NCBI GenBank assembly: GCA_943788165.1
Contig: CALSPF010000002.1
Coordinates: forward strand, 747,890 to 811,889
Direction: 5' to 3'
Origin: an uncultured Flavobacteriaceae bacterium
GTDB lineage: Bacteria; Bacteroidota; Bacteroidia; Flavobacteriales; Flavobacteriaceae
DNA length: 64,000 nucleotides
Shown: piece by piece, positions 1 to 64,000 of the stretch
Layout of the letters: each line of letters begins with the position of its first letter
Position numbering within the stretch: position 1 is the first letter of the stretch
Translations under genes and position numbers: made by a program
The notes under the pieces: model-generated
Databases searched by the model: none
Seen by the model: the letters and a program-made list of their open reading frames with translations, nothing else
What the model was told of the DNA's origin: nothing

Positions 1-82
1 AGTATCCGTGTTGTGCAAGTACGATGGCTAAGGCTTTTCCGATTCCGGAGCTCGCTCCAACGATGATGGCTTTTTTTGACAT
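1..82 (-). CDS. SDR-family oxidoreductase, N-terminal fragment (runs off window)
   Basis: Reverse complement reads MSKKAIIVGASSGIGKALAIVLAQHGY, the Rossmann GxxxGIG motif of short-chain dehydrogenases. Confidence 0.85.
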   Translation of the reverse strand, partial: MSKKAIIVGASSGIGKALAIVLAQHGY

Positions 83-83
83 A

Positions 84-1175
84 TTATAGATTTAGGTGAG
101 TGTCGTCGCAAAAGGGTCCCTTTGCTGTTTTCTTGCAATTGCACAAACGAACTTCTCCTGTTAGTTTTGCAGTGAATTTCTGCGGCTTGATTTTAGAGCC
201 GTGATGGGAGCCATCGCAAAAGGGCTGATTGGCACTCCGCCCACAGGCACACCACAAATAGTTTTCTCCTTTGGTTAAGGTCAAAGTTGCTGCTTCCTTG
301 GTAACGGTTTGTTTTATTAGGTGGTCTTTGTGCCAATCACTTTGTTTGTCCGGGGAAGTAAGAAAGGGGTAAAAATAAGCTGAAGTCCAAGGATCGTTTG
401 TTTTTTTCTGAAGGCCGTACTGCTTTGGGTAACTTCGCTGAAAAGTTGCGGTCCCAAAAAGTTGATCCCAGAAACTAAACATATTGCCAAAATTGCCATT
501 TGGATCACTTGCCTCATCAAGCAGTGAAGTACCGTGATGGGAATGATGAAAAGCTGGAGTAATAATAATGCGTTCCAAAATTTTTATGATAGGTCGCAAA
601 GCAGCAAATTCATAAAATGGCTTGTCCCAACGAAGTCTACTGTGCGATCCAATAATTATTAATTGTTTGAGAACCAATCCCAAGGCAACCGCTTTTGCTC
701 CTCCGGCAAAAACAATAAAACCAACCCACCAAATATTGGGCATAAGAATGTAATACAAAAAGGCATTTCGGTAGGAAACAAAGTAGCCCATTTCTTCTGC
801 CTGATGGTGTGCGCGGTGCAATTTCCATAGGAAGGAGGTTTCGTGTGCACTGCGGTGATACCAATACTGTAACACGTCATCTATCAAAAGGTAAACCAGT
901 AATGCCCAGCCAAAAGAAAGTTCATTGAAGAGAGATTGTTGTTCGGGAAAAAAAGTGTTACCGACAAGATAAACACAAAAGACAATGACAGGTTTAATGC
1001 CTGTGGAAAGCAATAAAAAACTAACAATCTCTTGAATCCAATCATCCGTCTTTCGTTTTGAATTAAAGAGGTAACCCGAAAGGGTTTCCATCAATCCAAA
1101 CCCAATTAAAATACTTAAAACCAAGATGACATCGAAATTTTCAATGCCCAGTAGGCGTACTAATAATTCACTCAT
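84..1175 (-). CDS. Sterol desaturase/fatty acid hydroxylase with C-terminal tandem CDGSH-type iron-sulfur domains
   Basis: HxxxH/HxxHH motifs (WYHRSAHE, HRAHHQAE, HHSHHG) in a membrane protein, followed by CACGRSANQPFCDGSH and CNCKKTAKGPFCDDTH. Confidence 0.85.
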   Translation of the reverse strand: MSELLVRLLGIENFDVILVLSILIGFGLMETLSGYLFNSKRKTDDWIQEIVSFLLLSTGIKPVIVFCVYLVGNTFFPEQQSLFNELSFGWALLVYLLIDDVLQYWYHRSAHETSFLWKLHRAHHQAEEMGYFVSYRNAFLYYILMPNIWWVGFIVFAGGAKAVALGLVLKQLIIIGSHSRLRWDKPFYEFAALRPIIKILERIIITPAFHHSHHGTSLLDEASDPNGNFGNMFSFWDQLFGTATFQRSYPKQYGLQKKTNDPWTSAYFYPFLTSPDKQSDWHKDHLIKQTVTKEAATLTLTKGENYLWCACGRSANQPFCDGSHHGSKIKPQKFTAKLTGEVRLCNCKKTAKGPFCDDTHLNL

Positions 1176-2758
1176 TATTCTTCGTCATTAGCTCTAAAGG
1201 TAGGGGTGATTCTTGCCTTGGTGTTTTGCTCAAAACCATAGGCAACTTCAATTAGAGTTGGTTCACTCCAGGCTCTTCCAAAGAAAGATAAGCCTACAGG
1301 TAGACCGTGAATATCTCCCATGGGAATGGTAATGTTTGGGTAGCCCGACCATGCCGCGGGAGAAGAACTACCCAGATGATAGTTATCTCCATTGAGCCAA
1401 TCGGTACTCCAAGCTGGGCTGCCCGTAGGGGCAATAATAGCATCTAGGTTGTATTCATCCATTACACGATCAATACCCTCTTGTTGACTCATGCGAATTA
1501 AATTTTTTAAAGCCGTTTGATAGGCTTCACTTTCCAAGCCTTCTTTGTCGTTAGCCATTTTAAGATAAGCTTGATTGTAGTACTTCAATTCAATGGAATC
1601 TTGTTCGTTAAAGGCAATTAACTCGTCTAAATTTTTAATGGGAGCATTTTCACCTAAAGAAGTAAAATAAGCATTCAATCCGTCTTTATATTCATGTAGC
1701 ATTACTTGAAAGGAGTTCCGTCCAGTTTCACGCGGAGCGATGGCGTCAATTTCAATCACTTCTGCGCCCAAGCTTTTTAATGTTCTAACCGACTTGCGAA
1801 CAAGACTGTCTACCTCAGTATTTTCTCCTAATGGTGCAGTATACAATGCAATGCGTTTTCCCTGAACACCGTCAAGCTTTAGAAAAGGAGAATAGTCAGT
1901 TAAGGCATGCTCCTTACTAGCTAATGTTTTACTGTCTTTTTTATCTACACCTGTCAAAACGCCGAGGGTTAACACAGCATCGGTGAGTGTTCGCGCCATG
2001 GGTCCGGCGGTATCTTGGGTGAACGAAATGGGGATAATCCCCGATCGACTGATGAGTCCTACCGTAGGTTTTATTCCTACAATCCCATTGGCATTGGAAG
2101 GACAAACAATGGAACCGTTGGTTTCAGTTCCAATGGCTAAAACAGTTAAGTTGGCCGAAACAGCCGCACCAGATCCAGCACTTGATCCACAAGGATTACG
2201 GGTCAATACATAAGGATTTTTCGTTTGACCATTTATCCCACTCCATCCGCTAGAAGAGTTCTGTCCCCGAAAATTGGCCCATTCACTCAAATTGGCTTTC
2301 GCTAATATTATTGCTCCAGCAGCTCTCAGTTTTGCGGTAACTTCACTATCCTGCAGGGGTTTTGAATCCATCAGTGCTCGAGATCCAGCGGTAGTAGCCA
2401 TTTTATCGTGGGTGTCTATATTATCTTTTAATACAATTGGAATACCATGTAATGGTCCACGTCGTTTTCCAGCAGCTAATTCAGCGTCCAATTCGTTGGC
2501 TATGGCAAGCGCATCTGGATTAACTTCTATGATAGATCGAAGCGTTGGTCCTTTTCTATCAATGCGTTCAATGCGGTTTAGATAGGCTTGGGTCACGTCC
2601 GTAATTGTATATTCACCTGAAGCGTATCCAGAAGAAAGTTTACGAATGTCTGACTCAAGGTAGGGAAAGTCATTAAGCTGTTCACTTGCTTTATGATTGT
2701 TTTGATTACATCCAATTATAGTTGTTAGTAGAAAAAGGTATAAGATAGTTGGTTTCAT
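1175..2758 (-). CDS. Amidase (amidase signature family), lipoprotein-like N-terminus
   Basis: GSSAGSGAAVSANLTVLAIGTETNGSIVCPSNANGIVGIKPTVGLISRSGIIPIS amidase signature; N-terminal signal ending in GC. Confidence 0.9.
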   Translation of the reverse strand: MKPTILYLFLLTTIIGCNQNNHKASEQLNDFPYLESDIRKLSSGYASGEYTITDVTQAYLNRIERIDRKGPTLRSIIEVNPDALAIANELDAELAAGKRRGPLHGIPIVLKDNIDTHDKMATTAGSRALMDSKPLQDSEVTAKLRAAGAIILAKANLSEWANFRGQNSSSGWSGINGQTKNPYVLTRNPCGSSAGSGAAVSANLTVLAIGTETNGSIVCPSNANGIVGIKPTVGLISRSGIIPISFTQDTAGPMARTLTDAVLTLGVLTGVDKKDSKTLASKEHALTDYSPFLKLDGVQGKRIALYTAPLGENTEVDSLVRKSVRTLKSLGAEVIEIDAIAPRETGRNSFQVMLHEYKDGLNAYFTSLGENAPIKNLDELIAFNEQDSIELKYYNQAYLKMANDKEGLESEAYQTALKNLIRMSQQEGIDRVMDEYNLDAIIAPTGSPAWSTDWLNGDNYHLGSSSPAAWSGYPNITIPMGDIHGLPVGLSFFGRAWSEPTLIEVAYGFEQNTKARITPTFRANDEE

Positions 2759-2849
2759 AATTCCGTTATCATTTGACCATTAAATTAGCTCTTTTTAAAG
2801 AAAAATAACATTAAAGTTGAAATCCATTTCAAAAAAAACAAAGGAAAAG

Positions 2850-2880
2850 TTTGTTTATTTCAATACGGGGCTTAGATTTG
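2850..2880 (+). promoter_or_regulatory. Bacteroidetes-type promoter for the phe/tyr operon (TTTG-N19-TAGATTTG)
   Basis: TTTG at 2850-2853, 19-nt spacer, TAGATTTG at 2873-2880 matching TAnnTTTG; leader ORF starts 18 nt downstream. Confidence 0.7.
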
Positions 2881-2897
2881 TAGTTAATTAGAACAAA

Positions 2898-2966
2898 ATG
2901 AACAACACGTTTTTATATCGCAACACTTTTTTTTACTTCTTTAACGAGGCAGAAAGGACTTTGTAA
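2898..2966 (+). CDS. Phe/Tyr-rich leader peptide of a transcription attenuator: MNNTFLYRNTFFYFFNEAERTL
   Basis: 22-codon ORF with 5 Phe and 2 Tyr (TTT TTT TAC TTC TTT cluster at 2928-2942) directly before the attenuator and pheA. Confidence 0.85.
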   Translation: MNNTFLYRNTFFYFFNEAERTL

Positions 2967-2985
2967 TATATCAACGCAACGATAG

Positions 2986-3020
2986 AAAAAGTCCTGACAT
3001 TTGTTCGGGACTTTTTTTTT
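2986..3020 (+). terminator. Attenuator terminator upstream of pheA
   Basis: AAAAAGTCCTGA-CATTTGT-TCGGGACTTTTT stem followed by a T-run, 10 nt before the pheA ATG. Confidence 0.85.
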
Positions 3021-3030
3021 GGGGTATACT

Positions 3031-3855
3031 ATGGAAACAAAAACAGCAATACAAGGAATTAAAGGGTCATTTCACCATGCCGTGGCGATGAATTATTTTC
3101 ATCAAGGGGTTAAATTGGAGGAATGCCTAAGTTTCGACACCCTAGTTGCTGCTGTCTTAGATGCTAAGGTGCAGCATGCTGTTATGGCCTTGGAAAATTC
3201 AATCGCTGGATCTATAATACCCAATTATGCTTTAATCGATCGGAATGATTTATCAATTATCGGAGAATATAACCTAACCATTCATCATAATTTGATGGCT
3301 TTGGAAGGCCAGTCTATAGCCGATTTAACCGAAGTGCATTCCCATCCGATGGCCCTCTTGCAATGCAAGGCTTTTTTTCAAGCATATCCGCATATTCGTT
3401 TGATTGAAGCGGCCGATACAGCCGATGTTGCACGATCTATTTCTGCCGAAAATCGCAAGGGAATTGGAGCGATTGCACCAAAGCAAGCGGCCGAAATCTA
3501 CGAATTAAACATATTCGCACATTCCATACAAACCATTCAAGATAATGTTACCCGTTTTGTCATCATTCAGAAAAAAAGTGATGTAATTGAGAATAAGCAA
3601 GTCAATAAAGCTTCTTTAAAATTTATTTTAGATCATCAACGGGGAAGTTTGGCAGCTGTACTCAATGTAATGAGTGATTGTCTATTGAACCTAACAAAAA
3701 TACAGTCTCTTCCCGTAATTGAAACACCAGGGAAATATGCCTTTTTTGTTGATGTTACTTTTGATCATTTACATCAGTATGAAAAAGCGCGCAAGATTTT
3801 AGTAATCATGGCATTAGAATTTAAAATCCTTGGAGAATATAACACCGCCAAATGA
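3031..3855 (+). CDS. pheA: Prephenate dehydratase
   Basis: PDT-like sequence (IQGIKGSFHHAVA, NSIAGSI, DNVTRFVII) plus ACT-like C-terminus; ORF track starts at a non-ATG at 3001, ATG at 3031 preferred. Confidence 0.88.
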   Translation: METKTAIQGIKGSFHHAVAMNYFHQGVKLEECLSFDTLVAAVLDAKVQHAVMALENSIAGSIIPNYALIDRNDLSIIGEYNLTIHHNLMALEGQSIADLTEVHSHPMALLQCKAFFQAYPHIRLIEAADTADVARSISAENRKGIGAIAPKQAAEIYELNIFAHSIQTIQDNVTRFVIIQKKSDVIENKQVNKASLKFILDHQRGSLAAVLNVMSDCLLNLTKIQSLPVIETPGKYAFFVDVTFDHLHQYEKARKILVIMALEFKILGEYNTAK

Positions 3856-5009
3856 TGAAAACAACAACCGCAACCCGTCTTGAAAGTGTAAAAGAATACT
3901 ATTTCTCCAAAAAATTGAGAGAAGTAGCTGGGCTTATTCAAGCTGGGAAGCCTGTGCTGAATATGGGGATTGGAAGCCCAGACCTACCACCACATCCGTC
4001 TGTAGTAGAAGCCTTACAGGCAGGTTTGTCTCACCCAAAGGCACATATGTACCAGAGTTATCAAGGCTTACCCGCATTGCGCGAGGCCATGGCAGGCTTT
4101 TATCAGCGAAACTATAATGTTAGCCTCAATCCTTCATCTGACATTCTCCCCCTTATGGGATCCAAAGAAGGGATCATGCATATATCTCTAGCGTTTTTAA
4201 ACAGAGGCGATGAGGTGCTCATTCCCAATCCAGGTTATCCAACCTACAGTTCAGTCACTCAGTTGGTTGAAGCAACACCTGTTTTTTATGCTTTAAGTGG
4301 AGACAACGATTGGCAACCTGATTTTGCTGCTCTTGAAGCCATGGATACCTCTAAGATTAAACTTATGTGGTTGAATTATCCCCATATGCCAACTGGAGCA
4401 ATGGCACAAACAGCCACTTTTACACGTTTAATCAAATGGGCAAAAGACAATGAAATTTTATTGGTTAACGATAACCCTTACAGTTTTATCCTCAATGATT
4501 ATCCACAAAGTGTTTTGTCATTACCAGATGCTAAGGAGGTTTGTATGGAATTAAATTCCTTGAGTAAATCCTTCAATATGGCGGGCTGGCGTGTTGGAAT
4601 ATTGGCGGGGAATCAAGACAACATTCAAGCGGTATTGAAAGTAAAAAGTAATATGGATTCGGGTATGTTTTATGGCATTCAACAAGGAGCCATTGCAGCG
4701 CTTAATACTTCCAACAGTTGGTTCGATGAACTGAATGAGGTGTACCAAAGACGTCGTTCCCTAGTAGAAGAATTGGCTCGTTTAATGCATTCCACTCCCG
4801 ATCCGGATAGTGTAGGTATGTTTGTTTGGGCTAAACTAAATGACAACAGTCTTTCGGCTGAAGAATTCATTGATAATATTTTATACCAGAAAGACATCTT
4901 TATTACGCCAGGAACAATATTTGGAAGTCAAGGAGAAGGCTATATTCGTTTTTCACTCTGCGTTACTGAAGAGCAAATACAAACAGCCATTAATCGAATC
5001 AAAGCATGA
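3852..5009 (+). CDS. Class I/II PLP-dependent aminotransferase (aromatic operon)
   Basis: SLSKSFNMAGWRVG PLP-lysine motif; start overlaps the pheA stop. Confidence 0.88.
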   Translation: MMKTTTATRLESVKEYYFSKKLREVAGLIQAGKPVLNMGIGSPDLPPHPSVVEALQAGLSHPKAHMYQSYQGLPALREAMAGFYQRNYNVSLNPSSDILPLMGSKEGIMHISLAFLNRGDEVLIPNPGYPTYSSVTQLVEATPVFYALSGDNDWQPDFAALEAMDTSKIKLMWLNYPHMPTGAMAQTATFTRLIKWAKDNEILLVNDNPYSFILNDYPQSVLSLPDAKEVCMELNSLSKSFNMAGWRVGILAGNQDNIQAVLKVKSNMDSGMFYGIQQGAIAALNTSNSWFDELNEVYQRRRSLVEELARLMHSTPDPDSVGMFVWAKLNDNSLSAEEFIDNILYQKDIFITPGTIFGSQGEGYIRFSLCVTEEQIQTAINRIKA

Positions 5010-5863
5010 AATTATATGTTATCGGTATCGGATTAATTGGGGGTTCCATGGCCATGGACTTGAAAAAGTGTTATTCGGCTATTGAAGTGATTGGCGTTGA
5101 TACCAACGAAGCTCATTTGGAAGAAGCACTTGCCAGGGGCATTATAGATAAGAAAGGAAGCTTAAAAGACATCGATCAAGCTGACCGAGTGATTCTGAGT
5201 ATACCTGTGAAAGACAGTTTGGCTTTGCTGCCAACATTGTTGGACCAGTTGAATGAAAATGCATTGTTGTGGGATGTAGGTTCAACCAAAGAAGAACTGT
5301 GTAAAGTGGTAGAAACACATCCAAAACGCGACCAATATTTAGCTGCGCATCCCATAGCAGGTACAGAGTTTTCTGGACCAAAGGCTGCTCATGTCGGGTT
5401 GTTTGAAGGGAAACCACAGATTTTATGTGAAACCCATAAAACCCGTCCAGATTTGTTGTCATGGGCCAAAACATCCTTTCGCCAAATGGGCATGTACCTT
5501 CGTTTTATGGAGGCCAATGACCATGATAAACACATGGCCTACGTTTCGCATTTGTCTCACATCAGTTCTTTTATGTTGGGTAAAACAGTACTTGAACAAG
5601 AAGAAGATGAACAAAATATTTTTGACTTAGCCGGTAGTGGTTTTGAATCTACTGTTCGCTTGGCCAAAAGCTCGCCAGACATGTGGGCGCCAATTTTTGA
5701 ACAAAACAAGACCAATGTATTAAGTATTTTATCTTCTTACATTGAGAATTTAGAGAATTTTAAACGCAAATTAGAAAATGATGACATTGCTGATCTGCAC
5801 CAACAAATGAAACATACAAATCAATTAACAACAATCCTTAACGGGATTAAACACAACAATTAG
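5006..5863 (+). CDS. tyrA: Prephenate dehydrogenase
   Basis: GIGLIGGSMAMDL nucleotide-binding motif and HPIAGTEFSGP; ATGA overlap with the previous gene. Confidence 0.88.
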   Translation: MKLYVIGIGLIGGSMAMDLKKCYSAIEVIGVDTNEAHLEEALARGIIDKKGSLKDIDQADRVILSIPVKDSLALLPTLLDQLNENALLWDVGSTKEELCKVVETHPKRDQYLAAHPIAGTEFSGPKAAHVGLFEGKPQILCETHKTRPDLLSWAKTSFRQMGMYLRFMEANDHDKHMAYVSHLSHISSFMLGKTVLEQEEDEQNIFDLAGSGFESTVRLAKSSPDMWAPIFEQNKTNVLSILSSYIENLENFKRKLENDDIADLHQQMKHTNQLTTILNGIKHNN

Positions 5864-5865
5864 TT

Positions 5866-6948
5866 ATGGAGAATACTCCCGCAATGCGCGAATGGTTGAA
5901 CGATTTCGGTCTATCGCATCCCTTAGTTATCGGTGGTCCTTGTAGTGCCGAGACAGAAGAACAAGTCATGAAAATTGCTCATGAATTGAAAGACACTGAT
6001 GTAACAGTATATCGTGCTGGAATTTGGAAACCCAGAACACGCCCGGGTATGTTCGAAGGGGTTGGAGCAATTGGATTAAAATGGCTACAACGCGTGAAGG
6101 AAGAAACGGGAATGTTAACGGCGACTGAAGTAGCCAACAAAGATCATGTTAAGTTAGCGCTGGAGCATGACATCGACATCTTGTGGATTGGTGCCCGTTC
6201 TACTGTAAGTCCATTCATTGTGCAGGAAATTGCTGATGCTTTGGAAGGTACAGACAAGATCGTTTTGGTGAAAAATCCTGTCAATCCAGATGTAGCACTG
6301 TGGTTAGGTGGAGTAGAACGTTTGTATACGGCAAACATTAAGAACTTAGGGTTAATCCACCGCGGATTTTCTGCGTATGGAAAATCAAAATACAGAAACA
6401 ATCCTGAATGGCAAATTGCCGTTGAGGTGCAAAACAGGTTCCCTGACTTACCTTTAATTTGTGATCCTTCTCATATTACAGGGAACAGAGAAATGATTTT
6501 CGATACCTGCCAAATGGCCTTGGACTTAAATTTTGATGGTTTAATGATTGAAAGCCACTGGGATCCAGACAATGCATGGAGTGATGCTGCACAGCAAGTT
6601 ACCCCTGAAAAATTGGTTCAGATTATGTGCGATTTAAAAATTCGCGAAGCAACAACAGATGAGGCTTCATACCAGACTGCTTTACAAAATTTACGTGCAC
6701 AAATAGACATTGCTGATCAGACAATACTAGACACTTTGGGTAATCGCATGAAAGTAGCCGAAGCGATTGGCGAACTCAAGAAAGAAAACAATGTTGCCGT
6801 ATTGCAAAACAAACGTTGGAATGAAATTCTAGGAAAGATGGTTTTGGAAGGTGAAAGCCGTGGTTTATCAGAAGAATTTGTCTTGCGCATGTTCAAGGCG
6901 ATTCATCAAGAATCCATCAATCACCAAGAACAGATTGTAAAAGCATAA
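5866..6948 (+). CDS. Bifunctional 3-deoxy-7-phosphoheptulonate synthase / chorismate mutase
   Basis: GGPCSAETEEQ, AGIWKPRTRPGMFEG, DPSHITGNRE plus C-terminal CM helices (DQTILDTLGNRMKVAEAIGELKKENNVAVLQNKRW). Confidence 0.9.
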   Translation: MENTPAMREWLNDFGLSHPLVIGGPCSAETEEQVMKIAHELKDTDVTVYRAGIWKPRTRPGMFEGVGAIGLKWLQRVKEETGMLTATEVANKDHVKLALEHDIDILWIGARSTVSPFIVQEIADALEGTDKIVLVKNPVNPDVALWLGGVERLYTANIKNLGLIHRGFSAYGKSKYRNNPEWQIAVEVQNRFPDLPLICDPSHITGNREMIFDTCQMALDLNFDGLMIESHWDPDNAWSDAAQQVTPEKLVQIMCDLKIREATTDEASYQTALQNLRAQIDIADQTILDTLGNRMKVAEAIGELKKENNVAVLQNKRWNEILGKMVLEGESRGLSEEFVLRMFKAIHQESINHQEQIVKA

Positions 6949-6950
6949 AA

Positions 6951-6982
6951 TTTTAAAAACCGACGCAAGTCGGTTTTTAAAA
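6951..6982 (+). terminator. Rho-independent terminator after the aromatic operon
   Basis: TTTTAAAAACCGAC-GCAA-GTCGGTTTTTAAAA, 14-bp perfect stem. Confidence 0.9.
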
Positions 6983-7012
6983 TATATTAGGGTTAATTAA
7001 AATCCCATTTAT

Positions 7013-7609
7013 ATGATTTTTTCCAATCTTAGCCTCATGCGCGAATCTCGTGAAGCCCTTTCTCCCTATTGGGGTGTAGGTGTTTTGGTAGCGTTTGTTT
7101 ATGCCCTTATTATTGGGGTACCTTCTGGTGTTTTTCCTGGAACTGGAGAACTTATTCCTCTACTATTAGCGGGCCCTTTTTCTGTGGGTCTTGCACTTTT
7201 TTCTTTTTCGGTTGTAAGAAAAGAGTCACCGCATTTCAATCAGCTTTTTCAAGGTTTTCAATCGCCTGTTTTTTTTAAAAGCTTTTTAGCCAATCTTTGT
7301 ATAACTATTTTGACGGTTGTAGGTTTTGTTTTATTGATAATTCCTGGTATTATAGTAGCGCTTGGGTTTGGCTTAACCTTTTTTGTAATGGCCGATCGAC
7401 CAGATTTATCTTTTACTGACTGTATTCAAGAAAGCTGGCGACTCATGGACGGCTATAAGCTTAAATATTTGGGCCTTAACATTCGTTTTATTCCATGGTA
7501 CTTTTTAGGTGTTTTGTGTTTAGGAGTAGGAGTGTTATTGGTTATTCCATGGCATTTTGTTACCATAGCGCATTTCCATGAGGAAGTCAAAGCGATACAA
7601 AGTGTTTGA
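7013..7609 (+). CDS. Conserved polytopic membrane protein
   Basis: 198 aa, multiple hydrophobic segments. Confidence 0.6.
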   Translation: MIFSNLSLMRESREALSPYWGVGVLVAFVYALIIGVPSGVFPGTGELIPLLLAGPFSVGLALFSFSVVRKESPHFNQLFQGFQSPVFFKSFLANLCITILTVVGFVLLIIPGIIVALGFGLTFFVMADRPDLSFTDCIQESWRLMDGYKLKYLGLNIRFIPWYFLGVLCLGVGVLLVIPWHFVTIAHFHEEVKAIQSV

Positions 7610-7627
7610 TTAAGATATTCAGATACC

Positions 7628-7658
7628 AAAAAAAAACCGCTTATAAGCGGTTTTTTTT
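7628..7658. terminator. Bidirectional terminator
   Basis: A-run, ACCGCTTATAAGCGGT palindrome, T-run between convergent genes. Confidence 0.85.
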
Positions 7659-7691
7659 ATTTTCAGAACGGGATGTTATTCAATTTAAACT

Positions 7692-8942
7692 TTAGTTTCG
7701 ATACCTATTCCGATTATTATTTCGGTTTTTATTACTCGGTCGATTGCGATTATTGGGTCTTGGTTCCCCGGGTTTCTTAACGCTAGTCTCTTCAATTGCA
7801 TCATGGTTTTCCATAAAGGGGTGCTCTCCAAGACGAGGTAACTGTTGCTTGATTAGTTTTTCAATGTCTTTTAAATAGGGGCGTTCCTCTGCCATACAAA
7901 AAGAAAGTGCAATACCACTAGCATTGGCTCGCCCTGTTCTACCAATTCGGTGAACATAGGTTTCCGATACATTTGGCAGATCAAAGTTAATCACCAAGGA
8001 CAATTCATCTACATCAATTCCTCTTGCGGCAATATCTGTTGCAATCAATACTTTTAGTTTTCCGTCTTTAAAATCACCCAAAGCCTTTTGGCGCATGTTT
8101 TGGGATTTGTTTCCATGAATTGCAGCCGATCGTATTCCAGCTTGATCCAATTTTTTCACAATTTTATTGGCACCGTGTTTGGTACGCGAAAATACAAGAA
8201 CAGAGTCGTTATTTCGTTGTTCCAACAAATGAACCAATAATTTCGGCTTGTTGTTTTTACTAATAAAATATACGCCTTGTTTTACCTTTTCTGCAGTGGC
8301 TTGCTCGGGTTTAATGGTCACGCGTTGAAATTTGCCCAACATTTTTTGTGACAACTCGACAATGGTTTTTGGCATGGTTGCCGAGAAAAAAAGGGATTGT
8401 CTTTTTGGAGGGAGTTTAGCAATGATTTTTTTCACATCATGGATAAAGCCCATGTCCAACATTTGATCTGCTTCATCTAAGACAACATACTTTAAATCTT
8501 TAAAAGTAATGTATCCTTGACTTATTAAGTCCAATAATCGTCCTGGTGTGGCAATCAATATATCAACACCACTACGGAGGCTATTGACTTGTTGTGCTTG
8601 TTTTACTCCGCCAAAAATAACAGTATTTCTGAGGTTGGTAAACTGACTGTATGCGGTGAAGTTTTCAGCAATTTGAATCGCCAATTCTCGAGTTGGTGTC
8701 ACTACCAGCGCTTTTATTTTTCGCCGTCCTTTTCCAGAGGATTCTTCTTTACATAAATGATTGAGAATTGGAATACCAAAAGCGGCTGTTTTTCCGGTTC
8801 CTGTTTGCGCAACACCCAATAAGTCATCTCCTTTTAATAAAATGGGAATGGCTTGTTCTTGGATGGGAGTGGGTTGAGTATAGCCTTGTTTTTCAAGTGC
8901 TTTTAGTATGGGAGCCTCTAGGGCTAGGTCTTTAAATGTCAT
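7692..8942 (-). CDS. DEAD-box RNA helicase (RhlE-like)
   Basis: AQTGTGKTAAFGIPIL, DEADQMLDMGF, HRIGRTGRA; Asn/Arg-rich disordered tail. Confidence 0.93.
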   Translation of the reverse strand: MTFKDLALEAPILKALEKQGYTQPTPIQEQAIPILLKGDDLLGVAQTGTGKTAAFGIPILNHLCKEESSGKGRRKIKALVVTPTRELAIQIAENFTAYSQFTNLRNTVIFGGVKQAQQVNSLRSGVDILIATPGRLLDLISQGYITFKDLKYVVLDEADQMLDMGFIHDVKKIIAKLPPKRQSLFFSATMPKTIVELSQKMLGKFQRVTIKPEQATAEKVKQGVYFISKNNKPKLLVHLLEQRNNDSVLVFSRTKHGANKIVKKLDQAGIRSAAIHGNKSQNMRQKALGDFKDGKLKVLIATDIAARGIDVDELSLVINFDLPNVSETYVHRIGRTGRANASGIALSFCMAEERPYLKDIEKLIKQQLPRLGEHPFMENHDAIEETSVKKPGEPRPNNRNRPSNKNRNNNRNRYRN

Positions 8943-8996
8943 GTATTTGAATAATTTTGCTAAAGTACGCTTATATTTTTGATCTGTGTAGAAATA

Positions 8997-9021
8997 AAAA
9001 AAACCGCCTCAAGACGGTTTT
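8997..9021 (-). terminator. Terminator downstream of the aminotransferase gene
   Basis: AAAACCG/CGGTTTT stem with a T-run on the minus strand. Confidence 0.65.
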
Positions 9022-9041
9022 GATATTCGTTAAGCAAATAG

Positions 9042-10226
9042 TTAAGCCATGGCTTTTGCTATGCGTTGAATGGCTTCTTTGATGCTGTCTTGTGAAGCAG
9101 CATAGGAAATTCGAATACAATCTCCGTTTCCAAACGCATCACCGGTTACTGTAGCTACGTGGGCTTCCTCCAAAAGATACAAAGCAAAATCACTTGCATC
9201 ATTAATTGTTTTTCCACGAAGGGTTTTTCCGAAATAATGCGAGACATCTGGAAACACATAAAATGCGCCAGCAGGTTGGTTCAATTTAATCCCCGGAATT
9301 GCTGATAATAATTCAATGATCAGTTCACGACGAACTTGAAATTCATCGATCATGTATTGTATGTTACTTACAGGGGCTTCAAGCGCAGTAATGGTTGCGC
9401 GTTGGGCAATACAGTTTGCACCAGACGTGATTTGACCTTGCATTTTATTACAGGCTTTGGCAATCCATGCAGGAGCTCCAATATAACCAATACGCCAGCC
9501 GGTCATTGCAAAAGCTTTTGCAACTCCATTTACCGTAATGGTGCGGTCATATAGTTCTGGAATGGCAGCAATACTAAAATGCTTCGTTCCGTAATTGATG
9601 TGTTCATAGATTTCATCCGAAAGAATGTAAATATCTGGGTGTTTCGCTAGAACTTTTCCAAGTGCGCGATATTCTGCCTCGGTATAGAGTGTTCCACTCG
9701 GATTGTTAGGTGAGTTGAACATGATGAGCTTGGTTTTGGGCGTAATGGCCGCTTCCAATTGCTCAGGGGTGATTTTAAAATCAGTTTCTATGCTTGACGG
9801 AATGATAGTCGAAGTCGCCTCTGCTAAAGTTGCAATGGCAGAATAACTTACCCAGTAGGGGGCAGGAAGTAATACTTCGTCTCCCGGGTCAAGCAATACC
9901 ATGCAAATATTTGCAATGGATTGTTTTGCTCCAGTAGAAACGACAATTTGATCGAGTCCGTACGTAATTCCATTGTCGCGTTTGAACTTAGTGCAGATGG
10001 CCTGTTTCAAATCTACATAGCCATCAACAGGAGAATAGGAATTATAATTGTCATTTACAGCTTGTATCGCTGCATCTTTGATAAATTCGGGTGTATTAAA
10101 GTCAGGTTCTCCTAGGCTTAAACCAATAACATCGATTCCTTCGTTCTTTAATTCTCTGGCTTTCGCAGCCATTGCCAGTGTTGCTGATACAGGTAAGCTG
10201 TTAATCCGTGCCGAAAGTGCGTCCAT
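9042..10226 (-). CDS. Pyridoxal phosphate-dependent aminotransferase (aspartate aminotransferase-like)
   Basis: NSPNNPSGTLY, GVAKAFAMTGWRIGY motifs. Confidence 0.9.
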   Translation of the reverse strand: MDALSARINSLPVSATLAMAAKARELKNEGIDVIGLSLGEPDFNTPEFIKDAAIQAVNDNYNSYSPVDGYVDLKQAICTKFKRDNGITYGLDQIVVSTGAKQSIANICMVLLDPGDEVLLPAPYWVSYSAIATLAEATSTIIPSSIETDFKITPEQLEAAITPKTKLIMFNSPNNPSGTLYTEAEYRALGKVLAKHPDIYILSDEIYEHINYGTKHFSIAAIPELYDRTITVNGVAKAFAMTGWRIGYIGAPAWIAKACNKMQGQITSGANCIAQRATITALEAPVSNIQYMIDEFQVRRELIIELLSAIPGIKLNQPAGAFYVFPDVSHYFGKTLRGKTINDASDFALYLLEEAHVATVTGDAFGNGDCIRISYAASQDSIKEAIQRIAKAMA

Positions 10227-10241
10227 ATAAACCAGTGATTG

Positions 10242-11348
10242 TTATGCGGGTTGTACCCCCATATTTTTTAAATGTTTGAAGTGCGAAAATAAGGCACTTC
10301 GGGTAGTTTTATACTCGTTGTAGGGTAAATTAAACTCTTTTGCCGTTTTTTTCACAATTTTAGCAATATCTGTGTAATGAATGTGGCTAATGTGTGGAAA
10401 AATATGATGTTCAATTTGATGGTTTAACCCACCAGTAAACCAATTCATAAAATGGTTTCTTGTTGAAAAATTGACCGTAGTTAGTAATTGATGAATAGCC
10501 CAAGTGTTTTTCATGGTACCTGTTTTTTCATCAGGTAACGGCATTTGAGCGTCTTCAATCACATGTGCTAATTGAAAGGTAAGGCTCAAGATTAATCCAG
10601 CAGTATAATGCATAACAAAAAAGCCAATCAAGATTTGCCACCAAGGCATTTGCATGAACAACATTGGTGCAACAATCCAAATACCAGAATACATTATTTT
10701 AGTGCCAATTAGCACCAACCATTGACGTTTAGGGTGAAGTTCTTTTCGGTAAGTTAATTTTTTCTTTAGGTAACGTGAGATCTGTCTAAAGTCAGAACTA
10801 ATGACCCAGTTAATGGTTAATAAACCATACATAAACACTGAGTAATAGTGTTGAAAACGGTGGTACCATTGCCAGTCACTGTGTTGTGAAAATCGAATAA
10901 TTCTTCCTGCATCTAGGTCTTCGTCATGCCCGTGAATATTGGTGTAAGTATGGTGTAAAATATTGTGTTGCACTTTCCAGTTGTGAACATTTCCGGCCAA
11001 CAGATAAATACTTGATCCCATGAGTTTATTGATCCAAGGATAGCGAGAAAATGAATTGTGATTTCCATCGTGCATTACGTTCATTCCAACGCCAGCCATT
11101 CCCACGCCCATTAAAATGGCCAGTAAAAGTTTTACCCATGGGTTGAATTCAGTTAACAGAATAAGAAAGTAGGGAGTGATAAATAGCCCAAACATAATAA
11201 AGGTTTTGACATACAATTGCCAATTACCCGTCTTAGAAGCTTTTCGTTTCTGAAAATGTTCATTTACTCTTTTGTTTAAGGTTTGAAAAAACTTTTTTGG
11301 ATCATTACGCGAAAAACGTAAGGGTTTGTGTGTAGAATTGTTTTCCAT
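10242..11348 (-). CDS. Fatty acid desaturase (acyl-CoA/acyl-lipid desaturase)
   Basis: Histidine boxes HDGNHNSFS, HNILHHTYTN, NHQIEHHIFPHI. Confidence 0.93.
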   Translation of the reverse strand: MENNSTHKPLRFSRNDPKKFFQTLNKRVNEHFQKRKASKTGNWQLYVKTFIMFGLFITPYFLILLTEFNPWVKLLLAILMGVGMAGVGMNVMHDGNHNSFSRYPWINKLMGSSIYLLAGNVHNWKVQHNILHHTYTNIHGHDEDLDAGRIIRFSQHSDWQWYHRFQHYYSVFMYGLLTINWVISSDFRQISRYLKKKLTYRKELHPKRQWLVLIGTKIMYSGIWIVAPMLFMQMPWWQILIGFFVMHYTAGLILSLTFQLAHVIEDAQMPLPDEKTGTMKNTWAIHQLLTTVNFSTRNHFMNWFTGGLNHQIEHHIFPHISHIHYTDIAKIVKKTAKEFNLPYNEYKTTRSALFSHFKHLKNMGVQPA

Positions 11349-12020
11349 AGCAAGGAAGGTGTATCTTTGTTTATATTTTTATTAAAACTACAACTTTTGG
11401 ATCGTTTAAGCCATTATTTCCCCACACTTTCTGCCCATCAAAAAAAGCAATTTTCACAACTTGAAGATCTGTACAAAGAATGGAATGCACAAATCAATGT
11501 TATTTCCAGAAAAGACATTGATGCTTTATACGAAAAACACATACTTCATTCCTTGGGAATCGCCAAAATTCAGTCGTTTAAGACAGGATCTAGGGTCTTG
11601 GATGTAGGCACGGGTGGAGGTTTTCCAGGCATCCCTTTGGCCATACTTTTTCCTAAAGCCAACTTTTTTTTAATCGATTCAATAGGGAAAAAGATCAAAG
11701 TTGTGCAAGCTGTTGTTGAAGGATTGGGGTTAAAAAACGTTGAAGCACGTCATCAACGCGCACAAGAATTTAAGCAACCCGTTGATTTTATTGTCAGTAG
11801 AGCGGTAACAAAAATGGAAGATTTTGTTCCTTGGGTCACCAAAAACGTAAAAAACAAAGGAACGCATAAGTTAAACAATGGCATTCTTTACCTCAAAGGA
11901 GGCGATTTGTCTGAAGAGTTGGCCAATTTCCCAAAGGCGCAAGAGTTTAATCTTTCAGATCATTATTCCGAAACCTTTTTTGAAACCAAGAAAGTGGTTT
12001 ATCTTCCTTTAAAGAATTAA
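11328..12020 (+). CDS. rsmG: 16S rRNA (guanine527-N7)-methyltransferase RsmG; start codon uncertain
   Basis: VLDVGTGGGFPGIPLAI and VSRAVTKM motifs; no in-frame ATG near the N-terminus, probably a TTG start around 11366-11398. Confidence 0.88.
   Translation: MCRIVFHSKEGVSLFIFLLKLQLLDRLSHYFPTLSAHQKKQFSQLEDLYKEWNAQINVISRKDIDALYEKHILHSLGIAKIQSFKTGSRVLDVGTGGGFPGIPLAILFPKANFFLIDSIGKKIKVVQAVVEGLGLKNVEARHQRAQEFKQPVDFIVSRAVTKMEDFVPWVTKNVKNKGTHKLNNGILYLKGGDLSEELANFPKAQEFNLSDHYSETFFETKKVVYLPLKN
11362..11369 (+). promoter_or_regulatory. Putative -7 box (TATCTTTG) upstream of rsmG
   Basis: Exact TAnnTTTG match; the -33 element is poor. Confidence 0.4.
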
Positions 12021-12081
12021 TCTTAAGGATGTAATTTGTTGGCATAGCAATTGTTATGATGTTAGGTCTAAACCCTCCATC

Positions 12082-12459
12082 ATGCAAACTAACCTATTGT
12101 CACTTCTGCTACTTATCCCATTTTTTTTACTTGCTGAAGAGCGAACATCTCCACAAAAGCAACCCATTGAGTTGGGAAAAATTGCTTGGTATAGGGACTT
12201 AGACCAAGCAAAAACGCTGGCCGAAAAAGAAGGTAAAGCTATTTTTATTTTATTTCAAGAAGTTCCTGGTTGTACTACTTGTAGGTCCTATGGCAAAAAT
12301 GTATTAAGCAATCCTGCACTAATAAGCACCATAGAAAATGACTTTATTCCTTTAGCAATTTTCAATAATAAAGGCGGTAAGGACATTAAAACGCTTGATG
12401 TTTACAAAGAGCCTACATGGAATAACCCAGTGGTACGGATTGTAAATGCTGAGGGGTAA
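12082..12459 (+). pseudogene. Thioredoxin-fold secreted protein, apparently truncated by an in-frame TAA
   Basis: PGCTTCRSYG thioredoxin-like motif; same-frame translation after TAA (12457-12459) continues NLTPRISGDYSK. Confidence 0.55.
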
Positions 12460-12542
12460 AACCTGACGCCTAGAATATCGGGCGATTATTCCAAGCGCAA
12501 GGTGGCTCTGCAGCTCCTTTGCGTGTTAAAAAAAAAACAAAA

Positions 12543-12587
12543 AAGCTATACCCGAACACTTGTATGCGTCGGCTCAGGGTATAGCTT
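12543..12587 (-). terminator. Terminator downstream of the P5C dehydrogenase gene
   Basis: AAGCTATACCC...GGGTATAGCTT 11-bp stem followed by a T-run on the minus strand. Confidence 0.75.
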
Positions 12588-12609
12588 ATTGATGTTTTTT
12601 CTCTGAAAT

Positions 12610-14238
12610 TTATTCTCCTAAGAAAGGGTAACGGTAATTCTTCGGTGTTAACAAAGGCTCTTTGATTAAGCGTGGAGAAACCCAACGCAAGAGGTTGAGT
12701 TTTGATCCAGCTTTGTCGTTGGTTCCTGAAGCACGTGCACCGCCAAAAGGCTGTTGTCCAACAACGGCTCCTGTTGGTTTGTCATTGATATAGAAATTTC
12801 CGGCACTGTTTTCTAGGGCGACTAATGCTTCTTCGGCGGCATAGCGGTCTTTAGAGAAGATGGCACCTGTCAATGCATAAGCAGAGGTTTGATCAACCAG
12901 CTTTAAAGTAGCTGAGTAGTCTGCATCTTCATAAATATATACTGTCACCACTGGCCCGAAAAGTTCGCGTTCCATGGTGTTGTAATGTGGGTTGGTCGTC
13001 ACTAAAACGGTTGGTTCAACAAAATAGCCTTTGCTGTCGTCGCATTTACCACCGTGTAAAATAGTTGCTTCCGAAGATTTTTTAGCAACCTCTATGGCTT
13101 TTTTTAGCCGATCAAACGAGCCTTGATGAATAACTGCCGTGACAAAATTCCCAAAGTCCTCGGGAGATCCCATAGTGATTTCCTCAAGATTTTTGACTAC
13201 TTCATCTAAAACCGCTTGCGAAGTTGATTTTGGAAGGTAAACACGAGAAGCAGCCGAACATTTCTGTCCTTGGAATTCAAATGCACCGCGTACAATTCCG
13301 GTAGCAACTTCAGTTGCATCTGCACTTGGATGCGCAACAATGAAATCTTTTCCACCTGTTTCTCCAACTATACGTGGATAGGTTTTATAGTGGTGGATGT
13401 TCTCACCAATTTTTTGCCAAATATTTTTAAAGATAAAGGTGGATCCTGTAAAGTGGATTCCAGCAAAATCTGGTGAAGCTAAAACAGTTTCGGTAATCAT
13501 CGCAGGATCTCCCATAACCATGTTGATTACTCCAGCGGGTAAACCGGCTTCTTCAAATACTTCGATAATCACTTGCGCAGAATAAACTTGATGATCACTT
13601 GGTTTCCAAACAACAGTATTCCCCATTAGGGCGGGTGCAGCCGAAAGGTTTCCTGCAATTGCTGTAAAATTAAAAGGACTGACGGCATAAACAAATCCTT
13701 CCAATGGGCGATAGCTCAATCTGTTCCAAATACCGTCACCAGAGTTGGGTTGTTCGGCATAGATCTCTTCGGCAAACTGAACATTGAAACGCAAGAAATC
13801 AATGAATTCACATGCTGCGTCTATTTCTGCTTGATGAATGTTTTTGGATTGTGCCAACATGGTTGTGGCATTTATTTTGGCGCGATAGGGTCCCGCCAAT
13901 AAATCGGCCGCTTTTAAGAAAATTGTTGCTCGTTGTTCAAACGATAGTTGACTCCATGCTTTTCGCGCCTCTAGTGCACTTTCAATTGCTTCGTAAACAT
14001 GTTCCTTCTCTGCTAGACTATAAGTCCCTAAAAGGTGTTGATGGTCGTGTGGAGGATGCATTTCTGCCTTATTCGCGCTTTTAATTTTTTCGCCATTTAT
14101 GGTTAAGGGAACATGAATGGTCTGTTTGTATAGATTTTTGTATGTAGCGAGAACCTCGGTGCGTTCAGGACTTCCAGGAGCGAAACTTTTTATGGGTTCG
14201 TTCACTGCTTTTGGGCTTTTTGGGAAACTATTTAGCAT
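12610..14238 (-). CDS. pruA: L-glutamate gamma-semialdehyde (1-pyrroline-5-carboxylate) dehydrogenase
   Basis: ALDH motifs VGETGGKDF, EFQGQKCSAASRVY, GPVVTVYIYED; ATG at 14238 (MLNSFPKSPKAVNEP) preferred over the longer ORF. Confidence 0.9.
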   Translation of the reverse strand: MLNSFPKSPKAVNEPIKSFAPGSPERTEVLATYKNLYKQTIHVPLTINGEKIKSANKAEMHPPHDHQHLLGTYSLAEKEHVYEAIESALEARKAWSQLSFEQRATIFLKAADLLAGPYRAKINATTMLAQSKNIHQAEIDAACEFIDFLRFNVQFAEEIYAEQPNSGDGIWNRLSYRPLEGFVYAVSPFNFTAIAGNLSAAPALMGNTVVWKPSDHQVYSAQVIIEVFEEAGLPAGVINMVMGDPAMITETVLASPDFAGIHFTGSTFIFKNIWQKIGENIHHYKTYPRIVGETGGKDFIVAHPSADATEVATGIVRGAFEFQGQKCSAASRVYLPKSTSQAVLDEVVKNLEEITMGSPEDFGNFVTAVIHQGSFDRLKKAIEVAKKSSEATILHGGKCDDSKGYFVEPTVLVTTNPHYNTMERELFGPVVTVYIYEDADYSATLKLVDQTSAYALTGAIFSKDRYAAEEALVALENSAGNFYINDKPTGAVVGQQPFGGARASGTNDKAGSKLNLLRWVSPRLIKEPLLTPKNYRYPFLGE

Positions 14239-14272
14239 GGTTTGATTTTTCCTCAAATAAAGAAAAAATAGT

Positions 14273-14659
14273 TTAATTAAGCGCAAAGGTTGCTGCCAAA
14301 TTAAAAGAGGGTATTTCAACATCGAATTCTTGAGCAGAGGAAAAATTAACCATGGTGTAATACCCGCTCATTGCACCAATGGGTGAAGTAAGCAGGCAGT
14401 TGGATTGATAGGTGTGTGCTTCTCCGGACTTAAGAATGGGTTTTTTACCAATGACTCCAGCGCCTTCAACATAGTGTGGACGACGTTTGGACTCCATGAT
14501 TTTCCAATGTCTATTGGTCAATTGCACAACGTCTTTGCCTTGATTTTCAATGCGAACGGTATACCTAAACGCATAATTGGGGACATTGTTTTTTAAGAAA
14601 GTCCCCTCGAATTTAGTAAGTACAGAAATTTTAATTCCCCTGGTAACCTGTTGAAACAT
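14273..14659 (-). CDS. apaG: ApaG (DUF525) protein
   Basis: YRYTVRIENQGKDVVQLTNRHWKI-like and GPIGAMSGYY-like motifs, 128 aa. Confidence 0.92.
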   Translation of the reverse strand: MFQQVTRGIKISVLTKFEGTFLKNNVPNYAFRYTVRIENQGKDVVQLTNRHWKIMESKRRPHYVEGAGVIGKKPILKSGEAHTYQSNCLLTSPIGAMSGYYTMVNFSSAQEFDVEIPSFNLAATFALN

Positions 14660-14684
14660 TTTTAGTTGCTTAGCCTATAGCAAG

Positions 14685-15989
14685 TTAGTGTAAAATTGAA
14701 TACGATCGACATAATGGGAAAAACTCAATGATATTTAAACTAAGCGAATTTTTTAATTCAAAGGATTGCACATTTCCCAAGCCTACCAATGCATCATAAA
14801 GTGCCCCAATTGCTCGGTGATACACAAGAATTAGGTAATTGTTTTCAGTAGAAGAATGACTCCCAGATAGTTTGTTTTTATCTAGTTTTCCATCCAATCT
14901 AGTTACGTATTTATAGTTGTGAAAACCTTGTTTTAAAAACAAGATACCTTCATAAACCTCTAAACTGGGGTTATAAATCATTTTGTTTTCATCATTGAGA
15001 GCGTAATTATTGAATTTCCCGTAGATAAAAATTTCCTCATCGTTCAAGCCATATTGTTTCGCAAGACTGAAATAAACAATACTGTAATCGGCTTCAATTG
15101 CAGGATTTGTGCCTTGGAAGGTGTTGATGGAAAAATCTCCATTTATATCTGGAAAATAGGTGTAAGGTTCCCTTTCTCTGGGTACATCTAGATACAGGTA
15201 GTGTTGAAACACTTCTTCTCGGTCAACATAGCTGATGTTTGGGGTTGCCACTCGGATGTCTTTGGTGTCAAAATACAGGAATTCATTTCCCCCTTCAAAC
15301 TGTGTGAGACTGTCGTATCGATAAACATAGCTGTTCCCTACATTAAACTGAGGAGGTGGAGCGAAAAAAGCAGTATCCCATTGGTCGTTTTGAAGTAAAA
15401 GAACATTGAGATCTGTTTGCGGATTCCGAACATTAAAGCCAGTTGGGGTTATGGTAAATTGAATATTTTGATGACTGTTAAATTTTGCAATATCTCGTGC
15501 TGGGTATGTTCCTGCTTGTACTTGCACATTCTCTTCATAGACAAGGAATTTTCTCGAAAAGACAAGTTCATCATCCGCATTGTAAACTTCTAACATGTAA
15601 TTTCCTGAAACCTTGAATTGGGTTCTTTCGTTGGGAAGAGTCAGGGTGTAATGCGTGTACCGCTGTAGTGTACCAAAAGAACTTTGGAAGTTGTCAATGC
15701 GTAAGTTGTCGTATCCTCCTAGGTATTGATTGGTAAAAAGTTCGCTGGGGGTCCAATCTCGATTAAAATATTTAATGCGGTAGTAGTAGTCATTGTCTTG
15801 CGCAAGAAGATCATCAAAACTAAGGGTAAAAGTTTCGTTTAACCTTACCAAGGGAAATTGTCCAGCATATTCCTCTCCTTTAAAGCGTATTGATTTGATA
15901 AAATCTACTTCATTTTGTTCCACTGCAACTTGACCTTTAAGGTGTAAAACAGTGACTAACATTAGATAGGTTAAAAGTTGGAATTTCAT
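14685..15989 (-). CDS. DUF5103 / type IX secretion system plug-like protein
   Basis: Signal peptide; YYYRIKYFNRDWTPSELFTNQYLGGYDNLRIDNFQSSFGTLQRYTHYTLTLPN is typical of the family; ATG at 15989. Confidence 0.8.
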   Translation of the reverse strand: MKFQLLTYLMLVTVLHLKGQVAVEQNEVDFIKSIRFKGEEYAGQFPLVRLNETFTLSFDDLLAQDNDYYYRIKYFNRDWTPSELFTNQYLGGYDNLRIDNFQSSFGTLQRYTHYTLTLPNERTQFKVSGNYMLEVYNADDELVFSRKFLVYEENVQVQAGTYPARDIAKFNSHQNIQFTITPTGFNVRNPQTDLNVLLLQNDQWDTAFFAPPPQFNVGNSYVYRYDSLTQFEGGNEFLYFDTKDIRVATPNISYVDREEVFQHYLYLDVPREREPYTYFPDINGDFSINTFQGTNPAIEADYSIVYFSLAKQYGLNDEEIFIYGKFNNYALNDENKMIYNPSLEVYEGILFLKQGFHNYKYVTRLDGKLDKNKLSGSHSSTENNYLILVYHRAIGALYDALVGLGNVQSFELKNSLSLNIIEFFPLCRSYSILH

Positions 15990-16104
15990 TCCTCTAAGAT
16001 ACGGAAAACTTTCTTCATTTATTCTACCCTGCGCCAAAGCCCTCAAAAGCTTAAACAGATTATTAAGAATGTTTATAAATAAGTTAAATTCATTTTAAAT
16101 GGGC

Positions 16105-16135
16105 TTTAAATAGCAAGGATTAATTGCTAAATTTG
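16105..16135 (+). promoter_or_regulatory. Putative promoter of the nqr operon (TTTA-N19-TAAATTTG)
   Basis: TAAATTTG matches TAnnTTTG; near-consensus TTTA at exact N19 spacing. Confidence 0.5.
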
Positions 16136-16165
16136 CATGAATTTTAGAATTTAACTTATACACAG

Positions 16166-17515
16166 ATGTCCAAAGACATACGAATACGGAAAGGTTTCAA
16201 TTTAAATCTTGAAGGTGAGGCCAACAAAATCTTGGTAGACAGCCAGCATTCCAAAACATTCGCACTCAAACCAGACGATTTTTTCTTTTCAACGCCAAAA
16301 CTTTTAGTCAAAGAAGGCGAAAAGGTGCAGAAAGGAAGTCCTTTGTTTTTTTCAAAGCAAAATCCACGTATCCATTATGTGTCGCCAGTCGGTGGCGAGG
16401 TTACGGCAATTGTCCGGGGTGCAAAAAGAAAAATTTTAGAAATTGTTGTCACGCAAGATGATGCTCAAGGGTCGGTACAGCACGATATCCCTTCGCTAGA
16501 ATCATTGGAGCAAGAGCAGGTAAAAGAATTCTTGCTTAAAGCAGGAGCTTGGCCCTTCATCACTCAACGTCCCTACGGCACAATTGCACAACCCGAAGAT
16601 ACGCCAAAAGCAATTTTTGTTTCTGCGTTTTCAACAGCTCCTTTGGATGTAGATTATGATTTCTTGTTAAAAAACAATAAAGCTGAATTTCAGAAAGGAA
16701 TCGACGTGTTGGCAAAATTTGCTGAAGTCACGCTAACGACCGATGGGGATTTTAAAGGTTTTTTTGAAAAAGTAACCAATGCCAATGTGATTGGTGTAAA
16801 AGGCGAGCACCCTGCTGGAAACGTAGGTATTCAAATACACCACATAAATCCTGTTAACGCTGGAGATCGTGTTTGGGTTGTTAATCCCGAAGATGTGGTC
16901 AATATTGGTGCTTTGTTTACTACAGGTGAATTTTCGGCTCAGCGTACAGTTGCTGTTGTTGGATCTTCTGTCAAAAATCCACAGTATTATAAAACCACGA
17001 TCGGAGCGTCGATTAATTCATTGCTTCAAGGAGCAGAAATAAACGATGCCCAATCCAATCGATTCATCAACGGTGACGTACTCACAGGTACAGCAACTTC
17101 TGTTGATAGCTATTTGGGATATTACAATAATCTATTTTCTGTGATTCCTGAAGGAAATCATTTCCGCATGTTTGGATGGTTGCCTTTTTTGTATAATAAA
17201 ATTCCAAGTATGTCCAAAACATCACTTTCTTGGATTTTCGGAAAACGCAAAGCAACTGTTGATACCAATTTAAATGGTGAAGAACGCGCTTTGGTTGTAA
17301 CGGGAGAAATGGAAAAGGTATTCCCAATGGATATTTACCCGATGCAATTGATTAAAGCCTGTATGATTGAAGATGTTGAGCGTATGGAAGTATTGGGCAT
17401 CTACGAAGTAGTGCCGCAAGACTTTGCGTTGATTGACTATTCAAGTACCTCCAAATTGGAAGCACAAGAAATTATTAGAAGAGGAGTTGAATTAATGATA
17501 AAAGAAGAAGGATAA
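16166..17515 (+). CDS. nqrA: Na+-translocating NADH:quinone reductase subunit A
   Basis: Full-length family match and operon order. Confidence 0.93.
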   Translation: MSKDIRIRKGFNLNLEGEANKILVDSQHSKTFALKPDDFFFSTPKLLVKEGEKVQKGSPLFFSKQNPRIHYVSPVGGEVTAIVRGAKRKILEIVVTQDDAQGSVQHDIPSLESLEQEQVKEFLLKAGAWPFITQRPYGTIAQPEDTPKAIFVSAFSTAPLDVDYDFLLKNNKAEFQKGIDVLAKFAEVTLTTDGDFKGFFEKVTNANVIGVKGEHPAGNVGIQIHHINPVNAGDRVWVVNPEDVVNIGALFTTGEFSAQRTVAVVGSSVKNPQYYKTTIGASINSLLQGAEINDAQSNRFINGDVLTGTATSVDSYLGYYNNLFSVIPEGNHFRMFGWLPFLYNKIPSMSKTSLSWIFGKRKATVDTNLNGEERALVVTGEMEKVFPMDIYPMQLIKACMIEDVERMEVLGIYEVVPQDFALIDYSSTSKLEAQEIIRRGVELMIKEEG

Positions 17516-17526
17516 ATAATTTTACT

Positions 17527-18684
17527 ATGAATTTTTTAAGAAAATCACTCGATAACATTAAAAAGCCTTTTGGGAAAGGCGAGAAATACGAACGCTTTGC
17601 TCCGGCAATAAATGCATTTGATACCTTTTTATTTGTACCTAACCACACAACAAATAAAGGAGCTCACGTTCGTGACGCTGTAGATTTAAAACGCACAATG
17701 GTTACAGTTATCATTGCATTGCTTCCAGCATTGATTTACGGTATTTACAATACTGGTTACCAGTACTACATTCAGACTGGCGAAGCATTTACCTTTTTAG
17801 ATGCCTTTATTCATGGTTCATGGAAAATTGTTCCCATGATTGCAGTTTCCTACATCGTAGGATTAACGATTGAATTTATTTTCGCCATATACCGCGGACA
17901 CGAGGTAAACGAAGGTTATTTGGTGACAGGGCTTTTGATTCCAATGATTATGCCAGTAGATATTCCTTTGTGGATGGTGGCAATTTCTGTTGCTTTTGCT
18001 GTATTGATTGCGAAAGAAGCCTTTGGTGGTACTGGAATGAATATTCTAAATCCTGCATTAACAGCTCGTGCCTTTGCTTTCTTTGCCTACCCAACCTATA
18101 TGTCTGGAAACAAAGTATGGGTTTCTGAAGCAGGAAACGTTGACGCTATCTCAGGAGAAACTATTCTTGGGAGCTTGGCAGCGGGGAACAATGTGAACTA
18201 CAGCTTCTTCGAAATGTTCCAAGGAGCCATCCCTGGCTCAATTGCAGAAACATCTACCCTTTGGGTGGCTGTGGGTGCATTGATTTTAATTTTTACAGGA
18301 GTTGGAAGCTGGCGCATTATTGTTGGTGGAATTGGTGGAGCAGCGATCATGGGCTTCTTGTTCAACCTTTGGGGAGCAAACGCTCTAATGAGTTTTGACT
18401 GGATGAACCATTTAGTTGTTGGAGGCTTTGCTTTCGGAATAGTCTTTATGGCGACCGATCCAGTATCTGCAGCGCAAACAAATAAAGGAAAATGGATTTA
18501 TGGAATCTTGGTTGGAATCTTTTGTATTCTTATCCGTGTCTTTAATCCCGCCTACCCAGAAGGGGTAATGTTGGCCATTCTCCTCATGAATGTTTTTGCA
18601 CCAACCATTGACCACTATGTGGTAGAAGGAAACATTAATCGAAGAAAAAAACGTTGGGCTGCGGCACAACTTAAAACTGCCTAA
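17527..18684 (+). CDS. nqrB: Na+-translocating NADH:quinone reductase subunit B
   Basis: GGTGMNILNPALTARAFAFFAYP, operon position. Confidence 0.95.
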   Translation: MNFLRKSLDNIKKPFGKGEKYERFAPAINAFDTFLFVPNHTTNKGAHVRDAVDLKRTMVTVIIALLPALIYGIYNTGYQYYIQTGEAFTFLDAFIHGSWKIVPMIAVSYIVGLTIEFIFAIYRGHEVNEGYLVTGLLIPMIMPVDIPLWMVAISVAFAVLIAKEAFGGTGMNILNPALTARAFAFFAYPTYMSGNKVWVSEAGNVDAISGETILGSLAAGNNVNYSFFEMFQGAIPGSIAETSTLWVAVGALILIFTGVGSWRIIVGGIGGAAIMGFLFNLWGANALMSFDWMNHLVVGGFAFGIVFMATDPVSAAQTNKGKWIYGILVGIFCILIRVFNPAYPEGVMLAILLMNVFAPTIDHYVVEGNINRRKKRWAAAQLKTA

Positions 18685-18686
18685 TC

Positions 18687-19484
18687 ATGAATAGAGATAG
18701 CAACGGATATACTTTTCTTTTTGCAACCTTGATGGTCATTGTAGTGGCTTCATCTTTAGCTTTCACTGCGACCTCATTAAAAAGTAAGCAAGACGAGAAT
18801 GTGCGGAAAGAGCAAATGCAAAATATTTTATCGACGATCGGAATTAAAACGGATAGAGATCAAGCAGAAGGCCTTTACAACAAATATATCAAAGAGCAAT
18901 TGTCTTTAGTAAAAGACGGAAGTATCGACACATCGGTCAATGCATTTAAAATTAAACTAGCCACAGAAACCAAAAAGCCAGTTGAGCAGCAACGCTTCCC
19001 ACTTTATATTGCTGAAGTTGAACAAGCCAAGTACTATATTGTACCACTACGTGGAGCTGGACTTTGGGATGCCATTTGGGGGTATATAGCTCTCGAAGAT
19101 GATATGACTACAATCAAAGGTGCGGTATTTGATCACAAAGGAGAAACCGCTGGTTTGGGTGCAGAAATCACACAACAATGGTTCCAAGATCGCTTTACTG
19201 GAGAGAAAATATATGATGCCGAAGGTGTACTGGTAGGAATCAATGTTTCCAAAACAAACAATGACCCACAGGGGGCCGACAAAGAAGATCACGAAGTTGA
19301 TGCCATATCTGGAGCAACCATTACCGGAGATGGAGTAACCGAAATGATTAGCGAGCGTTTAGCGCATTACACACCTTACTTTAAGCAAAATGTTGCTGTT
19401 GTAACACCAGCAATTGACGCTATCGAAGCAGAACAAGTGCTAGAAGAAGCTACAGAAGAAACTACTATCGCATACCAAAACTAA
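18687..19484 (+). CDS. nqrC: Na+-translocating NADH:quinone reductase subunit C
   Basis: FMN-binding SGATITGDGV motif. Confidence 0.95.
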   Translation: MNRDSNGYTFLFATLMVIVVASSLAFTATSLKSKQDENVRKEQMQNILSTIGIKTDRDQAEGLYNKYIKEQLSLVKDGSIDTSVNAFKIKLATETKKPVEQQRFPLYIAEVEQAKYYIVPLRGAGLWDAIWGYIALEDDMTTIKGAVFDHKGETAGLGAEITQQWFQDRFTGEKIYDAEGVLVGINVSKTNNDPQGADKEDHEVDAISGATITGDGVTEMISERLAHYTPYFKQNVAVVTPAIDAIEAEQVLEEATEETTIAYQN

Positions 19485-19488
19485 CCGC

Positions 19489-20181
19489 ATGCCAAAGGAA
19501 AACAACCCCACACAAAAACCAAGCTTGTTTTTTGTGAACAAAGAAAAAGAAGCCCTCTTTTCAAAAAAGAACCGTGCGTTATTGTCCGATCCAATGGACG
19601 ATAACAATCCAATCACTGTCCAAGTTCTTGGAATTTGTTCTGCATTGGCCATTACGGTTCAGCTTAAACCAGCGATCGTTATGAGTATTTCGGTAATGGC
19701 TGTAATGGCTGCATCGAATGTCATCATATCATTGTTGCGGAATCTAATTCCGAATCGTATTCGAATTATTGTACAATTGGTTGTCGTTGCTGCCATGGTT
19801 GTACTAGTAGATCAAATTTTAAAAGCATTTGCTTACGATGTTTACAAGGAACTGTCCATCTTCATTGGACTAATCATTACGAACTGTATTGTAATGGGGC
19901 GTCTCGAGGCTTTTGCCCTTGGAAATGGCGTATGGAAATCTTTCCTTGATGGAATTGGGAATGCAGCTGGATATGGGTTTATCCTTATTATTGTTGCCTT
20001 TTTTAGAGAACTTCTCGGCTCAGGGAAATTATTGGGTTACCAGGTAATTCCTGATGCTGCTTATGCAATGGGGTATGAAAACAATGGACTAATGTTGTTG
20101 TCGCCTATGGCATTGATCACTGTTGGAATCTTTATTTGGATTCAACGTTCACGTAACCGTAAACTCATCGAAAAAAACTAA
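19489..20181 (+). CDS. nqrD: Na+-translocating NADH:quinone reductase subunit D
   Basis: FIGLIITNCIVMGRLEAFALGN. Confidence 0.95.
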   Translation: MPKENNPTQKPSLFFVNKEKEALFSKKNRALLSDPMDDNNPITVQVLGICSALAITVQLKPAIVMSISVMAVMAASNVIISLLRNLIPNRIRIIVQLVVVAAMVVLVDQILKAFAYDVYKELSIFIGLIITNCIVMGRLEAFALGNGVWKSFLDGIGNAAGYGFILIIVAFFRELLGSGKLLGYQVIPDAAYAMGYENNGLMLLSPMALITVGIFIWIQRSRNRKLIEKN

Positions 20182-20184
20182 GGA

Positions 20185-20802
20185 ATGGAAACATATGTAA
20201 ATTTATTTGTCAAGAGTATTTTCATTGAAAACATGATTTTCGCCTACTTTTTAGGGATGTGTTCCTATTTAGCGGTTTCCAAAACAGTGAAGACAGCTGT
20301 CGGTCTAGGCGCTGCTGTAATTTTTGTTTTGTCGATTACAGTACCAATCAACTTTTTATTGGATACCTATTTGTTAAAGCCGGGTGCTTTAGCATGGCTA
20401 GGAGGAGAGTATGCTGAGTTAGATTTAAGTTTTTTAAGTTTCATCATGTTCATCGCGGTAATTGCATCGATGGTACAACTGGTTGAAATGATCGTGGAGA
20501 AATTTGCTCCCGCACTCTATGGTGCATTGGGAATTTTCTTGCCCTTGATTGCAGTAAACTGTGCCATTTTAGGAGGTTCGTTGTTTATGCAACAGAAAGA
20601 TTTTGGCGGAGTTGGTGAGTCTGCCGTATATGGTTTTGGATCAGGAATAGGATGGTTTTTGGCTATTATTGCCATTGCCGCCATTCGTGAAAAAATCACC
20701 TATTCCAATGTGCCTGCACCCTTACGTGGTTTAGGAATTACCTTTATCATTACAGGCTTAATGGCAATAGGGTTTATGAGTTTTATGGGAATTAAATTAT
20801 AA
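20185..20802 (+). CDS. nqrE: Na+-translocating NADH:quinone reductase subunit E
   Basis: [20 protein letters not shown]. Confidence 0.95.
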
Positions 20803-20810
20803 GTAAAGAA

Positions 20811-22106
20811 ATGGATTATACAATTATTTTAGCGAGTGTGATTGTCTTCTTAGGCATCATCTTTTTGTTGGTAGGTATGTTGTTGGGAGCTAAAGCCAAA
20901 TTGATGCCCTCTGGGCCAGTTTCTTTGCTCATTAATGGCGGAAGTAATGTTGAGGTTTCTTCGGGAAGCACTTTACTAAACACCCTGGGGAATAACAAGA
21001 TATTTTTGCCTTCTGCTTGTGGAGGTGGAGGAACTTGTATCCAGTGTAAGTGCCAGGTAATGGAAGGTGGAGGAGAAATTCTTCCTACAGAGAAGCCCCA
21101 CTTTTCTAGAAAAGAAATAGCTGAAGGATGGCGTTTGGGTTGTCAAGTAAAGGTGAAAGAAAACATGGTTATCCAAGTTCCAGAAGAAGTTTTTGGGATT
21201 AAAAAGTGGGAAGCTACTGTAGTGCGTAACTGGAACGTTGCTTCTTTTATTAAAGAATTTGTGGTAGAGCTTCCTGAAGAAATGGATTACAAGGCGGGTG
21301 GATACATCCAAATTGAAATTCCAGAATGCGAAGTAAGTTACCAAGACATGGATATATCTGCGCATCCAGAAGAACACCCTGGAGAGCCAGACAAGTTTAA
21401 ATTAGAATGGGATAAGTTTGGCCTTTGGCCATTGAAAATGAAAAATAAAGAGTCTGTAGAACGTGCATATTCCATGGCTTCCTATCCTGCTGAAGGTAGA
21501 GAAGTGATGCTGAATGTGCGTATTGCTACTCCACCATGGGACCGTGCCAAGAATGGTTGGATGGATGTAAACCCTGGAATTGCATCTTCCTATATTTTCG
21601 CCAAGAAACCAGGTGATAAAGTAACGATTTCTGGACCGTTTGGTGAATTTTTCATCAATGAGTCTGACGCTGAAATGTTATATGTAGGTGGTGGTGCTGG
21701 AATGGCACCCATGCGTTCTCATTTATACGAATTATTTAGAACCATCAAAACTGGTCGTAAGGTTACGTTCTGGTATGGTGGTCGTTCAAAACGCGAATTG
21801 TTTTATTTAGAACACTTCAGAGCTTTAGAAAAAGATTATCCAAACTTTAAATTCTACGTTGCGCTTTCAGAACCTTCTGAAGAAGACAACTGGAAAGTAA
21901 AAGAAGGATTAGATGGCGAGGGAGACGGATTCAAAGGGTTCGTTCACCAAGTGGTGAATGATAACTATCTTTCTAAACACGATGCGCCAGAAGACATTGA
22001 AGTATACTTCTGTGGTCCACCATTAATGAACCAAGCGGTTGAAAAAATGGCTGATGACTTTGGAATACCTCCAGAAAATGTTCGTTTCGACGACTTTGGA
22101 GGATAA
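20811..22106 (+). CDS. nqrF: Na+-translocating NADH:quinone reductase subunit F
   Basis: 2Fe-2S motif SACGGGGTCIQCKC; FAD/NAD domains (RAYSMASYP, YVGGGAGMAPMRS). Confidence 0.95.
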   Translation: MDYTIILASVIVFLGIIFLLVGMLLGAKAKLMPSGPVSLLINGGSNVEVSSGSTLLNTLGNNKIFLPSACGGGGTCIQCKCQVMEGGGEILPTEKPHFSRKEIAEGWRLGCQVKVKENMVIQVPEEVFGIKKWEATVVRNWNVASFIKEFVVELPEEMDYKAGGYIQIEIPECEVSYQDMDISAHPEEHPGEPDKFKLEWDKFGLWPLKMKNKESVERAYSMASYPAEGREVMLNVRIATPPWDRAKNGWMDVNPGIASSYIFAKKPGDKVTISGPFGEFFINESDAEMLYVGGGAGMAPMRSHLYELFRTIKTGRKVTFWYGGRSKRELFYLEHFRALEKDYPNFKFYVALSEPSEEDNWKVKEGLDGEGDGFKGFVHQVVNDNYLSKHDAPEDIEVYFCGPPLMNQAVEKMADDFGIPPENVRFDDFGG

Positions 22107-22114
22107 ACCGATCT

Positions 22115-22149
22115 AAAATGGGGCTGCGTATGTTGCCCCATTTTTTTTT
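22115..22149 (+). terminator. Terminator-like hairpin after nqrF
   Basis: AAAATGGGGC-TGCGTATGTT-GCCCCATTTTTTTTT. Confidence 0.8.
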
Positions 22150-22160
22150 AATATTATAAG

Positions 22161-22523
22161 ATGTTAAGCGAACAAGAATTACACAACTGGGCGATGGAAG
22201 TCGTTGGTAAACAACTAGAAGAAGACGGGTTTGAGTTTATGACCGTTAATTCTGAATTAAAGAAAGACCCGCAGTTTGTTTGTTTAAGAGAGAAGAAATT
22301 ACACTTTATTATTGTTCGTGCTATCAGTTACCCTAATAACCCTGTTGCGTACGATGGAGTTTTCATGGAGAAAATACGTTCCCATGCAGAAAAATTTGAG
22401 GCACGTACTTATTATGCAGGCGTTGGACTAGCCCATGGCGATGATTATGAACTACCTTTAGTGTTAGATGCACCCTGTGCTGTGAATTATCAAGGATTAC
22501 AAGAAATAACACTTCATGGATAA
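22161..22523 (+). CDS. Conserved small protein of unknown function between nqrF and apbE
   Basis: 120-aa ORF, overlaps the apbE start by 8 nt. Confidence 0.7.
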   Translation: MLSEQELHNWAMEVVGKQLEEDGFEFMTVNSELKKDPQFVCLREKKLHFIIVRAISYPNNPVAYDGVFMEKIRSHAEKFEARTYYAGVGLAHGDDYELPLVLDAPCAVNYQGLQEITLHG

Positions 22524-23505
22524 GCGAATTTTAATTGGTATTGTATTGTGTTGGATGGCTTGTGAAAAGCAAGTAGAGACCGTAGTTCACCAGGGCTATG
22601 CATTGGGTACATCCTATGGTGTTCAATATGCTCCAATTGATCGTTCCTATGAAGAAGTTCAAAAAGGGATTGATTCGTTATTCTATATCATTAATGCTTC
22701 ACTATCTACTTATCTACCCGCTTCTGTTATTTCAAAAATAAATAGAGGTGATTCTCTTGTTACTGTAGACGAACATTTTCAAAAGGTCTATGCGCAAGCC
22801 AATGAGATGTGGACTATAACAAATGGCTACTTTGACCCCACCATTGGTGCATGGGTAAATGCTTATGGCTTTGGGCCAGACAAAGCCTTGGTCAGCATAA
22901 ATAAGCAGCAACGGGACAGTTTAATGGAGATTACTGGCTGGAAAAAAATACAACTGACCTCCGACTATCGAGTTCGTAAAAAAAAGCCAGAAATCTATAT
23001 TGACTTTAATGCCTTGGCTAAAGGTTATACGGTAGATGTGATTGCGGATTATCTTTCTCAATTGGGTAGCCAACATCATTTGGTTGAAATTGGCGGTGAA
23101 ATTGTGGCCAAAGGGAAAAGCCCCAAATCAGGTGAGGCATGGAAAATTGGAATAGATAGCCCAAATGAAAAAGCCGAACGTTCCCTACAATCTATTCTTG
23201 CTATAAGTAATGAAGCTCTAGCTACCTCTGGCAACTATCGCAAGTTTCGTATAGATGAAATAACGGGTGAAAAGTATGTACATTCCATCAATCCTTTGAT
23301 CGGAAAACCTGTTCGTTCTAAGGTGTTGAGTGTTTCTGTTAAAGCACCAAATTGTATGATGGCTGACGCATATGCTACTGTCCTCATGGTTATGCCTTTC
23401 GTTGAAAGTAAAGCCCTAATCGAGTCGAACAATGGTTTAGCTGCTTACTGGATTCTTAGTTCAGATGGAGGCCAATTAGAAGAAGTATTTTCTTCCCGTT
23501 GGTAA
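22516..23505 (+). CDS. apbE: FAD:protein FMN transferase
   Basis: IDFNALAKGYTVDVIADYL, EIGGEIVAKGKSP, MMADAYATVLMV. Confidence 0.93.
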   Translation: MDKRILIGIVLCWMACEKQVETVVHQGYALGTSYGVQYAPIDRSYEEVQKGIDSLFYIINASLSTYLPASVISKINRGDSLVTVDEHFQKVYAQANEMWTITNGYFDPTIGAWVNAYGFGPDKALVSINKQQRDSLMEITGWKKIQLTSDYRVRKKKPEIYIDFNALAKGYTVDVIADYLSQLGSQHHLVEIGGEIVAKGKSPKSGEAWKIGIDSPNEKAERSLQSILAISNEALATSGNYRKFRIDEITGEKYVHSINPLIGKPVRSKVLSVSVKAPNCMMADAYATVLMVMPFVESKALIESNNGLAAYWILSSDGGQLEEVFSSRW

Positions 23506-24261
23506 GAGAAAGTTTGTGTTTTACCTATATTTTGTTTATTTATGTATATAATTAGTTGATTTTTTATTTCCCAAAATCTAAAATCTTGACCTATGAAATA
23601 CGTTTTTTTAATTATTGCATCTTTGTCATTTGTTGTGGTTACTTTAAAAGCACAAATCAAACTAGGTGATAATATTGATTTCATTTCACCTTATGCTTTA
23701 CTCGAACTATAAAGTACAGAAAAAGGCCTTCTTCTTCCGCGGTTATCTACCCAACAACGTAATACCTTTTTTGGGGAAGATGTCCCTCCTGGCTTATTGA
23801 TTTTTAATACGGACAGCCAAAAAATTCAGTATGCGCGTTCACGAATAACTTCTTCGTCAAAAGAGTTAGGAATCCATTGGGAAAATTTATCAAATGAGCA
23901 TATTCTTTCGCAAAGCATGGGCGCTACTCCCACCATAGAAAACCCCACTAATGGAATGCTTTTTTATCAGGATTATGAAAATGATTTATGTGTCTAAAAC
24001 GAAGCCCTAGCGGAATGGGGTTTGATTGCAGGAACAAATTTATTATCGAATAGAAACCCCGTATTCAGTCAAAATATTCGTTATCGAAAAGCTGATGGGC
24101 AAGAAGAGTTACTTGATTTGGGTATGCTTTCAACATCAGATAGTCAAGTCTTAACCGTTTCAACAACAATGATTGGCATATCAAATGGTAATGAAGTGGA
24201 TGTTCAGCCTTTATTTATGAATGCTTTGGCATTACTGGGAGTGAATTCTTCAACTCTTGTT

Positions 24262-24354
24262 GGTCCCCAAGGAATTCAAGGCCCACTAGGAGCTCAAGGC
24301 ATTCAGGGAATTCAAGGGCTGCAAGGTATTCAAGGCCCACCGGGTACTCCTGGA
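24262..24354 (+). repeat. Collagen-like Gly-X-Y repeat coding segment
   Basis: GPQGIQGPLGAQGIQGIQGLQGIQGPPGTPG. Confidence 0.9.
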
Positions 24355-24372
24355 ATTTCTTCGAATACCAAT

Positions 24373-24588
24373 AGTCAAACCATACAGGTTTCGTCATTGA
24401 ATGCTAGTAACACCCTGACCATTGCTATCAGTAACGGGAATACACAAACACTAGATTTGTCCTCTTTATCCTCGGCTTCAACCAAAACGGATAGTCAAAC
24501 AATACAAGTATCCAATCTAAATGCCAGTAATACATTAACGATAGCTATTAGTAATGGGAATACTCAAACACTGGATTTATCCACTTTA
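24373..24588 (+). repeat. Two tandem coding repeats, 120-bp period
   Basis: SQTIQVS(S/N)LNASNTLTIAISNGNTQTLDLS(S/T)L occurs twice, starting at 24373 and 24493. Confidence 0.9.
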
Positions 24589-25418
24589 GCGGCGGTTAAT
24601 TTATTCGAAGTAAATGGTAATATAGTTCGGTCCAGAGTTGGAACTTCTTCTCATGATTTTGTATTCGGATCTGATACGCTGGATAATCAAACGGGAGTCC
24701 TAGATGATGCTCGTTTCTTTTTCGACAAAAGTAAGGCAGCTTTCCGTGCAGGCTATGCTTCAGGTAGTTCATGGAACGAAGTCAATATAGTTGAGCGTTC
24801 TTTTGGAATGGGTTATAGAACCCAGGCTTCTGGTGACCGAAGTATCGCTATGGGAAATGCGACAGAAGCGCAAAGCTATGCTGCCACTGCTTTTGGCAGT
24901 TATAATACTATTGCCCCTCCTTTGAGTACATCTTCTTGGAATTCAGATGACCGTTTGTTTGTTGTTGGAAATGGGTCCAATTCCTCCAAAAAATTGGATG
25001 CATTAGTGATTTTAAAAAACGGAAATATCGGCATTGGCGATAGCACACCCACCGAAGGAACATTGGTTGTTTCTGGAACCATAATTGCATCTAGGAGTAT
25101 TATTGCCTCTGCAACACTTACTCCCAACTATGTGTTTGACTATTTTTATACGGGAGAAAGTAAAGAAAACCCAAAGTATCGTTTTCTTAATCTAGCCGCT
25201 ATTGAGCAGTTTATACAGCAGCATCGACATTTACCTAATATTCCAAGTGCTGAAATGATTAAAGCGCAGGGTGGGATTATATTGAACCGGGCCTCAGAAC
25301 TTCAGTTAGAAAAAATCAAGGAATTGTATTTGTTTGCTATTGAACAGGAGATGCGCATCAAACAATTAGAAACAACCGTTGCCCGTTTAGTCAAAGAAGT
25401 AAAGCGTAAACAGTAAGT

Positions 25419-26171
25419 CTACTTTTTAGCGACAGGAATTCGCTCTTTTTTTGGTAAAGCATAGCGTAGACATTCCTCAGCACTGAGACTAGATAAAAAA
25501 TCAATTCCGTTTGCAGAAAAACCAATTGCTTCTAGGCGTTCGTAATAATCAGTTCCGTATATACGTACATGATCATATTGCCCAAACACCTTCGTTCTTT
25601 CCTTGAAATGTATGATGCTGTCATCTTCAAAAGTAGTTGTACGGTTTTCATCCAAAGGAACTTGTGCAATCAATGTACCGCCCTCTTTTAAGACACGATA
25701 AAGTTCTTTCATGGCAGTATGATCATCAGGAATATGTTCCAAAACATGATTGCATAAAATCAAATCATAGGAGTTATCCTCAAATGGGAGTGCACAAATG
25801 TCTGCTTTCACGTCGGCTAAAGGAGAATGAAGATCTGTGGTGGTATAATCCCAATGATCAAAGCCCTTGAATTTGGTGTAAAAAACTTGTTCTGGCGCAA
25901 TGTGTAATACTTTGATGTGATCTTTTAAAAATGTTGTTTCATGTGTTAAATAGAGCCAAAGTAAACGATGGCGTTCAAGCGAAAGCGTTCCAGGGCAGAG
26001 AGCATTCTTCCTTAGTTTGTCATACCCATAGAGTAGGAATTTTCGATAGCTACTTCCATCAATAGGATCCTCAAAACGATTTCCACTGTAATAAAGCTTG
26101 ATCAATGGACGTAACCAAATGCTCAAGGAGATTAGCCAAGGGCGTGGAAAAAGATTCAACAACCATTTCAT
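25419..26171 (-). CDS. Class I SAM-dependent methyltransferase
   Basis: VLHIAPEQVFYTKF, LILCNHVLEHIPDDHTAMKELYRVLKEGG. Confidence 0.9.
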   Translation of the reverse strand: MKWLLNLFPRPWLISLSIWLRPLIKLYYSGNRFEDPIDGSSYRKFLLYGYDKLRKNALCPGTLSLERHRLLWLYLTHETTFLKDHIKVLHIAPEQVFYTKFKGFDHWDYTTTDLHSPLADVKADICALPFEDNSYDLILCNHVLEHIPDDHTAMKELYRVLKEGGTLIAQVPLDENRTTTFEDDSIIHFKERTKVFGQYDHVRIYGTDYYERLEAIGFSANGIDFLSSLSAEECLRYALPKKERIPVAKK

Positions 26172-26992
26172 GCCGTTAGGGGTTGTTTTCGAAAGGGAGT
26201 TTCTTCTTCACTTTGAATTCCCAATGCTTGGTAGATGTAGTGAAAAGTAGATAGTAACTCTGGTTTCCCGTCGACCAAAGCCACATTGTGCTCAAAATGA
26301 GCAGAAGGTTGACCGTCGGCAGTTAAGATTGTCCAACCGTCTTTCAGTTGTTTAATACGATGCGTACCTCCGTTGATCATGGGTTCTATGGCCAAGACCA
26401 TTCCATCGACAAACTTTTTACCCCGTCCACGTTTTCCGTAATTGGGAACTTCTGGTCCTTCGTGCATGGTAGTTCCCAAGCCGTGTCCAACAAGTTCGCG
26501 AACCACACCATAGCCTTCTTTTTCACAATATTGTTGTATAGCAAAGCCCATATCTCCAATCCTGTTTCCTGCACGAAAACTATCGATTCCGACATAAAGG
26601 GATTCTTTGGTAATGCGCAATAATTTTTCGGTAGCAGGGTCAATTTCTCCCACGCCAAATGTATAGGCATGGTCGCCATAATAACCATTTTTAAGTGCAC
26701 CACAGTCGATGGAGATAATATCCCCTTCTTGTAGCAGATCACTATTAGGAGTTCCATGCACTACCTGTGCATTGGGACTCATACAAAGGGTGTTGGGGAA
26801 ATCATACAAACCCAAAAAACCAGGTTCTGCTCCGTGATCTCTGATGAAGCTTTCTGCTTTTGCATCCAGTTCTAGTGTTGAAATTCCGTGCTTTATTTCA
26901 CTGGCCAACATGCCCAATGTTTTGGAAACAATTAATGCGCTTTCGCGCAATAATTCAATTTCTTCTGCATTTTTTAAGATAATTGCACTCAT
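26168..26992 (-). CDS. map: Methionine aminopeptidase type I
   Basis: DIISIDCGALKNGYYGDHAYTF, GHGLGTTMHEGPEVPNYG. Confidence 0.95.
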   Translation of the reverse strand: MSAIILKNAEEIELLRESALIVSKTLGMLASEIKHGISTLELDAKAESFIRDHGAEPGFLGLYDFPNTLCMSPNAQVVHGTPNSDLLQEGDIISIDCGALKNGYYGDHAYTFGVGEIDPATEKLLRITKESLYVGIDSFRAGNRIGDMGFAIQQYCEKEGYGVVRELVGHGLGTTMHEGPEVPNYGKRGRGKKFVDGMVLAIEPMINGGTHRIKQLKDGWTILTADGQPSAHFEHNVALVDGKPELLSTFHYIYQALGIQSEEETPFRKQPLTA

Positions 26993-27564
26993 TCTGAATA
27001 TGCGTTTTTATAGTCCTCTCCACGTAAAATAGCCAAGATATCTTGTTCTAAGCTATTGATTGGAAACTCAACAATTCGATTGATTTCTGTATCCTTTGCT
27101 GAAAAAATTAGCGTCGGAACATTGAACAAATCAAAGGCTTTCTCTAACTTCCCTGGTGTTGTTTTGTCTTCATCAACAGCAATGATTTCCATGTTAGCAG
27201 TGGGGTAGCCGGCTTCAGTTAAAATCTTTATCATTCCTGGAACTTCACGTTGACTGTCTTCGCACCATATTCCCATGATTAGACTTACTTTCTTGTCTTT
27301 CAGCAAGGGTTTGATTTCTGCTAAGACCGATTGATTCACTTTGTACAGGGCATAATCGTTTTTGTACCAATCGGAAGACGTAAACACGCGCAACTGTGCC
27401 AGATTTATTTTCCCAACTAATATCTTGTTTCCTTCCCAGTCTTTGCCTAAAAGACTGTCAGGAATTTGAATGATTTCACTTTCAATTGGTGCCGGTACTT
27501 TTTTATTGGGTTGATCAGTACAAGCAATGAGTAGGAGACATAAAAGTAAATAGAAAATGCGCAT
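26989..27564 (-). CDS. Thioredoxin-family lipoprotein
   Basis: Lipoprotein signal LLLIAC; GIWCEDSQREVPGMIKIL; FDLFNVPTLIF. Confidence 0.8.
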   Translation of the reverse strand: MRIFYLLLCLLLIACTDQPNKKVPAPIESEIIQIPDSLLGKDWEGNKILVGKINLAQLRVFTSSDWYKNDYALYKVNQSVLAEIKPLLKDKKVSLIMGIWCEDSQREVPGMIKILTEAGYPTANMEIIAVDEDKTTPGKLEKAFDLFNVPTLIFSAKDTEINRIVEFPINSLEQDILAILRGEDYKNAYSE

Positions 27565-27567
27565 AAG

Positions 27568-29073
27568 CTAAAGTAATGATTTTTGTGTCATGGCAGCTGG
27601 TTGCGGAATACCCATTAAATCTAAGATGGTTGGAGCAATTGCACCAAGTACACCCGACTGAATTGTTCTTTTTTCGTTTTCCACTAAGATAACGGGAACT
27701 GGGTTGGTCGTATGAGCCGTATTGGGACTACCGTCCTCATTCAGCATTGTTTCACAGTTTCCATGGTCAGCAATAACTAGGATGGAATAATCTTTCGCTA
27801 AAGCCGCTTCAACTATCGCTTCAGCGCATTCGTCTACGGTTTCACAGGCTTTAATGGCTGCGTTTAAATCGCCCGTATGTCCAACCATGTCTGGATTTGC
27901 AAAGTTCAAACAAATAAAATCGGCTGTTTCTTTTTGGATTTCAGGAATGATTGCATCACGAATTTCGTAGGCACTCATTTCGGGTTGAAGATCATAGGTA
28001 GCTACCTTTGGGGATGGACATAGAATGCGTTCCTCTCCTTTAAAGGGTTTTTCTCTACCGCCATTAAAAAAGAAAGTAACGTGGGGGTATTTTTCTGTTT
28101 CGGCAATTCGAATCTGAATTTTACCTGCATTCGAAATGGTTTCTCCCAGCGTGTCAGCGATGTTGTCTTTATTGAATACCACATTTACATTCTTGTAATT
28201 ACTGTCGTAATTGGTCAGGGTAACGTAGTGTAAATCTAGGGGAGTTGTTCTCTGTTCTGGGAACGCTTTTTGCGAAAGCATTTGTGTTAACTCACGTCCT
28301 CGGTCTGTTCTGAAGTTGAAAAACAACACAACATCTCCTTCCTCAATATTAGTGTCTCCATCATTATTGATGAGAGGTTCTATAAACTCATCGGTTACGC
28401 CATTTTGATAGGAGGTCTCAAGGGCGGCAACGAAATCTGATGTTGCTGCTCCTTCACCATTGACCAAAAGTGCGTAGGCTTTTTGTACACGATCCCAACG
28501 CTGGTCTCTGTCCATAGCAAAGTAGCGGCCAACTAAACTCCTTATTTTTCCAGTGGTTTTTGCCATATGGGCTTCTAAATCGGCAACAAACCCTGCACCA
28601 GACTGCGGGTCGACATCTCTTCCGTCTGTAAAGCCGTGTAAGGCAACTTTAGCACATTTATTTTGACTTAAAATATTCAATAAGCTTTTGACATGGTTGA
28701 CATGAGAGTGCACTCCGCCATTCGATAAAAGCCCAAGTAGGTGGATGGTTTTATCGTTTGCTTTGGCATAGGCCATTGCGTCTTTCAAAACAACTTCGTC
28801 TTTCAGGGTATTTTCTGCAATGGCTAAGTTGATTTTAGCCAAATCTTGATAAACAATTCTTCCAGCACCCAAGTTCATGTGACCAACTTCACTATTCCCC
28901 ATTTGCCCTTCGGGAAGGCCAACGTGCATACCATCAGTATACAAATCATTATGGGAGAAGTTTTGATAGAGACTATCAATAAAAGGTGTTTTTGCTTGGT
29001 CTACGGCAGAGACTTCAGGATTGGGTGCTTTTCCCCAACCGTCTAAGATCATCAAAATCGTTTTTTTGGACAT
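27568..29073 (-). CDS. gpmI: 2,3-bisphosphoglycerate-independent phosphoglycerate mutase
   Basis: MILDGWGKAP, GQMGNSEVGHMNLGAGRIVYQD, ADHGNCETM. Confidence 0.96.
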   Translation of the reverse strand: MSKKTILMILDGWGKAPNPEVSAVDQAKTPFIDSLYQNFSHNDLYTDGMHVGLPEGQMGNSEVGHMNLGAGRIVYQDLAKINLAIAENTLKDEVVLKDAMAYAKANDKTIHLLGLLSNGGVHSHVNHVKSLLNILSQNKCAKVALHGFTDGRDVDPQSGAGFVADLEAHMAKTTGKIRSLVGRYFAMDRDQRWDRVQKAYALLVNGEGAATSDFVAALETSYQNGVTDEFIEPLINNDGDTNIEEGDVVLFFNFRTDRGRELTQMLSQKAFPEQRTTPLDLHYVTLTNYDSNYKNVNVVFNKDNIADTLGETISNAGKIQIRIAETEKYPHVTFFFNGGREKPFKGEERILCPSPKVATYDLQPEMSAYEIRDAIIPEIQKETADFICLNFANPDMVGHTGDLNAAIKACETVDECAEAIVEAALAKDYSILVIADHGNCETMLNEDGSPNTAHTTNPVPVILVENEKRTIQSGVLGAIAPTILDLMGIPQPAAMTQKSLL

Positions 29074-29166
29074 TCAATTTGTTTTGTGCAAAGATAGTAA
29101 ATGAAGAAAGAATCCTACTATTTTCGGCAAATCTAACTTATCTTTAACCCAGCTAAAACGTTTGCA

Positions 29167-30099
29167 TTGCTCAAAGGAATCGTTTATCGTTCTACAGGAA
29201 GCTGGTACTTGGTAAAAAGCGCCGAAGGTGTATTTTATCAATGTCGCATCAAAGGTAAGTTTCGCCTCAAAGGAATCAAGCATACCAATCCTGTTGCCGT
29301 GGGTGATCGTGTTGAATTTAGTCTCTTTACAGAAGGGGACGAAACCAAAGGAATCATTGAGGAAATAACACTGAGACACAATTATATTGTTAGACGATCG
29401 GTCAATTTATCCAAGCAAACACAAATAATTGCTGCAAATATTGATCAAGCATTCTTGTTGATCACCTTGAATAATCCCCCAACTTTTTTTGCGTTTATCG
29501 ATCGTTTTTTGATTACTGCGCATGCCTATCAAATTCCCGTTATTTTGTTGTTCAACAAAATGGATACTTATAGCGAAGAAGAGATTGCTGAAATTGAATT
29601 CATGAAAAGCGTCTATACTGCCTTAGATTTTTCGTGCTATTCCATTTCCTGTTTCAATCCAGTCGACGTAACCTTGATTGCAGACTTGATGCGCGAGAAA
29701 TCGTCCATGTTTTCAGGTCATAGCGGAGTAGGGAAATCTACCTTACTCAATGTGTTGTCACCAGATTTGCGTTTGCGTACTGCCGAAATATCAGAACAAC
29801 ACCAACAAGGGCAGCATACCACTACCTATGCTGAGATGTTCGATTTGCCCAACGATGCACGCATCATCGATACACCCGGAATTAAAGGTTTTGGTGTGGT
29901 TGATATGCAGCCAGACGAATTAGCGAATTACTTTACCGAATTTCATGCCGTAAAGTCCAATTGTAAATTCAATAACTGTTTACATGTCGATGAACCGCAC
30001 TGTGCCGTTAAAGAAGGAGTGGAAAACGAAACCATAGCTGCTTCGCGCTATGCGAGTTATTTACAGTTATTAGAGCAAGATACCCCTTATAGAAATTAA
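29167..30099 (+). CDS. rsgA: Ribosome small subunit-dependent GTPase A (start codon likely TTG)
   Basis: FSGHSGVGKSTLLN, IIDTPGIKGFG, C-x-H-x-C zinc motif (CKFNNCLHVDEPHC). Confidence 0.93.
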   Translation: MLKGIVYRSTGSWYLVKSAEGVFYQCRIKGKFRLKGIKHTNPVAVGDRVEFSLFTEGDETKGIIEEITLRHNYIVRRSVNLSKQTQIIAANIDQAFLLITLNNPPTFFAFIDRFLITAHAYQIPVILLFNKMDTYSEEEIAEIEFMKSVYTALDFSCYSISCFNPVDVTLIADLMREKSSMFSGHSGVGKSTLLNVLSPDLRLRTAEISEQHQQGQHTTTYAEMFDLPNDARIIDTPGIKGFGVVDMQPDELANYFTEFHAVKSNCKFNNCLHVDEPHCAVKEGVENETIAASRYASYLQLLEQDTPYRN

Positions 30100-30100
30100 T

Positions 30101-30553
30101 ATGCGAGTCGTGATTCAGCGTGTTAGTGAGACTTCTGTTAGTGTTGATCGAACCCTAGTGGGGCAAATTGGGCAAGGCTTAATGGTTTTGCTGGGAGTTG
30201 AAGCTGCCGACACACAAGAGGATATTGATTGGTTAGCAAACAAGATCCTGAATCTTCGTATTTTCAATGATACAGCCGGTGTAATGAATTCTTCCTTAGT
30301 GGAAATCGACGGACAGTTATTGGTTATCAGTCAATTTACGCTCATGGCTTCCACCAAAAAAGGGAATCGTCCTTCTTACATAAAAGCGGCGAACCACACT
30401 CATGCAATTCCTATGTATGAGGCTTTTTGTCTTAAACTAGAAGAAGGTTTGGGCAAGAAAATTGAGCGTGGTGTGTTTGGTGCTGATATGCAAGTTGCGC
30501 TGGTCAATGACGGACCAGTGACCATTCAAATTGATTCTAAAAATAGAAGCTAA
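30101..30553 (+). CDS. dtd: D-aminoacyl-tRNA deacylase
   Basis: MRVVIQRVSETSVSVD, SQFTLMASTKKGNRPSY, NDGPVTI. Confidence 0.95.
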   Translation: MRVVIQRVSETSVSVDRTLVGQIGQGLMVLLGVEAADTQEDIDWLANKILNLRIFNDTAGVMNSSLVEIDGQLLVISQFTLMASTKKGNRPSYIKAANHTHAIPMYEAFCLKLEEGLGKKIERGVFGADMQVALVNDGPVTIQIDSKNRS

Positions 30554-30555
30554 GA

Positions 30556-31560
30556 TTAAATAATATTGACTTCTGCTTCAAGTGAAATGTCGAAATCTTC
30601 TTTAACCCTGTGTTGAATAGTCTGCGCAAGAGCCAAAATTTCTTTCCCAGTTGCCGAACCATAATTAACCAAAACCAAGGCTTGCTTCTTGTGCACTCCG
30701 GCGTCTCCTTTTCGATAACCTTTAAAGCCCAGGGAATCTATTAACCAGCCAGCTGGAATTTTGACCTGTTCTTTGTTTATTGGATAAGAAGGAATAGTTG
30801 AATGTTGTTTTTGTAACTCTTTGTAGTGCGATAACGAAACCACTGGGTTTTTAAAAAAACTCCCACTGTTTCCGATCTCTTTTGGATCGGGGAGTTTACT
30901 TTGACGAATGGAAACAACTGCGGCTGCAATGTTCTTGGGAGTTTCTTCTAAATCCTCCAAAGCTTCTTTAATGGCTCCGTAGGCAGTATTTAGTTTGTGG
31001 TTGCTTTTCGTTAGGCAAACCCGTAAACGAGTAATGACATATTTCCCTTTAACCGAAGTTTTAAAAATAGAGCTTCGGTAGCCAAAAGTTGCTTCTTTTA
31101 GGTTGAAATCCTTTTCGTGTAAATCATGCATAGCAATGGCACTACAACTGACGAAAATATCTTTGAGTTCAACTCCATAGGCGCCAATGTTCTGAATGGA
31201 TGCTGTACCTACATTACCTGGAATAAGTGATAGATTTTCCATTCCCCCATAGCCTTGCTCAATGCTCCATTGAACAAATTCATGCCAGTTTTCGCCGGCC
31301 ATGGCCTCAATTGTCACTGTTTCTTCTGTTTCAGTTATGACACGAATTCCTTTGGTGTTGACATGAATAGTTAATCCTTCTATGGAACGCGTAAGTAGCA
31401 AATTACTTCCTCCACCCAAAATGAATTTACATGGATATTCTTTTAAGCTGAGGACTTCTTTTAGTGCTGTTTCTGTTTCGACAGAAACAAAAGCTTCTGC
31501 TGTTTGGTCAATGCCAAAAGTGTTGAAGTTTTTTAATGAAAAAGAAGATTGAATCTGCAT
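30556..31560 (-). CDS. murB: UDP-N-acetylmuramate dehydrogenase
   Basis: LGGGSNLLLT, GNSGSFFKNPVV, PAGWLIDSLGFKG. Confidence 0.95.
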   Translation of the reverse strand: MQIQSSFSLKNFNTFGIDQTAEAFVSVETETALKEVLSLKEYPCKFILGGGSNLLLTRSIEGLTIHVNTKGIRVITETEETVTIEAMAGENWHEFVQWSIEQGYGGMENLSLIPGNVGTASIQNIGAYGVELKDIFVSCSAIAMHDLHEKDFNLKEATFGYRSSIFKTSVKGKYVITRLRVCLTKSNHKLNTAYGAIKEALEDLEETPKNIAAAVVSIRQSKLPDPKEIGNSGSFFKNPVVSLSHYKELQKQHSTIPSYPINKEQVKIPAGWLIDSLGFKGYRKGDAGVHKKQALVLVNYGSATGKEILALAQTIQHRVKEDFDISLEAEVNII

Positions 31561-31592
31561 GTATAAATACTTGAAAGCAAGTTAACCAATCC

Positions 31593-32789
31593 CTAGTGAT
31601 TTGGATAAGCTTCCAATGCTTTTTCTAAAATTTCAGCAGTACGAATTAATTTATCCTCATTGAGTACAAAACCAATACGAACTTCTTTATGTCCATACCC
31701 GGGGGTAGAATAAAAGCCTGCTGCTGGCGCAAACATCACTGTTTCGTTTTCATAAGAGAAATCGGTAAGCAGCCATTTAGAAAACACCTCGGCATCCTTT
31801 ACGGGTAGTTCAACAATACAGTAAAATGCACCGGTTGGATTAGACACACGCACCCCTTTTATTTTGCTCAAAGCACTGATAAGGGTATTTTTTCGGGCGG
31901 TATATTCTTTGACAACTCCAGAGAGATAGGAAGCGGGAGCTTTCAGCGCTGCCTCACTTGCCATTAGTGCATAGGTCGCTGGAGAAAGGCGCAGGTGTGC
32001 AAATTTCAATGCTGTAGCTAGTAAGCTTTTATTTCGGCTTACCATAGCGCCTACGCGTGCCCCACACATGCTGTAACGTTTTGAAACAGAGTCAATCATT
32101 ACGGCGTTTTCTTCTAAGCCGGGAACTTGAAGAACAGAAAAGTGAGAAAGGTTTTCATCATAAATAAATTCCCGGTACACTTCATCAACAATGAAAAACA
32201 AATCATATTTTAAGGCGAGCCCACCCAATGCTGTTATCTCATCTTTTGTGTACAAGTACCCGGTTGGATTACTGGGATTACACAAAAGTATTACACGTGT
32301 TTTAGGCGTTATTTTCGTTTCAATTTCTTTTAATGAAGGTAGTTTAAATTGATCATCAAAGAGAGAGACTACAGGAATAACATTGACACTTGCCGCTGCG
32401 GCAAAGCCATTGTAATTTGCATAAAAAGGTTCTGGTATAATGATTTCGTCTCCTGCATCACAAACACTATTGAGTGTAAAAGACAAGGCTTCGCTTGCAC
32501 CTGTTGTGACAATTATTTCTTCGGGAAGAATCGATATGTGGTGTGCTGAATAATAGTTGGTAAGTGCTTTTCTGTATTCCAAAGAACCTTCAGAATAGCC
32601 GTAGGGTAGTAACTCAAGCGAGTTGTTTGAGACTACTTCCATAGCTTCCACTGGCGCATGAATATCAGGTTGCCCAATGTTTAGATGATGTACATGTATG
32701 CCTTTTGCTTTGGCAGCATCTGCAAAATGCACCAACTTTCTAATGGGAGATTCTGGCAGGTCATTTCCTTTTTTTGAAATCTTAGGCAT
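31593..32789 (-). CDS. Class I/II PLP-dependent aminotransferase
   Basis: CNPSNPTGYLYT, DSVSKRYSMCGARVG; start at MPKISKKG preferred. Confidence 0.88.
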   Translation of the reverse strand: MPKISKKGNDLPESPIRKLVHFADAAKAKGIHVHHLNIGQPDIHAPVEAMEVVSNNSLELLPYGYSEGSLEYRKALTNYYSAHHISILPEEIIVTTGASEALSFTLNSVCDAGDEIIIPEPFYANYNGFAAAASVNVIPVVSLFDDQFKLPSLKEIETKITPKTRVILLCNPSNPTGYLYTKDEITALGGLALKYDLFFIVDEVYREFIYDENLSHFSVLQVPGLEENAVMIDSVSKRYSMCGARVGAMVSRNKSLLATALKFAHLRLSPATYALMASEAALKAPASYLSGVVKEYTARKNTLISALSKIKGVRVSNPTGAFYCIVELPVKDAEVFSKWLLTDFSYENETVMFAPAAGFYSTPGYGHKEVRIGFVLNEDKLIRTAEILEKALEAYPNH

Positions 32790-32921
32790 GTTTGTTTTAA
32801 TAAGATGCAAATATCATAAAAAAAGTCCCCACTTGTTTTTATGGAATGAAATTTGTTTAGATTTAACAAAATACCAGCTTTTTGTTCAGATTAATATATT
32901 AAATACCTTAACATTCACCTA

Positions 32922-34262
32922 ATGCCCCAAAAATTTGTCTGTTTTACGATTTCGCTAATGCTAGGTATCCAGCTTTGTGCTCAGTCAAAATTCAGTTTTT
33001 CCACAGATAAAAAAGAGGCGAAAATTCAATTTGATTTAAAATCAAATTTGATTATTGTTCCTGTTCTCATCAATGGTGTTGAATTAAACTTTTTGGTAGA
33101 TACTGGTGTAAGCTTTACCTTGATTTTTGATAACCACAAGGCCAAACAATTGGGTTTGTCTACAGATCAACCCTATATGTTGCGAGGATTGGGTAATCAG
33201 CCTGCGCTTGAAGCATTTAAAGTAACCCTGGCAAACATGCGTATTGGCGATTTGACTTTTGTCAACCAAGATGCCTTAGTACTTCCAGAAAATGAATTTG
33301 AATTGAGTCGACGCATGGGGACGCAGATCGACGGAATTATTGGTTATGATTTGTTTTCTGACTATCCGGTCTTGATTGATTACCAACGAAAATTTATGCA
33401 GATTAATCCTTCTTCTTTGTCCAGAAGATGGCGGTCCGCTAAAGTCTTGCATTTCCCCATGCGGTTTCACCGAAAAAAGCCCCATATTGAATTATCTATT
33501 CCACAATCCACCAAAAATCCTGTTCAAGGCGAGTTGATGTTAGACAGCGGTTTAAGTGATGCGATTTGGCTTTTCCCAAATATGAACAATATCGTACAAA
33601 GTACACCAGTTTTTGAAGACTTTTTAGGGACAGGGATTAATGGAGATGTTTTTGGGCAACGAGGAAAATTACCACAATTCCACCTTGGTTCTCAGGTACT
33701 CAAGGATGTGAAAGTTGCCTATCCAAAAGTGGACTCCATTCAAGCAATTCCGCTTGCAGATAATCGTATTGGAAGCATAGGAGCTGAATTGCTTTCGCGT
33801 TTCAAAGTATTTGTTGACTACCCTAACGCAAAAATTAGCCTCATGCCCACACGTCAAACGCATAAACCCTTTTACTACAATTTGTCTGGTTTAGAAATCG
33901 AATATGACGGTATGCGCATGATCAAGCAAAAGGTATCTACTGTGCAGCGAGGCGAAGAGTCAAAAAACCGTGGAATAGAAATTTTATTGCACAATCGATT
34001 TGAACTTATTTTGTATCCATCAATGACCATTTCTTATGTTCGTCCAAACTCTCCGGCATATATTGCTGGACTTCGTGAAGGGGATGTTTTACTTCAGATA
34101 AATGGAAAGAAAGCCTATAATATGCCGTTAGAACGCGTTTTGGGCGTGTTGCAAAAGGAGCCTGGGGAGCGCATTAAGTTGATCGTAGAACGAAAGGAGG
34201 TGAAGATGAAATTTAATTTTACACTCCAGTCATTTTTTGACACTATAACACCGTCCCCTTGA
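32922..34262 (+). CDS. Retropepsin-like aspartyl protease with C-terminal PDZ domain
   Basis: FLVDTGVSFTLIF, GIIGYDLFSDYPVLIDY; PDZ PNSPAYIAGLREGDVLLQINGK. Confidence 0.85.
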   Translation: MPQKFVCFTISLMLGIQLCAQSKFSFSTDKKEAKIQFDLKSNLIIVPVLINGVELNFLVDTGVSFTLIFDNHKAKQLGLSTDQPYMLRGLGNQPALEAFKVTLANMRIGDLTFVNQDALVLPENEFELSRRMGTQIDGIIGYDLFSDYPVLIDYQRKFMQINPSSLSRRWRSAKVLHFPMRFHRKKPHIELSIPQSTKNPVQGELMLDSGLSDAIWLFPNMNNIVQSTPVFEDFLGTGINGDVFGQRGKLPQFHLGSQVLKDVKVAYPKVDSIQAIPLADNRIGSIGAELLSRFKVFVDYPNAKISLMPTRQTHKPFYYNLSGLEIEYDGMRMIKQKVSTVQRGEESKNRGIEILLHNRFELILYPSMTISYVRPNSPAYIAGLREGDVLLQINGKKAYNMPLERVLGVLQKEPGERIKLIVERKEVKMKFNFTLQSFFDTITPSP

Positions 34263-34620
34263 TTTTTAGGGAAACAATTGGTGTATCCGTTGCATTGGAA
34301 TTGACCGTAATTGTTTTTCGGATGGGTCCAACACGATTGGTGTCATATTTGACTTGAATTTCCCCTTTTTCCCCCGGCGCAATGGGTGCTTCAGGTTTTT
34401 TGGGGATTGTGCAGCCACAAGACGAATATACTTTTGAAATAATCAAGGGTTCGGTTCCCGTGTTCGTAAATTCAAATACACGAATACCATCACTGCCTTT
34501 GGCAATGTCACCATAATCTACAACAACCGCTGTGAAGTCAATAATAGGACCACTGTCTTGGGCTTTAAGACCTAGGTTTATGGCGAAAAATAAAGCAAAA
34601 AAAGTAACAATTGTTTTCAT
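34243..34620 (-). CDS. DUF1573 domain-containing secreted protein
   Basis: FEFTNTGTEPLIISKVYSSCGCTIPKKPEAPIAPGEKGEIQVKYDT. Confidence 0.9.
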   Translation of the reverse strand: MKTIVTFFALFFAINLGLKAQDSGPIIDFTAVVVDYGDIAKGSDGIRVFEFTNTGTEPLIISKVYSSCGCTIPKKPEAPIAPGEKGEIQVKYDTNRVGPIRKTITVNSNATDTPIVSLKIKGTVL

Positions 34621-34756
34621 ATCTGCTGTTTTATTTAGAGATTAAATATACGCTTTTTATGTATTTAATAGTTATTGAATAGAAAGTCTTCTGTTTTCTT
34701 TCGTTTTCACAGAAGTAGGATTATTTTTGTTATTCATTACAAAAATTAGACCATTA

Positions 34757-37387
34757 ATGGCCATCCCTTCAAAATTCGACGCTTCTCAGGTAGAAGAAAA
34801 ATGGTATGCATATTGGATGGAGCAAAACTATTTTGCTTCCACGCCAGATACACGCGAATCGTATTCCATTGTCATTCCTCCGCCGAATGTGACGGGAATA
34901 CTTCATATGGGGCATATGTTGAACAATTCTTTGCAAGATATCCTTATTCGTCGTGCAAGAATGAAAGGATTGAATGCTTGTTGGGTTCCGGGTACAGACC
35001 ATGCGTCTATTGCAACCGAGGCCAAAGTAGTTGCACGCCTCAAAGAACAAGGGATCGATAAGAACGATCTTACACGTGAAGAATTTTTAAAGCATGCTTG
35101 GGACTGGACAGATGAGTTTGGTGGGGTGATTTTGCAGCAATTAAAAAAACTTGGCTGTTCTTGCGATTGGGACAGAACAAAATTCACTCTTGACCCCGAT
35201 ATGTACGAATCGGTCATTAAAGTATTTGTCGATTTATACAATAAAGGACTGATTTACCGTGGCTTTCGAATGGTTAATTGGGACCCAGAAGCACAAACAA
35301 CCTTGTCTGACGAGGAAGTTGTTTTTGTTGAGAAACCTGGCTTTTTATACCATATCGCCTATCAAGTAGAAGGAAGTGACGAGCAGGTAATCATCGCCAC
35401 CACTCGGCCAGAAACCCTTCTGGGAGATACAGCAGTATGTATCCATCCCGAAGACGAACGCTACCAGCACCTCAAAGGTAAACGGGTTATTGTTCCCATC
35501 GTAAATCGCTCTATTCCCATCATAGAAGATGAATACGTAGATGTGGAGTTTGGGACAGGTTGTTTAAAAGTAACCCCAGCACATGACATCAATGACAAGG
35601 CTTTGGGGGAAAAGCACAACTTGGAACTCATCGATATTTTCAATGCAGATGCCACTCTAAATAGCTTTGGTTTACACTATGAAGGAAAGGATCGCTTTGT
35701 CGTTCGAAAAGAAATAGCCAAAGAGCTCGAAGTTTTGAATGTTTTGATTAAAAAGGATCCTTATAACCATAACGTTGGAACTTCCGAAAGAACAAAAGCT
35801 GTAATTGAACCTCGCTTATCCGATCAATGGTTCTTGAAAATGGAAGACCTCGCCAAACCAGCCATCAATGCAGTATTGCATTCGGATGAAGTTAATCTAG
35901 TTCCCTCAAAATTCAATAATACCTACCGTCACTGGATGGAAAACATTCGTGATTGGAACATCTCCCGTCAATTGTGGTGGGGACAACAAATCCCAGCCTA
36001 TTTTTATGGCGACGGAAAAGAAGATTTTGTGGTTGCCGAAACTCCCGATGAAGCAATTGCACTGGCACAAGCTAAAACAGGTGATGCTAATTTAAGCCTG
36101 ACAGATTTACGTCAAGATTCGGATGTTTTGGACACCTGGTTTTCTTCTTGGTTATGGCCGATCTCTGTTTTTGACGGAATTCGAAACCCAGACAACGAAG
36201 AAATAAATTATTATTACCCCACCCAAGATTTGGTTACAGGGCCAGATATTTTATTTTTCTGGGTTGCCCGAATGATTATTTCTGGCTATGAATACAGAAA
36301 GGAGCAGCCCTTTACGAATGTCTATTTGACAGGACTTGTTCGCGATCCACAAGGGCGAAAAATGTCAAAGCAATTAGGAAATTCTCCAGATGCACTTAAA
36401 CTGATTGAAGATTATGGCGCTGATGCCGTTCGGGTTGGTCTCATGTTGAGTTCTGCAGCTGGAAACGATTTATTGTTTGATGAAAATTTATGTCAGCAAG
36501 GAAAAAACTTCTCCAATAAAATTTGGAACGCCTACCGTCTAATTGATGGCTGGGAGGTCGACGATAACTGTGCCGCAGATGCGCACAATGCAGAAGCTCT
36601 GGATTGGTACGAGCAAAAGTTTTATGCGACGCTTGCAAGCATTGAAGATCATTTTGAAAAATACAGAATCTCAGACGCACTAATGGCTGCCTACAAATTG
36701 TTGTGGGACGATTTCTGTTCGTGGTTGTTGGAAGCCATTAAGCCAGCCTATGGAGCGCCAATCGATGCCCCTTCTTTGATTCGCATCAAAGCTTTATTCG
36801 AATTAAACCTGAAGTTATTGCACCCCTTTATGCCTTTCTTAACAGAAGAGTTATGGCAACATATGGGAGAGCGTTCTTCAGAAGAAGCCCTCATTATTGC
36901 TGCATGGCCAACACCACAAGCAGTTGATCAATCTTGTTTGGATGCATTTGAATTAGCTACTAAAATTGTGAGTGGTGTGCGTAATTTTAGAAAAGAACGA
37001 AACATTTCTTACAAGGATAGCTTGAAGTTATATGTGGTTGCTGAAGCTTCACAGATTAACTACCATGCGCTTATTCAGAAAATGGCAGGGGTAGAAGAAA
37101 TCTTTTGGGTTAAGGAAACTCCCTCAGAATCTGGTGCCGCATTTAGAGTAGATACTTTTGAGTGTTTTATTCCTTTAGAAGGTGCTGTTGATACTGAAGT
37201 AGAAAAAGCAAAACTAGAAGAAGAATTAAAGTACGCCAATGGCTTTTTACAATCGGTACGTAAAAAACTAGAGAACGAACGCTTTGTCAGTAATGCTCCC
37301 GAAAAAGTACTGGAAATGGAACGTAAGAAGGAAGCCGATGCGCTCGAGAAAATAAGTGTTATTGAAAAAAGCTTGGCAGCCCTCTAA
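34757..37387 (+). CDS. valS: Valine--tRNA ligase
   Basis: PPPNVTGILHMGHMLN (HIGH-like), DPQGRKMSKQLGN (KMSKS-like), editing domain. Confidence 0.95.
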   Translation: MAIPSKFDASQVEEKWYAYWMEQNYFASTPDTRESYSIVIPPPNVTGILHMGHMLNNSLQDILIRRARMKGLNACWVPGTDHASIATEAKVVARLKEQGIDKNDLTREEFLKHAWDWTDEFGGVILQQLKKLGCSCDWDRTKFTLDPDMYESVIKVFVDLYNKGLIYRGFRMVNWDPEAQTTLSDEEVVFVEKPGFLYHIAYQVEGSDEQVIIATTRPETLLGDTAVCIHPEDERYQHLKGKRVIVPIVNRSIPIIEDEYVDVEFGTGCLKVTPAHDINDKALGEKHNLELIDIFNADATLNSFGLHYEGKDRFVVRKEIAKELEVLNVLIKKDPYNHNVGTSERTKAVIEPRLSDQWFLKMEDLAKPAINAVLHSDEVNLVPSKFNNTYRHWMENIRDWNISRQLWWGQQIPAYFYGDGKEDFVVAETPDEAIALAQAKTGDANLSLTDLRQDSDVLDTWFSSWLWPISVFDGIRNPDNEEINYYYPTQDLVTGPDILFFWVARMIISGYEYRKEQPFTNVYLTGLVRDPQGRKMSKQLGNSPDALKLIEDYGADAVRVGLMLSSAAGNDLLFDENLCQQGKNFSNKIWNAYRLIDGWEVDDNCAADAHNAEALDWYEQKFYATLASIEDHFEKYRISDALMAAYKLLWDDFCSWLLEAIKPAYGAPIDAPSLIRIKALFELNLKLLHPFMPFLTEELWQHMGERSSEEALIIAAWPTPQAVDQSCLDAFELATKIVSGVRNFRKERNISYKDSLKLYVVAEASQINYHALIQKMAGVEEIFWVKETPSESGAAFRVDTFECFIPLEGAVDTEVEKAKLEEELKYANGFLQSVRKKLENERFVSNAPEKVLEMERKKEADALEKISVIEKSLAAL

Positions 37388-37393
37388 ATAAAT

Positions 37394-38044
37394 CTATTTT
37401 TCAGCAATGACGGTTTCGCCACCGCGAACAACTTGATCCAATACAAGATTTACATCTGTGCCAACGGGTAAGAATAAGTCGACACGAGAACCAAATTTAA
37501 TGAATCCGGCGTCTTCTCCTTGCACAGCAGTATCACCAACTTTCGCATAGTTAACAATACGTCGTGCCACTGCGCCAGCAATTTGACGGTAAAGGATTTC
37601 ACCAAATTGTTCGTTTTCTACAACAATGGTGGTGCGCTCATTCAATTCAGAAGACTTTGGATGCCATGCAACCAAATACTTCCCAGGGTGGTATTTGCTG
37701 AAATTCACTTTCCCACTCATGGGGTAACGGGTAACATGCACATTTATGGGCGACATAAAAATGGAGACTTGTAAGCGCTGGTCTTTGAAGTATTCTTTTT
37801 CGAAGACTTCTTCAATGATGACCACCTTTCCATCTACGGGAGCCAAGAGGTGATTGTCGTTTATGACAGTATTCCGGGTGGGGTTTCTGAAAAATTGTAA
37901 CACTAATATTAGGGCAATTAAGATGCCAATCTCCACGACTACTTTAGCGATTTTATGACCGATAAAATATTCAGCACTCAAGACAATAGCTGTGCAAATT
38001 ATAAATGTTGTAATGATGATGAAATAGCCTTCTTTATGAAACAT
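37394..38044 (-). CDS. psd: Phosphatidylserine decarboxylase family protein
   Basis: APVDGKVVII, SPINVHVTRYPMSG, KFGSRVDLFLP. Confidence 0.9.
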   Translation of the reverse strand: MFHKEGYFIIITTFIICTAIVLSAEYFIGHKIAKVVVEIGILIALILVLQFFRNPTRNTVINDNHLLAPVDGKVVIIEEVFEKEYFKDQRLQVSIFMSPINVHVTRYPMSGKVNFSKYHPGKYLVAWHPKSSELNERTTIVVENEQFGEILYRQIAGAVARRIVNYAKVGDTAVQGEDAGFIKFGSRVDLFLPVGTDVNLVLDQVVRGGETVIAEK

Positions 38045-38045
38045 A

Positions 38046-38834
38046 TTAGACGAGTTTTAGTAATAAATAATAAAATGGAGCAGTATAAATAACACTATCC
38101 ATGCGGTCATAAAAACCTCCATGACCAGGGAGTAAGCTACCGCTGTCTTTGACATTTGCTCTTCGTTTAAAATAGGATTGAATAAAATCTCCTAGCGTAG
38201 CAAATAAGGGAATGAGTAAGCCAATGACCCACCAAAGAGTGCCAAATAATTGAAATGAATTTTCGACAAAGTAAAGTAGACCAATAGTGGCAATTGTTCC
38301 TCCCCAATAGCCTTCCCATGATTTTTTAGGGGAAATAGCCTGGAAGAGTTTTGTTTTTCCAAACTGTGAACCTGTCAAATAGGCAAACGTATTATTGACC
38401 CAAATAGAAAGATAGAATATTAATAAGTAATAGGGTGCTCCAGGAGAAGAAAGACCCATTAACAATGGAATAAACAAACTAGAGCTAATGAGATACAAGA
38501 GAGTGAAACTGCTTTTCAGTACAAAGGTGTAGCTTGGTTTTTTCTGACTTAGGCATAAATAGGTAAGATAACAATTCTGTGCAACAACCAATCCAGCCAA
38601 AAATCCAATTAGTCCATTAGAGAGCAAGTCCAAATAGGCCAGTATAAAAAGGCCAATTAAAAGAATGGGGCCTAGGACAGAACTAAAATTGATAAGACGT
38701 TGAAATTCCCATAAAGATAAAACCGAAAAAACGCCAATGACTAAATAAAACGAAAGCGGTGAGAAAAACATTGCCGATGTCAGTATTGCGACATAAAGTC
38801 CCCCAGATACGGCACGTGTGGTGATTTCGTTCAT
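38046..38834 (-). CDS. cdsA: Phosphatidate cytidylyltransferase
   Basis: SPKKSWEGYWGG, RRANVKDSGSLLPGHGGFYDRMDS signature. Confidence 0.95.
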   Translation of the reverse strand: MNEITTRAVSGGLYVAILTSAMFFSPLSFYLVIGVFSVLSLWEFQRLINFSSVLGPILLIGLFILAYLDLLSNGLIGFLAGLVVAQNCYLTYLCLSQKKPSYTFVLKSSFTLLYLISSSLFIPLLMGLSSPGAPYYLLIFYLSIWVNNTFAYLTGSQFGKTKLFQAISPKKSWEGYWGGTIATIGLLYFVENSFQLFGTLWWVIGLLIPLFATLGDFIQSYFKRRANVKDSGSLLPGHGGFYDRMDSVIYTAPFYYLLLKLV

Positions 38835-39412
38835 TAGTTTACTTCCTGAACTAGCAAATATAAATGTTTTGCATTTCCCCCATAGGAAAGAAAATCGTTT
38901 TCTTTAGTTGGGTCAAACGCATTCAAAGTGGTAATATTGGAGGGAAGGTTGTGTTTGTACTTTTTATTGATGGCCGTCATCGCCTCGCTCACGTCGCTCT
39001 TAAAGTCATTGGCTTTAGCAATGATGATTAGGTTTTCGGGTAGTTCACTTAATTTTTTTTCCTGGATTTGTCGATTGCATATCAAGACAGCTCCTTTATT
39101 AGCAATCAAGTATTCGCAATGCAACACAAGAGCCTTCGCAATTTTGTTTGAAGGTATGAGCTTGAAAAACGAAGATAAAATGGGGCTGTTGCTTTCAACT
39201 TCATCGACTAACCATCCATTCTCTTCAATGATCTGATTAAAATAAAAAGAGGTTGCAGAGGCGTCTTCACAATAAATGAATTTGCCCCCTCTCTCAATGA
39301 ATTTTTTAGCGAACAAAACTTCTTTTGGATCGCTGTCCTTTGGTAGATATTGACTTTTTTCCGTTGATTGTTTTGGTTTTTTTTGGCCAAAAAATTGATC
39401 GAAAAACTTCAC
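38834..39412 (-). CDS. LUD domain-containing protein (LutC/YkgG-like)
   Basis: 192 aa, LUD-like sequence; conserved neighbourhood with ftsH/cdsA. Confidence 0.7.
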   Translation of the reverse strand: MKFFDQFFGQKKPKQSTEKSQYLPKDSDPKEVLFAKKFIERGGKFIYCEDASATSFYFNQIIEENGWLVDEVESNSPILSSFFKLIPSNKIAKALVLHCEYLIANKGAVLICNRQIQEKKLSELPENLIIIAKANDFKSDVSEAMTAINKKYKHNLPSNITTLNAFDPTKENDFLSYGGNAKHLYLLVQEVN

Positions 39413-39417
39413 TTTAC

Positions 39418-41385
39418 CTATGCTTTTTTAGTTGCCGTTTCTTCTCCTGTATTTTCTACAGGAGGGCTGTCTTTTTTTATTTTACCATAAGGACGTTCCC
39501 CAAGAATTTTAACTAGGTCGTCTTTAAAGATCACTTCTTTTTCTAATAAACGATTGGCTAATGCGGTCAGTTTATCTTGATTGTCTTCCACCAGTTTACA
39601 AGCACGTTTGTACTGTAGTTCAATGATTTTAGAGATCTCTTTATCGATTACTTGGGCGGTTTCTTCTGAATAGGGTTTAGAAAAGTTGTAGTCGTTTTGA
39701 CCACTAGAATCGTAATAAGTTACGTTTCCAATCTCTTCATTTAATCCGTAGACAGTAACCATGGCCTTGGCCTGACGGGTTACTTTTTCAAGGTCGCTTA
39801 AAGCACCGGTAGATATTTTATCTAAAATTACTTTTTCTGCAGCACGTCCTCCAAGGGTAGCGCACATTTCATCTAGCATTTGCTCGGCACGAACAATCAT
39901 GCGTTCTTCGGGTAAATACCAAGCTGCACCTAAAGATTGACCACGTGGTACAATGGTCACTTTGACCAATGGTGCGGCAAATTCGAGTAACCAACTCACC
40001 ATGGCATGTCCAGCTTCGTGAAATGCAATGGTTTTCTTTTCCTCTTGGGTGATGATTTTATTTTTCTTTTCAAGCCCTCCAATGATACGGTCTACTGCAT
40101 CAAGGAAATCTTGTTTTCCTACAGACTTTTTGTTTTTACGTGCAGCGATTAGTGCCGCTTCATTACACACATTGGCAATGTCTGCACCAGAGAAACCTGG
40201 GGTTTGTTTTGACAAAAAATCTATGTCTAAAGTCTTGGTGGTCTTCAAAGGTTTTAAATGTACTTTAAAGATTTCTTTTCGCTCTCTTACATCGGGTAAG
40301 TCGACATAAATTTGACGATCGAATCGACCAGCACGCATCAAGGCTTTGTCCAATACATCGGCACGGTTGGTTGCGGCAAGAACGATTACATTGGTATTTG
40401 TCCCAAAACCATCCATTTCAGTTAACAACTGATTGAGGGTATTTTCACGCTCATCATTTGATCCCGTCATATTGCTTTTTCCACGAGCACGTCCAATGGC
40501 ATCAATTTCGTCAATAAATATAATGGCGGGTGATTTGTCTTTTGCTTGTTTAAAGAGGTCACGCACACGAGATGCACCTACACCAACAAACATCTCTACG
40601 AAATCTGAACCAGACAACGAAAAGAAAGGTACATTGGCTTCTCCTGCGACTGCTTTTGCCAACAAGGTTTTTCCTGTACCTGGCTGTCCAACAAGTAGTG
40701 CTCCTTTGGGAATTTTCCCTCCAAGAATCGTGTACTTTTGCGGGTGTTTTAAAAAGTCGACAATTTCTTGTACTTCCTCTTTTGCTCCTTCTAATCCAGC
40801 AACGTCTTTGAAGGATACGGTTATGTCGGTTTTTTCATCAAAAAGCTTGGCCTTTGATTTTCCAATATTAAATATTTGACCTCCAGCACCGCCACCGCCA
40901 TTTCCTGACATACGACGCATGATGAAAATCCAAACCAAGACGATCACAATGATGGGGAGAAAGCTCAAAATAACATCGAAGAACTTATTTTCGATGGTTA
41001 CAAATTCATAGCTGAATTCAACTTTATTCGCTTTGGCGCGTTCCAATTTCTCTTGGAATAATTTTAAATCGCCAAATTCAAAGGCATAGTGTGGCCCTTG
41101 AACGTTGGTTTGTCCTAAAAAGTTTTCTTCCTTTAGGGCCTGGTGTTCAGATTTGTCTAAGGCTTCGCGTTTCAAGAAAATACGCGCAATTTTTTCGTTT
41201 TGAATCACCACTTTTTCAATGTCTTCATTGTTGAGGTAGCGCTCAAATTCTGAGGTATTTGTTTTTCCAGTTGATTGCATGCCACTGTCGCCAAAAAAGC
41301 TAATGCTTAAAAGTAATACGATAACCATTCCATAAAGCCAGTATGGATTAATGCGAGGTTTGTTTTGTTTTTTCTTTTCTGTCAT
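39418..41385 (-). CDS. ftsH: ATP-dependent zinc metalloprotease FtsH
   Basis: [37 protein letters not shown]. Confidence 0.97.
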
Positions 41386-41388
41386 TTT

Positions 41389-41760
41389 TTAATAGTTAGA
41401 AGCAACAAGGGTGGTTTCAGCATCCCCCCATAATTCTTCGATGTTATAAAACTCGCGTATTGGTTTTTGAAAAACATGAACAACAACATTTATGTAATCC
41501 ATCAACACCCATTCAGCATTATCTAATCCTTCAGTATGAAAGGGTTTTTCTTTTAAGGCTTTACTTACAACCTTTTGTATCGATTGAGTAAGAGCAGATA
41601 CGTGTGTGTTTGACGTCCCAGAGCATAGCACAAAGTAGTCACAAACAGTATTGTCAAGCGGTCGTAAATCCAATAATTTGATATCTAATCCTTTTACTTC
41701 CTCAATGCCCAAAATAATTTGTGCGATTAGGTTGTCTGCGGCATTTGAAGGTTTTGTCAT
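41389..41760 (-). CDS. rsfS: Ribosome silencing factor
   Basis: VCDYFVLCSGTSNTHVSALT, EWVLMDYINVVVHVF; start at MTKPSNAADN. Confidence 0.93.
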   Translation of the reverse strand: MTKPSNAADNLIAQIILGIEEVKGLDIKLLDLRPLDNTVCDYFVLCSGTSNTHVSALTQSIQKVVSKALKEKPFHTEGLDNAEWVLMDYINVVVHVFQKPIREFYNIEELWGDAETTLVASNY

Positions 41761-41815
41761 TAATCTAGTTTGTTTATGCAAATTTATTACTTTATTGGCG
41801 ACAATACAGCAACTT

Positions 41816-42547
41816 ATGTCATATTTCCAAATAAACAAAATTGATGCCATTGGTTCTACCAATGTTGCGCTCAAAGATAGCTACCAGCAAGGGGTGCTAA
41901 AGCATGGTCATGTTTTGTGGGCGCGCAATCAAACCCAAGGGAAGGGACAACGTTCAGCAAAATGGCTGTCTGAACCGAACAAAAACCTGACCTTTTCACT
42001 CTTTTTTCGTCACAATGAACTGTCCGTGGATTCTCCATTTCAACTCAATTGCTTGATCGCTTTGGCACTAAGAAATACGCTAAATTATTTTACAATCCCT
42101 GCTGTCACCATTAAATGGCCAAACGACATTTTGTCAGAGAATAAGAAATTATGCGGTGTTTTGATCGAGAACCTCTATCGAGGTACTCAACTAAAAGCCT
42201 CGATTGTCGGGATTGGACTAAATGTGAACCAAGAAAATTTTCAAGGTTTAGTCCGCGCAAGCTCCATGCGGTTGTGTTCAGGAGTTCAGTTTGATATAAA
42301 AGAGGTCTTCGATCATTTATTGGCTGAAATTGAGAATAACATAAAGCAAGCTGACACTTATTCTAGTTTACTTGAAAAATATAATGAGGCACTTTTTGGC
42401 CGTAATGAATTACGTCTCTTCCGAAAAAGCAATCAAGACTTCAGTGCAACAATTATTGGGGTAAACCAAGATGGTTATATGGAATTGGAAGACACAAAAG
42501 GGATGTCATCTCTCCATCGTTTAAAAGAAATAGAATGGGTGTATTAA
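41816..42547 (+). CDS. birA: Biotin--[acetyl-CoA-carboxylase] ligase
   Basis: QTQGKGQRSAKWLSEPNKNLTFS, IKWPNDILSENKKLCGVLIEN, GIGLNVNQ. Confidence 0.93.
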   Translation: MSYFQINKIDAIGSTNVALKDSYQQGVLKHGHVLWARNQTQGKGQRSAKWLSEPNKNLTFSLFFRHNELSVDSPFQLNCLIALALRNTLNYFTIPAVTIKWPNDILSENKKLCGVLIENLYRGTQLKASIVGIGLNVNQENFQGLVRASSMRLCSGVQFDIKEVFDHLLAEIENNIKQADTYSSLLEKYNEALFGRNELRLFRKSNQDFSATIIGVNQDGYMELEDTKGMSSLHRLKEIEWVY

Positions 42548-43185
42548 GGTGTCCAGTTGGCGGGATCTTTACGCCATCCCGACAAGGTAGATAACTGTTG
42601 CTCAGTAATAGCATTTTCTGCCTTTGCGTGCAATAACAAATGATCATAATCGCTGAGCGTGTGAAGAATAACCTCATTTAATTTAAAATTCTCTTCCGCT
42701 ACCGCAAAACCATAGGAAAACAAGGCCAACATTCCCAAAACAACCAAGCCATCTTCTTTGAGGGCTTTAACTGCATTTAAACTGCTCTTTCCGGTACTGA
42801 TTAAGTCTTCAATAACAACAACGGGCTTCCCTGCTGGGGCATGTCCTTCCAATTGATTCTTGCGACCGTGTTTTTTTGGTTCAGGTCGAACATACACAAA
42901 AGGGACATCGAGTTTTTGTGCGACCAACATCCCAATACCAATGGCACCGGTTGCAACTCCTGCAATGGTCACTTCTTTGCCGTATAACTTTTCTAATTGT
43001 TCTGCTAAATTAGTTGCTAAAAATTCCCGAACTTCCGGGTATGAGAGCGCCAAGCGGTTATCGCAATAAATTGGAGATTTCCAGCCACTCGCCCAAATAA
43101 AGGGATTTTCTGGATTCAATTTTATTGCATTAATTTGTAAAAGAAATTGTGCCGTTGAAGCTGCAGTTTGTTTACTATAAATCAT
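42544..43185 (-). CDS. pyrE: Orotate phosphoribosyltransferase
   Basis: VVVIEDLISTGKSSL PRPP loop; FVYVRPEPKKHGRKNQLEG. Confidence 0.95.
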   Translation of the reverse strand: MIYSKQTAASTAQFLLQINAIKLNPENPFIWASGWKSPIYCDNRLALSYPEVREFLATNLAEQLEKLYGKEVTIAGVATGAIGIGMLVAQKLDVPFVYVRPEPKKHGRKNQLEGHAPAGKPVVVIEDLISTGKSSLNAVKALKEDGLVVLGMLALFSYGFAVAEENFKLNEVILHTLSDYDHLLLHAKAENAITEQQLSTLSGWRKDPANWTP

Positions 43186-43191
43186 ATACAA

Positions 43192-43794
43192 ATGTATAAA
43201 GTATTTTTCAATCAGAAACCAATTATATTAACTACATCTTTTGTGGCGCAAACAGAACAGACGCCAGTCTTTTTTGTAAAATTCACCTCAAAGAAGAACA
43301 TTATTGCAGCGTTAAAATCAAAAAAAGTAAGCACTTTATACCTCTATCATCCCAAAGAAGAAAGGTTAAAAGAGTTGTTTTTTGGATTGTTTAAAATAAT
43401 TGAAGCGGCTGGAGGAATTGCACAGCATAGTGCTTCAAAAAAGTATTTATTCATTTTCCGCAATGACAAATGGGACTTACCAAAAGGGCGTATCGAAAAA
43501 GAAGAAGCCGTACTTGATGCGGCCATTAGAGAGTTGGAAGAAGAAACGGGAGTAGGAGGTCTTGAGATCATAAAACCCTTGCCCACAACCTATCATGTTT
43601 TTAATCGGAATGGAAAGTACCGTTTAAAGAAGACCTATTGGTATGCGATGGAAACCAATTATTCAGGCGAATTGATACCGCAGGAAGAAGAAGGGATTCA
43701 GAAAGCAGAATGGAAAACAAAAGAAGATGTACCACACTTGTTTGAAAACGCTTATGCGAATATTAAGTTGTTGTGGGAAAAAGCGGATTTATAA
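43192..43794 (+). CDS. NUDIX hydrolase
   Basis: GRIEKEEAVLDAAIRELEEETGVGG Nudix box. Confidence 0.93.
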   Translation: MYKVFFNQKPIILTTSFVAQTEQTPVFFVKFTSKKNIIAALKSKKVSTLYLYHPKEERLKELFFGLFKIIEAAGGIAQHSASKKYLFIFRNDKWDLPKGRIEKEEAVLDAAIRELEEETGVGGLEIIKPLPTTYHVFNRNGKYRLKKTYWYAMETNYSGELIPQEEEGIQKAEWKTKEDVPHLFENAYANIKLLWEKADL

Positions 43795-44241
43795 ATGTAG
43801 AGCCTTGGGGACCATGGAACTGTAATCGCCATCAAATTGAATTACTTCCCGCACTATACTACTACTGATAAAGGAGGTTTCTGAGGAAGTCAACAAAAAC
43901 ACTGTTTCAATGTCAGACAAGCGCCTGTTTACCTGGGTGATGGTTTTTTCAAATTCAAAATCGGCAGGATTACGCAAACCCCTTACAATAAATTTCGCAT
44001 CGATAGATTGGCAGTAATCAACCGTTAAACCGGAATAGGTGTCTACTTTTATTTTGGGCTTATCGGCAAAAGTAGCCTCGATAAAGACCTTCCGTTGCTC
44101 AAGCGAAAACATGTGTTTTTTTGTGGAATTTACGCCAATGGCAATGATCAACTCGTCAAACAAAGGCAAGGAACGTTTGATGATATCGACATGGCCCATG
44201 GTGATGGGATCAAAGGAACCGGGAAAAATTGCGCGTCTCAT
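43789..44241 (-). CDS. coaD: Pantetheine-phosphate adenylyltransferase
   Basis: AIFPGSFDPITMGHVDIIKR, FIVRGLRNPADFEFE. Confidence 0.96.
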   Translation of the reverse strand: MRRAIFPGSFDPITMGHVDIIKRSLPLFDELIIAIGVNSTKKHMFSLEQRKVFIEATFADKPKIKVDTYSGLTVDYCQSIDAKFIVRGLRNPADFEFEKTITQVNRRLSDIETVFLLTSSETSFISSSIVREVIQFDGDYSSMVPKALHL

Positions 44242-44250
44242 GGAATAAAA

Positions 44251-45234
44251 TTACGCTTTTTTTGCTAAGCTGGTTTCAATCACCCCTAAGAGGAGGTTGA
44301 GTAGGGATATTCCTGCCGCCTCAGCCTGTTGTGGAATGACGCTTTGTAAGGTCATCCCGGGAATGGTATTTATTTCGAGTAAATGTGGAACGCCGTCTTG
44401 GAAGATAAATTCTGAACGACTAATGCCCTTTAGTCCCATTTGGATATAGAGTTGCTTTGCCATTGTTTTGGCGCTTGTTTCCCATTCGATGGGTAATTGC
44501 GCGGGGGTGATTTCTGTTGACTTACCCTCATATTTTGCTTGATAGTCGAAAAAATCATTTTCACTAATGATTTCTGTTATGGGTAAGACATGTACGTCAT
44601 TCTTCCATTCCAATACACCAACGGTAATTTCTCTTCCCTCTAATGCTGATTCGATCAAGAGTTGATGGTCTTCTTCAAAGGCTTTTTCAATGGCGGGCTG
44701 CAATTCTTTTTTATCATATACTTTATAAACTCCAAAACTACTTCCTGCTCGATTGGCTTTGACAAAACAAGGAAAACCTACCTTGTTTTCTATGGCATCG
44801 AGGGAAATGGTCTCCCCTTGATTTAGCCTATAACGTTTTGCTGTAGGTATTCCCATGGCAGATGCAACCGCAAGGCAGTCGCGTTTATTGTAGGTTAGTG
44901 CTGCTACATCTGCAGGGCAGCTGCTGTGCGGAATATTGAGCATCTCAAGATAACCCCCAAACTGACCGTTTTCTCCCGGGGCACCATGAATCATATTGAC
45001 GATACAATCAAACTGTTTTTCTTCTCCGTCAATCGTAAAACCAAAACGCCCCTTTTGAATTGGATAGTGGTTTCCAGCAGCATCTTCAACGGTCCATTGA
45101 TCTAAAGCGATATCAATTTGATAGCATTCATAGGAGCTGTCCAAGAGGATGTTAAACACTACCTGCCCACTTTTCTTCGAAATTTCTCGTTCTGCTGTAA
45201 AACCGCCACTAGCGACGCCAATGATTTTTCTCAT
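44251..45234 (-). CDS. ddl: D-alanine--D-alanine ligase
   Basis: HGAPGENGQFGGYLEM, EINTIPGMT; start at MRKIIGVASGG. Confidence 0.95.
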   Translation of the reverse strand: MRKIIGVASGGFTAEREISKKSGQVVFNILLDSSYECYQIDIALDQWTVEDAAGNHYPIQKGRFGFTIDGEEKQFDCIVNMIHGAPGENGQFGGYLEMLNIPHSSCPADVAALTYNKRDCLAVASAMGIPTAKRYRLNQGETISLDAIENKVGFPCFVKANRAGSSFGVYKVYDKKELQPAIEKAFEEDHQLLIESALEGREITVGVLEWKNDVHVLPITEIISENDFFDYQAKYEGKSTEITPAQLPIEWETSAKTMAKQLYIQMGLKGISRSEFIFQDGVPHLLEINTIPGMTLQSVIPQQAEAAGISLLNLLLGVIETSLAKKA

Positions 45235-45325
45235 AACGTAAAAATAATAATCGTTTTGGAATGCACAACAGTTTCCACACATCATTCGCCTAGGGTTTCT
45301 TATCTTTACCCAAGAATTGTACACA

Positions 45326-45877
45326 ATGAATTTCTTTCGATTTTTTTTTAGCAAAGTATTCGTCAAACAACTGGTCTATGCTTTTTTAGTAACCTGTCTT
45401 GTTCTGGTTGGCGTGTATTACGGATTAAATCTAGTTACTCAGAACAATGAACACGTTACTGTACCCGACGTTGAAACATTGTCTTTGCAGGAAATACCTT
45501 CTATTTTTGAGCGCTATGAATTGCGTTATGAAGTCCTCGATTCTGCCAAATTCAATCCCAATTATCCTCCTTTTGCCGTGATAGAGCAGATCCCTAAAGC
45601 TGGTTCTGAAGTAAAACGTGGACGAAAAATATATTTTACACTCAATCCTTCTGGTTTCCGAAAATTAAAAGTTCCTGATGTGATCCAAATCACCAAACGG
45701 AATGCAGAAACACGCTTGACAGCTGTTGGCTTTGTACTTGGAGAAATCACGTATCGTGACAATATTGGAAAAGACATGGTCTTGGAAATACGGTATGAAG
45801 GCGAGAAAATAGCACCAGGGGTGATCTTACCCAAAACATCTAAAATAGACTTAGTCTTAGGAAATGGAAAACGATAA
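45326..45877 (+). CDS. PASTA domain-containing membrane protein
   Basis: TM helix then repeated PASTA-type segments (VPDVETLSLQEI..., VPDVIQITKRNAETRLTAVGF). Confidence 0.88.
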   Translation: MNFFRFFFSKVFVKQLVYAFLVTCLVLVGVYYGLNLVTQNNEHVTVPDVETLSLQEIPSIFERYELRYEVLDSAKFNPNYPPFAVIEQIPKAGSEVKRGRKIYFTLNPSGFRKLKVPDVIQITKRNAETRLTAVGFVLGEITYRDNIGKDMVLEIRYEGEKIAPGVILPKTSKIDLVLGNGKR

Positions 45878-46901
45878 TTCACTAGAAGAAGAATTCCAAG
45901 AAACAACTGTATTACACGAACACTTTTCTTTTACAGCCGACAAAGGGCAAGAACCACTGCGTGTCGATAAATATTTGATGAACCGCATTGAAAATGCGAC
46001 GCGCACCAAAATTCAGAATGCAGCAAAAGAAGGTAATATTTTTGTGGATGATGTTGCTGTAAAATCAAACTATAAGGTCAAAGGCGGGAATGTGGTACGG
46101 GTCATGTTTGGTCATCCACCTCATGAAAATCTATTGGTGCCCGAAGATTTACCCTTAGAAGTGGTTTATGAGGACGATACTGTTGTGGTGGTCAACAAGG
46201 CTGCTGGGATGGTGGTTCACCCTGGACATGGGAATTATTCCGGAACCCTTATCAACGCCCTCTTGTTTCATTTTGACAATCTGCCACAAAACGAACAGCA
46301 ACGTCCTGGACTGGTGCATCGCATCGATAAAGACACCAGCGGACTCTTGGTAATTGCCAAGACCGAGGAAGCCTTGACCCACCTTTCGAAGCAATTTTTT
46401 GATAAGACGTCTGAACGTAAATACCTGGCCTTGGTGTGGGGAAATGTTACGGACGAAGCTGGAACGATAGAAGGTCATATTGGTCGTCACCCAAAGAACC
46501 GTTTACAGATGCTTGTTTTCCCGGAAGGCGAAACAGGAAAGCACGCGGTTACCCATTATAAAGTCCTCGAACGTTTGGGCTATGTAACTTTGGTCGAATG
46601 CCAATTGGAAACCGGGCGGACCCACCAAATCCGTGCGCACATGAAGCACATTGGACATACCCTGTTTAACGATGAGCGCTATGGGGGAGATTCTATTTTA
46701 AAGGGAATCTCCTTTAGTAAGTACAAGCAGTTTGTCGAAAACTGTTTTAAGATCATTCCCCGACAAGCCTTACATGCCAAAACCCTTGGCTTTGAACATC
46801 CCAAAACGGGGAAGTGGATGCAGTTCGATTCTGAGATCCCGCAAGACCTGCAAGAGGTTTTGACCAAATGGAGGAATTATGCCCAGCATAAGCAGTTGTA
46901 A
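45864..46901 (+). CDS. rluD: RluA/RluD family pseudouridine synthase
   Basis: VHRIDKDTSGLLVIAKTE, LETGRTHQIRAHMKHIGH. Confidence 0.94.
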   Translation: MENDNSLEEEFQETTVLHEHFSFTADKGQEPLRVDKYLMNRIENATRTKIQNAAKEGNIFVDDVAVKSNYKVKGGNVVRVMFGHPPHENLLVPEDLPLEVVYEDDTVVVVNKAAGMVVHPGHGNYSGTLINALLFHFDNLPQNEQQRPGLVHRIDKDTSGLLVIAKTEEALTHLSKQFFDKTSERKYLALVWGNVTDEAGTIEGHIGRHPKNRLQMLVFPEGETGKHAVTHYKVLERLGYVTLVECQLETGRTHQIRAHMKHIGHTLFNDERYGGDSILKGISFSKYKQFVENCFKIIPRQALHAKTLGFEHPKTGKWMQFDSEIPQDLQEVLTKWRNYAQHKQL

Positions 46902-46979
46902 TAGAGGCATCAACGATTGCTATCCAATTGGTTTGGGGAATTGAGAAAAGCCGCTTATTTTTGGGTAAAATGCTGAGCT

Positions 46980-47741
46980 ATGAAAATGATTATTTCTCCT
47001 GCCAAGTCACTTAATTTTGACAGTGCACTACCTACTACAGACTTCTCCGAAGCACGCTTTTTATCAGAAGCAGAGCGCATCAATAAATTGTTGAAGAAAA
47101 AGTCGGTCAAGGCCATTGGGAAACTTATGGGAATTTCAGAAAATCTTTCAACCCTAAACTGGCAGCGCAACCAAGACTTTCAGTTGCCCTTTACCCAAGA
47201 CAATGCCCGCCCAGCGGTCTATGCCTTTGATGGAGATGTCTATACAGGTATGGATGCCTATAGCTTATCGCAAGATAAAATTCCCCAGTTGCAAGAGCAA
47301 TTACGCATTCTCTCTGGACTCTACGGTTTGTTAAAACCCCTCGATTTAATTCAGCCTTACCGCCTAGAAATGGGTACCAAGTTTCCGGTGGGGGTCAAGA
47401 AAAACTTGCCTGCCTTTTGGAAGGATAAAGTGACCCAAGGCCTGAATGAAGAATTGACTGAAGGGGAAACCTTTTTAAACCTCGCCAGTAACGAATATTT
47501 CGCCGCTATAGACACCAAAGCCCTCAAGGTTGAGGTAGTCACTCCGCACTTCAAAGATTTTAAAGATGGAAAGCTTAAGATGATTTCTTTCTTTGCCAAG
47601 AAAGCCCGTGGCATGATGGTGCGCTATGTTTTGGACCACAACTGTGCAAGCCTAGACGATATCAAAGGCTTTTCTACAGATGGGTATCAGTTTAGCGAAA
47701 CCCATACAGCACACGAAAATCAGCCGGTCTTTATTCGCTAG
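46980..47741 (+). CDS. yaaA: Peroxide stress protein YaaA
   Basis: MIISPAKSLNFDS, FDGDVYTGMDA, SGLYGLLKPLDLIQPYRLEMGT. Confidence 0.95.
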   Translation: MKMIISPAKSLNFDSALPTTDFSEARFLSEAERINKLLKKKSVKAIGKLMGISENLSTLNWQRNQDFQLPFTQDNARPAVYAFDGDVYTGMDAYSLSQDKIPQLQEQLRILSGLYGLLKPLDLIQPYRLEMGTKFPVGVKKNLPAFWKDKVTQGLNEELTEGETFLNLASNEYFAAIDTKALKVEVVTPHFKDFKDGKLKMISFFAKKARGMMVRYVLDHNCASLDDIKGFSTDGYQFSETHTAHENQPVFIR

Positions 47742-47848
47742 GATTTCTTTACTGCTTCTTTCCGTACGTTACGTTTGGTCTTGCGGCGCACGCCATAGGT
47801 TCCTTTGTTGATTTTTCCCCGACGCGTTTTTTTGTCTCCTTTGCCCAT
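47738..47848 (-). CDS. 30S ribosomal protein THX (36 aa); absent from the ORF track
   Basis: Reverse strand reads MGKGDKKTRRGKINKGTYGVRRKTKRNVRKEAVKKS*. Confidence 0.88.
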   Translation of the reverse strand: MGKGDKKTRRGKINKGTYGVRRKTKRNVRKEAVKKS

Positions 47849-47902
47849 AAGTAGTAGATTTGGTTAGACCTAAATCTAATCGTTTTTATACAGACCACCA
47901 AA

Positions 47903-48568
47903 ATGTTTCACCACATACACCCTTATCCACCTTATATACTGCCCGATACTAAACGGTTGATTGTAGGAACGCTACCGCCCCCTCGCTTTACCACAGGGGA
48001 GTTAAACGCCCAAGATGTTGACTTTTGCTACGGTAGTAGTAACGGCATGTTGTGGAAAATTTGGGATCGTTTGTATGACTCGAACTTGGTTTATGAAAAC
48101 ACCCACTTTGCTATAGAACAACGCAAAGCTTTTTTGAAACGAGAAAAAATTGGTATCTGCGATATTGTGGGCGCAGCTTACCGCGATAAGATCGATGCCT
48201 CCGACCTGGGTATGCAGCAGCCCGAGTTACGCGACCTTTTGGAGATTTTAGAACAACACCCCAAGGTAGATACACTAATTTTTACGGGAGGAAGTAGTAA
48301 AAATGGCCCGGAATATTTTTTACGGAAACTTCTGAAAAAAGCGGCTATTCCATTAGAATGTATAGACGATCAGGTGCCTCGTAAACATCAATTTGTCTGT
48401 GCCGGCCGAGTCATAACAACCCACAGCCTTACCGCTCCCTCAGGAACCGCCAATAGAGCTATTGGGAGTATGGCTGCCTATAAAGAAGCCAAAGCCCAGG
48501 ATCCCCGTTATACCACCTTTGATTTTCGGGTGGAGCAGTATGGACGGGTTTTTCGGGGAGGTGCGTAG
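47903..48568 (+). CDS. Uracil-DNA glycosylase superfamily protein
   Basis: RLIVGTLPPPRF, FCYGSSNGMLWKIWDRL, VITTHSLTAPSG. Confidence 0.7.
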   Translation: MFHHIHPYPPYILPDTKRLIVGTLPPPRFTTGELNAQDVDFCYGSSNGMLWKIWDRLYDSNLVYENTHFAIEQRKAFLKREKIGICDIVGAAYRDKIDASDLGMQQPELRDLLEILEQHPKVDTLIFTGGSSKNGPEYFLRKLLKKAAIPLECIDDQVPRKHQFVCAGRVITTHSLTAPSGTANRAIGSMAAYKEAKAQDPRYTTFDFRVEQYGRVFRGGA

Positions 48569-48724
48569 TTTAATCCATTGCTGTATGGGTTGGAAGAAGG
48601 ATACGGTTTACATGATAATTAAGTCCTAGTAGAAGCGGTATATATTGACTTCTGCAGAACTAGCTATGCCTGAGGAATCGGGCATCCATCTGTAGACTTT
48701 AGCTATGGTTGCTAAGAAGGTGAG

Positions 48725-48755
48725 GGCACACGTTACAAACGCGCGCTAGGGGGGT
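48725..48755 (+). repeat. REP-like element, copy 1 (degenerate)
   Basis: GGCACACGTTACAAACGCGCGCTAGGGGGGTTT, core CGTTACAAACG hairpin. Confidence 0.8.
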
Positions 48756-48810
48756 TTATCAGCTGCGTATTTTTACTAGTGAAATCAGTCCATGAACCGA
48801 AACGCCAAGT

Positions 48811-48843
48811 AAAAGCCTCTGGCGCGCGTTTGTAACGCGTGAC
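48811..48843 (-). repeat. REP-like element, copy 2 (inverted; 3' side of RAYT)
   Basis: Reverse complement GTCACGCGTTACAAACGCGCGCCAGAGGCTTTT; CGCGTT-ACA-AACGCG hairpin. Confidence 0.85.
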
Positions 48844-48858
48844 TAATTTTTATTTTTA

Positions 48859-49413
48859 TTACCATAATGGATGTACTTTAACGTTCGTTTGTTCAAGACT
48901 TCCTTCTTCATATGCTGCGTAACTACTGTTTTTCCAGTCGCGTTCATGGTAAACAAATTGGGCATCTACAGGATTATAGTGTATGTAATTTATTCGTTGC
49001 TCCCACTTTTTATGCGTGTCCAAAAGCACAGGATGAAAACCATCTTTCCACAATTTATATTTTGTGTTTCGCTTTATTCTTCTTGCTTCGAAGGCGAATT
49101 TATTTAATAACCATTCTCTTCTACTTTCTGGGTGCTCAATAATGGCCTCAATAAGTTTTTTGCTTGTATGCTTTTTAAAGTCCCGAATGATTGTATTTAT
49201 GTCCTCTTTTTGGGAAGAAACAATCAAATGCAAATGACTTGTAATATACACGTATGCATGAATAAGCAAGCATTTTGATTTAATACAATACCGAAAAGAT
49301 TCATCAAGGATTTGTGTGTAAACAGGGCGAATAAATAAATCGACCGAACCTTCAACAGTAAGGGTTATGAAATTAGGTTTATCATGAAATATGATTTTAT
49401 ACTTCTCTGACAT
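48859..49413 (-). mobile_element. REP-associated tyrosine transposase (RAYT, Y1/HUH superfamily)
   Basis: HLHLIV (HUH) motif, KYKLWKDGFHPVLL, YIHYNPVDAQFV; flanked by inverted REP elements; start at MSEKYKIIFHDKPNF preferred. Confidence 0.88.
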
Positions 49414-49462
49414 AAGTAGGATTTGATTATCTAAATATAAACCTTTTTTAGGAAAGGTGTTA

Positions 49463-49672
49463 TTAGACACGCGTTACAAACGCACGCCAGGGGGGTTTAG
49501 CTTCTTTCTTTGGCTTATAAAGTTCATAATCATCTTTTATGATTTTTGTAAATTCTAATTTTTCAGAAGTTGTATGTTCTTTTTCCTGTTTATTCTGTTT
49601 ACAGGAAACAAGTCCAACAAAAATTAGAATTAAAATTATAGATGTTCTTCTAATTCGTTTAATTGTGTACAA
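49463..49672 (-). pseudogene. Small lipoprotein whose C-terminus is encoded by the REP element (probable 3' truncation)
   Basis: LILIFVGLVSCKQNKQEK lipobox; last residues KPPWRAFVTRV are a translation of REP copy 3; start would be TTG. Confidence 0.5.
49466..49498 (+). repeat. REP-like element, copy 3 (5' side of RAYT)
   Basis: GACACGCGTTACAAACGCACGCCAGGGGGGTTT. Confidence 0.85.
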
Positions 49673-49680
49673 ACGGTCTA

Positions 49681-49788
49681 GGCTATGAGTAGTTGCGTGG
49701 TTTAGGGGTTAACTTTGCAAGTACACACCAAACTGAAAATCCGCGAGGATTTTCAGAAGTAGGCGAGAACAAGCAATTACTTATAGCC
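49681..49788. repeat. Long imperfect palindrome resembling a cassette recombination site (attC-like)
   Basis: Arms GGCTATGAGTAGTTGC (49681-49696) and GCAATTACTTATAGCC (49773-49788), 14/16 complementary; internal perfect hairpin CTGAAAATCC-GCGA-GGATTTTCAG (49733-49756); followed by GTTAGGT. Confidence 0.6.
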
Positions 49789-49824
49789 ATTGTTAGGTGC
49801 AGTATTTATTATTTCGTTCAAGAT

Positions 49825-50187
49825 TCAGCCAATCATTTTTCCAATTAGCGCAATCAGAATTATAATTCCGATTACAGCTCCAGCAACTGTGACGTACAAT
49901 TTCATTACTTTCTTTTCGTCTCTAAAATCCGAAATCAGATTTGATTCCGTATTCGCAACGATTCCATTTTCTTTTACAATTCGGTCAACGTTTTGCATAT
50001 CAGAGTCAAGTAAGAAATATCTAATTCCGCTATCGATTGTCGGTTGCTCATTTATGTCAGCGTAATATTTTATTCCGCTTTTTTCTAATTCAGATTCGAA
50101 TATGATTTTGTCTTTCAGCAAAACATAAAGTTTGTAATGCTCCTTGAGTTTTATATCAAAATTATTTTTAGACAAAGTTGTGTTCAT
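49825..50187 (-). CDS. Hypothetical protein with C-terminal TM (tail-anchored), putative cassette gene
   Basis: 120-aa ORF; VMKLYVTVAGAVIGIIILIALIGKMIG at the C-terminus; bracketed by GTTAGGTGC (49792) and GCGCCTAAC (50191). Confidence 0.6.
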   Translation of the reverse strand: MNTTLSKNNFDIKLKEHYKLYVLLKDKIIFESELEKSGIKYYADINEQPTIDSGIRYFLLDSDMQNVDRIVKENGIVANTESNLISDFRDEKKVMKLYVTVAGAVIGIIILIALIGKMIG

Positions 50188-50203
50188 ATTGCGCCTAACT
50201 ACC

Positions 50204-50395
50204 GTATATCAGAACAAGTTCCGATATTTCACCTTCATCATTTTTGGTTTATTTATTTTCAATCTATTGATAATCATAATATTTTTCTCAGGAATTCGAT
50301 CAAAAGAAAATTTCAGCTCGGCGGTTTTAGACATAAAAACCCATTCCAAAAAAGAAAATACAGAAAGTGATTTCCACCAAGTGGGAACCGAATAA
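50204..50395 (+). pseudogene. 5'-truncated small membrane protein remnant
   Basis: NKFRYFTFIIFGLFIFNLLIIIIFFSGIRSKENFSSAVLDIKTHSKKENTESDFHQVGTE* without a plausible start at the cassette boundary. Confidence 0.4.
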
Positions 50396-50487
50396 AAACG
50401 AGTTTTTGGGTAAACGTAGGCCATGGTGTAAGAATAGATTTGGGTCTATGCTACACTAAAGATATAAAAAAAATACAAAAAGTGGGT

Positions 50488-51252
50488 TTAGGCTCTGATG
50501 GAGCGCACAAAGGTTTCGATCTGGTCCACACCCTTTTCTTCTAAAAATTTGATGAAGGCAGACCCAATAATGGCACCACGGGAATGCAAACTAGCCGCTT
50601 CATAGGTTTCAGCATTGCTGATCCCAAAACCAACCACGGTGGGGGTGTTGAGGTTCATCTGGGCGATGCGCTGGAAATAGTCCGTTTGGGTGTTGCCGAA
50701 AGTACTTTGTGCACCGGTCACCGCTGCACTCGACACGATATAGATAAAGCCGTTCGAAACCTCGTCGATATAGCGAATGCGTTCTTCGGGAGTTTGGGGG
50801 GTGATGAGGAACATATTGTATAAACCGTGTTGGTCAAAGAGTGCTTTGTATTGCTCGTGATAAACATCTACGGGGAGATCGGGGATGATGAGTCCGTCGA
50901 TACCCACCGCTGCACAGCGGGCTAGAAATTTTTCAATACCATATTGCATCATGGGGTTAAAATAGCCCATAAGCACCAAGGGAATGCTGATGTGTTCTCG
51001 AATGCCTTCCAATTGGGTAAATAGCTTTTCGGTTTTCATTCCATTGCGGAGGGCTTGGGTAGAACTTTCTTGTATGGTGGGTCCGTCGGCCAATGGGTCG
51101 GAAAAAGGCAAGCCAATTTCGACCATGTCTACACCAGCGGCTTCCAGCTTTTTTAGAATAGGCACCGTGTCTTCAAGGTTGGGAAAACCTGCAGAAAAGT
51201 AAATGGACAATAGTTTTTTGTCTTCGTTGAATTTTTGATCGATTCTATTCAT
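50488..51252 (-). CDS. trpA: Tryptophan synthase subunit alpha
   Basis: VEIGLPFSDPLADGPTIQESS, VVGFGISNAET. Confidence 0.96.
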   Translation of the reverse strand: MNRIDQKFNEDKKLLSIYFSAGFPNLEDTVPILKKLEAAGVDMVEIGLPFSDPLADGPTIQESSTQALRNGMKTEKLFTQLEGIREHISIPLVLMGYFNPMMQYGIEKFLARCAAVGIDGLIIPDLPVDVYHEQYKALFDQHGLYNMFLITPQTPEERIRYIDEVSNGFIYIVSSAAVTGAQSTFGNTQTDYFQRIAQMNLNTPTVVGFGISNAETYEAASLHSRGAIIGSAFIKFLEEKGVDQIETFVRSIRA

Positions 51253-52433
51253 TACAATTTAAAATAATCAATATAGGTATCCAGGTCTTTGTCGCCACGC
51301 CCGGAACAGTTAAACACAATAATTTCTTCTGGCTCAAATTTACGCACATCGAGTGCTGCAAAGGCATGAGCCGTTTCTATGGCTGGAATTATCCCTTCCA
51401 TTTGGGAGAGGGTAAGTCCCCAGTCCATCGCCTCTTGATCCGGGATGGAAATAAATTCTGCCCGCTTGCTTCTAAACAAATGTGCATGCATGGGACCAAC
51501 ACCTGGATAGTCTAGCCCAGCAGAGATGGAATAGGGTTCCGTGATTTGTCCGTCGGGAGTTTGCATCAAGAGGGTTTTACTTCCGTGGATGATGCCTTCT
51601 TTTCCAAGGGCAGAAGTGGCTGCACTCTCGCCAGAATCGATGCCCTTCCCGGCAGCTTCTACGGCGATAATATTGACGCGATCATCGTTGAGGTAGTGGT
51701 AGTAAAGTCCAGCGGCATTACTTCCTCCCCCCACACAGGCAATCACATGGTCGGGATAGTCGCGACCTTCTTGTTCTTGGAGTTGCCATTTGGTTTCCTC
51801 ACTAATGACCGATTGAAAACGAGCAACCATATCGGGATAGGGATGTGGTCCAACCACCGAACCAATGATGTAGTGGGTGTCTACCGGATTGTTGATCCAA
51901 TCGCGGATGGCTTCGTTGGTAGCGTCTTTAAGGGTTTTACTCCCCGACTGTGCCGGACGTACCGTTGCGCCTAACATTTTCATTCGCGCTACATTGGGTG
52001 CCTGACGTTTGATGTCCAATGCCCCCATATACACAATACATTCAATACCCATCAAGGCACAAACCGTGGCCGTGGCTACACCGTGTTGCCCTGCACCTGT
52101 TTCGGCAATGATGCGATTTTTCCCTAGGCGCTTGGCCAAAAGAATCTGCCCAATGGTATTATTGACCTTATGCGCTCCGGTATGACATAAATCTTCCCGT
52201 TTGAGGTAAATCTTGGTGTTGTATTTTTCAGACAGTCGCTTGGCGAAATAAAGCGGTGTTGGGCGACCCACATAGTCTTTGAGCAAGGCGTCAAATTCTT
52301 TTTTAAAATCTGGATCGGCTGAAATTTTTAAATAACTTTCGCGAAGTTCGGCTACATTAGGATAGAGCATTTCGGGGATAAAGGCTCCGCCAAAGTCTCC
52401 GTAATATCCTTTTTCATCTACATTATAGTTCAT
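51252..52433 (-). CDS. trpB: Tryptophan synthase subunit beta
   Basis: [39 protein letters not shown]. Confidence 0.97.
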
Positions 52434-53040
52434 ACAATTCGTTTTTAAATTGTGTTAGTGCATCCATATTTTTACGTGCGGGAGCGAGTTCAAATTTACT
52501 ATTTACATCAATAGCATACAGCGGCAAATCGGTATTTAATAAAGCCTTTATTTGGATTGTATGTTCGAGACCAATTCCTCCGCTAAGGAAAAAAGGTTTT
52601 GAGGACGGATAGCTCGCAAGAATACTCCAATCAAAACCATAGCCGTTGCCACCGGGAAGTTCTCCTTTGGTGTCGAATAAGTAAAAGTCACAACAGTTTT
52701 CATAAGGAGCTAAACTTGTGAAATCAAAATGATCTTTAATACTGAAAGCTTTGATTACTTCTACATCCAAGGACTGTACGTAGGAGCAATATTCCGGAGT
52801 TTCTTTTCCGTGTAATTGCACAGCCTGTAATTGGTGCTCTTTGATGATGGTTTCAATATAGTCGATGGTAGCATCTACAAAAACACCAGTTTTTTTAATA
52901 TGCTGGGGGAGGGTTGGGGTTGTTCCCTCTACAAAACGAGAGGAGGGTGCCCAAAAAATAAATCCCATATAGTCGGGAGTTAAAGCCGCAAGTGCTTCAA
53001 TGTTTTCAGTTTCCCGCATGCCACACACTTTAAGCTTCAT
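52423..53040 (-). CDS. trpF: Phosphoribosylanthranilate isomerase
   Basis: [40 protein letters not shown]. Confidence 0.92.
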
Positions 53041-53821
53041 CTTCAATGGCTTTGATGAATGCAGCAGCGCTTGCACCCGGGTTTTCTGTTTTCATAAAAT
53101 TTTCGCCAACCAAAAACCCTTGGTACCCATAAGTTTTTAAATCAACGATAGCAGCAGCAGAACTGATCCCACTTTCAGAAACCTTTACAAAGTCTGAAGG
53201 GATTTGATCAACGAGTGTTCGGCTGGTGTCGAGGTCAACTTCGAAGGTTTTGAGGTTGCGGTTGTTTACCCCAAAAAGATCTAGAGAAGGCATAACCGAC
53301 TTTTCCAGTTCTTCTAAATTATGTACTTCCAACAACACCTCTAAACCCAAACTTTGTGCGGCTGTGGAAAGCTGTTGAATTTCGTTTCGAGTCAATACGG
53401 AGGCGATTAATAAAATCACATCCGCCCCATGTGCCTTTGCTTCGATGAGTTGGTATTCATCGACAATGAATTCTTTTCGTAATAAAGGGAAATCGGTTAC
53501 TGCCCGAGCAAGGGTTAAATCTTCGAGGGAGCCACCAAAATATTTTCCATCGGTCAAAACCGACATCCCACAAACACCCGCAGTTTCATAACCCTGAGCA
53601 ACATCGGTTACCGAAAGGGAGCTGTTGATGTTTTGCTTGGAGGGCGATCTCCGTTTATGTTCTGCAATAATCCCCGATTGACTTGCTTGCAAGGCCGCCG
53701 CAAGGGAAGAAGTTGTTCGTCTAAAAAGGGGAGATGCTTCCCAGTAGGCAATTGGGAAAAGTTGTTTGCGTAAGGCAATTTCAACTTTTTTGTCTGCAAT
53801 TATTTTATCTAAAATAGTCAT
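53030..53821 (-). CDS. trpC: Indole-3-glycerol phosphate synthase
   Basis: IIAEHKRRSPSKQNIN, FGVNNRNLKTFEVD, VSESGIS. Confidence 0.95.
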   Translation of the reverse strand: MTILDKIIADKKVEIALRKQLFPIAYWEASPLFRRTTSSLAAALQASQSGIIAEHKRRSPSKQNINSSLSVTDVAQGYETAGVCGMSVLTDGKYFGGSLEDLTLARAVTDFPLLRKEFIVDEYQLIEAKAHGADVILLIASVLTRNEIQQLSTAAQSLGLEVLLEVHNLEELEKSVMPSLDLFGVNNRNLKTFEVDLDTSRTLVDQIPSDFVKVSESGISSAAAIVDLKTYGYQGFLVGENFMKTENPGASAAAFIKAIEDEA

Positions 53822-54813
53822 TAGAGGCTTAGTTTTTGGAGGGTTGTTAAGGCGTGTAAGGCTTTGCCGCTCTGTAAGGATTCTTTTGCTTTTTCAAAAC
53901 CTTCGATCGGGCTAAGATTCAAAGCCGTTGCAATGGCCATTCCAGCGTTGGCACAGATAACGTTTTGTTGTGCTTGAGTTCCCTTGTTTTGGATGACATT
54001 CATAAAAATTTCAGCTGAGGAGGCTACATTCGATCCTCCAGAAATATCCGTAGCCAGAAGCGACTCTACGCCAAAATCTGCCGGAGTCAATACGCGCTCA
54101 CTGTTTTTGCTTAATGCTTTTGTAGGACCTGTTAACGAGATTTCGTCATACCCTTTGAGGTCATAGAGAACGGTAACCTGCTGTTCTGTTTTTTGAAACA
54201 AATAGTGGTAGAGGCGCGCCAATTCTAGGTTGAATACGCCGGTTAATTGATACTTCGGAAAAGCAGGATTGACTAGTGGCCCCAGCATGTTGAAAAAAGT
54301 TTTCACCCCCAAATCTCTTCGAACCGGTGCCACGTTTTTCATGGCAGGATGAAAGAGGGGAGCGTGCAAGACACAAATGCCTGCCTGATCCACACAGCGT
54401 TTGAGGAAATCGGTATCATTGGAGAATTTCACACCTAAAGCTTCCAGTACATTGCTGGAACCACAACCCGAGGAAACGCCATAATTTCCATGCTTGGTCA
54501 CCTTTACTCCCGCACCAGCCGTAACAAAAGAAGAGAGCGTTGAGATATTAAACGTGTCTTTACCGTCGCCTCCAGTACCGCATAAATCAATGGTATCAAA
54601 TTCACTTAAATCAACAGCGACACACAGTTCTAGGAGGGCTTCTCTGAAACCTTGGAGCTCTTCTAAGCTAATGCTTCGCATCATGAATACGGTGAGGAAA
54701 GAAGCGATTTGAACGGGATTGTATTGACCATCTGCAATGTTGATGATCATTTGCCGCGCCTCTTCTTTACTGAGTTGTTCGTGTTGGATGAGTCGGTTGA
54801 GGGTCGCTTTCAT
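53821..54813 (-). CDS. trpD: Anthranilate phosphoribosyltransferase
   Basis: LCGTGGDGKDTFNIST, KHGNYGVSSGCGSSNVLEALG. Confidence 0.96.
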   Translation of the reverse strand: MKATLNRLIQHEQLSKEEARQMIINIADGQYNPVQIASFLTVFMMRSISLEELQGFREALLELCVAVDLSEFDTIDLCGTGGDGKDTFNISTLSSFVTAGAGVKVTKHGNYGVSSGCGSSNVLEALGVKFSNDTDFLKRCVDQAGICVLHAPLFHPAMKNVAPVRRDLGVKTFFNMLGPLVNPAFPKYQLTGVFNLELARLYHYLFQKTEQQVTVLYDLKGYDEISLTGPTKALSKNSERVLTPADFGVESLLATDISGGSNVASSAEIFMNVIQNKGTQAQQNVICANAGMAIATALNLSPIEGFEKAKESLQSGKALHALTTLQKLSL

Positions 54814-54815
54814 AA

Positions 54816-55379
54816 TTAACTATTGATCCAGTTTTCCAGTATTTTTTTTCCATTCGGAGTGAGCACAGATTCAGGGTGGTATTGTACCGCACGTACATCA
54901 TAGGTTTTGTGACGCAGGGACATTAGCTGCCCTTCTTCATCAAAAGAAGTAGCGATGAGTTCTTCGGGCAGAGGGGTTTCGACTACCCATGAGTGGTAGC
55001 GTCCAATGTCAAATGTTTTGGGTAGATCGGTGAAAAGAAGATCCTCTTCGGTAACGGTTACAGGTGTCGCAATTCCGTGATAAACCTTGTCTAGGTTAAT
55101 TAGTTTCGCGCCAAAAACTTCGCCGATGGCTTGTTGTCCTAAGCAAATGCCGAGTATTTTTTTGGTTGGAGCATAGCGTTCAATGGCTGCTTTTAATAGT
55201 CCAGATTCATCTGGAATACCCGGTCCTGGAGAAAGCAGGATTAAGCTGTAATCTTCCAATTCGTCCAATTCAAACTGGTCGTTGCGTTTTACGATCACTT
55301 CGCAACCCAATTCCTCGAGATAGTGCACAAGGTTATAAGTGAACGAATCGTAATTATCAATAACAAATACTTTTTTCAT
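54816..55379 (-). CDS. trpG: Anthranilate synthase glutamine amidotransferase component
   Basis: DNYDSFTYNLVHYLEELG, LSPGPGIPDESG, GICLGQQAIGE. Confidence 0.95.
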   Translation of the reverse strand: MKKVFVIDNYDSFTYNLVHYLEELGCEVIVKRNDQFELDELEDYSLILLSPGPGIPDESGLLKAAIERYAPTKKILGICLGQQAIGEVFGAKLINLDKVYHGIATPVTVTEEDLLFTDLPKTFDIGRYHSWVVETPLPEELIATSFDEEGQLMSLRHKTYDVRAVQYHPESVLTPNGKKILENWINS

Positions 55380-55380
55380 A

Positions 55381-56783
55381 TTATACTTCTTCAGCTAGGG
55401 TTAAGGCTTTGTCCAAGGCCCCTAGTTTATTATAGACTTCTTGCAATTCACTTTCCGGAACAGAATCGGCAACAATGCCTGCCCCTGCTTGATAATGCAA
55501 TTGATGGTTTTTACTTAAAAAAGATCGGATGATGATGGCATGATTGAAAGTTGCCATGAAAATCCATGTAGCCAATGGCGCCGCCATAGACGTTTCTTTT
55601 TGTGGTTTCGTAGCGATCGATGAGTTGAAGGGCATTGTGTTTGGGTGCCCCACTGAGGGTTCCTGCGGGGAAAGTATCGGCCACCACACGGAAGGTTTTA
55701 GCAGCTTCTTTCATGCGACAAGTCACCTTGGAGACCAAGTGAATTACATGGGAGTAAAATTGAATCTCCCGGTTTTTTTCGACCACCACTTCAGATCCGT
55801 TTCGACTTAAATCGTTCCGAGCTAAATCGACCAACATTACATGTTCGCTGTTTTCTTTAGGGTCTTTAGCGAGTTCTTTTGCTGCAATAGCATCTTGTTC
55901 GTCATTCCCTGTTCGTCGAAAGGTTCCTGCGATGGGATGAATCTCTGCTTTTCCTTTTTCTACAATCAATTGGGCTTCAGGGGAACTGCCAAAAATCTTG
56001 AAATCACCATAGTCAAAGAAGAACAAATAAGGCGATGGATTGATGGAACGTAAGGTGCGGTAGACATTGAATTCATCTCCTTTAAATCCTTGCGAGAAAC
56101 GACGGGAAAGAACCAATTGAAAGACGTCACCACGAAAGCAGTGCTGTTTTCCTTTTTTGACAAAATCGATGAATTGATCATCGGTTAAATTCGAGGCTTT
56201 TTCCCCTACTTTTTCAAAGGTAAATTTACTGCTGTTTTTTGCATTTAATAGGCGTTCAATTTCTGGGAGATTGTGTTCTCCGTCATAGACATGTGAAAAT
56301 AAATGCGCCTCATGATTGAACAAGACTAATGGCAATGATGTTTTGATAGACGGCGTAGTAGATGTCGGGTATGTCATGCCCTGGTTTGGCTTTATTGAGT
56401 TGGATGTTCTCAAACTGATCAACTGCATCATGAGCAACATAGCCAAAAATCCCATTACTAATGAATTTAAAAGGAAACGCTTCATTGTCGAATTGCTGTG
56501 AAAATTGATGGATCTTTTCGGGTATATCCACTGTTTCATCTACAATGTCTTCTGTTCTGCTTCCGTCTGGATAAGCGGTTGTTAATTGTCCATTCTTTAG
56601 TTCAATGGAGGCAATTGGTTTGCAACAGATGTAGGAGAAATCATTATTGTTGGCATGATAGTCACTACTTTCCAATAAGAGGGAATGTGGGAAAACATCT
56701 CTTAACTTGAGATACGCACTAACGGGCGTAAGCGTATCGGCTAAGATTTTTTTATGTTCGGTTTGCAGTGCAAATTTTTCCAT
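55381..56783 (-). pseudogene. trpE: Anthranilate synthase component I, disrupted by two +1 frameshifts (or sequence errors)
   Basis: Three overlapping frames (56310-56783, 55511-56539, 55381-55689) together give a full TrpE (DVFQLVLSRRFSQGF, PIAGTFRRTG, LARNDLSRNG, FPAGTLSGAPK, GAIGYMDFHGNF). Confidence 0.85.
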
Positions 56784-56794
56784 CGGCTAAAATT

Positions 56795-56827
56795 AAAAAA
56801 GGCTTGTCGTGATGACAAGCCTTTTTT
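56795..56827 (-). terminator. trp operon attenuator terminator
   Basis: AAAAAAGGCTTGTC-5-nt loop-GACAAGCCTTTTTT perfect stem, just upstream of the trpE ATG. Confidence 0.88.
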
Positions 56828-56848
56828 ATATTGATACAGCGTGTTTCA

Positions 56849-56867
56849 CGAATAGATGTTCTATTCG
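56849..56867 (-). promoter_or_regulatory. trp leader hairpin (regions 1:2)
   Basis: CGAATAGA-ACA-TCTATTCG 8-bp stem overlapping the leader stop codon. Confidence 0.75.
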
Positions 56868-56902
56868 TTCCACCAGTTTGTATTGTTGTTTCTAATTTTC
56901 AT
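56861..56902 (-). CDS. trp leader peptide MKIRNNNTNWWNE (tandem Trp codons)
   Basis: 13-codon ORF with TGG TGG immediately before the leader hairpins and the trp operon; absent from the ORF track. Confidence 0.85.
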   Translation of the reverse strand: MKIRNNNTNWWNE

Positions 56903-56907
56903 TGAGT

Positions 56908-56915
56908 CAAATATA
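56908..56915 (-). promoter_or_regulatory. -7 box of the trp promoter (TATATTTG)
   Basis: TAnnTTTG match 5 nt upstream of the leader ATG; -33 element weak. Confidence 0.5.
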
Positions 56916-56950
56916 AGGCAAAATTTAAATTCATCCCAGTAGAAAAGAAA

Positions 56951-57031
56951 TTATTTATTGGCATGTGAACCATCACAAAATCCATCGGAGTTTTGTGTGT
57001 TGCCACAGCCGCATTTTGGTCTTACTGGCAT
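56951..57031 (-). CDS. 26-aa CDGSH iron-sulfur micro-protein: MPVRPKCGCGNTQNSDGFCDGSHANK
   Basis: C-x-C-x11-C-DGSH motif, 3 nt downstream of yceI; absent from the ORF track (below length cut-off). Confidence 0.75.
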   Translation of the reverse strand: MPVRPKCGCGNTQNSDGFCDGSHANK

Positions 57032-57034
57032 GAT

Positions 57035-57604
57035 TTATAGTTTAAGGGTTACGTCTAATTCGAAATCGTTGTAAATCGCTTTGTCTCCAAGATTGTCAAA
57101 GAAGGAGTTTGAACCATAGCGAATGTCATACAGTGCACGGTCAATGATTACTTTAGCCGAAGCTGTTCCACCTGCTACTGTTAAGTCAAATTGTGCGGGA
57201 TTCGTTTTGCCTTTAATGGTAAAGTCTCCAGTTACTGCATATACTCCGCCTCCTTTGGCTTCAACATTGGTAAATGTTAAGCTTGCTTCTGGGTGTGCCT
57301 CAACACCAAAGAAATCATCCGATTTAAGGTGACCAATTAATTTTCCGGCATATTCTCCACTAAGATCAGTACAACTCATCGAAGCCATGTCAACAACAAA
57401 ATTTCCTCCTGTTACTGCTCCGTCGGTCATGTTGATGGTGCCCGATTTTAAAGAGATGTTTCCTTCGTGCTGTCCGGTTACTTTTTTCCCCAACCAGTGA
57501 ATAGAGCTTTCTTCCGCATTGATCGTTGTTTCTTGAGCAATTAGGTTTTGGCTACAAAAAAAAGCAGCTGTTGTTAAAAGTAAGGTTGCAATTGTTTTTT
57601 TCAT
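57035..57604 (-). CDS. YceI family periplasmic protein
   Basis: SSIHWLGKKVTGQHEGNISLKSG, FTIKGKTNPAQFDL. Confidence 0.92.
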   Translation of the reverse strand: MKKTIATLLLTTAAFFCSQNLIAQETTINAEESSIHWLGKKVTGQHEGNISLKSGTINMTDGAVTGGNFVVDMASMSCTDLSGEYAGKLIGHLKSDDFFGVEAHPEASLTFTNVEAKGGGVYAVTGDFTIKGKTNPAQFDLTVAGGTASAKVIIDRALYDIRYGSNSFFDNLGDKAIYNDFELDVTLKL

Positions 57605-57618
57605 TTTCGTTTTTTAAA

Positions 57619-58065
57619 TTAAAAATTATTTTCTGATGTAATGCTGGTTTGTATTTTTGAAAGAAGTCGCATCAATTCTTCTTTCTCTTTATTATCTAAG
57701 TTGTTCATAAGAAACCGTTCTTTAGTTTCTAGTTTTTCGTCTAGTGAGTTCAGAAACTCAAGTCCTTTTTTGGTAATGAAAATCTCAATCTTACGCCGAT
57801 TTTTTTCACACACAAAGCGATTTACATAACCGCCTTCGATGAGTTTGTCTATGAGGCGTGTTGTGTTGCTCATTTTATGAATCATCTGTTCCTGGATGGT
57901 CGACAAATTGGCTGCTTCTCCTTTTCGCCCCCTCAGTATACGCAACACGTTGAATTGAGGTAAAGAGATTCCATGAATTTTAAATAGCGCAGAAAGTTCA
58001 TCGTTGACTTTATATCCGCTCCTCAAAAGGCTTATCACCGTTTCTTTTGTCAATTGCTTACTCAT
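57619..58065 (-). CDS. MarR family transcriptional regulator
   Basis: LPQFNVLRILRG, MIHKMSNTTRLIDKLIEGGYVNRFVCEKNRRKIEIFITKKG. Confidence 0.92.
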   Translation of the reverse strand: MSKQLTKETVISLLRSGYKVNDELSALFKIHGISLPQFNVLRILRGRKGEAANLSTIQEQMIHKMSNTTRLIDKLIEGGYVNRFVCEKNRRKIEIFITKKGLEFLNSLDEKLETKERFLMNNLDNKEKEELMRLLSKIQTSITSENNF

Positions 58066-58190
58066 ATATTGTACTTACAACATTTGTAGGTACAAATATA
58101 TGAAAAGAATTTAAAAAACAGAAGATAGCATTGAAAATAATGTTTTGAAGATCCATCAAATCCGATTACATTTGATTAAAATTAATTAAG

Positions 58191-58502
58191 ATGAATAATC
58201 TAGATCAAAAAGAATGGGTAGCCTTAATGGAAGAAACGCCGGATGCAATCCTCTTGGATGTGAGAACAGAAGAAGAGTATGAGTCGGGTTACATTAAAGG
58301 TGCACAGCTGATCGATATAAGGCAACCACAAGAGTTTATGGATGCAATTCAGCAATTGGACAAAGACAAATCTTATTTTGTTTATTGTCGTTCAGGTGCT
58401 CGAAGCGGACAAGCTTGCCAGCTATTAGGACAATTAGGAATAGCTTCGGCCTATAATTTGGATGGCGGAATAATGGCATGGACGGGTGATGTTGTAGTAT
58501 AG
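58191..58502 (+). CDS. Rhodanese-like domain protein
   Basis: LLDVRTEEEYESGYIKGAQLIDI, YCRSGARSGQAC. Confidence 0.95.
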   Translation: MNNLDQKEWVALMEETPDAILLDVRTEEEYESGYIKGAQLIDIRQPQEFMDAIQQLDKDKSYFVYCRSGARSGQACQLLGQLGIASAYNLDGGIMAWTGDVVV

Positions 58503-58530
58503 GTTAAAGTCTTTTCATTGCCCCAAGCCT

Positions 58531-59811
58531 ATGAAAGAAGATTTTTTACACTTTTTGTGGAAGCATCAGAAGTTTTCACCAAGTACACTTGTTAGCTCCC
58601 AGGGAGAACCCATTACAGTCATTCGCCCAGGAATACACAATCAAAATGACGGTCCCGACTTTTTACAGGCAGAAATCAGGATAGGTGAGTTGCACTGGGC
58701 AGGTTCAGTCGAACTACATCTCAAATCTTCTGACTGGTATCGACATCAGCATCAGCTCTATAAGGCCTATGATGCTGTGGTATTGCATGTTGTGTGGGAA
58801 GACGATATTGAAGTGTGTTTAGCCAATGGATCTTTGCTTCCTACATTAGCCTTGTCTAACTATGTTTCTCAAAATGAGGTAAATAAGCTCCATCATTACT
58901 TCAAACAGCATCAATCTTTTATTCCTTGTGAAGATCAATTTCCGACGGTGTCTACAGAAATTTTGACACTTTGGAAGGAGCGTCTCTATATTGAGCGTTT
59001 AGAGCAGAAAGCGAATCGAATTCAAGCTGTCTTAAAAGACACCAAGAACGATTGGGAAGCGGTATTGTTTGTTTTGTCAGCACAGAACTTTGGGCTGAAT
59101 ACTAATGGTGCTTCTTTTTTTGCAGTGGCCCATAGTATTCCTTTCACGGTAGTGCGAAAAACACGCGAAGATGTTCAGAATTTGGAAGCATTATTTCTAG
59201 GCCAAGCCGGATTGATTTCGTCTAAAACGCCAACTTCTTATGCTGCCCTTTTATGGGAGCGCTTTACTTTTTTACAACGCAAATATTCGCTTCCAGCTCC
59301 GCCACAGTTACCTTTCTATTTTTCACGCTTGCGTCCACATAATTTTCCTACCATTCGCTGGGTACAATTGGCTCAGTTGTATGCCTCGTCGGCTCAGTTT
59401 TTTTCACGTTTTTTTAGTCCAGATGGATTGCAAACTGCTTGGTTGAAAACGAGTGGAGTCTCTGTATTTTGGGAAACACATTTCACCTTCAATAAGGAAT
59501 CCAAACAGCGACAAAAAAACTTATCTGATTCTTACGTGGAATTACTAAAAATCAACACCCTTATTCATTTGTATTTTTGTTACGAAAGGACAATGGGGAA
59601 CGATCCTTCTGAGAAAACGATTGAATGGATTCGCACTGTAAAGAAAGAGAAAAACAGTTTGGTAAATGGTTTTGTCTCCTTGGGGGCAAAGGTCGATAGC
59701 GCATTAGATTCGCAAGCCTTAATTCAGTTGAAAAAGAACTATTGTGACACAAAAAAATGTTTACTTTGTGCTGTGGGAGTTCACTTAATTAATCACTCTT
59801 CAGATGACTAG
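58531..59811 (+). CDS. DUF2851 family protein
   Basis: FLHFLWKHQKFS, RPGIHNQNDGPDFLQAEIRIGELHWAGSVELHLKSSDWYRHQH. Confidence 0.85.
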   Translation: MKEDFLHFLWKHQKFSPSTLVSSQGEPITVIRPGIHNQNDGPDFLQAEIRIGELHWAGSVELHLKSSDWYRHQHQLYKAYDAVVLHVVWEDDIEVCLANGSLLPTLALSNYVSQNEVNKLHHYFKQHQSFIPCEDQFPTVSTEILTLWKERLYIERLEQKANRIQAVLKDTKNDWEAVLFVLSAQNFGLNTNGASFFAVAHSIPFTVVRKTREDVQNLEALFLGQAGLISSKTPTSYAALLWERFTFLQRKYSLPAPPQLPFYFSRLRPHNFPTIRWVQLAQLYASSAQFFSRFFSPDGLQTAWLKTSGVSVFWETHFTFNKESKQRQKNLSDSYVELLKINTLIHLYFCYERTMGNDPSEKTIEWIRTVKKEKNSLVNGFVSLGAKVDSALDSQALIQLKKNYCDTKKCLLCAVGVHLINHSSDD

Positions 59812-60025
59812 AAATTTTCGCCATTGGTTTGAACAAAACGGTTTTGCCGTCTGCACACGACTAGCCGAAGGCTTGGGAATGAAAGTGAAAAGCGTTCGCC
59901 TGTTTTTTATCTACGCTTCCTTTGCAACCTTAGTTGGAGGTTTTGTTATGTACCTTACCTTGGCCTTTTGGTTAAAGCTAAAAGATTTGATCTACACCAA
60001 ACGCAGCTCAGTCTTTGATTTATAA
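59804..60025 (+). CDS. PspC domain-containing small membrane protein
   Basis: VCTRLAEGLGMKVKSVRLFFIYASF. Confidence 0.75.
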   Translation: MTRNFRHWFEQNGFAVCTRLAEGLGMKVKSVRLFFIYASFATLVGGFVMYLTLAFWLKLKDLIYTKRSSVFDL

Positions 60026-60098
60026 AAACAATGTGGGAGAGAGTTTGTTATTAGCAATTATTTTAGGATATTCGGTGTGAATAATCTAATCAAACCAA

Positions 60099-61658
60099 AT
60101 GCAATTTAAATTTAAACAATTATTTGCCGCCTTTTTTATGCTATTTTCTGCCCCTTTACTCGCGCAAGAAAAAGGAATAGATCAACAAATTGATGAGGCC
60201 TTCAAGCCTTTCTCAGACACTATTTCGAATATCATATTTTTTGAAGTTCTCGGAGCTCCCTTTGTATTAATCCTACTTGTGGGAAGTGCTTTGTTCTTCA
60301 CCATTTATTTTGGTTTTGTCAATATTAGAAGATTTCCAACGGCAATCAATGTTGTTAGGGGGAAATACGATGAATTAGATTATGCACATGAAACGTCAGG
60401 TAAAGACGCAGACGAAAATAAAGAAGGAGAGGTAACGCATTTTCAAGCGCTTGCCACCGCTGTTTCTGGAACGGTTGGTAATGGAAACATTGCCGGTGTT
60501 GCATTGGCCATCGCATTGGGTGGACCTGGCGCAACTTTCTGGATGATAGTTTGTGGTTTATTGGGTATGTCCTCAAAATTTGTAGAGTGTACCCTGGGTG
60601 TCCAATACCGTGATGTTGGTGAAGATGGAGCTATTTATGGTGGCCCCATGTACTATATCAGTAAGGGTTTAAAAGAAAAAGGATTTACCGTTTTAGGTAA
60701 AGTTGCCGCAGTGTTTTTTGCTGTTTTTTGTATTGGCGGTTCTTTTGGTGGTGGAAATGCTGCACAATCTAACCAAGCTACAATTGTTTTAAAAGACCTA
60801 TTTGCTCTTGAAAGCTCTGCTGCTGGTTTTTGGATTGGCGTTGTCTTGGCAATACTTGTTGGAGTAATCATTATTGGAGGAATTAAGAGAATTGCTCAGG
60901 TAACTGAAAAAGTAGTCCCTTTAATGGCGGTAATGTATATCGCTGCCTGTCTCTATATAATACTAAGTAACTTTACTTTAATCGATGATGCTGTTTCATT
61001 GATAATTACAGAAGCATTTAACCCAACAGCAATAGGTGTGGGTAGTTTAATAGGGGTTTTACTGGTTGGTTTCAAAAGAGCTGCTTTTTCTAACGAAGCG
61101 GGTGCAGGATCTGCCTCTATTGCACACTCGGCTGTTAAAACAAAATACTCCGCTTCAGAAGGATTGGTTGCGCTATTAGAGCCATTTATAGACACCGTAG
61201 TTATCTGTACCATGACAGCTTTGGTGATTGTTATTTTTAACTTTGGAGGTGCTTTCCAATATGGAGGCGAGGGAGCAGTGATGATCGATGGTGTTGCCTA
61301 TGAAGGAGCAGGGATTACTTCCTTAGCTTTTGCTCAATACATCCCTTATTCAAATGTGTTTTTAACAATAGCCGTTGTGCTATTTGCTGTATCTACCATG
61401 ATTTCTTGGTCATACTACGGATTACAATCATGGAAATATTTATTTGGTAGAGGTAAAACAGCTGATTTGGTGTACAAATTAATGTTCTTAACATTCGTTA
61501 TCATCGGAGCTTCTGCTAGCATGAATTCTATCTGGGCTTTCTCTGATGCTATGATATTTGCCATGGTGTTCCCTAACATGATAGGGTTATTCTTCTTGTT
61601 CCCAAAAGTGAAACAAGAATTGAATCGCTACCTAGAGGCCATCAGTGGAATAAAATAA
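60099..61658 (+). CDS. Alanine/sodium symporter (AGCS) family protein
   Basis: AVSGTVGNGNIAGVALAIALGGPGATFWM, FKRAAFSNEAGAGSASIAHSA. Confidence 0.93.
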   Translation: MQFKFKQLFAAFFMLFSAPLLAQEKGIDQQIDEAFKPFSDTISNIIFFEVLGAPFVLILLVGSALFFTIYFGFVNIRRFPTAINVVRGKYDELDYAHETSGKDADENKEGEVTHFQALATAVSGTVGNGNIAGVALAIALGGPGATFWMIVCGLLGMSSKFVECTLGVQYRDVGEDGAIYGGPMYYISKGLKEKGFTVLGKVAAVFFAVFCIGGSFGGGNAAQSNQATIVLKDLFALESSAAGFWIGVVLAILVGVIIIGGIKRIAQVTEKVVPLMAVMYIAACLYIILSNFTLIDDAVSLIITEAFNPTAIGVGSLIGVLLVGFKRAAFSNEAGAGSASIAHSAVKTKYSASEGLVALLEPFIDTVVICTMTALVIVIFNFGGAFQYGGEGAVMIDGVAYEGAGITSLAFAQYIPYSNVFLTIAVVLFAVSTMISWSYYGLQSWKYLFGRGKTADLVYKLMFLTFVIIGASASMNSIWAFSDAMIFAMVFPNMIGLFFLFPKVKQELNRYLEAISGIK

Positions 61659-61665
61659 AATTCAA

Positions 61666-62490
61666 ATGTCTTACAAAACCGCTCATCGTTTTTCCCTAAT
61701 GCGAAAAACAAGAGCGGTTTTTTTTATGCTTATAATTTTGGTAGGAATGCAAGTTTATTTCTATTTCCAGAAAACCCCGGAAGTAACCGATTTTGTTCAC
61801 TATGATCGCGCCCTACAAATACAGTTGGATTCAATTAAAAAATTAACGAGCACACGAAAAATATTCCCCTTCAATCCAAATTTCATTACAGATCAACGCG
61901 GGTATTTTCTCGGCATGAGTACGTCAGAAATAGATCGGTTGCACCACTTTAGAGCAGCAAATAAGTGGATACAATCTGCACAGGAGTTTCAGGTTGTGAC
62001 AAAGGTCAGCAACGCATGGCTCAGAAAATTTTCGCCCTACTTTAACTTTCCCACTTTTGAAAACTCAACCAAGAAGACTAAAGCAAAGGAGGTAAAACTC
62101 AGTATTGATCTCAATACTGCTAGTGCGAAAGAATTGACCGTTGTTCGCGGAATTGGGGCAGTGTTGAGTGAGCGAATCATTAAGTACAGGAAACGTATTC
62201 AAGGCTTTTCTAGTCTTGATCAGTTGGACGAAGTTTATGGATTGAAACCAGAAGTATTGGAGCGATTGAAGCAGCAACTAACCCTCAATACACCCACGCA
62301 AATTCAAAAAATTTCAATTGACAATGCCAGTCTTGAAGAGCTTATGGCACTTCCTTATTTGACTAAAACAGAAGCAAAAAAGATTATTTCACTGCGCACT
62401 AAACAGGGAACAATTAACTTGGTTGATTTAGCGAGAATCGAAGGATTTGGTGCCTTAAAAATTAAAAGATTAACCCTATATTTGTTTTAA
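61666..62490 (+). CDS. Helix-hairpin-helix (ComEA-like) membrane-anchored protein
   Basis: SIDLNTASAKELTVVRGIGAVLSERIIKYRKRIQGFSSLDQL and a second HhH-like repeat. Confidence 0.88.
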   Translation: MSYKTAHRFSLMRKTRAVFFMLIILVGMQVYFYFQKTPEVTDFVHYDRALQIQLDSIKKLTSTRKIFPFNPNFITDQRGYFLGMSTSEIDRLHHFRAANKWIQSAQEFQVVTKVSNAWLRKFSPYFNFPTFENSTKKTKAKEVKLSIDLNTASAKELTVVRGIGAVLSERIIKYRKRIQGFSSLDQLDEVYGLKPEVLERLKQQLTLNTPTQIQKISIDNASLEELMALPYLTKTEAKKIISLRTKQGTINLVDLARIEGFGALKIKRLTLYLF

Positions 62491-62502
62491 AAATAAGCTA
62501 GG

Positions 62503-63663
62503 ATGGAAATACCAATAATGGTCTCTATGCATGAAACTGAATCCTATAAAATGGTTGCTGATTCTGCCAAAGAATTTGCCGAAAAGAACTTAGGCCCTCA
62601 TGTGATGGAATGGGATGAAAAGCAACATTTCCCTGTTGATGTAATGCGAATTGCAGGTCAGCTAGGTTTTTTGGGCGTTATTATACCCGAAGAATATGGT
62701 GGATCAGGATTGAGTTATCACGAGTATATTTCTATTATTGAGCAAATCTCCATTGTTGACCCTTCCATTGGATTGTCTGTAGCAGCGCACAATTCGTTGT
62801 GTACAAATCATATTTACCTTTTTGGCACCGAGGCCCAACGCTGTAAGTGGTTGCCAAAATTATCTTCTGGGGAACACATTGGTGCATGGGGATTGACAGA
62901 ACACAATACTGGTTCTGATGCTAAGGGGATGTCAACAACAGCCAAGAAAGATGGTGATGATTGGATCCTTAATGGAACAAAAAACTTCATTACCCATGGA
63001 AAAAGTGGCGATATAGCAGTTGTTGTTGCCCGCAACGGAGACAAAGGCGACAACCACGGAATGACTGCCTTTGTGGTTGAAAGAGGTACAGCTGGTTTTA
63101 CGGCAGGGAAGAAAGAGAATAAATTGGGTATGCGTGCATCTGAAACCGCAGAAATGGTTTTTAATAATTGCCGAATTCCAGACGAGAATAGGCTAGGTGA
63201 AATTGGCGAAGGCTTTATCCAGTCCATGAAGATATTGGACGGTGGGCGAATTTCTATTGGAGCCCTTTCATTGGGTATCGCCAAAGGTGCTTATCAGGCA
63301 TCCTTAAAGTACTCCAAAGAACGCCATCAGTTTGGGAAAGCAATCAGTAGTTTTCAAGCGATTTCGTTTAAATTGGCTGATATGGCGACCGAAATCGAAG
63401 CCTCGGAATTGTTGTTGCACAAAGCAGCAAGTGATAAAATACAAGGGAAGAATATCACCAAAATTGGCGCAATGGCTAAGATGTATGCTTCTGAGGCTTG
63501 CGTGAAAATTTCTAGTGAAGCTGTGCAAATACATGGAGGTTATGGCTTTACAAAAGACTATCCAGTCGAGAAATTTTACCGTGATTCCAAACTATGTACC
63601 ATAGGTGAGGGGACGACTGAAATTCAAAAACTGGTCATTTCAAGAGATATATTAAAGAATTAA
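62503..63663 (+). CDS. Acyl-CoA dehydrogenase
   Basis: GAWGLTEHNTGSDAKGMSTTAKKDGDDWILNGTKNFITHG, QIHGGYGFTKDYPVEKFYRDSKLCTIGEGTTEIQ. Confidence 0.95.
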   Translation: MEIPIMVSMHETESYKMVADSAKEFAEKNLGPHVMEWDEKQHFPVDVMRIAGQLGFLGVIIPEEYGGSGLSYHEYISIIEQISIVDPSIGLSVAAHNSLCTNHIYLFGTEAQRCKWLPKLSSGEHIGAWGLTEHNTGSDAKGMSTTAKKDGDDWILNGTKNFITHGKSGDIAVVVARNGDKGDNHGMTAFVVERGTAGFTAGKKENKLGMRASETAEMVFNNCRIPDENRLGEIGEGFIQSMKILDGGRISIGALSLGIAKGAYQASLKYSKERHQFGKAISSFQAISFKLADMATEIEASELLLHKAASDKIQGKNITKIGAMAKMYASEACVKISSEAVQIHGGYGFTKDYPVEKFYRDSKLCTIGEGTTEIQKLVISRDILKN

Positions 63664-63695
63664 CTATTCATGGCAAATAATTGATTTAAAGCAGT

Positions 63696-63726
63696 TATAT
63701 TTGCACACATTTTAAAAGAGAGGAGG
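63696..63726 (+). promoter_or_regulatory. rpsU promoter -7 box (TATATTTG, 63696-63703) and Shine-Dalgarno AGGAGG (63721-63726)
   Basis: TAnnTTTG match; perfect AGGAGG 9 nt upstream of ATG. Confidence 0.75.
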
Positions 63727-63735
63727 TTACGTTTT

Positions 63736-63931
63736 ATGTTAATAATACCAATAAAAGAAGGAGAGAACATCGATAGAGCGCTCAAGCGTTTTTAAACGAA
63801 AATTCGACAAGACAGGCGGAATGCGCCAGTTACGTGCACGCAAACAATTCTTAAAGCCTTCTGTGAAAAACAGAGCTAAGATTCAGAAAGCACAATACAT
63901 CCAAGGCTTACGCGACGCAGAAATGCAGTAA
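63736..63931 (+). pseudogene. rpsU: 30S ribosomal protein S21 with +1 frame discontinuity at codon 19/20
   Basis: Frame 0 MLIIPIKEGENIDRALKRF*; skipping one T gives ...KRFKRKFDKTGGMRQLRARKQFLKPSVKNRAKIQKAQYIQGLRDAEMQ*, typical bS21. Confidence 0.9.
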
Positions 63932-63953
63932 GCAAATTGTGTTAAATAATTTC

Positions 63954-63996
63954 AACGTTGTGGTAAAAGTTCTATCTTTCACCACAACGTTTTTTT
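63954..63996 (+). terminator. rpsU terminator
   Basis: AACGTTGTGGT-16-nt loop-ACCACAACGTT followed by a T-run. Confidence 0.85.
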
Positions 63997-64000
63997 ATGT

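Follow-up and report, generated by a model that had tools for sequence, protein, structure and literature searches.

Known attenuators and the pheA element

Some attenuators were reportedly predicted in Bacteroidetes/Chlorobi by Vitreschak and co-workers in 2004. Literature searches on leader peptides of Bacteroidota otherwise yielded a short comment in one paper (PMC7366714) and the work of Guérin et al. (2021; PMC9723704). The latter reports transcripts whose 5' regions are structured, among them an element before pheA of F. psychrophilum that other Flavobacteriaceae share and that has no Rfam hit, as well as strong clues to leader-peptide attenuation ahead of amino acid operons (Guérin et al., 2021; PMC9723704). 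Its main text does not set out the anatomy of the pheA element, which is, going by the description given there, very probably the same as the one analyzed here in a 64,000-nucleotide stretch of DNA from an uncultured marine Flavobacteriaceae bacterium (the window).

Rfam, applied at gathering score, gave no match in the window or in the loci of ten relatives. The top score below threshold belonged to the Phe_leader model RF01859, aligned over its full length (21.8 bits, E 0.12, cut-off 55), followed by Thr_leader. Like the E. coli pheA leader represented by RF01859, the element in the window comprises a leader peptide with Phe codons, regions 1 to 4 and a terminator before pheA; unlike it, the leader adds Tyr codons (and, in relatives, Trp codons), lacks a Shine-Dalgarno sequence, and precedes an operon that includes tyrA and a DAHP synthase/chorismate mutase gene. 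The Bacteroid-trp family (RF01692; Weinberg et al., 2010) likewise attenuates an operon of an aromatic pathway in Bacteroidota by means of a leader peptide, but it differs in its Trp codons, its near-invariant terminator sequence and its pairing layout. Since no model covers the element at threshold, it could seed a new Rfam family. On the strength of its sequence, we hold with high confidence that the element is a ribosome-mediated transcription attenuator. The proposed mechanism is the textbook one and its kind is already known, while the full anatomy, the covariation, the ribosome geometry, the class-wide range and the Trp codons in most leaders of the family are new.

Anatomy of the leader region and its operon

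Transcription would start from a promoter with the -33/-7 arrangement of Bacteroidota, in which a TTTG box (positions 2850-2853, plus strand, as are all features of this locus) and TAGATTTG (2873-2880) are separated by a 19-nt spacer; the flavobacterial sigma-A -7 consensus is given as TAnnTTTG in PMC9723704. A generic promoter scan, whose consensus is that of E. coli only, found no match here. The leader ATG lies 17 nt downstream of the -7 box and opens a 22-codon reading frame (2898-2966, TAA stop at 2964-2966) encoding MNNTFLYRNTFFYFFNEAERTL, where the regulatory codons Phe-Phe-Tyr-Phe-Phe (TTT TTT TAC TTC TTT) occupy 2928-2942 and Trp codons number zero. That the T8 homopolymer in the leader hides a frame error was ruled out, as both the T8 and the frame recur in the nearest relative, a Flavobacteriaceae MAG with a PheA identity of 83% (L183, leader MNNSFIYRNTFFYFFNEVERTL).

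Downstream of the regulatory codons, alternative RNA pairings compete. Region 2, the 5' strand of the antiterminator, has its core AGGACTTT at 2955-2962, starting 15 nt past the first base of the last Phe codon, and is complementary at 8/8 positions to region 3 (AAAGTCCT, 2988-2995), which can pair either with region 2 or, in the terminator, with region 4. The intrinsic terminator (2988-3020) is built from the stem AAAGTCCTGA/TCGGGACTTT (2988-2997 and 3005-3014, loop 2998-3004) and a run of nine T (3012-3020), with the pheA ATG (3031) 10 nt beyond. A generic terminator scan found no match at this site, where the T run falls partly within the stem. Minimum-energy folds add a third pairing, the 1:2 hairpin, whose 5' strand (region 1, 2920-2939) consists mostly of the regulatory codons and whose 3' strand (2946-2964) is wider than the region 2 core. 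The earlier note on this DNA, drawn up from the letters alone, had named the promoter boxes and their spacing, the leader with its Phe/Tyr cluster, the complementary octamers and the terminator, and each was recovered exactly where it had been placed; it had omitted the competing hairpin formed by the Phe/Tyr codons with 2946-2964, and it held nothing on the extent of the element over the family and much of the class, on the F. psychrophilum publication or on the Trp codons of relatives.

The fold of the whole leader reaches -33.5 kcal/mol, against -19.4 in shuffles (z -4.5), and 0 of 200 shuffles folded as well. The complementarity of regions 2 and 3 is less distinctive when a single genome is considered, and is then suggestive only, because dinucleotide shuffling of the leader end reaches it in about 1.5% of cases (p about 0.015); its conservation in relatives, described below, makes it certain.

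Four tightly packed genes follow the leader, with ATGA overlaps among the first three: pheA, the first structural gene, encoding prephenate dehydratase (3031-3855; PF00800, 1e-53), a class I/II aminotransferase gene overlapping it by ATGA (3852-5009; PF00155), tyrA for prephenate dehydrogenase (5006-5863; NF006307, above its cut-off) and a fusion of DAHP synthase and chorismate mutase (5866-6948; PF00793 and PF01817). The products of pheA and tyrA correspond to the residues that the leader would sense. As the second and last PF00793 match in the genome (estimated to be 94.5% complete) is a KDO8P synthase, and PF01474 has zero matches in it, the operon carries the only recognizable DAHP synthase of this genome. 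No leaders were seen before hisG, ilvD and the homoserine dehydrogenase gene of the same genome, in a search that took the longest ORF of each locus, not always the target gene.

Conservation of the leader and covariation of its pairings

Upstream regions of pheA were compared in 110 genomes of the same family, representing about as many genera; named loci indicate that this family is Flavobacteriaceae. In 108 of these 110 genera, pheA follows a leader rich in Phe and Tyr, a strand for the antiterminator and a terminator. The genera share ancestry, so that genus counts are not independent events. Loci from named genomes gave leader and terminator in 78 of 80, a count not independent of the first one since these loci partly repeat its genera. 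The 108 leaders start with ATG, are 16 to 29 residues long and are composed of Phe (24%) and Tyr (16%) to a large extent. A -33 TTG and a -7 TAnnTTnG spaced by 17-23 nt occur upstream of 78 of the 108 leaders, as compared to 2.4 expected in shuffles. Leader starts share an A at -3 (82%) and at -6 (63%), and a Shine-Dalgarno-like sequence precedes just one of the 108; the same context, A at -3 and -6, favours initiation in F. johnsoniae (PMC6847099).

Within the dense aromatic runs of the relatives, 542 codons are TTT or TTC and 289 are TAT or TAC (831 in total), while TTA, TTG, TAA and TAG are all absent; the two stop codons had been excluded beforehand by the way ORFs were found, TTA and TTG had not. 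Structure alone would allow TTA and TTG, hence their absence indicates that the amino acids are what is conserved. This bears directly on the possibility that a metabolite- or tRNA-binding RNA of the riboswitch or T-box type governs the terminator, the short ORF being incidental. A terminator facing an alternative pairing is the anatomy of such RNAs too, yet a conserved coding frame whose 831 Phe/Tyr codons have only T or C as third base, together with the retention of start context and stop and the lack of any Rfam aptamer or T-box match at gathering score, makes it very improbable.

The arms of the antiterminator differ from genus to genus with the pairing intact: the window has AGGACTTT/AAAGTCCT, and other genera have CGGGACT/AGTCCCG, CGAGAC/GTCTCG, CGGAAC/GTTCCG or ATCGGGA/TCCCGAT. 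As a control, each leader end was scored against the arms of other genera, with the register re-optimized every time. With one representative per distinct arm, own arms scored 17.5 vs. 14.9 for swapped ones in the family (z 7.7) and 17.1 vs. 13.1 outside the family (z 7.7); for all sets together z was 11.4, and 0 of 5000 permutations reached the observed fit. The mutual exclusivity of antiterminator and terminator is thus backed by covariation. An ordinary terminator or constitutive brake, with the complementarity of region 2 due to chance or to the leader codons themselves, would agree with the mild significance of that complementarity in a single genome. We consider it hardly credible in view of compensatory changes that extend across genera and families even after re-optimization of the register, and of the distance from the last aromatic codon to region 2, which stays near +14 nt. 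The earlier note had proposed looking in related genomes for conserved Phe/Tyr codons and for covariation of the pairings: both the nearest relative and the 108 genera keep the leader and its codons, and the arms of the antiterminator covary. These two outcomes support its reading of the locus as an attenuator.

The competing folds were likewise followed in the 108 genera. As long as region 4 has yet to be made, 107 of them have the pairing of regions 2 and 3 as their minimum-energy fold. The 2:3 segment averages -14.1 kcal/mol and the terminator hairpin -13.4 kcal/mol. In 89 of the 108 genera, the 1:2 hairpin engages 4 nt or more of region 2 in upstream pairing; it is weak in places, with a mean z of -1.1 that is only moderately better than shuffles.

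Ribosome geometry and proposed mechanism

A ribosome with a given codon in the A site covers about 12 nt downstream of it. In 102 of the 108 genera region 2 starts +11 to +16 nt from the first base of the last clustered aromatic codon (mode +14), therefore it would be just free when the ribosome stalls there. At least half of region 2 falls between -16 and +11 of the stop, the position of a terminating ribosome, in 106 of the 108 genera, and in 13 of the 108 some or all of it lies beyond the footprint that a ribosome at the stop would have. With region 2 free at the stall and covered at the stop, the spacing is the one that a model of stalling and termination requires. In some genera (L028, L035, L015, L009, and L058) the leader has an early stop, and region 2 coincides with it or follows it directly (up to +8 nt), with a distance to the last aromatic codon that is near the usual one or down to +8; the spacing to the stall codons seems to be preserved more closely than that to the stop.

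The leader, its codons, the pairings with their covariation and the spacing are read from the sequence itself; from them we infer that the leader is translated, that ribosome and polymerase are coupled and that expression responds to Phe and Tyr. Polymerase would initiate shortly upstream of the leader ATG, with a ribosome translating the leader behind it. At low levels of charged Phe-tRNA or Tyr-tRNA, the ribosome is expected to stall on the codons at 2928-2942, and the stall would open the 1:2 hairpin, letting 2955-2962 pair with 2988-2995 and blocking the terminator, so that pheA, the aminotransferase gene, tyrA and the DAHP synthase/chorismate mutase gene could be transcribed. With ample amino acids, the ribosome would reach the stop at 2964 and mask region 2, the terminator would form and transcription would end before pheA; in the absence of a ribosome, the 1:2 hairpin would likewise favour termination. 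The aromatic amino acid genes of this marine flavobacterium are thus very probably switched on when Phe or Tyr run short.

The fixed spacing further suggests that polymerase keeps only a short lead over the ribosome on the leader. The element may offer a ready probe of the coupling between transcription and translation in bacteria that do not depend on Shine-Dalgarno sequences, and it indicates that aromatic synthesis in a large and hardly tested bacterial group is usually controlled by classical attenuation.

Range outside the family and Trp codons

Nearly all genera of the family have the switch, as do many further families of the class. Outside the family and inside the class, a candidate leader and terminator were found at 40 of 60 pheA loci assessed. 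Their leaders are quite different in sequence, e.g., MKLTQTYFWFYPTLSTGG with the arms ACGGGAGG/CCTCCCGT, and most of them have region 2 at +10 to +18, region 2 being doubtful in a handful of the 40. About a third of the pheA loci outside the family are without a leader (L119-L123, L126, L128, L132, L137, and others); pheA may sit in another operon there, because in several of these loci the upstream gene appears to run close to it. Beyond the class, a leader precedes pheA in 2 of 7 loci inspected, both with a PheA close to the type of the class.

Trp codons occur in 69 of the 108 family leaders and in 14 of the 40 outside the family. Such frequencies, and the position of the genome's only recognizable DAHP synthase in the operon, could mean that the leader senses Phe, Tyr and Trp jointly and thereby gates that enzyme, which would add to the attenuator model rather than oppose it. 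Joint sensing nevertheless seems to us rather unlikely, as the leader in the window has no Trp codon, the trp operon has a leader of its own, and in some relatives UGG is itself paired in the 1:2 hairpin (e.g., in the fold of L028), so that the Trp codon may be kept for pairing alone. A broader proposal can be put forward tentatively and at less than even confidence: a single ancestral leader may, in much of the class, gate the entry enzyme of aromatic synthesis through joint reading of Phe, Tyr and often Trp, with the fixed geometry of about 14 nt implying close ribosome-polymerase coupling in bacteria that ignore Shine-Dalgarno sequences.

The trp operon leader in the same window

A trp leader (MKIRNNNTNWWNE) with a terminator lies before trpE on the minus strand of the window (56793-56901). 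The trpE gene itself (55381-56783, minus strand) is split over three frames, with ORFs of 157, 342, and 102 aa, which reflects either indel errors in the assembly or a broken gene. The best Rfam match of the trp leader is Bacteroid-trp (RF01692), at 39.1 bits and below the cut-off of 49. At the trp loci of the family, runs of Trp codons and a near-invariant terminator (AGGCTTGTC-n-CACGACAAGC) were present in 30 of 30 examined, and in 29 of the 30 a CGTGA about 19-20 nt past the Trp codons complements a TCACG of the terminator loop region. The trp terminator is nearly fixed in sequence at these loci, while the pheA terminator is variable.

Follow-up and report, generated by a model that had tools for sequence, protein, structure and literature searches.

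The window, meaning the whole stretch of 64,000 nucleotides of DNA analysed here, carries on its minus strand a trp operon in the order trpE, trpG, trpD, trpC, trpF, trpB and trpA; trpE, trpG and trpD were identified by Pfam and the names of the rest follow from their translations. The same strand carries, upstream of the operon, MarR and YceI genes together with a short CDGSH-like frame recognized by eye. The element before trpE, at positions 56795-56915, is proposed to be a short RNA switch in which the reading of two Trp codons would decide whether transcription continues or stops. The box, leader, TGG TGG, hairpin, TCGTGA, TCACGA and terminator that the original prediction had placed here are correctly positioned base for base. 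The features of the region, all on the minus strand, are the following:

56915-56908, minus strand: sigma-A-type -7 box TATATTTG (TAnnTTTG), 5 nt upstream of the leader ATG
56902-56861, minus strand: leader peptide ORF of 13 codons, MKIRNNNTNWWNE and stop, from ATG to TAG (ATG AAA ATT AGA AAC AAC AAT ACA AAC TGG TGG AAC GAA TAG)
56883-56879, minus strand: outer protector helix, 5' side ATACA (MFE fold), corresponding to a helix of Bacteroid-trp
56875-56870, minus strand: tandem Trp codons TGG TGG, the proposed sensing site; WW/WWW is conserved upstream of trpE
56867-56849, minus strand: protector hairpin (arm 1:arm 2) CGAATAGAACATCTATTCG; at 56868-56848 it reads ACGAATAGA-ACA-TCTATTCGT, with 9 bp including the flanking pairs
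56851-56846, minus strand: putative antiterminator arm 2, TCGTGA, beginning 18 nt past the last Trp codon
56838-56834, minus strand: outer protector helix, 3' side TGTAT (MFE fold), corresponding to a helix of Bacteroid-trp
56827-56795, minus strand: intrinsic terminator AAAAAAGGCTTGTC-ATCAC-GACAAGCCTTTTTT (whole: AAAAAAGGCTTGTCATCACGACAAGCCTTTTTT)
56812-56807, minus strand: putative antiterminator arm 3, TCACGA, formed by the terminator loop and the start of its 3' arm
55381-56783, minus strand: trpE, the controlled gene, first in trpE-G-D-C-F-B-A, with its frame broken near 56325 and 55550

The hairpin expected right after the Trp codons is present and was recovered in the predicted fold, where it covers the leader stop codon and conceals part of TCGTGA. 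In the MFE fold the Trp codons are in turn surrounded by the outer helix ATACA/TGTAT, which was absent from the original prediction. The stretch TGAAACACGCTGTATCAATAT separates the protector hairpin from the terminator on the minus strand. The terminator ahead of trpE, also anticipated, is a strong intrinsic one and ends 11 nt before the trpE ATG (56783). The predicted fold of the 113-nt RNA has an energy of -34.5 kcal/mol, against -12.9 +/- 3.1 for dinucleotide shuffles (z = -7.1), and the full-length predicted fold leaves the terminator intact.

Comparison of trpE upstream regions

The window TrpE, used as a query, found a match in 106 of 150 relatives, and judging by the named ones it belongs with uncultured marine Flavobacteriaceae, close to MS024-2A and Candidatus Arcticimaribacter. 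The sample for comparison comprised 134 distinct regions preceding trpE in Flavobacteriales. Of these, 123 contain a leader with WW or WWW, in ORFs of 6-34 codons, compared with 0.5% of mononucleotide-shuffled regions, and a T-tailed terminator hairpin follows in 122 of those 123, so that a lack of conservation of the WW codons or hairpins, which would have spoken against the original prediction, was not seen. Such a comparative check had been proposed along with it; it found WW/WWW, the terminator and the complementarity of arm 2 to the loop kept in Flavobacteriaceae and beyond, with compensatory changes.

The leader peptides themselves diverge widely (for instance MKTRNNSTNWWNE, MNRTIIFLNGWWYALQQ and MNTILNNTWWWCFRN). 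In one relative, L127, the TrpE N-terminus is 96% identical to that of the window, yet the leader, MNQTTIFNNWWHTNNLQNS, and the spacer are quite different; the Trp codons, TCGTGA and the terminator are kept despite this, which points to an attenuator region that turns over quickly or is exchanged.

Complementarity between arm 2 and the terminator loop

A strong complement to the terminator loop was found in the spacer between the Trp codons and the terminator in 104 of 122 leaders, the commonest pairing being TCGTGA with TCACGA. The arm 2:loop pairing score is 15.9, against 8.0 +/- 0.45 for shuffled spacers. Variant loops are matched by variants of arm 2 (TCGCAAT/ATTGCGA, TCGCGA/TCGCGA, GAGAAGC/GCTTCTC and TGTGGG/CCCACA), and further arm 2/loop variants are GGATTCAG/CTGAATCC, TTTGTCGCAAT/ATTGCGACAAG, TGCGATGAT/GTCATCGCG and GTGAACAGC/GCTGTTCAC. 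When the canonical CACGA loops were removed, the 23 distinct loops that were left scored 14.8 with their own spacers and a mean of 11.4 with swapped ones, and none of 20,000 permutations of swapped spacers reached 14.8. Moreover, TCGTGA occurs in frames 0, 1 and 2 relative to the leader in 48, 19 and 15 cases, respectively, and lies before the stop codon, on it (TCG TGA) or after it; therefore, it is not kept as peptide code. Within the WWNE subgroup, to which the window belongs, arm 2 and the loop hardly vary, so that covariation is uninformative there and the evidence comes from the wider set. The TCGTGA:TCACGA antiterminator had been put forward as short and tentative, and covariation across the relatives now supports it well. 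No earlier description of this antiterminator in Bacteroidota was found in the literature, although the part covered (the main text of mostly open papers) makes this weak evidence.

A strong match between arm 2 and the loop was not detected in 18 of the 122 leaders, including most of the order-level family f7; another pairing is possible in these. Five f7 leaders (L115, L117, L119, L120 and L121) have a conserved peptide end in common (NSSSGLKVLSCC-like), and in most of them the match is missing; the attenuators of this family may rely on another pairing.

Distance from the Trp codons and predicted folds

In 83 of the 104 leaders the start of arm 2 lies 17-20 nt past the last Trp codon, a constant distance despite variation in the length of the leader and in the position of its stop. 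When the last Trp codon occupies its A site, a ribosome covers about 10-11 nt downstream of that codon, and therefore arm 2 is expected just outside a stalled ribosome. With the 18 nt found in the window, a ribosome stalled there would mask arm 1 and free arm 2, as in an attenuator.

In predicted folds of the nascent RNA from the edge of a stalled ribosome to the end of arm 3, the antiterminator forms in 99 of the 104 leaders, but in only 35 when the upstream part is present; arm 2 is occupied by upstream pairing above the level of shuffles in 95. Thus, according to sequence and predicted folds, the protector, the antiterminator and the intrinsic terminator are mutually exclusive. In stepwise folding of the window RNA with a stalled ribosome, TCGTGA catches the loop once TCAC emerges, and no fold is more stable than the antiterminator up to about 4 nt past arm 3; then the full terminator would win, given time. 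As soon as 7-8 pairs of the terminator are available, the model favours it over the 6-bp antiterminator also when the ribosome is stalled, and antitermination would therefore have to be kinetic, a race.

The release of the ribosome also seems to matter. In the window model, a ribosome on TAG leaves 5 of the 6 arm 2 bases free, and therefore termination in the WWNE subgroup would need prompt release of the ribosome and re-forming of the protector. The stop codon of the WWNE subgroup lies 15 nt earlier than in 33 relatives in which it is the TGA of TCGTGA, so that in the latter a ribosome at the stop would itself cover arm 2.

Discussion

The element before trpE is, in our judgement, very probably a ribosome-mediated transcription attenuator of the trp operon and a divergent member of the Bacteroid-trp leader family. 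A tandem-Trp leader-peptide attenuator had been predicted for this operon, and the comparison of relatives bears it out through the WW/WWW codons, the terminator and the covariation of arm 2 with the loop. The original prediction had also described its geometry as that of the classic trp attenuator. In E. coli trpL, tandem Trp codons are combined with a protector, an antiterminator and a terminator as alternative structures, and the antiterminator takes up the 5' arm of the terminator. The window element shares the tandem Trp codons and the alternative structures but not the textbook 2:3 pairing, since arm 2 pairs with the loop and the 3' arm of the terminator. It differs from trpL also in having no Shine-Dalgarno sequence and a predicted transcription start 0-1 nt from the leader ATG.

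The distribution of the bases of arm 3 argues for this difference. Averaged over the 104 leaders, 4.4 of the about 7 nt of arm 3 fall in the loop, while the 3' arm accounts for 2.0 and the 5' arm for 0.5. Of the core pairings, 93 draw on stem bases of the 3' arm, and 83 use no base of the 5' arm. A classical geometry, in which arm 2 would act mainly via the 5' arm of the terminator and the loop pairing would be the end of that helix, seems unlikely. It does find some support in the window, where the fold with a stalled ribosome extends the 6-bp core by ACA:TGT and GCT:GGC; however, as a general feature such an extension into the 5' arm is no better than in shuffled sequences (mean rank 0.41, 104 leaders), and the 5' arm is touched by only 21 of the 104 core pairings. 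With the core mostly in the loop and the 3' arm and the 5' extension at the level of chance, the antiterminator seems to cap the loop and to block the top of the stem, a target that would be unusual compared with the textbook form. On balance, we lean towards the view that flavobacterial trp attenuators have an arm of 6-8 bp, at a set distance from the Trp codons, which catches the terminator loop on its exit from RNA polymerase and keeps the stem from closing while sparing its 5' arm, and that in the genus of the window this would be combined with a leaderless leader peptide, the ribosome loading on the first nucleotides.

Two frame shifts, near 56325 and 55550, interrupt the trpE frame in the window; they were absent from the original prediction. 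In the closest relative, with 94.6% DNA identity to the window, the frame is intact at 466 aa. From this it could be argued that trpE is a pseudogene here and that the leader is a relic of an attenuator that no longer serves Trp synthesis. We regard this as improbable: trpG, trpD, trpC, trpF, trpB and trpA are long unbroken frames, identity to the intact relative remains high around both breaks, every leader element is intact, and an assembly error is at least as likely as a real lesion.

The complementarity of TCGTGA to the loop might alternatively serve, instead of antitermination, to stabilize the terminator through a loop pseudoknot, as the share of arm 3 lying in the loop and the intact terminator of the full-length fold would allow. 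Nevertheless, most loops are just 4-6 nt long and hard to bridge, the 93 pairings that also take stem bases of the 3' arm would force the stem open, and arm 2 is hidden in the ribosome-free state, when termination should peak; we therefore give a pseudoknot very little credence and retain the antiterminator.

Promoter box and transcription start

Of 33 leaders in the genus of the window, 32 have the TAnnTTTG box 5 nt before their ATG and one has it 4 nt before, and over the wider set it is found within 60 nt of the leader in 107 of 123, against 6.9% per shuffle. It is hardly credible that the hairpin merely terminates the MarR-YceI-CDGSH genes, which do sit upstream on the same strand, and that the small WW ORF is incidental, since the WW leader, box and hairpin are kept before trpE elsewhere in the order, in other genera as well as other families, the chance of a WW leader is 0.5% per region, and the spacing of the box in the congeners is as given above.

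In F. psychrophilum the box spans -12 to -5, according to the transcript studies (PMC9723704, PMC6414381), and the start here is therefore predicted about one base before the leader ATG. From the spacing of the box, the leader mRNA of the window is thus predicted to be leaderless. Leaderless mRNAs amount to only 5.5% in F. psychrophilum (PMC9723704, PMC6414381). The transcript of the Sinorhizobium meliloti trpL / rnTrpL starts at the ATG of the leader ORF, and trans functions of both its RNA and its peptide are known (PMC7298713). It resembles the window element as a Trp leader that is leaderless (known in S. meliloti, predicted in the window) and differs in that sequence and phylum are unrelated.

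Bacteroid-trp has been recorded upstream of the trp operon of F. psychrophilum (PMC6414381), and leader-peptide attenuation was proposed for the amino-acid operons of this species from transcript maps (PMC9723704). These structured 5' elements have in common with the window element the family and the proposed attenuation by leader peptides; they differ in that an antiterminator pairing is given here, while the accessible parts of both papers (PMC9723704, PMC6414381) give none.

Relationship to Bacteroid-trp

A search of the window at Rfam gathering thresholds returned no family. In an E-value search, RF01692 (Bacteroid-trp) was the top-scoring family in the region, with 39.1 bits and E = 0.005, and the alignment covers the element at full length (model positions 1-131); since the gathering score is 49 bits, by the Rfam rule the element is filed as a divergent relative and not as a member. 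It lies upstream of trp biosynthesis genes in a Bacteroidota genome (Flavobacteriaceae), with tandem Trp codons in a short leader ORF inside a long hairpin. A scan of 60 related genomes gave 12 above threshold, with a maximum of 64.5 bits in other genera of the family, and the congeners mostly score 33-47 bits; therefore, the window element is a divergent member left out by the threshold, and the window, its congeners and genera scoring 50-64 bits form an unbroken series in which the element always occupies the same site before trpE. Thr_leader, BTnc231, FopS and other weak Rfam matches, mostly to a terminator hairpin and far under their gathering scores, were rejected as chance.

The element is accordingly not new as a kind, being already catalogued as Bacteroid-trp, a motif published from comparative genomics (Weinberg et al. 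2010, PMC2864571). The site before trp genes, the Trp leader, the long hairpin over the Trp codons and the start of the terminator are common to both; the window element is shorter, has WW instead of WWW and scores below threshold. The RF01692 consensus stops at the 5' arm of the terminator (GGCUUGUC), which is marked unpaired, and therefore the model has neither the terminator hairpin nor the antiterminator.

Proposed mechanism

The anatomy, its conservation, the covariation of arm 2 with the loop and the constant distance are read directly from the sequences; from them we infer stalling, termination, readthrough, the kinetic race and the transcription start, in the following way. Transcription would start almost at the leader ATG, so that a ribosome could begin the leader peptide at once. 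With ample charged tRNA-Trp, it would clear both Trp codons and exit at TAG, after which the protector hairpin and the outer helix would re-form and hide TCGTGA; the terminator would then fold and transcription halt before trpE. With charged tRNA-Trp scarce, the ribosome would stall on TGG TGG and cover arm 1, leaving TCGTGA free outside it. As the terminator loop leaves RNA polymerase, TCGTGA would pair with TCACGA, that is, with the loop and the first bases of the 3' arm, and prevent the stem from closing at the decisive moment, such that RNA polymerase would continue into trpE-G-D-C-F-B-A.

Bacteroid-trp has so far been an in silico motif whose Rfam model ends before the switching part. The comparison adds this missing part in the form of an antiterminator whose arm 2 covaries with the loop and keeps a fixed distance from the Trp codons. 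It also points to leaderless leader peptides as a possible basis of attenuation in a phylum that has no Shine-Dalgarno sites, and antiterminators may act by capping a terminator loop.

Some related leaders are worth recording. A second leader in the window, at 2898-3018 on the plus strand, encodes MNNTFLYRNTFFYFFNEAERTL and is followed by a terminator and by a gene resembling prephenate dehydratase (about 3031-3855). Near its end this Phe leader has GGACTTT, which perfectly complements AAAGTCC in the 5' arm of the terminator, and therefore, unlike the trp leader, it seems to have the classical geometry. Two of the regions compared, L105 and L106, carry two WWW leaders in tandem before one trpE (e.g., MQKINTIWWWQSKL and MLNNKINNWWWPVLTQYAGQSCYNII), an arrangement that resembles a double attenuator. 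In four small 600-kb genomes (L098, L103, L124 and L125) there is no WW leader before trpE, and a T-tailed hairpin of similar sequence is kept there, perhaps as a remnant.
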